From Halobacteriales archaeon SW_10_66_29 (GTDB lineage: Archaea; Halobacteriota; Halobacteria; Halobacteriales; Haloarculaceae), in the NCBI GenBank assembly GCA_003022845.1, contig PXSF01000070.1:1-33231 (forward strand): 33,231 nt of DNA, given 5' to 3'. The position numbers and the translations under genes are program-made. The notes beneath the pieces are model-generated. The model was not told where the DNA came from and did no database searches. It saw nothing but the letters and a program-made list of their open reading frames with translations. Every line of letters starts with the position of its first letter. Within the stretch, counting starts at the first letter, position 1. Positions 1 to 33,231 of this stretch are shown here, one piece after another.

Positions 1-139
1 TCTTTAATTTCTTCCCCGAGGTACTATCGATTCTCGAACGACAGCGAGCCCCCCGAGTCGAGACGGTCGGGGGCTTCCACTTCATACACTGCCTTTGCAA
101 TTCTTTTCTCTATCATTAACGGATTTTCGTCCGTCAGTA
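1..139. other. Intergenic left edge with an imperfect GC hairpin
   Basis: No convincing gene is seen here. A hairpin can form from AGCCCCCCGA (about 47-56) and TCGGGGGCT (67-75), with one bulged C. On the plus strand it is followed by pyrimidine-rich sequence, so it could end a gene lying left of the window. A 30-codon minus-strand frame (24-116, MIEKRIAKAVYEVEAP...) exists but has no visible ribosome binding site, and I cannot support it as a gene. Confidence 0.25.
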
Positions 140-892
140 TCAGGCCCGGTCGGCCAGCGCCGCCAGCGTGACCGCCACGCCGACCAGCGCGAGGGCGGCG
201 CCAGCGGTCAGATCGGCGCTCTCGCTGCCGAGCGCGCCAGCGCCGCCGTCGAACGCGATCCAGGCGCCGTAGCCGACGCCGGCGGCGACCAGCGCCGCCC
301 CGGCGAGCCCGGCGAGGATGGCGCCGGTCGGTCCCAGCCGGCCCGGCTGTCTGTTCTCCTCGTAGCGCTCCAGCGTCGACCACATGACGGCCTCGACGTT
401 GTCCTGGAGGTGTTCGACCTGGCCCTGCAGGTAGTTGTTGAGCGTCTCCTCGTGTTCGTCCAGTTGCGCTTTCCGCTCGGCGAGCTCCTGCTCCTGGGCC
501 TCGATCTCGCGTTCGCGCTCGTCAAGCGCCTGCTCGCGCTTGTTCAGGCTGACCTTCCTGTCCTGGAGCTGTCCCCGGAGCTCCGAAAGCTCCTCCCGGC
601 GCTCGTCGAGCTCCCGCTCGCGTTCGTCGAGCTCTCGTTCCCGCTCGTGGAGGGCTGTTTCACGCTCGTCGAGCTCCTCGGCCTGCTTCTCGATGCCCTT
701 CTCGCGCTGGTCCAGCGCGCGCTCGCGCTCGTCCAGTTCGGCCTCCCGGCTGTCGGCGCCGTCGCCGTCGCCGCTGGGTGTCCCCTCGCCGCCCGTGCCG
801 TCGGCTGTCGCCCCGTCCGCCGGTTCGTCACCGTTCGCGGCGCTCTCGGCGGGCGGCTCGTCGGAGTGCTGGCGGTCCGTTTCGTCGACCAT
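140..892 (-). CDS. Coiled-coil protein with two C-terminal membrane segments
   Basis: Predicted 250-aa protein of unknown function. The first ~60 residues are acidic and low complexity. A long heptad-like coiled coil follows, built from repeats such as ELDERERALDQREKG and ELDERERELDERREEL (roughly residues 60-170). Two hydrophobic segments close the protein (GAILAGLAGAALVAAGVGYG and LTAGAALALVGVAVTLAALA), so it is probably membrane anchored with the coiled coil projecting from one face. I chose the ATG at 892 (MVDETDRQ) over the longer track start because a TATA-like element lies ~29 nt upstream and the extra N-terminal residues are arginine-rich antisense-like sequence. It diverges from topA. 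Coiled-coil repeats make homology misleading, so I assign no function. Confidence 0.75.
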   Translation of the reverse strand: MVDETDRQHSDEPPAESAANGDEPADGATADGTGGEGTPSGDGDGADSREAELDERERALDQREKGIEKQAEELDERETALHERERELDERERELDERREELSELRGQLQDRKVSLNKREQALDEREREIEAQEQELAERKAQLDEHEETLNNYLQGQVEHLQDNVEAVMWSTLERYEENRQPGRLGPTGAILAGLAGAALVAAGVGYGAWIAFDGGAGALGSESADLTAGAALALVGVAVTLAALADRA

Positions 893-916
893 ACGCGACC
901 CAACATGCCGGAACAC

Positions 917-926
917 CGTTATACTA
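917..926 (-). promoter_or_regulatory. TATA-like box of the coiled-coil gene
   Basis: On the minus strand the sequence reads ATAGTATAACGG, centred about 29 nt upstream of the ATG at 892. That is the spacing expected for a leaderless haloarchaeal transcript. Inferred from position and composition only. Confidence 0.45.
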
Positions 927-958
927 TCGGCGCTGCCACGTCGTCGGAGTTCAAACCT

Positions 959-1019
959 CGCACGCACGCGCCACGCACGCGCCGCGCATGCATCGCGCAC
1001 GCGCCGTGCACACCCGCGC
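959..1019. repeat. Alternating pyrimidine-purine tract (Z-DNA-prone) upstream of topA
   Basis: About 60 nt read almost entirely as alternating Y-R steps. The runs are 959-971, 972-982, 983-993, 994-1004 and 1005-1013, then a short CGCGC. Each run is broken only by a single C-C step, and the middle runs are all 11 nt long. CACGCACGCGC-like units recur. Such CG/CA alternation is the classic composition for a B-to-Z transition under negative supercoiling. It lies between the coiled-coil gene and the topoisomerase I gene, ~75 nt before the topA start. Confidence 0.6.
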
Positions 1020-1040
1020 TGTCTGTCGGTTTCTCGAAAG

Positions 1041-1049
1041 GCTTTAGAG
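1041..1049 (+). promoter_or_regulatory. Candidate TATA box of topA
   Basis: GCTTTAGAG is the only TATA-like AT-rich element in the GC-rich leader and lies ~45 nt before the GTG start at 1092. A short 5' leader is implied. The assignment is weak because the box is poor. Confidence 0.3.
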
Positions 1050-1091
1050 GGGATCACGGCCTAGGGGTGACAACGAGACGGTGACCCCCAC

Positions 1092-4000
1092 GTGCAACTC
1101 ATCATCACCGAGAAGGACAACGCGGCCCGGCGGATCGCCGAGATTCTGAGCGACGGCAGCGCGACGGCGGAGCGCCACAACGGCGTCAACGTCTACCGCT
1201 GGGGCGGCACGCGCGTCGTCGGCCTGTCGGGGCACGTGGTCGGGCTGGACTTCCCCGAGGAGTACAGCAACTGGCGCGACGTCGAGCCGGTCGAGCTGAT
1301 CGACGCGGAGATCGTTACCGAGCCCACCCAGGAGAACATCGTCGGGACGCTCCGGGCGCTCGCGCGGGAGGCCGACGAGGCGATCATCGCCACCGACTAC
1401 GACCGCGAGGGGGAGCTGATCGGCAAGGAGGCCTACGAGCTCGTCCGCGAGGAGATCGACGGCCCGATCAACCGGGTCCGGTTCTCCTCGATCACCGACA
1501 CCGAGGTCCGCGGGGCGTTCGCCGAACCCGACGAGCTGGACTTCGACCTCGCGGCCGCCGGCGAGGCCCGCCAGATCATCGACCTCATCTGGGGCGCCGC
1601 CCTCACTCGGTTCCTCTCGCTGTCGGCCGGCCGAAGCTGATCGTCGACCGCGAGCGCGAGATCCAGGCGTTCGAGCCTGAAACGTACTGGGAGCTGTTTG
1701 CGGACCTCGGGAAAAACACCGCCGAGGGAACCTCGGCGAGCCGCGACGGAACTGGCGCTCCGTCGGACGGCGACGAGTTCGAGGCGCAGTACTTCTACGA
1801 GGACGACGGCACCGAGGCCGAACGCGTCTGGGAGCAGGAGGCCGCCGAGTCGGTCCACGAGAAACTGCGGGCCGCCGAGGCGGCGACCGTCACGTCGGTC
1901 AGTGAGCGCACCCGCACCGACAGCCCGCCCGAGCCGTTCAACACCACCGCGTTCATCAGCGCCGCCGGCTCGCTGGGCTACTCCGCCCAGCGCGCCATGT
2001 CCATCGCCGAGGAGCTGTACACCGCCGGCTACGTCACCTACCCCCGCACCGACAACACGGTCTACCCCGACGACCTCGAACCGGACACACTCCTGGATTC
2101 CTTCGTGGGAAGCACGGAGTTCGGCGAGGACGCCCGCTCGCTGCTCGAACTGGACGACATCGAGCCGACGCGGGGCGACGAGGAGACGACCGATCACCCG
2201 CCGATCCATCCCACGGACGAGCTGCCGGCGCGGGGCGATCTGAGCAGCGACGAGTGGGAGATCTACGAGCTGATCGTCCGGCGCTTTTTTGCGACCGTCG
2301 CGGAGCCGGCGACGTGGGCGCACCTGCGCGTGGTCGCGGAGGCCAACGGCTGCCGGCTGAAGGCCAACGGCAAGCGGCTGGTCGAGGCGGGCTACCACGC
2401 AGTGTACCCCTACGCCAGCACCAGCGAGAACTACGTCCCCGCCGTCGAGGAGGGCGAACGGCTGGCGCTCCGCGGCGTGGAGTTCGAGGAGAAGGAGACC
2501 CAGCCGCCGCGGCGGTACGGCCAGAGCCGGCTGATCCGGAAGATGGAGGAGATGGGGGTGGGGACGAAATGCTTGGCTGCAGATACGCCGGTTCTTCATC
2601 GTAATCAGGACGGAGATATTATTCGAACTCCAGTTTCCGATCTGTTCACTGAAGAATCTATCGTACTGGCGGATGGTAATACGGACATTGCAGTCAACGA
2701 TAGAGGGCCGACAACGCTTTCAATCGAAGAAAAGAGTAACCGCGTGACTGAACGACAAAAGACACTAATAAGCAGGCGCCCACTCGAACCCCACGAACAG
2801 GTCTTCCGGATCACTACGGTGAACGGTACCTTCTCAGTAACCACTGATCATCCGATCTACCGGAGTACTAGCGACGGATTCGAAGTCGTTCCTGCCTCCG
2901 AAGTTTCTCGGGGCGACTGTTTGTTGTCTACTCGCCAGGAGACCTCCATCGACTACGAGGGAGACGCCTCCATCATTACCTGGCCAGAGTTTGCTTCTTC
3001 GTGCGATATCTCTTCGAAGCTGTACGGTTCGAATTGCGGGAACCGGATTGCTGAAATCCGAAACAAACGGAACGAAACCCAGTATGAATTGGCCGGCCGG
3101 GTTGGTGTGGATCGGACGGCGCTCAGTGACTACGAGAACGGAAAACGCGACGTGCCGGTATGGATTCTCGGAGAACTCGAGATTCGTCCCGAAACACTCC
3201 ATGGATTGAATTACGATTTGGAGTTCGAGAACCCGTTCCCCCTTTATTGGAGTCCGGAACTCCTTCGGATAGTAGCGCATCTCCTTGGAGACGGATCGAT
3301 CCACGTAAACGATGAAGAGAACACTGTTGATGTCCGGTACCACAGTACCGACCACCGTCTCATCAGCCAGTTTGTTTCAGATATCCAGACTTTATTTGGG
3401 TTTACTCCGACTGTCTCTGAGCGAGATGGCCGGAAAAATCATCATAAAAGACGGTATCAAGTGAATCTCCCTGGTGCCGTAGGACGGATTCTGAAGTATA
3501 TTCTCGATACAGTGGTCGCACAGGCCTGTCCAGACGTCCCTGAACAGTTAGAGGCCTTGTTTGTCGGCGCACTGTTCGACGACGAGGGGCACATCTCACG
3601 AGAGAGGAAAATCTTCATATCGAATACTGATCACGGATTGCTCGCTGGAGTCTCGGAAATGCTTGGACGGATGAATATAGAGGCCAAGCTTGCGACGAAT
3701 CAGCACAAGCTCCATGTGAGGGGACGACAAAACGTCGAGCGGTTCCTCGATATCATACCCATTGCAGCTGATGAGAAGTTCTACCGTGGTCTTGATGCAC
3801 TTCGAGAGTACGACGTAGTCAAACGCAAGGCACTACTACTCGAATTGGCAGCTACTGAGCCGAAGAGTTCCGAAGAACTTGCGACACGTCTCGGAATCTC
3901 TCGAGGTCGGGTGAACGCTTACGTCCGAGAATTACGTGATGCGGGACACTTGGAAAAGAAGGTCGAAGGGAGTAATCGATCTAAGGATGGGCTTCGGACG

Positions 4001-5185
4001 ATCCGATACACTGCAACTTCGTTCAAGCAATCTATATACGCGACTGTACTCGATTATCCCGCTGAAATCGAGGTAATTGACGTTGAAGAACGCGATTACG
4101 ACGGTAATGTATATGACTTAACGATAGACGAGGCTGCACCGAACTTCGCCGTTCAGGGCGGCCCAGTCGTCCACAACTCGACGCGCCACCACACCATCGA
4201 GAAGCTGTACGACCGGGGGTACGTCGAGGACGACCCGCCGCGGCCGACGGCGCTGGCGGAGGCGGTCGTCGAGGCCGCCGAGGCGTTCGCGGATCTGGTC
4301 GTGAGCGAGGAGATGACCGCGCAACTGGAGCAGGACATGACGGCCATCGCCAACGGGGAGGCGACGCTCGAGGCGGTGACCGAGGAGTCACGGGAGATGC
4401 TCGAACAGGTGTTCGCGGAGCTGCGCAACTCCCGCGAGGACATCGGCGAGCACCTCCGGGAGTCGCTGAAGGCCGACCGACAGCTGGGCCCGTGTCCCGA
4501 CTGCGGCGAGACGCTTTTGGTCCGCCAGAGCAGCCGGGGGTCGTACTTCGTCGGCTGCGACGGGTTCCCCGACTGCCGGTACACGCTCCCGCTGCCCAGC
4601 ACCGGCGAGCCGCTCGTGCTCGACGACGTCTGCGAGGACCACGACATGCACCACGTGAAGATGCTCGCTGGCCGGGACACGTTCGTCCACGGCTGCCCGC
4701 GGTGTGCCGCCGACGCCGCCGACGAGAGCGAGGACCGTGTCATCGGCGCCTGCCCCGACTGCGGCGCGGAGCACGGCGGCGAACTCGCGATCAAACAGCT
4801 CCGGTCGGGCTCGCGGCTGGTCGGCTGCACCCGCTACCCAGACTGCGAGTACTCGCTGCCGCTGCCCCGCCGCGGCGACATCGAGGTCACCGACGCGCAC
4901 TGCGAGGAGCACGGCCTCCCCGAACTCCACGTCCACGACGGCGACGACGAGCCCTGGGAGCTGGGCTGTCCGATCTGCAACTACAGGGAGTACCAGGCCG
5001 AGCAGGCGATCGACGACCTCGAAGACGTCAACGGGATCGGCGAGGCGACCGCCGGGAAGCTGGGCGCGGTCGGCGTCGACTCCCCCGAGGACCTCCGCGA
5101 GGCCGACCCCGACAGCCTGGCCGACCAGCTCCAGGGCGTCACCGCAGACCAGCTCCGGGACTGGCAGGGACAGCTGGCCGACTGA
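1092..5185 (+). pseudogene. topA: DNA topoisomerase I (type IA), intein-containing, frame disrupted near 1630
   Basis: Type IA topoisomerases relax negatively supercoiled DNA through a 5'-phosphotyrosine. The N-terminal part (1092-1640, GTG start, MQLIITEKDNAARRIA) carries the TOPRIM domain with the metal motif TDYDREGE. It then runs through ALTRFLSLSAGRS into a TGA at 1638-1640. Reading resumes in another frame at KLIVDREREIQAFEPE (from ~1634) and continues to 5185. That part holds the catalytic tyrosine in TYPRTDN, an intein at GVGTK/STR, four Cys-rich zinc-ribbon segments (CPDC, GCPRC, CPDC, GCPIC) and a C-terminal helix-hairpin-helix region (DVNGIGEATAGKLG). About 15-17 residues that family members have between LSLSA and KLIVDRE, including the GRVQ motif, are absent. 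The total length (4094 nt) is not a multiple of three. The identity is certain. Whether the lesion is real or a sequence/assembly error cannot be decided here. The downstream open frame on the ORF track starts at 1997. Confidence 0.9.
2570..4177 (+). mobile_element. TopA intein with LAGLIDADG endonuclease and two HTH modules
   Basis: In-frame 536-residue intein. It begins at Cys (CLAADTPVL, block A), has block B (FSVTTDHPIYR) and ends in FAVQGGPVVHN with Ser as the next extein residue. It sits exactly inside the conserved topoisomerase motif GVGTK/STRHHTIEKLYDRGY. Two LAGLIDADG-type helices are visible: RIVAHLLGDGSI (about intein residue 235) and LFVGALFDDEGHI (about 335). Unusually, an XRE-like HTH (IAEIRNKRNETQYELAGRV..., about 155-200) precedes the endonuclease. 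A winged-HTH-like segment (ELATRLGISRGRVNAYVREL, about 425-465) follows it. Base and codon use are visibly less GC-rich than in the extein, consistent with horizontal acquisition. All splicing blocks look intact, so the intein itself appears functional although the host gene is broken upstream. Confidence 0.93.
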
Positions 5186-5294
5186 TACGGTCGTGCGTGA
5201 TTCTTTACCGTTGTGGGTTCACTCATCCCCCGCCTCAGCTCCTGAAACAGCCGATACTGCGACACGGTGCTGAAAATAGTCACGCACGACCGTA
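5186..5294. mobile_element. MITE-like element, copy A (TA-flanked)
   Basis: TACGGTCGTGCGTGA at 5186-5200 is perfectly repeated in inverse as TCACGCACGACCGTA at 5280-5294, giving ~109 bp including both TA dinucleotides. There is no coding capacity. The subterminal sequences match the two other copies in this window: one end reads GTGATTCTTTACC and the other, on the reverse strand, GTGACTATTTTCAG. The TA flanks resemble the TA target duplication of IS630/Tc1-mariner elements. It begins immediately after the topA stop codon. Confidence 0.7.
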
Positions 5295-5419
5295 TGACGC
5301 CGACCGGCCGGCGACGACCCTCCGCGAGCGATCGGTGGATGCCGTCGGCCCCGGCGGTGGCGTGAACCTGTAAAAACAGACAGAAAATTTGATAATACTG
5401 CGGCGCGAAACGACGGACA

Positions 5420-5887
5420 ATGACGGATCCGACGAACACACTCCCGGGGGTGACCGCAGAGCGAATCCGCGAGCGGCTGCCGGAGGAGCGCGACCCGAAG
5501 GCGATCAAGCGCCTCGTCGCCGCCCGCGAGTACCTCGACGGGCTGTCGGTGCCGGCGATCGAGGCGAAGTACGGCTGGCCAGCACAGACGATCTACTCCT
5601 GGCTCGACCGGTTCGAGGGACGGGCGTTCGAGGACGCGCTGTACGACACGCCCTCGCCGGGGCGCGAACCGGCGCTCGACGCCGCCGAGCGGCGCCGGCT
5701 GGAGCGAGCGCTGGAGAATCTGCCGGCGGAGGCGGGCTACGACGCGTCCGCGTGGAGTACGGCCCTCGTCAGGAAATTCCTCCGAGAGAAATTTGATGTC
5801 GAGTACTCCCGCCGCCACGTTCGGCGGTTGATGCACGAGGCCGGCGTGCCGCCCGGGGGACGGACGACCCGCTCCGGACCCGAGTGA
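5420..5887 (+). CDS. IS630-type helix-turn-helix protein without DDE domain
   Basis: This 155-aa protein resembles only the N-terminal DNA-binding half of IS630 transposases. The first HTH is around residues 25-60 (IKRLVAAREYLDGLSVPAIE..KYGWPAQTIYSWLDRFE). A second winged-HTH-like segment follows at about 100-145 (STALVRKFLREKFDVEYSRR, HVRRLMHEAGV). The frame stops right after this, and I see no DDE catalytic domain in any frame in the 230 bp downstream. It is therefore either a transposase remnant or a domesticated DNA-binding protein. It lies 125 bp from MITE copy A, whose TA flanks fit the same transposase class. No complete IS is visible. Start ATG at 5420. Confidence 0.7.
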   Translation: MTDPTNTLPGVTAERIRERLPEERDPKAIKRLVAAREYLDGLSVPAIEAKYGWPAQTIYSWLDRFEGRAFEDALYDTPSPGREPALDAAERRRLERALENLPAEAGYDASAWSTALVRKFLREKFDVEYSRRHVRRLMHEAGVPPGGRTTRSGPE

Positions 5888-6119
5888 TGTGGAACGGAGT
5901 AACAGCTCGTGGCCGTGGTGCGAATCGTTCTCACGTGGGTATGATTCGACGCCGATCCGGCGCATCGCTACTGACGGGGAGTCGCTTCTGGCCCTCCCAG
6001 AGATTATGAGACAATATGTCTGAAAACTCGGCTGGCCGGAACCGATTCGGATCGCACAATCGTCAGATTTGACGGAGACAAAATACACAAGAGAATCTAC
6101 GCAGCTAGTTCGAACAAGC

Positions 6120-7160
6120 ATGGAGTACACCACCCTCGGTTCGACTGGAACGACGGTCTCGCAGCTGGCGTTCGGGACCTGGCGGTTCGGCCGCGAATCC
6201 GGCGGCGTCGTCGAGACGACGCGGGAGGAGGCCCACGACCTGCTTTCCGCGGCCTGGGACCGCGGCATCAACTTCATCGACACCGCCGACAGGTACGGCA
6301 ACCCCCACGGGACGGCCGAGCAGTACATCGGCGAGTGGCTGGAGTCCTACGACCGGGCGGATTTCGTCCTCGCGTCGAAAGTGTACTTCCCGTTCAACGG
6401 CCGCACAGGCGGCGAGCGCGAGCCCGGCCCCAACGACAGCGGCCTCGGCCGCAAACACGTCCGCGCACAGGTCGAGGGGACCCTCGACCGCCTCGGGACG
6501 GACTACCTGGACCTCTACTACATCCACCGCTGGGACGAGGCGACGCCGATCGAGGAGACGCTGGCGACGCTGAACGACCTCGTCCGCGAGGGCAAGATCC
6601 ACTACCTCGGCGCGTCGACGATGGCCGCCTGGCAGTTGACGAAGGCACTCTGGAAAAGCGACGTCAACGACTGGGAGCCGTTCAAGGTAGCGCAGCCGCT
6701 GTTCCACGCCGGCTACCGCGACGACATCACCGGCTACCTCGACGTCTGCATCGACCAGGACCTCGCAGTCTGTCCGTACTCGCCGCTGGCCGGCGGCTTC
6801 CTCACCGGGAAGTACGAGCGGACCGGCGAGGACCCGACGGACTTCGAGGGGCCCGAGGGCGCCCGCGGCGACATCTACGACTCCTTCGAGGAGTACTACC
6901 TCTCCGAGCGGGGCTGGCACGTCCTCGACGAAATCCGGGCGATCGCCGACGAGATCGACGCGACGCCCGCGCAGGTCGCGCTGCGCTGGCTGGTCGAGCA
7001 GCCCGACTTCACCTGCGTCCCGATCGTCGGCGCCCGGACTGTCGAGCAACTCGACGAGAACGTCGGCGCCGTCGACGTCTCGCTCGGTGACGACCAGTTC
7101 CAGCGGATCGTCGACGCCCGCTACGCCGAGTCCGGGACGCGCTACGGCCACCGGTGGTGA
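6120..7160 (+). CDS. Aldo/keto reductase
   Basis: A 346-aa NAD(P)H-dependent oxidoreductase of the aldo/keto reductase superfamily, with a TIM-barrel fold and presumably cytoplasmic. The tetrad is visible: Asp and Tyr in FIDTADRYG, Lys in FVLASKVYF and His in LYYIHRWD. Other family landmarks are LGASTMAAWQL, the PYSPLAGGFLTGKY loop and the C-terminal cofactor segment CVPIVGARTVEQLDENV. I chose ATG 6120 (MEYTTLGSTGTTVSQLAFG) because family members start there. The longer track ORF uses a TTG and adds 17 unlike residues. It stands alone, so the substrate cannot be inferred. A relation to the sugar cluster 4 kb away is possible but unsupported. Confidence 0.9.
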   Translation: MEYTTLGSTGTTVSQLAFGTWRFGRESGGVVETTREEAHDLLSAAWDRGINFIDTADRYGNPHGTAEQYIGEWLESYDRADFVLASKVYFPFNGRTGGEREPGPNDSGLGRKHVRAQVEGTLDRLGTDYLDLYYIHRWDEATPIEETLATLNDLVREGKIHYLGASTMAAWQLTKALWKSDVNDWEPFKVAQPLFHAGYRDDITGYLDVCIDQDLAVCPYSPLAGGFLTGKYERTGEDPTDFEGPEGARGDIYDSFEEYYLSERGWHVLDEIRAIADEIDATPAQVALRWLVEQPDFTCVPIVGARTVEQLDENVGAVDVSLGDDQFQRIVDARYAESGTRYGHRW

Positions 7161-7199
7161 GGTCCGGGGCCAGCGCGGCGACGGCTCCGTTCAGGACGG

Positions 7200-9143
7200 T
7201 CAGATCTCCGAGTGGTACGTGTACCCGTCGTCGAGCGCCTGTGCGTCCTCGGGGAGCAGCGCCACGACGACGAACGCGGCGTAATCGCTGACGTACTCGA
7301 CCAGCGCCGCGATCCGGTCGGAGTCGATCGCCTCCAGCGAATCCAGGAGGAGGAACGGGCAGTCCTCGTAGACCTCGTGGGCCAGGTAGCCCGCGAGCGC
7401 GAACACGAGCCCGGTGAGCTCGCGCTCGCTCTCGCTGAGGTGGTCGATCGTGTCCTCGTAGACAGTCCCGGCGTCAGTCCGGCGCACGATGTGGAGCTCG
7501 AACAGCCGTTTCGGAACGACGGACCGCCCCTCCCGCACTTCCGTCTCCTGGATCTCGAGCCAGATCCGCTCCAGGTTGTCGTACTCCAGCAGCGCCAGCA
7601 GGTCGTCCATCTGCGCGTTGAACTGCTCGACGGCCTCTTCCTCGATCCGCTCGATCCGCGTGCGCTGGTCGGCGATCCCCTCGCGGACCGATTCGAGTTC
7701 GGCCTCCAGCTGTTCGCGCCCGGACAGCCGCTCCTCGAGCCGGTCGATCTCCTCGCGCACCTCCGCACGCTCCTCGCGGAGTTGCTCCAGTTCGAACTCG
7801 TGCTCGTTGACCTCCCGGTGGAGCGCGAGCAGTTCGTCGTAGTCGTCGTCCTCGAGGGCGTCGACCTCGTCCTCGAGCCGGTCGATCTCCTCGTCGAGCG
7901 CCTCCCGCCGGGATTTGAGCTGCGAGAGCGTCTCCCGGCTCGCGGACAGCTCCGCCTCCAGCGAGGCGACCTCGTCCTCGATCCGCCCGGCACGGTCGCG
8001 GGTCCGTTCCAGTTCGGCCTTGCGCTCGCCGGCCTCCTCGATGCGGCGGTCGAGCTCGTTGACCCGCTCCATCAGCTCCGAGCGGGCTTCCCGGAGGCGC
8101 TCGCAGGTTTCCTCGATCGCACGTTGTTCGACCTCGGTGCCACAGGTCCAGCAGGCGACCGCCGACCCCTCGAGCAGCTCGTCCGTCGGCGAGCCGCCGT
8201 CGTCGCCCCCGTCGAGGAACTCCTCGACGACGTCAGTCTGTGTCCCCTCGAGCATGTCCTCGTTGAACTGGAGGATCCGCTGGAGGTCGGTCACCGACCC
8301 CTCGGCGTCGCTCTTCCGGGTCCGGAGACGGTCGATCTCGCCCTCGAGCTGGTCGATCTCCTCGACCGGAACCGCCGGGAGCTCATCACGTTCGGCCTCG
8401 AGCTGGTCGATCTCCTCGCGCAGGTCCGTCACCGTCGCCTCCTCGATCTCGATGTCGGAGGCGACGCGGTTGCGCTCCCGCCGCGTCGAGCGGAGCTGTT
8501 CGAGTGTCTCGTCGAGCTCCTCTTTCTCGGACCGGCGCTCCTCCAGGGACTCGTCGGCCGACTCCAGGCGTTCCCGTTTCGTCTCCAGGCCCGCCTCTGT
8601 CTCCTCGATCCGTTTCTCGACCGTCGTGAGCCGCTCCTGGAGACCCGGCAGCTGCTCGCTCAGCTCCCCGATCCGATCGAGTTCGGCCTGGAGCTCAGCC
8701 CGGCGGTCCGTGAGGCGGTCGATCTCGGCCTCGATCGCCTCGGTGTCGATCGGTTCCATGATGATCTCCCGCAGGTCGTCGCCGCGCAGGACCGCCTGCC
8801 GCACGGGGTTGGTCGCCAGCAGGAACGCGAACATGTCGGCGACTGCCGGCTCCGGGAGGTACGCTTCCCCGGTGGCTCTGACGGTCCCGTCCCCGGTCGG
8901 CTGCAGGCGCCGCTCGTACGTCTCGCCCCCGAGAGTCAGCTCGACGCGCCCGGCGTCGGCGTCGCCCTTGACGTTCACGTCGGTGCTCCCGGCCGCCGCC
9001 ATGATCGCCCGCAGGAACGACGTCCTGTTCGTCGCGTTTCGTCCCACCAGCACGTTGACCCCCGGCGCGAGGTCGACAGCGGTCTCCTCGATCCCCCCGA
9101 TCCGCTCGACTTCGAGGCTGGCGGCTTCGCTCGCTGTTTCCAT
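7200..9143 (-). CDS. Archaea-specific SMC-related (Sph-like) ATPase
   Basis: A 647-aa SMC/Rad50-like protein. An N-terminal ATPase half has a degenerate Walker A (VGRNATNRTS, with Asn-Arg where the canonical loop has Gly-Lys). Two long coiled-coil arms surround a zinc-hook-like CWTCG near residue 331. The C-terminal half has a signature-like LSESERELTG and a Walker-B-like FLLLDSLEAID near residue 600. The architecture matches the haloarchaeal SMC-related family that sits beside rdfA and, from published Haloferax work as I recall it, contributes to cell-shape control. It lies downstream of rdfA on the same strand, 122 bp away. A TATA-like TTTTTACG ~25 nt upstream of the ATG suggests its own promoter. 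The degenerate Walker A seems to be a family trait rather than damage. Confidence 0.85.
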   Translation of the reverse strand: METASEAASLEVERIGGIEETAVDLAPGVNVLVGRNATNRTSFLRAIMAAAGSTDVNVKGDADAGRVELTLGGETYERRLQPTGDGTVRATGEAYLPEPAVADMFAFLLATNPVRQAVLRGDDLREIIMEPIDTEAIEAEIDRLTDRRAELQAELDRIGELSEQLPGLQERLTTVEKRIEETEAGLETKRERLESADESLEERRSEKEELDETLEQLRSTRRERNRVASDIEIEEATVTDLREEIDQLEAERDELPAVPVEEIDQLEGEIDRLRTRKSDAEGSVTDLQRILQFNEDMLEGTQTDVVEEFLDGGDDGGSPTDELLEGSAVACWTCGTEVEQRAIEETCERLREARSELMERVNELDRRIEEAGERKAELERTRDRAGRIEDEVASLEAELSASRETLSQLKSRREALDEEIDRLEDEVDALEDDDYDELLALHREVNEHEFELEQLREERAEVREEIDRLEERLSGREQLEAELESVREGIADQRTRIERIEEEAVEQFNAQMDDLLALLEYDNLERIWLEIQETEVREGRSVVPKRLFELHIVRRTDAGTVYEDTIDHLSESERELTGLVFALAGYLAHEVYEDCPFLLLDSLEAIDSDRIAALVEYVSDYAAFVVVALLPEDAQALDDGYTYHSEI

Positions 9144-9164
9144 ACCACGGTTTCCACGTGCCGG

Positions 9165-9172
9165 CGTAAAAA
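9165..9172 (-). promoter_or_regulatory. TATA-like box of the SMC-related gene
   Basis: On the minus strand ACTTTTTACG lies about 22-29 nt before the ATG at 9143, the spacing of a leaderless haloarchaeal promoter. The paired direct repeats at 9204-9263 lie just upstream of it. Confidence 0.45.
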
Positions 9173-9203
9173 GTCATTCGATCACGCCGGTTCCGCCATG
9201 CCC

Positions 9204-9263
9204 GTTACAGGAGAACTATTGTAACGACTATCGCGTCATACGTTACAACCGTACTACTGTAAT
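9204..9263. repeat. Two 22-bp direct repeats between rdfA and the SMC-like gene
   Basis: The pattern GTTACA-N5-ACTAYTGTAAY occurs at 9204-9225 and again at 9242-9263, a spacing of 38 bp. Each copy is also a partial inverted repeat (GTTACA against TGTAAY), and a further half-site TGTTAC follows at 9264-9269, overlapping the rdfA stop codon. Position just upstream of the TATA-like box of the SMC-like gene suggests paired binding sites for a regulator. Which protein binds is unknown. Confidence 0.55.
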
Positions 9264-9265
9264 TG

Positions 9266-9877
9266 TTACGCGTCGGGACAGGAGCAGCCGCCGGCCTCGA
9301 GCAGGTCGTCGACGTCCATGCCCGTCTGGCAGTCCTCGCAGTACACCTGGACGTCGACGATGACGTTGAACGAGCCGACGTCGATGCGGTCGGTCGACCG
9401 GAGGGAGGAAACCTTGTCCTCGACGACGGTCACCGTCCGGTTTCTGAGCCCCTGGATGTGTTCGGCTTCCACGGCAACCTGGTCGGTGTCGGGTTCCTCG
9501 CGGGACGCGCCGCGGTGGCGGAGAAACGTCTGGACCGCCGAGTGGGAGACGAAGGCCGACTCCAGTTCGTCCACGTCGACCCCCTCGCGTTCGAGCTGCC
9601 GGCGGGTCCGGTTGCGGACGGCTGTGCTGACCGAGTCCTCCCGGAGGCGGTCGAGGACTGTCCCCGGGTCGGCGCCGACGGCGGTCGCCGCGTGCTCGGT
9701 CAGGACCTGCTCGATCAGCTGTTCGTTGAAGTACCGCGCCAGCTCCCGGAGGCTCCGTCGCTCCCGGCCCTCGCCGGTCCAGGCCGCGACGAGTTCCTCG
9801 CCGACCTCTCCCATGTCGTACGCCGCCAGCAGCCGTTCGACCTTGCCGCGACGGGTACGGGACGTATCCGCTGTCAT
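9266..9877 (-). CDS. rdfA: Rod-determining factor RdfA family protein
   Basis: A 203-aa protein that I recognise as the haloarchaeal RdfA family from its N-terminal KVERLLAAYDMGEVGEELVA, the block RRSLRELARYFNEQLIEQVL, the segment RRQLEREGVDVDELESAFVS and the C-terminal zinc-ribbon-like VYCEDCQTGMD...CSCPDA. In Haloferax the family is implicated in the switch between disk and rod cells together with an SMC-like partner. The adjacent SMC-related gene supports this. ATG at 9877 with a TATA-like GTTAAC about 27-30 nt upstream points to a leaderless transcript. No membrane segment or signal peptide is seen, so it is likely cytoplasmic. The molecular activity is not evident from sequence. Confidence 0.82.
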   Translation of the reverse strand: MTADTSRTRRGKVERLLAAYDMGEVGEELVAAWTGEGRERRSLRELARYFNEQLIEQVLTEHAATAVGADPGTVLDRLREDSVSTAVRNRTRRQLEREGVDVDELESAFVSHSAVQTFLRHRGASREEPDTDQVAVEAEHIQGLRNRTVTVVEDKVSSLRSTDRIDVGSFNVIVDVQVYCEDCQTGMDVDDLLEAGGCSCPDA

Positions 9878-9901
9878 TGCCGGACACTCGGTGCCGGTCC
9901 G

Positions 9902-9909
9902 TGTTAACG
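9902..9909 (-). promoter_or_regulatory. TATA-like box of rdfA
   Basis: GCGTTAACAC on the minus strand is centred ~29 nt upstream of the rdfA ATG at 9877, in the short gap after the FGGY kinase stop at 9930. The spacing fits a leaderless promoter. Confidence 0.4.
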
Positions 9910-9929
9910 CTTCGGGAGCCGCCCCGCCG

Positions 9930-11378
9930 TCAGTACAGCTCGACGACCGAGCGCCAGCGGTCGACGTACTCCCGCCGCTGGTCCTCGTAGATCCCCCCGA
10001 CGTCGGGGTCGGGTTCGATCCGCCGCTGGACGCCCAGCAAGCGGTCGCTGGCCTCGGTCGCGTCGTCGTACAGCGACGTGATCAGCGCCGGCGGGATGAG
10101 CTGGCCGGCCGTCGTCCGGGGTTTCATCTTCCGGATCGGCCGGTCCCAGATCGAGGCCCGGAGGTCGTACCACCACTCGACGGGGTCCTCGCCGGTCGCG
10201 GACCGCTCGCTCATCATCCGGACCTCGTCGATCGCCGTCCCGAACAGCTCCTCGAAGATGCTGATGTAGTTGTGCTCGGCCAGGGCGACGCCGGTGGTGA
10301 TCCCGCGGGCGAACCGCCCGATCACGTCCTCCGAGGAGAGATCGCCGTCGTGGGTCATGCCGAGCACGGAGTTGCCGATCTCCGGGTCGAAAAACGGGCT
10401 CCGGTTGCCCTGCAGGAACACCTGGTACTCCTCGCCGGGCGGCGTCTCCCGCGCGAGTTCGAGCCCCCGCCCGGGCGAGCAGTCGAACAGCCGGTCGCAG
10501 AACCACTCGAAGACGACGCCGGTGTCGAAGGAGGCGCCGGGCAGGTACCCCTCGATGGGATGGCGGTGGTAGTACAGCGCCTCGTGGGGTTCGATCGTCT
10601 CCGAGACGTACTTGACGACGCTGGTCGCCCCCGAGGTGATGCAGAAGTCGCCGGGTTCGAGACAGCCGTTGGCCAGCGCGGTCGCCCCGCCGTCGGTCAG
10701 CCCCTGGTACAGCTTGGTGCCCGCGAACCCGGTCCGTTCGGCGAGTTCGCCGCTCGCCACGCCGATGTACGAGCCCGGGGGACGGATCGTCGGGAACAGC
10801 TCCCGCGGCAGGTCGAGCGCCTCGAACAGCGGGTCGTACCACTCCGGCATCGCCGGCCTGACGTCCGCGCCGAACTTCAGGGCGTTCGTCCAGTCGATCT
10901 CGACGTTGCGCCACCGCGTCGACCGGCCGTACCGGAGCCGGTAGAGCAGCCACGTCGTCGGTGGCAGCACCCACTCGGCGTCGGTGAACCGATCGGGGTG
11001 TTCCTCCCGTAGCTTCAGCAGTTTGGGGAGTGGCCCCGTCGCCGAGAGCGCGATGTTCCGGTTCTGGAGGTCGCTGGCGACCGCCCGGTCGATCCGCTCG
11101 GCGTACGCCGGCGCGGTCTCGTAGAACATCTGCGGGGGAAAGATCGGCTCGCCCGTCCCGTCGACGACCAGCAGCGTCCCGGACGTGCTCGCCACCGAAC
11201 AGATCCCCTCGTCGGGCAACGGGGGTGCCGCCCGCCGCAACGCCCGCTCCCAGCCGACCGCCGTCTGATCCTCGATCGTCACCTCGCCGCTGTCCAGCAA
11301 CGTCCCCGCCGCGTCGTAGCGGTCGACCCGCACCTCGGAGGTCCCAAGGTGGATCCCGATGAGCCGTGGGTCGGTCAT
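9930..11378 (-). CDS. FGGY-family carbohydrate kinase (divergent), kinase 1
   Basis: A 482-aa sugar/polyol kinase of the FGGY/actin-like fold. The N-terminal phosphate loop is GIHLGTSEVRVDRYD, where relatives have D-x-G-T-S. The likely catalytic Asp lies in QGLTDGGATALANGC, followed by the ATP-site loop CITSGATSVVKYV. The C-terminal half is less typical than in xylulokinases (HNYISIFEELFG). ATG 11378 (MTDPRLIG) is preferred over the longer track start because the family begins close to the phosphate loop. It lies downstream of the IclR gene on the same strand after a 220-bp gap. That gap holds a possible half operator, GTTCT at 11443. A role in the neighbouring catabolic cluster is likely, but the substrate is not predictable. 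Confidence 0.82.
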   Translation of the reverse strand: MTDPRLIGIHLGTSEVRVDRYDAAGTLLDSGEVTIEDQTAVGWERALRRAAPPLPDEGICSVASTSGTLLVVDGTGEPIFPPQMFYETAPAYAERIDRAVASDLQNRNIALSATGPLPKLLKLREEHPDRFTDAEWVLPPTTWLLYRLRYGRSTRWRNVEIDWTNALKFGADVRPAMPEWYDPLFEALDLPRELFPTIRPPGSYIGVASGELAERTGFAGTKLYQGLTDGGATALANGCLEPGDFCITSGATSVVKYVSETIEPHEALYYHRHPIEGYLPGASFDTGVVFEWFCDRLFDCSPGRGLELARETPPGEEYQVFLQGNRSPFFDPEIGNSVLGMTHDGDLSSEDVIGRFARGITTGVALAEHNYISIFEELFGTAIDEVRMMSERSATGEDPVEWWYDLRASIWDRPIRKMKPRTTAGQLIPPALITSLYDDATEASDRLLGVQRRIEPDPDVGGIYEDQRREYVDRWRSVVELY

Positions 11379-11598
11379 GCCTCCCCCTCGCGCCGCCACT
11401 CGCATAAACGCGTCGCCGCCTTCACGTGTTCCACCGCCGATCGTTCTCCATGATTGAATACCAAAGTTCACCCGAAAATAAACGCCACAATCCTTTTTGA
11501 CGTGTGTTTCGGATTTTGGTCACCAACAACGCATTTTGACGAATAGAACAGCTTTCCAGAAATAAAGAACAGAATAACGACGCCGGTGCCGACGGGGA

Positions 11599-12360
11599 TC
11601 AGGTGTGGGTGAGGTTGAGTTCGATGACGTTGGCGGTGCTCCGGACGAGGTCGGGCATCTCGTCGGTGAACCGGTCGTCGCGCATGCGGCCGGTCGGCGC
11701 GGAGACGCTGATCGCTCCCTCGACGGTCCCGTCGGCGACGATCGGCGCCCCGACGCACCGGAGGCCGGTCATCCGCTCCTCGTCGTCGAGGGAGTACCCC
11801 TGCGAGCGGACCGCCTCGAGGTGGTCGAACAGTGCCGCCTCGTCTGTGATCGTCTCGGGTGTGCGCGCCGCGAGGCCGTGGCGGTCGAGGATCTCCCGCA
11901 CCCGCTCCTCGGGGAGGTGTGCGAGGATCGCCTTCCCGTGGGCGGTCACGTGGAGGGGACAGCGGTAGCCGGCGTGGGTATCGAGCGCCACCGCCTGGCT
12001 CCCCTTCGAGCGCTGGAGGGACACGCCGAGCCCGTGCTCCTCGGTCACCAGGCTCGCCATCTCGCCGGTCTGCTCGGCCAGCCTGTCGATCTCCGGCTCG
12101 GCCACGCGGTACAGCTCCTGCCGGTTCCGGACGTACCCCCCGAACTCCAGGAACCTGAGCCCGAGCCTGTACTCGGTCCCCTCCCGTACCACGAACTCGT
12201 CCTCCCGGAGTGTGCTCAGGTGGTTGTGGACCGTGCTTTTGCCCATATCGAGCGCCGTGGCGAGCTCGGTCACCCGGGCGCCGTCGCGCTCCTTGATCGC
12301 CTCCAGGAGCCGGAACGTCTTCCGGCTCGTTTCCACCGGATGTTTCGCCTCGCGTGCCAT
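11599..12360 (-). CDS. IclR-family transcriptional regulator 1
   Basis: A 253-aa IclR-type regulator. A winged HTH spans about residues 10-70 (VTELATALDMGKSTVHNHLS) and is followed by the effector-binding domain (CPLHVTAHGKAILAHLPEER, GLRCVGAPIVADGTVEGAIS). I chose ATG 12360 (MAREAKHP) because a TATA-like CTATTTACG sits ~26 nt upstream. A palindrome GTTCT-N7-AGAAC (12394-12410) lies directly upstream of that box, which suggests autoregulation. The gene lies between kinase 1 and the 2-oxo acid dehydrogenase genes, all on one strand, and probably controls both. The inducer is presumably a pathway intermediate. Confidence 0.9.
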   Translation of the reverse strand: MAREAKHPVETSRKTFRLLEAIKERDGARVTELATALDMGKSTVHNHLSTLREDEFVVREGTEYRLGLRFLEFGGYVRNRQELYRVAEPEIDRLAEQTGEMASLVTEEHGLGVSLQRSKGSQAVALDTHAGYRCPLHVTAHGKAILAHLPEERVREILDRHGLAARTPETITDEAALFDHLEAVRSQGYSLDDEERMTGLRCVGAPIVADGTVEGAISVSAPTGRMRDDRFTDEMPDLVRSTANVIELNLTHT

Positions 12361-12703
12361 GCACGTGTATGACATCGCCGACGTAAATAGGTTGTTCTCC
12401 AATCCAGAACAGTGGTGATAACATACAGAACACGGGCGAAACTCACCGAAACGGTATCTGAAGTTCTGATGAGCTGATTTTCGATACGTACCGAGTTATT
12501 TGTGGGGATAGATCGTTCTCTCAGAGAGAACAGCCGGACGGCTGCCGGCCGCCAGCAGATCGACGCGGGAACGAGCGGGCAGACGGTCAGTGTCGGCTCT
12601 TGCCTGTGGGAGTGGCAGGATATACAGCCAGACGTGACTCCGGACAGTGCCAGGACAGTCCATCGGCTGTGTCACAGTCCGAACAACGGGAGTTGGGACC
12701 GTA
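12361..12703. promoter_or_regulatory. IclR1 upstream region with two GTTCT-N7-AGAAC palindromes
   Basis: This 343-bp gene-free stretch between the IclR start and the E1 beta stop holds two 17-nt palindromes of the same form: GTTCTCCAATCCAGAAC (12394-12410) and GTTCTCTCAGAGAGAAC (12515-12531). The first abuts the TATA-like box at 12383-12390. Another AGAAC half-site is at about 12426. IclR proteins commonly bind palindromes of this size, so these are good operator candidates for the adjacent IclR gene. Track ORFs here have no recognisable product. Confidence 0.6.
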
Positions 12704-13696
12704 TCAGGCGAGGGTCAGAATGGCGTCAACGATATCATCGGTGTCGATGAGGATCTCGTTTTCCAGCGACGGGCTGAACGGCGTGGGGACGTCGGGGATG
12801 CCGAGGCGCTGGACGGGGAAGTCGAGGTCGAAAAACGCCTCCTCGGAGACGTCGGCGGCGATCTGTGACTGGGTGCCGTACGAGAGCGGCGTGTCGTCGA
12901 CGACGACACAGCGGCCGGTTTTGCGGGCGCTCGCGGCGATCGTCTCGGTATCCAGCGGCGAGATGGTCCGCGGATTGACGACCTCGACGCTGATCCCCTC
13001 CTCGCCGAGCTGTTCGGCGGCTTCCAGGGCGTTCCACAGCTGGGCCTGGGTCGCGACGACGGTGACGTCCTCGCCCTCGCGCTCGACGGCCGCCTCCCCG
13101 ATCTCGAAGGTGTAGTCCTCGACTGGCACCTGGCCGGTCTCGTTGTAGACGCTGCCGTGTTCGAACAGCATGATCGGGTCGTTCGAGCGGATGGCCGCCT
13201 TGAACAGCCCCTTCGTGTCCTCGGGGGTCGAGGTACAGACGACCTTCAGGCCGGGGATGGCGGCGAGCCAGTGGTGCAACGCCTGGGAGTGCTGGGCGGC
13301 GGCGTTGGCGCCCATCACGTTTTTCGTGCGGATCACCAGCGGCAGGTCGAGCTTGCCGCCGAACATGTAGCGCATCTTCGCGACCTGGTTGAGCAGCTGG
13401 TCGCCCGCGACGCCGAGGAAGCCACAGTACATGATCTCGACGACGGGCCGCATCCCGGTGGCGGCCGCCCCGAGCGCGGAGCCGACGATCGACACCTCGC
13501 TGATCGGGGTGTTCCGGACGCGCTCGCGGCCGTACTTCTCGTCGAGCCCCTTGAGGATGTTCGAGGTGCCACCGCGGCCGTGGACGTCGATCCCCTGAAT
13601 GTACACCCGCTCGTCGCGCTCCATCTCCTCGTCGAGCGTCTGATTGATCACGTCGCGCACTGCCATCTCCTCGGTCTCCCGCGAGGCGAGGCTCAT
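12704..13696 (-). CDS. 2-oxo acid / acetoin dehydrogenase E1 component, beta subunit
   Basis: A 330-aa transketolase-like beta subunit. With the alpha subunit it forms the thiamin-diphosphate enzyme that decarboxylates a 2-oxo acid or cleaves an acyloin and passes the acyl group to lipoyl-E2. Family landmarks include NTPISEVSIVGSALGAAATG, the YMFGGKLDLPLVIRT block, QHSQALHHWLAAIPGLKVV and the C-terminal EVVNPRTISPLD. The sequence looks closer to acetoin dehydrogenase AcoB than to branched-chain or pyruvate E1 beta, but I cannot exclude those. Its ATG overlaps the alpha-subunit stop by 4 nt (ATGA), so the two are translationally coupled. It is the last gene of the operon before the IclR regulatory region. 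Confidence 0.9.
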   Translation of the reverse strand: MSLASRETEEMAVRDVINQTLDEEMERDERVYIQGIDVHGRGGTSNILKGLDEKYGRERVRNTPISEVSIVGSALGAAATGMRPVVEIMYCGFLGVAGDQLLNQVAKMRYMFGGKLDLPLVIRTKNVMGANAAAQHSQALHHWLAAIPGLKVVCTSTPEDTKGLFKAAIRSNDPIMLFEHGSVYNETGQVPVEDYTFEIGEAAVEREGEDVTVVATQAQLWNALEAAEQLGEEGISVEVVNPRTISPLDTETIAASARKTGRCVVVDDTPLSYGTQSQIAADVSEEAFFDLDFPVQRLGIPDVPTPFSPSLENEILIDTDDIVDAILTLA

Positions 13697-14703
13697 CGGG
13701 AGTCACCTCCGTCGGCGTAGAGCCCCTCGTAGGCCTGCTGGGGATCGGGCATCGGACTCTCGCGTGCGAACTCGATGGCCTCGTCGATTTCGGTTTCGAC
13801 GTCGGCCTGCATGGCCGCCCACTCGTCGGCGGTGAGCACGCCCTCGTCGATGAGCCTCTCGGGGTACGTCTCGACGGGATCTTTCGACTTCCAGTGCTCG
13901 TACTCGCCGTCGTCGCGGTAGAACTCGCTGTCGCCCTCGTGGTGGCCCTCGAAGCGGTAGCCGACGCACTCGACCAGCGACGGCCCCTCGCCGTGCCGGG
14001 CGCGCTCGACGGCCCGCGCCGCCGCGTCGTAGACCGCTTCGACGTCCATCCCGTCGACCTGCTCGCGGTGGGCGCCATACGGTTCCCCGTAGATCGTCAG
14101 GTCGTCGTGGGTCGAGGGCGGGTGCTGTTCGTCGATGCCGCTCATCTCGCCGTACTGGTTGTTCTCGACGATCCCGATCAGCGGGAGGTCCCAGATGGCA
14201 GCCTGGTTGAACGACTCGTGGAACGCCCCCTCAGAGAGTGCGCCGTCGCCGAAGAAGGCGACCGCGACCTGGTCGGTCCCGCGCATCTTCGAGGACAGCG
14301 CCGCCCCCGTCGCGATGGGAACGCCGCCGGCGACGATGCCGTTCGCGCCCAGCATCCCGGCCTCGACGTCCGCGATGTGCATCGAGCCGCCCTTGCCGTT
14401 GCAGTAGCCGGTCTCCTTGCCGTAGATCTCGGCGGCCATCTTGGTCGTGTCGAGCCCGCGGGCGATGCAGTGGCCGTGGCCGCGGTGCGTACTCGTCAGG
14501 TAGTCGCGGTCCTCGAGAACCTGGCAGACCCCGGTCGCCATCGCCTCCTGTCCGATGTAGAGGTGCAGGAACCCGGGGATCTCCGCGTCCGCGAAGTTGT
14601 CCCGCATCCGGGACTCGAACTCGCGGATCCGGAGCATCGTCTCCAGCATCTCGACGCGCTCCTCGTCGGTCGGTTGCGCTCGCTGGTCTGCTTGCTCGCT
14701 CAT
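13693..14703 (-). CDS. 2-oxo acid / acetoin dehydrogenase E1 component, alpha subunit
   Basis: A 336-aa thiamin-diphosphate-binding E1 alpha. The ThDP motif begins at FFGDGALSEGAFHESFNQAA and ends at GIVENN. Also visible are STHRGHGHCIARG, the NGKGGSMHIAD motif and the conserved GANGIVAGGVPIATGAAL. The pattern IPGFLHLYIGQEA...STHRGHGHCIA is characteristic of AcoA-like subunits, hence the acetoin-type label. ATG 14703 is preferred over the 3-codon-longer track start because a TATA-like element lies ~27 nt upstream. It precedes and overlaps the beta subunit. The gap from E2 is 64 bp and contains a separate promoter-like palindrome, so E1 may be controlled independently of E2. Confidence 0.9.
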   Translation of the reverse strand: MSEQADQRAQPTDEERVEMLETMLRIREFESRMRDNFADAEIPGFLHLYIGQEAMATGVCQVLEDRDYLTSTHRGHGHCIARGLDTTKMAAEIYGKETGYCNGKGGSMHIADVEAGMLGANGIVAGGVPIATGAALSSKMRGTDQVAVAFFGDGALSEGAFHESFNQAAIWDLPLIGIVENNQYGEMSGIDEQHPPSTHDDLTIYGEPYGAHREQVDGMDVEAVYDAAARAVERARHGEGPSLVECVGYRFEGHHEGDSEFYRDDGEYEHWKSKDPVETYPERLIDEGVLTADEWAAMQADVETEIDEAIEFARESPMPDPQQAYEGLYADGGDSR

Positions 14704-14721
14704 ACACCTCAAACACGTTAT

Positions 14722-14741
14722 TGCAGAAGTATAAATCTGCA
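14722..14741 (-). promoter_or_regulatory. Palindrome overlapping the E1 alpha TATA box
   Basis: TGCAGA at 14722-14727 and TCTGCA at 14736-14741 form a perfect 6-bp inverted repeat with an 8-nt centre. On the minus strand that centre reads TTTATACT, a TATA-like box ~27 nt upstream of the E1 alpha ATG. A protein bound here would cover the TBP site. It differs from the GTTCT-type palindromes near IclR1, so a second regulator may be involved. Confidence 0.5.
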
Positions 14742-14767
14742 GGATATCACGAACGACCGGATCAGCG

Positions 14768-16286
14768 TCACGCGAACAGGTCGGCGTCGAAAAACGAGAC
14801 GAGCGTGCCGGGGTCAGTCAGTGTCCCGACGAGGTCGTCGAGGTAACGGGCGGCGTCGGCGCCGTTCACCACCCGGTGGTCGAACGACAGCGAGAGCGTC
14901 ATCGTTCCGTTCTCTCGAACGCGCCCGACGCCGAGGATGGCGGTCTCGGGGGGGTTGATCACGGGATCGAAGCTGTCGACGCCGAACATCCCGAGGTTCG
15001 TGACGGTGAACGTCCCGCCGGCGAGGTCCTCGGAGGTGAACTCGCCGGCGAGGGCGCGCTCGGTGAGCGCCCCGCGGAGGGCGGCGACCTCCTCGGCGCT
15101 CTTCGCGCGGATGTCCGGGACGACGGGCGTCACCAGTCCGCCGTCGACGTCGACGGCGACGCCGACGTTCACCTCCTCGACCAGGCGGTGTTCGCCGCCT
15201 TCGAACAGCGCGTTGAACGCGGGGTGGGCGGCCATCGTCTCGCCGACGCCCTTCAGCAGGAGGTCGGTCAGCGAGGCGTCGACGCCCCGGTCCTCGGCCA
15301 TCCCGGCGACGTCGACCATCGTCCCCGCGTCGAACGTGCGCTTGACGGTCACGTGGACCGCGTTCCGGTAGCTCTCGCCGAGGCGCTCGCTGACCGTCTG
15401 CTGGATACCGCCGAGTTCGCGCGCCTCTGTGACAGTCCGGGTCGCGTCGCCGGCCCCGCTCGCTGCGCCGGCCGTCGTTCGTGCGGCGGGCGCTGACGCC
15501 GCCTCGAGCGTCGCCCTGACGTCCGCCTCGGTGATGGCGTCCTCCGGACCGGTTCCATCGACGGCCGTCAGGTCAACGCCCTCCCGGCCCGCGAGCCGCC
15601 GGGCACCCGGCGATGCCCGGACCTCGTCCGCTCCCGGCGCGGCCGCCGCGGCCGTCGCGTCGTGGGCGTCCGGACCGACGCCCGCACCCGCGACGAGCGC
15701 CTCGGCTCCCAGTCCCGTCGTCGTCGGTACCGCGGTCCCGGAAGTAGTGTTCGACGTCGTCCTCGGTGATCACGCCCTGCGGGCCGGTGCCCTCGACGGC
15801 CGTCAGATCGAGGTCGGCCTCCTCGGCGCGCTGTCTGGCACCGGGCGTCGCCCGGACCTCGTCGGCGCTCGTGTCGGCCGCGCCGCCGCGGGAGCCAGTC
15901 CCGCCGGCAGCACTCCCGCCGGCCGCCGCCCCGTCATCCGCGTTCGCGGCAGCGGCGGCCCCGCTCGCGTCGGCCGTCGCACCTGCGTCGGCGTCCGCAT
16001 CGGCCGCCTCGTCCTCGAGTTCGGCCTCGTATTCGGCGAGGTTCTCGTCAGGACCGGCGACGATGCCGATCGGGTCGCCGGGTTCGGCCGTGCCACCTTC
16101 GCCGACGACGATCCGGCGGAGCCGCCCGTCCTCGCGGGCCCCGACGTCGTTGGCCGCCTTCTCCGACTCGACGACCGCGATCACGTCACCTTCCTCGACG
16201 TCGTCGCCCTCGTCGTACTGCCACTCGACGACCTCGCCCTGATCCATCTCCATACCCATCTGTGGCATTCGGACGATGTAGCCCAT
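14768..16286 (-). pseudogene. Dihydrolipoyl acyltransferase E2, frame disrupted between its two E3-binding domains
   Basis: E2 is the core of 2-oxo acid dehydrogenase complexes. Reading from ATG 16286 (MGYIVRMPQMGMEMDQGEVV) there is a lipoyl domain with the lipoyl-lysine in VVESEKAAND (Lys about 43), an Ala/Asp/Gly linker and a peripheral-subunit-binding domain (DEVRATPGARQ...LTAVEGTGPQGVI). The frame then drifts into GC-rich nonsense and stops at 15573. In the neighbouring frame a second E3-binding domain appears (DEVRASPGARR...LTAVDGTGPEDAI). It is followed by the catalytic domain, which ends in SLSFDHRVVNGADAARYL and the stop at 14768. The active-site HRVVNG has Asn where many family members have Asp. 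Total length (1519 nt) fits one extra base or a deletion of 3n+2 nt between about 15620 and 15740. The track ORF 14768-15352 is only the C-terminal part. Confidence 0.85.
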
Positions 16287-16309
16287 ACTGCAACTCACCT
16301 GGTTCGTGC

Positions 16310-16318
16310 TATTAAAAG
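16310..16318 (-). promoter_or_regulatory. TATA-like box of the E2 gene
   Basis: CTTTTAATAGC on the minus strand is centred about 28 nt upstream of the E2 ATG at 16286, the leaderless spacing. It lies in the 155-bp divergent region shared with the dihydrolipoyl dehydrogenase gene. Confidence 0.5.
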
Positions 16319-16441
16319 TGGGTGTTCCCCGTTCGGCGGACCGCCGCCCCGCTTTTAGGTACGTCGGACCGGTGGGGCTTTCGGGCGAACCAGCTACATT
16401 TTTGTGCGTACGGAGTCTGCACTCCGGTGAGGTCGAACGAC

Positions 16442-17830
16442 ATGGAAACCGACGCCTTAGTCATCGGAGCCGGGCCTGGCGGGTACGTCGCCGCGATCCG
16501 CGCGGGCCAGCTCGGACAGGACGTAGCGCTCGTCGAGAAGGACGCCTACGGCGGGGTCTGTCTCAACCACGGCTGCATCCCCTCGAAGGCGCTGCTCTCC
16601 GCGACGAGCCTGGCCGAGCGCGCCGCCTCGGCCGGGCACATGGGGATCGACGCCGAGGTGTCGATCGACGTCCCGCAGCTGCTCGACTGGACGGACGGGG
16701 TGGTCGACAAGCTGACCGGCGGCGTCGAACAGCTCTGCCGGCACAACGGCGTCGACCTGGTGGAGGGCCACGCCGCGTTCGTCGACCGCTCGACGGTCCG
16801 CGTCGAGGGCGGCGACGTCGACCGGATCAGCTTCGAGAACGCCATCGTCGCGACCGGCAGCCGGCCGGTCGAACTGCCGGGCTTTGCCTTCGGCGACGAG
16901 CCGGTCTGGAGCTCCCGGGACGCCCTCTCGCCGGAGCGCGTCCCCGACCGGCTGCTCGTGGTCGGCGCCGGCTACATCGGGATGGAGCTGTCGAACGTCT
17001 ACGCACGGCTCGGGAGCGACGTGACCGTCGTCGAGGCGCTCGACAGCGCCCTGCCGGCCTACGAGGACGACGTCACCGCGATCGTCCGGGACCGGGCCGC
17101 GGAACTGGGCGTCGACTTCCAGTTCGGCGAGGCCGCACAGGGGTGGACCGAGGCCGGCGACGGGATCCGGGTGACGACCGAGAGCGAGGACGGCGACTCC
17201 CACGCGTACGACGCCGACCGGGTGCTGGTCGCGGTGGGGCGCGAGCCAGTGACCGGGACGGTCGGGCTGGAGCAGGTCGGCATCGAGCCGGACGCCGACG
17301 GGTTCATCGGGACGAACCGGTACGGCGAGACGGGCGTCGACGGGATCTACGCCGTCGGCGACGTCGCCGGCGAGCCGCTGCTCGCCCACGCAGCGAGCAC
17401 GGAGGGGATCCTCGCGGCCCACCACGCGGCCGGCGAGCCACTCGACGTCGGCGACTGGATCGTCCCCGCGGCGGTGTTCACCGACCCCGAGATCGGGACT
17501 GTCGGCATGACCGCCGAGGCGGCCGACGCGGCCGGGTTCGAGCCCGCGGTCGGGACGATGCCGTACAGCGCGAGCGGCCGGGCGCTGACGGCCGACGAGA
17601 CCGAGGGGTTCGTCCGGGTCGTCGCCGACGAACCAAGCGGGGCGCTCCTGGGTGCGCAGGTCGTCGGCCCCGAGGCCTCCGAACTCGTGGCCGAACTCGC
17701 GTTCGCGATCCGCCAGCGCGCCACGCTCGACGACCTCGCCGGGACGATCCACGTCCACCCCACGCTCTCGGAAACCGTGATGGAAGCCGCCGAGCAGGCG
17801 ATGGGGCAGGCGATCCACACGAGGAACTGA
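16442..17830 (+). CDS. lpdA: Dihydrolipoyl dehydrogenase (E3)
   Basis: A 462-aa flavoprotein that reoxidises dihydrolipoamide on E2 with NAD+. It has the FAD loop VIGAGPGGYVAA (residues 7-18), the redox-active disulfide in GGVCLNHGCIPSK (Cys 40 and 45), the NAD loop VVGAGYIGMELSN, the second FAD motif GIYAVGDVAGEPLLAHAAS and the catalytic dimer-interface HVHPTLSE. It has no N-terminal lipoyl domain. ATG 16442 (METDALVIG) is chosen because family members start at the FAD strand. The longer track ORF has an unrelated 40-residue extension. It is transcribed divergently from E2-E1 but clearly belongs to the same complex. Confidence 0.93.
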   Translation: METDALVIGAGPGGYVAAIRAGQLGQDVALVEKDAYGGVCLNHGCIPSKALLSATSLAERAASAGHMGIDAEVSIDVPQLLDWTDGVVDKLTGGVEQLCRHNGVDLVEGHAAFVDRSTVRVEGGDVDRISFENAIVATGSRPVELPGFAFGDEPVWSSRDALSPERVPDRLLVVGAGYIGMELSNVYARLGSDVTVVEALDSALPAYEDDVTAIVRDRAAELGVDFQFGEAAQGWTEAGDGIRVTTESEDGDSHAYDADRVLVAVGREPVTGTVGLEQVGIEPDADGFIGTNRYGETGVDGIYAVGDVAGEPLLAHAASTEGILAAHHAAGEPLDVGDWIVPAAVFTDPEIGTVGMTAEAADAAGFEPAVGTMPYSASGRALTADETEGFVRVVADEPSGALLGAQVVGPEASELVAELAFAIRQRATLDDLAGTIHVHPTLSETVMEAAEQAMGQAIHTRN

Positions 17831-17834
17831 ACAC

Positions 17835-17856
17835 CGTCATACGGTCGTGCGTGACT
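17835..17856. repeat. Solo terminal repeat identical to MITE copy A ends
   Basis: The 15-nt end TACGGTCGTGCGTGA recurs at 17840-17854, only 9 nt after the lpdA stop. Including flanks, 22 nt match the right end of copy A read in reverse. No partner end is found ~110 bp further on, where the kinase 2 coding sequence lies. It is best read as half of a deleted element or a target/regulatory sequence of the same type. Confidence 0.5.
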
Positions 17857-17906
17857 CCTCCCGGCGAAATCATTATGACTGGGTAGACAGAACATCTCCA
17901 GCAGCG

Positions 17907-19374
17907 ATGGCGGAACAGTACCTGCTTGGCATCGACATCGGGACGTCGGGGTCGTCGGGCGTGATCGTCGACGACGACCTGGCGGTGGTGGCGTCGGCGT
18001 CGACCGAACACGACTTCCGGGTTCCGAACCCGGGGTGGCTGGAGCACGACGCCGACGAGGTGTGGTGGGACGACTTCGTTGCGCTCTCCCGGGAGTTGCT
18101 CGACGGGACGGGCGTCGACCCGGCTGCCATCGCCGGCGTCGGCGTGAGCGCGATCTTCGCGGCGATGCAGCCGCGCGGACCTGACCGACCGGATCGGCGG
18201 GGAGGCAATCTACGAGACCTGCGGGAACCGCCTCACGTTCCAGTCTGTCGGACCGAAGATCCTCTGGTACAAGCGCAACGAACCGGAGCTGTTCGCCGAG
18301 ACCGAGAAGATCGTCGACGCGACGGGGTACGTCGTCCACGAACTGACGGGCAACTACACGATCGACAACGCGATCGCCTCGTACTTCCACCCGATGTACG
18401 ACCCCGAAACCTGCTCGTGGGACGAGGAGATGGTCGAGGCGGTCGGCATCTCGCGGGACCTGCTGCCAGATCCGGGCTGGGCGACCGAGATTGCGGGCGG
18501 CGTCACCGACGAGGCAGCCGCCGAAACCGGGCTGGAGCCCGGGACGCCCGTGATCGTCGGGACGGGGGACGCGCTCGCGTCGATGGTCAGCGTCGGGGCC
18601 GTCGATCCCGGCGAGGCGATCTTCATGTACGGCACTACGGGCGTGATCTTCACCGTGCTCGGGGGGAACCGCGCCCCCGAAGGGCTGTGGTCTGGCCCGT
18701 TCGTGTTCGAGGACACGTACCACGCCGGCGGCGGCATGGCGACCTCGGGCGCGATCGTGCGGTGGTTCCGGGACGAACTCGCCGACGCGGAGCGCCGGCG
18801 CGCCGAGGGCGCGGCCGCCGACGCGTACGAACTGTTGGACGGGCAGGCCGCCGACGTCGCCCCCGGCTCGGACGGGCTCGTCCTGTTGCCGTACTTCAGC
18901 GGCGAGCGGACGCCGATCACCGACGATTCGGCCCGCGGGACGCTCGTCGGACTGACGCTCCAGCACACGAAGGGCCACCTGTTCCGGGCGATCCTCGAGG
19001 GCGTCGGCTACGGGTTCAGACACCACGTCGAGGCGATGGCCGACGTGGGGATCGACGTCGACCGCGTGCGGGCGATCGGCGGCGGCGCGGGAAGCGAGCT
19101 GTGGCGCGGGATCGTCAGCGACATTACGGGCGTGAGCCAGGAGTACGTCGCCGACCCGCTGGGCTCGCCGCTCGGCGACGCCTTCCTCGCGGGCTATGGC
19201 ACCGGCGTCTTCGAGTCCCTCGACGCGCTCGAAACGCGGGTCGCGGTCACCGGCAGCACCGATCCCGATCCGGCGAACCGCGACGTCTACGACGAGTACT
19301 ACCACGTGTATCGGGATCTCTACCCGCAGGTGTGCGACAGCATGCACCGGCTGGCGGCGCTGGGCGACGAGTGA
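17907..19374 (+). pseudogene. FGGY-family carbohydrate kinase 2 (xylulokinase-like), frame disrupted at ~18168
   Basis: ATP-dependent sugar/polyol kinase. From ATG 17907 the phosphate loop GIDIGTSGSSGVIVDDDL and the typical GWLEHDADEVWWDDF read well up to GVSAIFAAM. There the frame runs out. The continuation DLTDRIGGEAIYETCGNRLT is found in another frame and runs to 19374. It includes the putative catalytic Asp in IVGTGDALASM, the ATP loop MYGTTGVIF, AIGGGAGSELWRGI and LGSPLGDAFLAGYG. Just before the resumed frame, SRADLT can be read at 18169, as in the ILYGIDSRA block of relatives. About 18-19 residues (the LPVD...YGID region) are therefore missing. The length 1468 nt requires a loss of 3n+2 nt, for example 56. 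The track ORF 18394-19374 is only the C-terminal part. Real decay or sequence error are both possible. Confidence 0.85.
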
Positions 19375-19378
19375 ACGG

Positions 19379-19392
19379 GAAAAATATTTTTA
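19379..19392 (+). promoter_or_regulatory. TATA-like element before the SAF oxidoreductase
   Basis: AAAAATATTTTTAC is a strong AT-rich TATA-like block just after the kinase 2 stop and ~45-50 nt before ATG 19434. It suggests that transcription of the oxidoreductase/ABC genes starts here independently of the broken kinase. Confidence 0.5.
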
Positions 19393-19433
19393 CCGAGCTA
19401 CAGAAAGTAGTGCACATACTCGGTGACAGATGA

Positions 19434-20726
19434 ATGACTCGCCTGTACGCGCAGTTAGAGGCGTTAGAATCGACTGACGAGCAGATTTCGGTTGCGATCG
19501 TAGGTGCCGGGCGGATGGGGCGGAGCCTCGCCGTCGGGTCGGCGCACGTCGACGGGCTCCAGGTGACGGCTATCGCGGATATCGAGGTGGAACGGGCCCG
19601 GGAGGCGTTCCGCGAGCTCGGGTACACCGAGGAGGAGATAGCACTCGTCGAGTCGGTGCCGGAGGGCAACGAGGCGCGGGGGAACGGACAGCTGGTGGCC
19701 ACTCCCGACGCGCTCCTCCCCCCGCAGCTCGCGGACGTCGACGCCGTGATCGGCGCGACCGGCGACCCGGACGTCGGCGCGACAGTCGCACTCCGGGCGA
19801 TCGAGCACGGCACGCACGTCGTGATGCTCACCGACGAGACAGACGCCACCGTCGGGCCGTACCTGAGCACGCTCGCCGCCCAGAGCGGCGTGGTTTACAG
19901 CGGCGCGGCGGGCGACGAGCCCGGGGCGATCATGGAGCTGTACGATTTCGCCCGCTCGCTGGGGTTCGACGTGGTCGCCGCCGGCAAGGGCAAGAACAAC
20001 CCGCTGGACCGGGAGGCGACGCCGGCCAGCCTCGCCGACCGGGCAGATCAAAAGGGGCTGAACCCCGAGATCTACACCGCGTTCGTCGACGGCACCAACT
20101 CGATGCTCGAAATGACGATGGTGGCCAACGCCACCGGCCTCCGCGTCGACAGGCGCGGGTGCCACGGCGTGCGCGTCTCCGGCGTCGACGAACTCGCCGA
20201 CGTGTTCAGCACCGACGGCGACGGCGTCCTCTCGCGGGCGGGCGCCGTCGACTTCGCGCTCGGCGGCGGCGTCGCACCCGGCGTGTTCGTGGTCGTGACC
20301 ACCGACGACGCGACGATCCACGACGATATGTCCTACCTCAAACTCGGCACGGGGCCGAACTACGCGCTCCACCGGAACTACCACATCCCGACGATGGAGC
20401 CGTTGCTGGGGGCGGCCCGGTCGGAGCTGTACGGCGACGCGGCGCTGGTCCCGGAGGAACCGGTCGTCGACACGGTGACGGTCGCGAAGCGCGACCTCGC
20501 CGCGGGCGAGGCGATCGACGGGATCGGGGGGAGCACGGTGTACGGCCTGGCCGAGAACGCCGACGTCGCGCTCCGGGAGAACCTGGTCCCGGTCGGCCTC
20601 GTCGAGGGCGCCACCCTGACCAGCGACGTCGGCGAGGGCGAGCCGATCACCTACGACGACGTCGAACTGCAGCGTGGCGAACTGTTCCACCTGCGGCAGC
20701 TGCAGGAATCGCACTTCCAGGCGTGA
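19434..20726 (+). CDS. Homoserine-dehydrogenase-like oxidoreductase with C-terminal SAF domain (COG4091 type)
   Basis: A 430-aa protein. An N-terminal Rossmann domain carries the dinucleotide loop VAIVGAGRMGRSLAV (about residues 21-35) and VDAVIGATGDPDVGA. A homoserine-dehydrogenase-like catalytic region follows (VVYSGAAGDEPGAIMELYDF, VVAAGKGKNNPLD). A SAF domain closes the protein (VTVAKRDLAAGEAIDGIGG, GLVEGATLTSDVGEGEPITY). SAF domains also occur in sialate synthases, altronate dehydratases and FlgA, which explains frequent misnaming of this family as flagellar. It is not a threonine-pathway enzyme by context. It sits between a sugar kinase and a carbohydrate ABC importer, so oxidation or oxidative isomerisation of a sugar acid or polyol is my inference. 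The exact reaction is unknown. Confidence 0.8.
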   Translation: MTRLYAQLEALESTDEQISVAIVGAGRMGRSLAVGSAHVDGLQVTAIADIEVERAREAFRELGYTEEEIALVESVPEGNEARGNGQLVATPDALLPPQLADVDAVIGATGDPDVGATVALRAIEHGTHVVMLTDETDATVGPYLSTLAAQSGVVYSGAAGDEPGAIMELYDFARSLGFDVVAAGKGKNNPLDREATPASLADRADQKGLNPEIYTAFVDGTNSMLEMTMVANATGLRVDRRGCHGVRVSGVDELADVFSTDGDGVLSRAGAVDFALGGGVAPGVFVVVTTDDATIHDDMSYLKLGTGPNYALHRNYHIPTMEPLLGAARSELYGDAALVPEEPVVDTVTVAKRDLAAGEAIDGIGGSTVYGLAENADVALRENLVPVGLVEGATLTSDVGEGEPITYDDVELQRGELFHLRQLQESHFQA

Positions 20727-20750
20727 CCAGTCGAGAAGTGTAAGTGTTGT

Positions 20751-20765
20751 TCATATAATTTTATT
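20751..20765 (+). promoter_or_regulatory. TATA-like element of the carbohydrate ABC operon
   Basis: TTCATATAATTTTATTACCC forms an AT-rich block ~28-38 nt before the ATG at 20791, in an otherwise GC-rich gap after the SAF oxidoreductase. Probable promoter of the transporter genes. Confidence 0.5.
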
Positions 20766-20790
20766 ACCCATCAATAGTATACAGCAACGT

Positions 20791-22233
20791 ATGACGCGGA
20801 GTGAGAGTGGAGACCGCGCGAGTAGTACTCACAGTGAACCCGCACGTTGGACCCTCACCGGGACAGCCTCGACAGCCGGCCCCAGCAGACGGAGGTTCCT
20901 GACGGCGGCCGGTGCAGCCAGCGTGATCGGCCTCGCCGGGTGCGTCGGCGGGGGCGACGACGGCAGCGGGTCGGTTTCGCCCGACGACCTCGACGTCGCT
21001 CCCGACGAGCTCGAGGTCGACGAGATCAACGTGCTGGCGGAGGGCGTCGCCGACAACCTCGTGCTTGCAGAGATGAGCGATCGGTTCGAGGACGAGTACG
21101 GCGTCACCGTCAACTGGACGGACTTCGGCTACGAGCAGACCCAGGAGGAGGCGAGCAACCAGGTGGCAGCCGACGAGAGCGCCTACGACGTGATGACGAT
21201 CGACACCTACTGGGTCGGTGACTTCGCGCTGGGCGAGAACCTGCTGCCGCTGGACAGCCTGATCGGCGGGAGTGACGTGGTCGACTCGGACAACTACCTG
21301 GAGGAGGTCTGGGACACCGTCGCACACTTCGAGGGGACGACCTGGACGATCCCGTTCTGGCAGTGGACGCTGGGGGCGGGCTACCGCGAGGACCTCCTCC
21401 AGGACGACGAGTTCGCCGCCCAGTACGAGTCGGAGTTCGGCGAGGACCTCCAGTCGGGGACCGAGAGCGTCTCGGCCTACGCGGACATGACGGTAAACAT
21501 CACGGAGATGACAGGCGGCGACGTTCACGGCGCGGCCCTGATGGGCCAGAGCGGGACGAAGGCCAACGACCAGTGGCTCGGCCTCTTCCAGGGAAAAGGT
21601 GGTACCTTCATCGACGAGGAGGGCAACCCCGTCTACGGCGACTACCGCCAGGAGGCCATCGAGGCCACAGAGGACTGGATCCGGATTATCCACGAGGGCG
21701 GTCCTGACGGCTCCGGCTCCTGGGGCTTCCCGGAGGTGTCCGAGCACGTCGGCCGGGGGGACGGCTTCTCGGCGATCAACTACAACATCTTCTACGTCAA
21801 CATGAACAACGCGCTGTCGGAGAACACCGAGAACGGGCAGATCAAGCAGTACGACACGCCAGGGGGGTCGCCGGCGGTCGGGTCGTGGTCGCTGGGCATC
21901 CCCGCGAACCTCTCGGAGGAGCGCGCCCAGGCCGCGTGGACGTACATCCAGTGGGCCAACAGCTTCGAGATGCGCAAGCAGCGCATCCTCAACGGGGGCT
22001 CGCCGGTCTGTTACGACACGCTCGACGACGACGAGGTGGTCGAGTCGAACCCGCTCCTGTGGGAGAACTTAGAGGAGCTGATCACCGGCGGCAAGTCCAT
22101 CTCGAAGTACCCGGGGGCGTTGCAGGCCAACACCCGCAACGGGGAGGAACTGTCGGCCGCGCTCGCCGGCGGGAAGTCCGTCGAGGACGCCATCGACGCC
22201 GGCATCGAGGCGGTCGAGAACGCGATGGAGTGA
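20791..22233 (+). CDS. Carbohydrate ABC transporter substrate-binding lipoprotein (Tat)
   Basis: A 480-aa family-1-type extracellular solute-binding protein. A twin-arginine signal SRRRFLTAAGAASVIGLAGC ends in a lipobox with Cys 51, so the mature protein is tethered outside the membrane. An acidic linker (GGGDDGSGSVSPDD) precedes the binding domain. Binding-domain segments include FEDEYGVTVNWTDFGYEQTQ, the aromatic TTWTIPFWQWTLGAGYR and SWSLGIPANLSEERAQAAWT. ATG 20791 places the RR motif correctly. The longer track ORF extends through the promoter. It is the first gene of the importer operon, 3 nt ahead of the permease. The ligand is presumably a mono- or oligosaccharide, polyol or sugar acid. 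Confidence 0.9.
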   Translation: MTRSESGDRASSTHSEPARWTLTGTASTAGPSRRRFLTAAGAASVIGLAGCVGGGDDGSGSVSPDDLDVAPDELEVDEINVLAEGVADNLVLAEMSDRFEDEYGVTVNWTDFGYEQTQEEASNQVAADESAYDVMTIDTYWVGDFALGENLLPLDSLIGGSDVVDSDNYLEEVWDTVAHFEGTTWTIPFWQWTLGAGYREDLLQDDEFAAQYESEFGEDLQSGTESVSAYADMTVNITEMTGGDVHGAALMGQSGTKANDQWLGLFQGKGGTFIDEEGNPVYGDYRQEAIEATEDWIRIIHEGGPDGSGSWGFPEVSEHVGRGDGFSAINYNIFYVNMNNALSENTENGQIKQYDTPGGSPAVGSWSLGIPANLSEERAQAAWTYIQWANSFEMRKQRILNGGSPVCYDTLDDDEVVESNPLLWENLEELITGGKSISKYPGALQANTRNGEELSAALAGGKSVEDAIDAGIEAVENAME

Positions 22234-22236
22234 GCC

Positions 22237-23163
22237 ATGGCGACCGACCCAGGCGGCTCCCGCGAGCGAGCCAGCCGGACCCTCGGCGACCTGCAGGAGG
22301 TGGTACCGCTCCGGTGGACGCTCGTCGCGCCGGCGGCGCTCCTGCTGGCGTTCGTGACGCTGCTCCCGATCCTCTATCTGGGCTATCTCAGCGCCACGGA
22401 CTTCAATGTCCTCCGCGGGATGACCGAGGGCGTCGTCGGCGTCCAGAACTACACCTCCGCGGTGCTCGAATCCGACGAGTTCCACAACGCGCTGTGGAAT
22501 ATGGCAGTGTTCATCGTCGTGGTGGTAACGGTTCAGACCGTGCTGGGGTTTCTGCTGGCGTTGCTGCTGTGGGGGCGACCCAAACGCCGGAAGTACGTCC
22601 TGCCGGTGTTGCTGACCCCGATGTTCGTCTCGTGGGTCGCGGTCGGACTGATGTTCCGGTTCATGTTCGAGGACGGGATCGGCATCGTCCCACTGTTGCT
22701 GAGCCAGGTCGGGGTGAACATCTCGTGGTTCTCGGACCCGACGTACGCGCTGGTGGCGATCATGATCGCGGACATCTGGGAGTGGACGCCGTTCATGCTG
22801 ATCCTGTTTCTGGCGGGGCTGGAGTCGCTGCCGGAGGAGCCCCACGAGGCCGCACGGGTCAACGGCGCGTCCCGCCTGGAGGTCATCAAGGACGTGACCC
22901 TGCCGATGATGTTCCCCGTCGTCGCGGTGGCGGTGTTCATCCGGATCGTCGAGGCGTCGAAGGTGTTCCCGAAGGTGCTCGCGATGACTGAAGGGGGGCC
23001 CGGATCCGCGACCGAAACGGGGAGCTGGATCGTCTACAAGATCGGGTTCCGGTTCAACGACCTCGGCGTCGCCGCCTCGCAGGCCGTCTCGCTCACGCTG
23101 ATGGTGCTCGGGCTGCTGTACGTCTTCTACTGGTCAGGGGGGTTGCAGAAGGATGTCTTCTGA
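22237..23163 (+). CDS. Carbohydrate ABC transporter permease (MalF/UgpA type)
   Basis: A 308-aa inner permease with about six hydrophobic segments, such as TLVAPAALLLAFVTLLPILY and MAVFIVVVVTVQTVLGFLLA. The EAA loop that docks the ATPase is visible as HEAARVNGASRLEVIKDVTL. The start directly follows the binding protein (3-nt gap). Its 3' end overlaps the next permease by 11 nt, which indicates one operon and translational coupling. Confidence 0.92.
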   Translation: MATDPGGSRERASRTLGDLQEVVPLRWTLVAPAALLLAFVTLLPILYLGYLSATDFNVLRGMTEGVVGVQNYTSAVLESDEFHNALWNMAVFIVVVVTVQTVLGFLLALLLWGRPKRRKYVLPVLLTPMFVSWVAVGLMFRFMFEDGIGIVPLLLSQVGVNISWFSDPTYALVAIMIADIWEWTPFMLILFLAGLESLPEEPHEAARVNGASRLEVIKDVTLPMMFPVVAVAVFIRIVEASKVFPKVLAMTEGGPGSATETGSWIVYKIGFRFNDLGVAASQAVSLTLMVLGLLYVFYWSGGLQKDVF

Positions 23164-24058
23164 CTCGCCGATCATCAAGTCGCGGGCGGGCGAACTCGTC
23201 GCGGACAGCGTGCTGGTCGTCTTCGCGCTGTTCACGGTGTTCCCGTTCCTGTGGGTCGTCTGGACGGCACTGAAACCCGAACACCTGGCGCTGAACCCGG
23301 GGGCGACGAACTTCACGCCGACGCTGGAGTCGTTCGAACTCATGTGGAACCTGGTGGACGCCGGATCCGGGGGAACGAGAGAGGGCGCCGAGTCGACCGT
23401 TGACATCACCCGGAGCGGGTCGCCGGTCCACCTGTACCTGTTCAACACGCTGTTCGTCGCCGGCGCGGCGACGCTGCTCTCGCTCGCCGTCGGCGCGTTC
23501 GCGGCCTACTCGATCGCCCGGTTCGACACCGGCGGCATGCCCCTGCGGGTCGCGTTCCTTCTCCCGATCCTGATCCCGCCGATCGCGTTCAGCATCTCGA
23601 TGTTCTTCGTCTGGGACGCCCTCGGGATCGGCAACTCGCGGACCGCGATCGTCCTCGCGTACATGACGTTCGCGATCCCGTTTGCGGTGTGGTTTCTCAC
23701 CGTCTTCTTCGAGGGGTTCCCCGAGGAACTCGAGGAGGCCGCGATGGTCGACGGCGACACGCGGGTGCGTGCGGTCATCAACATCATCGTCCCCAATATG
23801 AAGCCCGCGTTCTTCGCGACGGGGATCCTGATCTTCATCTACTCCTGGAACAACTTCATCTTCCCGTTCCTGCTGACCAACGACGAGAGCCTGCGGACGA
23901 TGCCGGTGCTGGTCTCGACGTACGTCACCTCCTCCGACCTGCTGGTCTCGCCGATGTCGGCAGCGATCATCGTGACCGTCTCCCCGGTGTTGATCCTCGC
24001 ATACTTCCTCGGGAAGTTCCTCATCGAGGGGATGAACACCCAGACGGGGATCGACTGA
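23153..24058 (+). CDS. Carbohydrate ABC transporter permease (MalG/UgpE type)
   Basis: A 301-aa partner permease. An N-terminal segment VLVVFALFTVFPFLWVVWTA and further membrane helices are present. The EAA loop is EEAAMVDGDTRVRAVINIIV. The C-terminus FLIEGMNTQTGID resembles the G-A-V/T-K-G tail region of MalG-like proteins. It overlaps the upstream permease and is followed 62 bp later by the ATPase. Confidence 0.92.
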   Translation: MSSDSPIIKSRAGELVADSVLVVFALFTVFPFLWVVWTALKPEHLALNPGATNFTPTLESFELMWNLVDAGSGGTREGAESTVDITRSGSPVHLYLFNTLFVAGAATLLSLAVGAFAAYSIARFDTGGMPLRVAFLLPILIPPIAFSISMFFVWDALGIGNSRTAIVLAYMTFAIPFAVWFLTVFFEGFPEELEEAAMVDGDTRVRAVINIIVPNMKPAFFATGILIFIYSWNNFIFPFLLTNDESLRTMPVLVSTYVTSSDLLVSPMSAAIIVTVSPVLILAYFLGKFLIEGMNTQTGID

Positions 24059-24085
24059 TCGGCGCCGGACCACCTGTCACCGCAA

Positions 24086-24094
24086 CTATTATAG
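24086..24094 (+). promoter_or_regulatory. Internal TATA-like box before the ABC ATPase
   Basis: ACTATTATAG lies about 27-35 nt before the ATPase ATG at 24121 inside the transporter operon. This suggests that the ATPase has an additional leaderless promoter, so it could be expressed without the binding protein and permeases. Confidence 0.45.
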
Positions 24095-24120
24095 TGACCC
24101 GCGAGAGTGTTTCACGTAGT

Positions 24121-25506
24121 ATGGCCAGTGTCGAACTCGACAGTCTCGTGAAGCGGTTCGGCGGTCCAGAGGGGACGATCGTCGCCAACGACAACATCGA
24201 CCTGACCATCGAGGACGGCGAATTCATCGTCATCGTCGGGCCGTCGGGGAGCGGCAAGTCGACGGCGTTGCGGGCGATCGCCGGCCTGGAGGAGCCAACC
24301 GAAGGGCGGGTCCTCATCGGCGGCGAGGACGTGACCGACCTGCCGCCCCGGGACCGCGACGTCGCGATGGTGTTCCAGAACTACGCGCTGTACCCCCACA
24401 AGACCGTCGACGGGAACATGCGCTACGGGCTGGAGAAGTCCAGCGGCCTCTCGGGCGAGGAGATCGACGAGCGGGTCCGGCAGTTCGCCGAGATGATGGA
24501 GATCGAGGAGACACTGGAGAAGACGCCCGACCAGCTGTCGGGCGGGCAGAAACAGCGGGTCGCGCTGGGCCGGGCGATCGTCCAGAAGCCGGAGGCGTTC
24601 CTGATGGACGAGCCGCTCTCGAACCTGGACGCGAAGCTCCGCCTCCAGATGCGCACCGAGTTCCAGCGCATCCACCGTGAGCTGGGCAAGACGACGATCT
24701 ACGTGACACACGACCAGGAGGAGGCGATGACGATGGGTGACCGGATCGTCGTGATGGACGGGGGGGAGATCCAGCAGATCGACGAACCCGCCGACGTCTA
24801 CGACCGCCCCGAGAACTACTTCGTCGCGCAGTTCATCGGCGAGCTGACGATGAACTTCGCGGAGGTGACCGTCGAGAACGGGACCGTTTCGAGCGAGAAC
24901 TTCAGCTTCAGCTTCCCGGGGGAGGGCCCCGACCTGGCGGACGGCACGTACCTGCTGGGGATCAGGCCCGGGGACGTCGAGCTCCGTCCCGACAGCGAGG
25001 TTTCGGGCACCGCGACCGTCGAGGTGACCGAGCCGACGGGGAGCGAGGCGGTGGTCTACCTCGAAAACGAGCACGAGTACACCGTGTCGATCGAGCGGGA
25101 GTCCGTCTCGTCGGTGACGGCCGTCGAGACGGTGCCGAGCTCGGACGCCGCGGCGGCCGACGAGCTCCACTGGACCAACGTCTCCATCGAGCACGGCACC
25201 GTCCGGAGCGACGAGTTCCGGTTCGAGCTCCCCGACGAGGCCCCGGAGCTCGTCAGCGGCGACTACCGCCTCGGCGTCCGCCCGAGCGACCTGAACGGCG
25301 ACGCGCCCGCCGAGCGGATCAGCGTCCGGTTCCAGCGCACCGACGAGCTGTCGGTCAAGACCGACCGGACCGCGTTGCCGCAGGTGGGCGAGGAAGTGGA
25401 CTTCCGCATCCCACACCGGAAGATCCACCTGTTCGACCCCGAAACCGAGGAGACCGTCTATCACGGCCGGGACAAACGCGCCGAACCCGACAGACAGGTC
25501 GCCTGA
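24121..25506 (+). CDS. Carbohydrate ABC transporter ATPase (MalK/UgpC type) with duplicated C-terminal module
   Basis: A 461-aa ATPase. Walker A GPSGSGKST, Q-loop VFQNYALYPHKTV, signature LSGGQKQRVALG, Walker B FLMDEPLSNLDAKL and switch His VTHDQEEAMTM are all intact. After the nucleotide domain (about 240 residues) there are two similar regulatory-type repeats. They begin NFAEVTVENGTVSSENFSF...LGIRPGDVEL and HWTNVSIEHGTVRSDEFRF...LGVRPSDLNG. MalK/UgpC relatives usually have one such TOBE-type region and about 360-380 residues, so this one is long by duplication. ATG 24121 follows from the family start MASVELDSLVKRFGG. Confidence 0.92.
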   Translation: MASVELDSLVKRFGGPEGTIVANDNIDLTIEDGEFIVIVGPSGSGKSTALRAIAGLEEPTEGRVLIGGEDVTDLPPRDRDVAMVFQNYALYPHKTVDGNMRYGLEKSSGLSGEEIDERVRQFAEMMEIEETLEKTPDQLSGGQKQRVALGRAIVQKPEAFLMDEPLSNLDAKLRLQMRTEFQRIHRELGKTTIYVTHDQEEAMTMGDRIVVMDGGEIQQIDEPADVYDRPENYFVAQFIGELTMNFAEVTVENGTVSSENFSFSFPGEGPDLADGTYLLGIRPGDVELRPDSEVSGTATVEVTEPTGSEAVVYLENEHEYTVSIERESVSSVTAVETVPSSDAAAADELHWTNVSIEHGTVRSDEFRFELPDEAPELVSGDYRLGVRPSDLNGDAPAERISVRFQRTDELSVKTDRTALPQVGEEVDFRIPHRKIHLFDPETEETVYHGRDKRAEPDRQVA

Positions 25507-25621
25507 TCGGCGCGGCGACGGCTCCCCGGCCGGGACCGGTCAGCGCGGATCGTTCTTTCTGTTCGGCGTGGGCGGCGAAACGGAGGAACGTTGAAGGCGG
25601 TCGCCATCCACAGAGTCAGCT

Positions 25622-26650
25622 ATGACCGGAGCGAACCCACGCCTCGCCGTGACGATGGGCGACCCCGCGGGGATCGGCCCCGAAATCACGCTGAAGGCGC
25701 TCGCCGATCCGGCGGCGCGCGGGGCGGCGGCCCCCGTCGTGCTGGGTGACTACGCGTTCCTGCAGGCCGAGCGGGAACGGTTCGGGATCGACGTTGAGCT
25801 TCAGCGGGTCGACAGCGCAGCGGACGCCCCCGCGCTCGGGGGCGACACCGACGCCGACGCGGTCGGAGTCGTCGACTTCGACAACGTCGCGTCGCCGGTG
25901 ACCCGCGGCGAGGTTCAAAGCGAGTACGGCCGCGCCAGCCTCGCGTACGTCGAGCGGAGTATCGACCTGGCCGTCGAGGGAACCGTCGACGGGATCTGCA
26001 ACGCCCCGATCCACAAGGAGGCGATCAGCCGAGCGGGCAGCGAGTTCGCCGGCCACACGGACATGATGGCCGCGCGGACTGGCGTCGAGGAGTACACGCC
26101 GCTGTTGACCGACGATGAGCTGTACGTCACCCACTGCTCGCTCCACGTCCCCCTCGCGACGGCAGTGGAGCACGTATCGACCGAAACAGTCCTCGAGACG
26201 ATCCGAGTCACCCACGACCACCTGCCGGAGGTCGGGATCGATGACCCGTCGCTGGGCGTGCTCGGCGTCGACCCTCACGCGGGCGACAGCGGCGTCATCG
26301 GCGAGTTCGACGACCGGACGGTCCGGCCCGCCGTCGAACGGGCGTGCGAACGGGGGATCGACGCCCGCGGGCCGCTCCCGCCAGACAGCGCGTTCAACCG
26401 TGCTCTCGCCGGCGAGTTCGACTGCGTGATCGCGATGTACCACGACCAGGGCCACATCCCGCTGTTCGTCAACAGCTACGTCCCCGGCGGGGGCGTGGGC
26501 GCGGCCGTCGCCGTGCTCGGGTTCCCGTTCGTCCGCACGACGACGCTCCACGGAACAGCCTACGACATCGCCGGCGACGGCGTCGCCGCCCCCGACAGCA
26601 TGATCGGCAGCGTCCGACTTGCCGCCGAGGCTGTCCGCCACCGGTCGTGA
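25622..26650 (+). CDS. PdxA-like 4-phospho(hydroxy)acid dehydrogenase
   Basis: A 342-aa member of the PdxA family, which oxidises and decarboxylates 4-phospho-hydroxy-acids with NAD(P). It starts RLAVTMGDPAGIGPEITLKA. The three metal-binding histidines lie in AGHTDMMA (about residue 143), MYHDQGHIPLF (about 273) and TTLHGTAYDIAG (about 309). The phosphate-site region reads LGVDPHAGDSG. Haloarchaea generally make vitamin B6 by the PdxS/PdxT route. Its position after a carbohydrate importer therefore suggests a PdxA2-type role in catabolism, as with 4-phospho-threonate or -erythronate, rather than pyridoxine synthesis. The substrate is inferred, not shown. Confidence 0.85.
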   Translation: MTGANPRLAVTMGDPAGIGPEITLKALADPAARGAAAPVVLGDYAFLQAERERFGIDVELQRVDSAADAPALGGDTDADAVGVVDFDNVASPVTRGEVQSEYGRASLAYVERSIDLAVEGTVDGICNAPIHKEAISRAGSEFAGHTDMMAARTGVEEYTPLLTDDELYVTHCSLHVPLATAVEHVSTETVLETIRVTHDHLPEVGIDDPSLGVLGVDPHAGDSGVIGEFDDRTVRPAVERACERGIDARGPLPPDSAFNRALAGEFDCVIAMYHDQGHIPLFVNSYVPGGGVGAAVAVLGFPFVRTTTLHGTAYDIAGDGVAAPDSMIGSVRLAAEAVRHRS

Positions 26651-26660
26651 TACTGTGACA

Positions 26661-26722
26661 ACGGTCCGGGAACAGTACGATGGAGGTCGAGAACGGGGTC
26701 GGACCGTTCACAATGTGTAAAC
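26661..26722. promoter_or_regulatory. Inverted repeat and operator-like palindrome between convergent genes
   Basis: ACGGTCCG (26661-26668) and CGGACCGT (26700-26707) form an 8-bp inverted repeat in the 82-bp gap between the convergent pdxA-like gene and IclR2. It could act as a bidirectional terminator. Overlapping its end is GTTCACAATGTGTAAAC (26706-26722), a palindrome of the form GTTnACA...TGTnAAC. It resembles the site upstream of IclR2. Confidence 0.35.
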
Positions 26723-26732
26723 GCAGACGGAA

Positions 26733-27494
26733 TTACGACAGTTCTGACTCCAGTTCGCTGGTGACAGTGAGAAGATCAGTTGCCAGTTCATCGTGCACTC
26801 GATCTTCGTCGAGTCGGTACTTCGGACCACCGACGGTGAGTCCACCAACAATGTCGTCTTCGGCGTCTCGAATGGCCGTCCCCGCGGCGATGAGCCCCTC
26901 GGTGAACTCCTCGTCAACGACGCCGTATCCTCGCGCCTCGGTACTCTCCAGTTCCTCGAACAGCGCCGTCCGGGTGGTGATCGTCGCGTCAGTCTCACGG
27001 GGAAGCCCCCACTCGTCGAGAATATTGTCGACTCGCTTCTGCGGAAGTTCGGCGAGAATCGCTTTCCCGGCGGCTGTGTTGTGCATGTAGTATTCCCTGC
27101 GGAACTTGAGTGTGTGCTCACCCGAAGAGTTGGCGATTGCAGTGTGTACCATAATGAGACGGCCCTGTTCTATCACAGTGAAGTTCACCTCCTCACCGCT
27201 TATTTCTGCGAGGCGCTCGACTTTGTTCTTCGCAACGTGATACGCATGTCGGCGATGGCGTGCGGATTCGTACACTGCGAACGGGTGTAGTGCAATCTCG
27301 TATGTGCCGTCCCGTTCGATCAAAAACCGACTCTTTACCAGCGTCCGGAGGTGTGCGTGAAGGGTGCTTTTCGACTGGTCTACCACGTCAGTCAGTTCCG
27401 CAAGCGTCAGTCCGTTCCGGTCACTGACGAGCTCGATGATCCGTAACGAGGTCTGTGTCGTCTGTAACGTTCGTCCCCTGTCATCTCCTAGCAT
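26733..27494 (-). CDS. IclR-family transcriptional regulator 2
   Basis: A 253-aa IclR-type regulator. The winged HTH is in LAELTDVVDQSKSTLHAHLR, with the effector domain after it (YYMHNTAAGKAILAELPQKR, GLIAAGTAIRDAEDDIVGGL). ATG 27494 (MLGDDRGRTLQ) is preferred because a TATA-like CTTAAC lies ~28 nt upstream and the longer frame runs into the operator region. A 17-nt palindrome, GTTTCCATAATGTAAAC, sits directly upstream of the TATA box, as with IclR1, suggesting autoregulation. Context suggests control of the PdxA-like gene and/or the GH88-transporter genes. Confidence 0.9.
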   Translation of the reverse strand: MLGDDRGRTLQTTQTSLRIIELVSDRNGLTLAELTDVVDQSKSTLHAHLRTLVKSRFLIERDGTYEIALHPFAVYESARHRRHAYHVAKNKVERLAEISGEEVNFTVIEQGRLIMVHTAIANSSGEHTLKFRREYYMHNTAAGKAILAELPQKRVDNILDEWGLPRETDATITTRTALFEELESTEARGYGVVDEEFTEGLIAAGTAIRDAEDDIVGGLTVGGPKYRLDEDRVHDELATDLLTVTSELESELS

Positions 27495-27519
27495 ATCACA
27501 TGCCCTCCCGGTCGACGAT

Positions 27520-27543
27520 GTTAAGCGTTTCCATAATGTAAAC
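27520..27543 (-). promoter_or_regulatory. IclR2 TATA-like box with adjacent operator-like palindrome
   Basis: A TATA-like CTTAAC (about 27520-27526) is followed upstream by GTTTCCATAATGTAAAC (27527-27543), which has GTTT/AAAC arms and near dyad symmetry. It resembles the palindrome at 26706-26722. The arrangement mirrors that upstream of IclR1. Confidence 0.5.
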
Positions 27544-27584
27544 AGCACGGTGATGAGACGGCTGTGTGGGAAAATAACGTCTCA

Positions 27585-27693
27585 TAGTGATTGTTGTGAT
27601 TATTTTCGGAGTCGCATCGCATTCTCGGGAGTGTCACGGGCTGACACCGGAGTCTGATGGGTCGACAGTGGTAACGACTCACAACAATCACTA
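27585..27693. mobile_element. MITE-like element, copy B, forming the GH88 stop codon
   Basis: TAGTGATTGTTGTGA (27585-27599) is perfectly repeated in inverse as TCACAACAATCACTA (27679-27693), ~109 bp including TA flanks, the same size as copy A. Subterminal motifs GTGATTATTTTCGG (left) and, on the reverse strand, GTGAGTCGTTACC (right) match the other copies. It is non-coding. The right TA plus the first G of the element is the TAG stop of the minus-strand GH88 gene. Confidence 0.7.
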
Positions 27694-28869
27694 TCGCGCC
27701 TCCGCCAGTGCGTTCCGCAGGGCGCGAGCGACGTAGAAGTCCGTCCAGACGAGTTCGTTATCGGTCGCGTAGTCACCGGGGTAGTTGTAACAGCCGTGGA
27801 GAACCATGCCACGTCGGTGGTCGTCGACATCTGTGCGCATGTAGTCCGAGACGAGGGAGGCCAGTACCTCGCGACCCACGTCACGCAGACGCGAGATGCG
27901 GGGACCGTCCCCCTCCAGCGCGAGGAGCCCGTACGCTGTCAACCCGGCACAGCTGGTGTCACGGGGAACGTCGGGGATTCGCGGGTCCTCGAAATCCCAG
28001 TAGGGGACGAGATCCTGCGGCGTGTGATCGCAGTAGTAGTCGACAGCAGCGTCGAGGTGGTCGAGATACCGACGCGCACCAGTCGCGGAGTATGCCCGCG
28101 ACAGGCCGGCGATATTCCAGCCCTGGCCACGCGCCCAGCACGTGTCCTCACTGTACGCCAGCGTGTCGAAAAACTCGTCCGCCTGTCCTGTCTCCGGATC
28201 GTATGCCGCCATGTGGATGTTGGATCCGTCGTCTTCGAGATACCAGTCGATGTGGCGGTCCGCGTGGGCCAGTGCGACATCGCGGAACCTCGTGGTTCCG
28301 GTTTCCTCGTAGGCCCGCCAGAGCACGGGCAGCGACGTGTAGATCGTATCGAGAACGGCGACGTTCTCGCCGGGCGGGCGCCCGTCGACCTCCTGTTCCA
28401 TGTCGAACTGCTTCTCGGGACCCTTTATCTTGTGCACGCCCACGCGAACCTGGCGCGCGGCTTCGTCGAACATGTCGACCATCGCATCGGCTCCCGCCAG
28501 CCCGATCGCATAGAGGTCCCTGTCGCCCGTGTGATCGTATCCGAAAAAGCCCGCATAGTCGAAATTCATCCCACAGAACATCCAGTCCCGCGGCATCTCC
28601 GCGTAGAGCGTGTCCGTGTGGTCGTAGGCTGCCCGTTTGAACCGGGCTGCTCGCTCGTCCTCGCCGGCGCGTGAAGCGACCTCGTGTGCGATCCACAGCA
28701 ATCCGACCCAGTGTCCACCACACCAGTTACCGTCGTCCGTCGTCTCCCACTCGCCGGTTTGGGGGTCGGCGACAAACGGGAACCGGTCGCCCGTTTCATC
28801 GAGCGTCGCTTCCACGCGGTCGGTCATCATCTCCAGTGCTGTCCGCAGTCGGGTCTCGCTCAGTGTCAT
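27691..28869 (-). CDS. Glycoside hydrolase family 88-like unsaturated glucuronyl hydrolase
   Basis: A 392-aa alpha/alpha-barrel protein with GH88 landmarks: FPFVADPQTGEWE, NWCGGHWVGLLWIAHE (about residue 47), FDYAGFFGYDHTGD (about 103), DTCWARGQGWNIAGLSRAY (about 245) and PYWDFEDPRIPDVPRDTS. GH88 enzymes hydrate the double bond of unsaturated uronyl residues left by polysaccharide lyases. As I recall characterised members, they have an Asp in W-T-D-G-F-W where this one has NWCGGHW, so activity or subfamily may differ. There is no signal peptide, so it acts in the cytoplasm on imported oligosaccharides. It starts 7 nt after the upstream binding-protein gene (same operon). Its stop is formed by the edge of MITE copy B. 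Confidence 0.8.
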   Translation of the reverse strand: MTLSETRLRTALEMMTDRVEATLDETGDRFPFVADPQTGEWETTDDGNWCGGHWVGLLWIAHEVASRAGEDERAARFKRAAYDHTDTLYAEMPRDWMFCGMNFDYAGFFGYDHTGDRDLYAIGLAGADAMVDMFDEAARQVRVGVHKIKGPEKQFDMEQEVDGRPPGENVAVLDTIYTSLPVLWRAYEETGTTRFRDVALAHADRHIDWYLEDDGSNIHMAAYDPETGQADEFFDTLAYSEDTCWARGQGWNIAGLSRAYSATGARRYLDHLDAAVDYYCDHTPQDLVPYWDFEDPRIPDVPRDTSCAGLTAYGLLALEGDGPRISRLRDVGREVLASLVSDYMRTDVDDHRRGMVLHGCYNYPGDYATDNELVWTDFYVARALRNALAEAR

Positions 28870-28876
28870 GGTTGTC

Positions 28877-29938
28877 TCATAGCCAGTCGGCCTGTTTGTT
28901 CGCCGGGAGCGGGGTCTGATTGATGATATCCTGCCAGGGGGGCTGTTCGTCGACGAGTCCCTGTTTGATCATCGTTTCGCCCGTGTTCGTGAAGTACTGC
29001 TGTCGAGGGGTCGGGTCCCAGTGGCGCTCGAGGTCTAGATTCCGGAGTGTCTGGAGTGCCAGTGGTTCGGGCCACTCGGCCGCCGCCGCCCAAACACTGG
29101 CAGTCTCCTCCAGATTGTTGCGTGCGTATTCGGCTCCATCCATGAGAGCGCTGATGATGCGACCCAACACGTCAGGCCGTTCTTCGATCGTCGTCGTCCC
29201 GGCCGTAATCACCTGTGGGGGGATCCACTCGGCGTGTTCGCGGACACGCCAGACGCGCTTGAGATCGCCTTCATCGAGTTGAATCAGTGACAGCGGCGGG
29301 ATAATCCAGGTCAGGTCCGCGCCTCCCTGCTTGACGGTCGTGAGACACTCCCCGAGGCCACCGGCGTAGACGAACTCGACGTCGTCGATCGAAACGCCGT
29401 CTGCGCGACTGATCGACTGGATCGCGGCCGCTTCCGGGCTATCACCTTCCCCATTGACGGCGATCTGCGCCCCTGCCGCGTCCTGTATCGACTCTATCCC
29501 GGAGTCCGCTCGGGCGAAAAATTCGATCGGATTCACACCCAGGGAAATACCAAGGATGTTTATCGGTGCTCCTTGGATGTACGCGTTAACTGGCGCCGCC
29601 AGCCCGCCCAGTCCCACGTCGAGTCCACCCGTCGAAATGCCTCTGACGACGTCGCCAGCGCTGCCGAAAGAAACGATTTCCTCAACTTCGAGGTTGTGGT
29701 CCGCGAACGTCTCTTGCTCTCTTGCCATCAACAGACGTGCCGATCCCGGAGCGGTCGGATACACTGACACTGCCAAACTGATCGATGTCGTCGCCGGTTC
29801 AGTTGGTGTCGTTTCCCCAGCCCCGTCCGCGTCGTCCGCGCTATCTGAATCGTCCGAGCCGGAACAACCAGCCAGTGTGACGACGGACGCGGCCCCTATC
29901 GAGGCAAGGACGGACCGTCTAGTATGCTGTCTTGACAT
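28877..29938 (-). CDS. NMT1/SsuA-type ABC substrate-binding lipoprotein (Tat)
   Basis: A 353-aa periplasmic-type binding protein of the nitrate/sulfonate/pyrimidine-precursor group. It has a Tat signal, TRRSVLASIGAASVVTLAGC, with lipobox Cys 25 and an acidic linker. Domain landmarks are GSARLLMAREQETFADHNLE, GISTGGLDVGLGGLAAPVNA and VYAGGLGECLTTVKQGGADL. A canonical GGAGG lies 7 nt before the ATG. It diverges from two permeases and an ATPase of the same transporter class, which it probably serves. Co-operon placement with a GH88 hydrolase is unusual for this class and suggests an atypical ligand. Confidence 0.88.
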   Translation of the reverse strand: MSRQHTRRSVLASIGAASVVTLAGCSGSDDSDSADDADGAGETTPTEPATTSISLAVSVYPTAPGSARLLMAREQETFADHNLEVEEIVSFGSAGDVVRGISTGGLDVGLGGLAAPVNAYIQGAPINILGISLGVNPIEFFARADSGIESIQDAAGAQIAVNGEGDSPEAAAIQSISRADGVSIDDVEFVYAGGLGECLTTVKQGGADLTWIIPPLSLIQLDEGDLKRVWRVREHAEWIPPQVITAGTTTIEERPDVLGRIISALMDGAEYARNNLEETASVWAAAAEWPEPLALQTLRNLDLERHWDPTPRQQYFTNTGETMIKQGLVDEQPPWQDIINQTPLPANKQADWL

Positions 29939-29942
29939 ACTG

Positions 29943-30035
29943 GTACCTCCAACGACAGCGGGACGTTTTCCGTGCAGTATCTAATAATTAATGGTAATCA
30001 AAATGTCACGTATACCATCGGGAAAAGCTTAATTG
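29943..30035. promoter_or_regulatory. Divergent promoter region of the SsuA-type transporter
   Basis: On the minus side GGAGG (29946-29950) is a clear Shine-Dalgarno for the binding-protein gene, and an AT-rich TTAATTATTAG at about 29979-29990 may be its TATA region. On the plus side GCTTAATTG (30027-30035) lies ~28 nt before the permease ATG at 30059, the leaderless spacing. A loose GGTA...TACC dyad lies between them (about 29994-30016). Confidence 0.45.
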
Positions 30036-30058
30036 CCAAGTCGTAAAATAGAGCGTGT

Positions 30059-30817
30059 ATGAACACCAGGCACGTCCACGCTGCGCAAGGGCTGGGACTC
30101 GCAGCGTTTGTCAGTAGTCTGGAATATCTCGCTCGGAGTGGGGCTGTCGGCCGTATCACCCTGGTTCCGCCGTCAGAGATGGGAACGACGTTGGTGAATT
30201 TGCTGGTATCGGGTGAAATTACCGGGGACATCTGGCAGACGTTCTCCGTCGTCCTCGGAGCGTTCTCGCTTGCTGTGCTGGTCGGCATCCCGGCCGGGTG
30301 GGCGCTCTGGCAGTCGGCCGAACTCAAGGAGATACTGGACCCATTCATCATCACCTACTACGCAATCCCGGTGTTCGTGTTCTATCCGCTCTTGCTCGTG
30401 GTGTTCGGGTTCAATCGACTCCCGATCCTGCTGATTGCCTTCGCGATGGGCGTCGTTGCCGTGGTGATTAACACGGCAAACGGGTTCGAGGCCGTCGATC
30501 AGGTGTACCTCGATGTCGGCCGGGCAGTGCGGCTCTCGCGGTACCAGCGATTCAGACACATTGCGCTGCCTGCTGCACTCCCGTACGTCTTCACCGGCCT
30601 CAAACTGGGGTTCATCTATTCGCTCATCGGCGTCATCGCAAGCGAATTCATTCTGGCCGGGTCGGGGCTCGGGTATCTCGTTTCCAATTACTATACGACG
30701 TTCAACACCGCGAAAATGTACGCCGTCATGCTGTTCGTTGTCATCGTCTCCGTTGCTATCAACCAGACGTTGCTGCGCATCGAGGGCAGGCTCTACCAAC
30801 ACAGGGTGAATGCATGA
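30059..30817 (+). CDS. SsuC/TauC-type ABC transporter permease 1
   Basis: A 252-aa membrane permease of the nitrate/sulfonate/taurine class. Hydrophobic segments include FSVVLGAFSLAVLVGIPAGW, YYAIPVFVFYPLLLVVFGF and KMYAVMLFVVIVSVAINQTL. The ATPase-docking loop is DVGRAVRLSRYQRFRHIALP, and IGVIASEFILAGSGLGYL is typical of the family. Its stop overlaps the next permease start. It is the first gene of the plus-strand transporter operon. Confidence 0.9.
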   Translation: MNTRHVHAAQGLGLAAFVSSLEYLARSGAVGRITLVPPSEMGTTLVNLLVSGEITGDIWQTFSVVLGAFSLAVLVGIPAGWALWQSAELKEILDPFIITYYAIPVFVFYPLLLVVFGFNRLPILLIAFAMGVVAVVINTANGFEAVDQVYLDVGRAVRLSRYQRFRHIALPAALPYVFTGLKLGFIYSLIGVIASEFILAGSGLGYLVSNYYTTFNTAKMYAVMLFVVIVSVAINQTLLRIEGRLYQHRVNA

Positions 30818-31623
30818 TGGCGGCCGCTCACGACACGCGGCGACAGTCTTTCGTATTGAGCTATCGTAACGCCAGTCGGATCGGTGCCGTCGTACTTCTG
30901 CTACTGGGCTGGCGGGCACTGACCGCATTGGTCGGGGCTGCCGTGCTTCCGGGCCCCGTGGAAACGGTCGGAGTGGCGACGGAGGGGATCATCGTCGAGG
31001 GGTGGATGCTGGCAAACTTCGTCAACACGCTGGCGGCCCTGCTCGGGAGCTTCCTTGTTGCTGTGGGAGTCGGCGGAGTCATCGGCATCGTCCTGGGTAG
31101 TCGGGAGTCACTCCGGGCAGTGTTCGAGCCGTTCCTGCTCAACACCTACGCAGTCCCAAAGATCATTCTCTTCCCGGTGTTCCTGTTCATCTTCCAGTTT
31201 GGCATCGATCAGAAAATCGCGTTCGGGGCTTTTCACGGCACCTTTCCGATGGCTATCATCCTCATGAACGCCGTCCGGGAAATTCCGGACATTCACCGGG
31301 ACGTTGCACGGTCCTTGCAGCTCTCGCGGTGGCAGAACGTCCGATACGTGGTGCTGCCCTCAGTGCTCGCTCCTCTGATCGTCGGGCTCCGGTTCGCGTT
31401 CAACCTCAGCTTTCTCGGGGTGATCCTGTCGGAGTTGTTCGCCGCGCGATCCGGACTCGGGCTCATCCTGCAGAACGCGCTGGGAAGCGTCAACCGACCT
31501 TACATCATGGGCGTGACGTTCGTCATCGTCGTCATCGCCCTCCTGGTCAACTTCGTGTTCTATGGCGTTCAGCGGTATCTCGAGTTCAACTGGGGTATCT
31601 CCGTCGACGAGGGAGGGATGTGA
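30814..31623 (+). CDS. SsuC/TauC-type ABC transporter permease 2
   Basis: A 269-aa second permease of the same class. The docking loop is DVARSLQLSRWQNVRYVVLP, and LGVILSELFAARSGLGLILQ is typical of the family. Segments such as GSFLVAVGVGGVIGIVLG span the membrane. Two consecutive ATG codons (30814 and 30817) could serve as start. Two different permease genes imply a heterodimeric channel, whereas many SsuC/TauC systems use a homodimer. The next gene starts one base after the stop. Confidence 0.9.
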   Translation: MMAAAHDTRRQSFVLSYRNASRIGAVVLLLLGWRALTALVGAAVLPGPVETVGVATEGIIVEGWMLANFVNTLAALLGSFLVAVGVGGVIGIVLGSRESLRAVFEPFLLNTYAVPKIILFPVFLFIFQFGIDQKIAFGAFHGTFPMAIILMNAVREIPDIHRDVARSLQLSRWQNVRYVVLPSVLAPLIVGLRFAFNLSFLGVILSELFAARSGLGLILQNALGSVNRPYIMGVTFVIVVIALLVNFVFYGVQRYLEFNWGISVDEGGM

Positions 31624-31624
31624 C

Positions 31625-32407
31625 GTGGCCACGATCGAACTCGAGGATGTCTCGAAGACGTACGACGCGAACAAACGGGACAGTGGTGTCGAAGCTGTTC
31701 GGAACGTGTCGATGCACGTCGGGAGTGGCGAGTTTGTCTCCATCGTCGGCCCGACGGGCTGTGGGAAGAGCACACTCATGGAGATCGTCGCCGGACTTAC
31801 CGATCCCACGGCAGGGGAGGTCACGATAGCGGGTGAGCCGGTGACTGGCCCACGCCGCGATGTCGGTGTCGTCTTCCAGAAGGATTCGACGTTTCCGTGG
31901 CGGACCGTCCTCGAAAACGTCGAGTTCGGCTTGCAGATGCATGGCGTGACGTTCGACGAGCGGCGCGAGCGGTCCCGGGACGTGATCGAACTCGTCGGAC
32001 TGAGCGGCTTCGAGGATACGTATCCCAACGAGCTTTCGGGAGGGATGCGCCAGCGCGTTGCCATCGCACGAACACTCGTCATGAATCCCGCGGTGATGTT
32101 GATGGACGAACCGTTCGGCGCACTCGACGAACAGACACGGATCATGCTCGGAGACGAACTCCTCTCCATTGCTGCAAAGACCGAGCAAACGACGCTGTTT
32201 ATTACCCACTCGATCAACGAGGCGATTCACCTCTCCGATCGCGTCGTCGTGATGAGTGCCCGCCCTGGACAGATAAAGGAGACCGTCGGGGTGGATATCC
32301 CACGCCCGAGGAGCACTGACGTCTTCGGCTCCGAGCGGTTCAACGACCTCAGTGAACGGGTATGGGAGCTGCTCAAACCGGAGGCCGAATCGGGACTGCA
32401 ACGGTGA
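31625..32407 (+). CDS. SsuB/TauB-type ABC transporter ATPase
   Basis: A 260-aa ATPase. It has Walker A GPTGCGKST, Q-loop VFQKDSTFPWRTV, signature LSGGMRQRVAIA, Walker B VMLMDEPFGALDEQT and switch His ITHSINEAIHLSD. I chose GTG 31625 (VATIELEDVSKTYD) because it follows the permease stop by one base and matches the family start. The longer track ORF adds 21 residues that overlap the permease. It energises the two adjacent permeases, with the divergent lipoprotein as likely ligand receptor. Confidence 0.92.
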   Translation: MATIELEDVSKTYDANKRDSGVEAVRNVSMHVGSGEFVSIVGPTGCGKSTLMEIVAGLTDPTAGEVTIAGEPVTGPRRDVGVVFQKDSTFPWRTVLENVEFGLQMHGVTFDERRERSRDVIELVGLSGFEDTYPNELSGGMRQRVAIARTLVMNPAVMLMDEPFGALDEQTRIMLGDELLSIAAKTEQTTLFITHSINEAIHLSDRVVVMSARPGQIKETVGVDIPRPRSTDVFGSERFNDLSERVWELLKPEAESGLQR

Positions 32408-32696
32408 ATTCGCCGGTCCATATATCTTGACCCGTGACGACAGTAGTATCCCCGAGGGGGAGTGTCTGGAGTATCGTGCTAGCAAACGAAACTCGGTAAC
32501 CACCTCAGACCGGCTTTTGTTCGATACGATAGAATAATCGAAAGCTAAGAGTTTCGATTTGTTATATCAAAGTATATATGTCGTCCCACTCGGATTTCCG
32601 TGGCGATCGGTTCGGAAGCGGGGCTCTGGTCGGTAAAATACGGTTGGGTCTCGCCATGTGGGCGAACGGATGATAGCACATATCCTCACGCATTCG

Positions 32697-32803
32697 TAGT
32701 GGTTGTCGTGATTATTTTCAGACTCCCTCGGAAATACAGGGAGTTCAGGGCTCGAATCTTGGGTATTGTGTCTGCCCGGCGGTAACGGGTCACACGCTAC
32801 GTA
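32697..32803. mobile_element. MITE-like element, copy C (degenerate)
   Basis: The left end TAGTGGTTGTCGTGATTATTTTCAG-like sequence (read from 32697) matches copy B and the reverse end of copy A. The right end, read on the reverse strand, is TACGTAGCGTGTGACCCGTT followed by ACC and keeps the second subterminal motif. About 107 bp between TA dinucleotides. Its terminal repeats no longer match each other well, so it is an old copy. Confidence 0.5.
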
Positions 32804-33053
32804 GATCGACCTGCTGTATCCAGTCGTGAATAGCGTTCTGAGGGCGGTTGGCACCAAAAAGTAATAAAAAGTTTATCTATATAAGTTTTATAGGTTATCG
32901 AATACATATTTTTTCTGACTTTACTGTCGCGCGGGTATCTACCGGCGCTCGACGGGTCGCGTGGCGGACGCTACAAGGGGGGAGTGCGGTCGATCCGGTG
33001 CTGACTCATACTGGTGGCTGATCGCTATCGGGCTGTGCGGGCGGAAAGACCGA

Positions 33054-33060
33054 GTTTAAG
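33054..33060 (+). promoter_or_regulatory. TATA-like box of aspS
   Basis: GTTTAAG lies ~28 nt before the ATG at 33085 and is preceded by a purine-rich BRE-like AAAGACCGA. This is a typical leaderless haloarchaeal promoter layout. Confidence 0.55.
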
Positions 33061-33084
33061 TTACGGGGAGGGAAACTCACGCCC

Positions 33085-33231
33085 ATGGAATCACGCACCT
33101 ACACGGCAGATGCGGCGCCGGGCGACAGCGTCACAGTCGCCGGCTGGGTTCACGAGATCAGGGACCTCGGCGGGATCGCCTTTCTCATCCTCCGGGACAC
33201 GACCGGGAAGATCCAGGTCAAGTTCGAGAAA
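33085..33231 (+). CDS. aspS: Aspartyl-tRNA synthetase, N-terminal fragment (runs off the window)
   Basis: The first 49 codons read [20 protein letters not shown], then [20 protein letters not shown] and GKIQVKFEK. This is the OB-fold anticodon-binding domain of archaeal aspartyl-tRNA synthetase, including the V[13 protein letters not shown] motif. The enzyme charges tRNA with aspartate. Archaeal versions may be non-discriminating (Asp/Asn), which cannot be judged from this fragment. The gene is cut by the window edge. Confidence 0.92.

Follow-up and report, generated by a model that had tools for sequence, protein, structure and literature searches.

Sequence comparisons support a Z-prone element conserved at the topA promoters of haloarchaea, with a sister tract at gyrB

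Results

In haloarchaea, the DNA upstream of topA, the gene for topoisomerase I, is rich in alternating pyrimidine-purine stretches of unusually low computed B-Z energy, and most promoters of the opposing gyrase gene gyrB carry a tract of the same kind. Our best reading, to which we assign a probability of about one half, is that a supercoiling-sensitive, Z-prone promoter element is common to the two opposing topoisomerase genes. The window, i.e., the whole stretch of 33,231 nucleotides that was analysed, is part of a haloarchaeal metagenome-assembled genome (MAG) of the Haloarculaceae. Its alternating tract may well form the 5' arm, variable and here lengthened, of a topA promoter element that is Z-prone and conserved, and the gyrB promoter would carry a sister element.

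Positions 959-1013 of the window read as five pyrimidine-purine runs of 13, 11, 11, 11 and 9 nt (CGCACGCACGCGC, CACGCACGCGC, CGCGCATGCAT, CGCGCACGCGC and CGTGCACAC), with CCGCGC directly 3' of the fifth run. The original prediction had described an alternating tract at 959-1019 with middle blocks of 11 nt each, and both points were confirmed by direct reading, by TRF (period 11, 5.3 copies, 76% matches) and by the Z-energy, which is the lowest in the window. It had also claimed single C-C breaks between the blocks; this is correct for most boundaries, which read C/C, while one reads T/C. B-Z energies were obtained with a re-implemented version of Z-hunt, the energy table of which is internally consistent. 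The resulting order is sensible, because flipping is predicted at a sigma of -0.033 for (CG)12 and of -0.056 for ordinary upstream regions. For the tract, the computation, which had likewise been proposed beforehand, yields a delta-Lk of 18.1 on a pBR322-sized circle, a sigma of about -0.044 and a Z-score of about 9e4. Of all 24-mers in the window, the two with the lowest energy (starts 959 and 994) both reside within the tract. Their values are 14.2 and just under 16, and no 24-mer gets down to 16 in a 242-kb sample of this genome; the lowest 48-mer energy is 35.7 in the tract as compared to 41.9 across these 242 kb. The tract is more Z-prone than all 726 other upstream regions compared and combines the features of Z-DNA-forming sequences, namely purine-pyrimidine alternation, richness in CG and low computed B-Z energy. 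A cruciform at topA was also considered and rejected, as inverted repeats are absent in 600-1300.

The position directly upstream of topA, also part of the original prediction, was verified. The downstream gene starts with GTG at position 1092 and encodes Toprim and Topoisom_bac domains, and BRE and TATA box are located between tract and gene (Table 1). Both promoter elements were assigned by position and by the known layout of haloarchaeal promoters. The intergenic region, the middle of which is occupied by the tract, is bounded on the other side by the start of a divergently oriented gene for a coiled-coil protein. Inside the latter, 21-nt tandem repeats at 588-676 probably encode heptad-like repeats. 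The topA gene itself is broken in the window: the two closest relatives have 49 additional nt after about position 1632 (1628-1640), and their lack in the window shifts the frame. The gene is intact in relatives, and the break is possibly an assembly error of the MAG. The remainder of topA contains an intein (2570-4177, ends judged from the sequence) with LAGLIDADG, HTH and splicing domains, and long open frames suggest that other haloarchaea, too, may have inteins in topA or gyrB.

Table 1 Features of the topA locus in the window and locations of related elements in other haloarchaeal loci.
Feature	Position	Strand	Basis
Divergent gene, coiled-coil protein with RNase_Y_N-like region	140..892	-	ORF, domains
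Z-prone tract, five pyrimidine-purine runs followed by CCGCGC; candidate variable 5' arm of the topA promoter element	959..1019	not assigned	read directly, TRF, Z-energy
Conserved topA promoter core CACACCCGCGCTGTC-tgt-CGGTTT, overlapping the 3' end of the tract	1009..1032	+	alignment of relatives
BRE CGAAAG (1035-1040) and TATA box GCTTTAGA (1041-1048) of topA	1035..1048	+	conserved in alignments
Probable Shine-Dalgarno motif GGTGA of topA	1080..1084	+	sequence
topA, first part, start codon GTG 1092: Toprim, start of Topoisom_bac	1092..1640	+	ORF, domains
topA, remainder in another frame (ORF counted from first ATG), with intein	1997..5185	+	ORF, domains
Z-prone stretch in Halorubrum	L097:14807-14955, L094:11444, L105:14940, L092:14815-14965, L099:14781-14918		
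CGCGCWGTCnTGCGRTTT-like element	L160:1500, L166:1500, L170:1500, L276-L279, L283, others	some listed in minus-strand coordinates	

Across haloarchaea, 58 of 81 topA upstream regions align to the consensus CG-CRYRC-S-CGCGC-W-GTC-nnn-CGRTTT, followed by CGAAAG and a TATA box, although the lowest-scoring of these 58 are doubtful. The core CACACCCGCGCTGTC-tgt-CGGTTT is continuous with the 3' end of the tract and nearly invariant in distant relatives. The records nearest to the window are PXRK01000023.1 and PXSQ01000068.1, with identities of 98% and 96%, respectively, across the TopA N-terminus. The 5' arm, i.e., the tract, differs in length and letters even among the three closest genomes: the block lengths of 13, 11, 11, 11 and 9 nt in the window stand against 12, 12, 11 and 9 nt and 12, 12 and 9 nt in the relatives. 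Because of this variability, 11-nt blocks have no meaning on their own, and the proposal that each block corresponds to about one helical turn had to be abandoned along with helical phasing at 11 nt in general. A minisatellite with a fixed 11-nt unit is rejected for the same reason, as the unit length is not kept. In a more general form of this explanation, slippage in GC-rich intergenic DNA has created a functionless 11-nt repeat. The TRF period and the unequal tract length among the three closest relatives are in line with such neutral origin. It is nevertheless very unlikely, given that the tract is unmatched in the 242-kb genome sample and that the enrichment at topA extends across 42 genera with a fixed position relative to the BRE. 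The proposed comparison of topA upstream regions in relatives thus gave a divided answer. Tracts of this kind are present in many families, but most of the Halovenus-like genomes in the genus of the window lack both element and tract, which have apparently been lost. The topA upstream regions of Haladaptatus, Halohasta and Actinarchaeum lack them as well.

Equal frequency of such tracts at other upstream sites had been named as an outcome that would speak against the original prediction, and this is not what we observed. Within 200 nt upstream, the best 24-bp Z-energy has a median of 18.2 for topA from 74 haloarchaeal genomes; the 20-kb loci around these genes also supplied 726 other upstream regions, for which the median is 25.2 (MWU, p about 7e-25). 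Here and below, p-values overstate independence because the species are related. When the data are collapsed by genus, topA is more Z-prone in 37 of 42 genera (sign test, p 4e-7). GC content and region length were rejected as causes: topA remains lower when the background is limited to regions of at least 150 nt with a GC content above 0.6 (median 24.0, p 2e-17), and the z value against mononucleotide shuffles has a median of -2.8 for topA and a mean of +0.13 for the background. An effect of divergent neighbours counted as background was rejected as well. The result is unchanged after removal of the neighbours that share the topA region; the 1% point of the background is then 18.2, and about half of the topA promoters therefore fall into the top 1%. 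The signal is strongest at distances of up to 60 nt from the BRE, where 42% of the topA regions are at or below 18.2, and the part of the topA upstream region located farther away is enriched as well (7% versus 0.3%).

The gyrB promoter offers a parallel that the original prediction did not foresee, with a tract even more Z-prone than at topA. Most gyrB promoters carry an alternating tract, e.g., CACGCACGCGCGAGCGCGTACGTG, that ends 2-4 nt before the TATA box and is often palindromic; the median Z-energy of 59 such promoters is 17.4. Alternation in the 18 nt before TATA amounts to 0.86, compared with 0.51 for 150 other promoters with a TATA box and 0.50 immediately upstream in gyrB itself, and values of at least 0.75 are found for 88% of the gyrB promoters versus 1.3% of the others. 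Additional gyrB regions agree, including that of the closest relative (G006, energy 14.1). The tract is absent in two sampled families (G031 and G033), and the MAG itself, which is 64% complete, yielded no gyrB match. Flipping is predicted near a sigma of -0.041 to -0.046 for the topA and gyrB tracts as opposed to -0.056 for ordinary upstream regions. In samples from three families, picked in the knowledge that both genes had tracts, gyrB always ranks first in Z-propensity, while topA is second among 366 upstream regions (G019), second among 228 (G029) and fourth among 190 (G028). The comparison of 74 topA with 726 other regions, the 59 gyrB promoters, the genus sign test and the TATA-anchored alternation are free of such selection. 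Note that a further upstream region in the G028 sample, TGCGCGCGTACGCGCGCGCGGGAG (L385:6939), ranks between gyrB and topA. Near topA, Halorubrum species share a further intergenic stretch that is Z-prone and in part palindromic (GTGCGCGCCGCGCGCAC ... CCACCGTACTTCTTTACGCGTCT); it separates two divergent genes (Table 1). The candidate for a third Z-prone topoisomerase promoter, top6B, was dismissed: its signal occurs only where the divergent region is common with gyrB, and the median is 25.9.

The two tracts are positioned differently. The gyrB tract directly adjoins the BRE beside TATA or overlaps it, whereas that of topA ends about 15 nt before the canonical BRE. One alternative explanation is that the gyrB tract is an unusual BRE recognised by one TFB paralogue in particular, while the topA core acts as an upstream activator site; they would then be unrelated, with a coincidental Z-propensity. 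It fits that the gyrB tract sits in the BRE position, that topA has its canonical CGAAAG BRE further down and that several TFB genes are mentioned for haloarchaea in PMC2121645. However, two independent sites would then have to occur exactly at opposing topoisomerase genes and both end up at the head of the ranking by Z-propensity, which makes this explanation improbable.

The substitution patterns distinguish two kinds of columns. CGCGC, GTC and CGRTTT are conserved by letters, whereas CRYRC and parts of the gyrB tract are not. Among the non-consensus letters in topA CRYRC, aligned on CGCGCWGTC alone, 38 are transitions and 19 transversions (17.1 transitions expected, p 1e-8), while flanking columns of the same promoters are devoid of a transition excess (50 to 157 and 55 to 142). 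As CRYRC varies mainly by transitions, it is alternation rather than letters that is kept. In the gyrB tract, 94 of the 151 non-consensus letters are transitions and the other 57 transversions, where composition would predict 47.6 transitions (p 8e-15; p 5e-10 with 38 unique sequences). This count used an alignment built on the tract itself, which is not the case for the TATA-anchored alternation test. In the alternating parts, the substitutions therefore look as if selection acted on alternation, and CGCGC, GTC and CGRTTT resemble ordinary letter-specific sites.

The letter-specific columns bring us to the strongest rival explanation, according to which the core (CRYRC-S-CGCGC-W-GTC-nnn-CGRTTT at topA; CGCGCGTGCG[TA]G at gyrB) is the site of one or two regulators binding B-form DNA, with an incidental Z-propensity. 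The extra blocks in the window genome would then be degenerate additional half-sites or slippage products. Apart from the letter conservation of CGCGC, GTC and CGRTTT, this explanation gains from the palindromic character of many gyrB tracts and from CSCGCWGTCNNNCGRTTT, which is present at loci other than topA and enriched over a reversed control (45 versus 2 in 59 genomes; 24 versus 1 in 245 for a stricter form). Yet the transition bias is confined to the alternating parts and does not extend to the flanks, the tracts reach past the core and differ among genomes while staying alternating, and most CGCGCWGTC copies elsewhere lack the alternating arm. Taken together, we consider a B-DNA regulator site with incidental alternation possible but doubtful. 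Specificity of the CGCGCWGTC..CGRTTT element for topA was rejected, as it recurs at other loci. Elements resembling CGCGCWGTCnTGCGRTTT are also found upstream of other genes, e.g., radA, a thermosome gene and a cetZ/ftsZ-like gene, and of one unnamed conserved ORF (Table 1), and may possibly represent a haloarchaeal regulon motif.

Discussion

If the Z-prone tracts indeed serve as supercoiling-sensitive promoter elements, selection would favour keeping purine-pyrimidine alternation, and with it the B-to-Z flip under negative superhelical stress, over keeping exact letters. The tract would flip to the Z-form once the chromosome becomes too negatively supercoiled. At gyrB, the Z-form or a B-Z junction beside TATA would hinder TFB/TBP, resulting in less gyrase synthesis, and relaxation would bring back the B-form and induce gyrB. 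At topA, where BRE/TATA is intact and the tract lies some 15-80 nt upstream of it, the flip may alter local twist or access to GTCnnnCGRTTT, a site that is probably bound by a regulator. The sequences show the position, computed Z-propensity, class-wide enrichment and transition bias of the tracts as well as the gyrB parallel, whereas Z formation in cells, its regulatory effect and the sign of that effect are inferred. Only tentatively do we extend this reading to the Halobacteria as a class, which would maintain supercoiling homeostasis via B-Z switching tracts in the two promoters: at gyrB, the tract would coincide with the BRE and repress in its flipped state, and at topA it would lie upstream. 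This would amount to a protein-independent, class-wide sensor in which alternation is selected.

Published responses to novobiocin bear on these predictions. The compound induces gyrB of Haloferax up to 20-fold, as cited in PMC9348778, and stimulates gyrase as well as type I topoisomerases in Hbt. salinarum R1 (PMC3184054). Homeostasis predicts that topA falls and gyrase rises upon relaxation; the increase in type I topoisomerases therefore argues against it for topA, and the data do not fit a simple feedback of the kind "more negative supercoils, more TopA". Strain R1 carries a gyrB mutation and shows an anomalous bop response (PMC3184054). Structural or expression experiments on topA or gyrB promoters were not found in the literature searched.

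An RY box in the bop promoter of Halobacterium was reportedly described by Yang, Kim, Molinari and DasSarma in 1996 (J Bacteriol 178:840). While bop is the gene for bacteriorhodopsin, topA and gyrB encode opposing topoisomerases, and their tracts, known here from sequence, are longer and conserved across the class. In bop-type RY-box promoters, an alternating stretch at or next to TATA and a supercoiling-dependent activity are expected; the gyrB tract ends 2-4 nt before TATA and that of topA about 15 nt before the BRE. Natural Z-DNA-forming sequences, likewise residing in a haloarchaeal chromosome, have been described for Halobacterium halobium (Kim and DasSarma 1996, J Biol Chem 271:19724, as cited in PMC1971269), and the literature searched contained no link between them and topA or gyrB. 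In mycobacteria, the promoter of topA responds to supercoiling, leading to autoregulation (PMC4770202). It likewise belongs to a topoisomerase I gene, and for haloarchaeal topA we infer such a response. The mycobacterial promoter senses supercoiling through a suboptimal spacer between -35 and -10 (twist model), and Z-DNA is not mentioned (PMC4770202); a spacer of this kind does not exist in the archaeal TATA/BRE promoter. The gyrase genes of E. coli are under homeostatic control (Menzel and Gellert 1983, as cited in PMC3184054). Opposing topoisomerase genes are thus subject to supercoiling feedback there too, albeit from bacterial sigma-factor promoters. We know of no comparable conserved alternating tract at the E. 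coli gyrase genes. The topA/gyrB element joins the bop RY box and the supercoiling-controlled bacterial topoisomerase genes, which were already known. No report of Z-prone elements at haloarchaeal topA or gyrB was found, which is weak evidence of absence as most subscription papers were outside the search.

The interest of the element derives mainly from its class-wide pattern and from the simplicity of the test. How archaea equipped with gyrase sense and set supercoiling is an open question, and few clear physiological roles have been assigned to Z-DNA in prokaryotes. A Z-prone element at exactly two opposing topoisomerase genes would constitute a cis sensor that can be tested directly in the tractable Haloferax volcanii and Halobacterium salinarum, and it may account for the long-known strong induction of haloarchaeal gyrB by novobiocin. 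It suggests that the DNA itself may sense twist and adjust topoisomerase I and gyrase.
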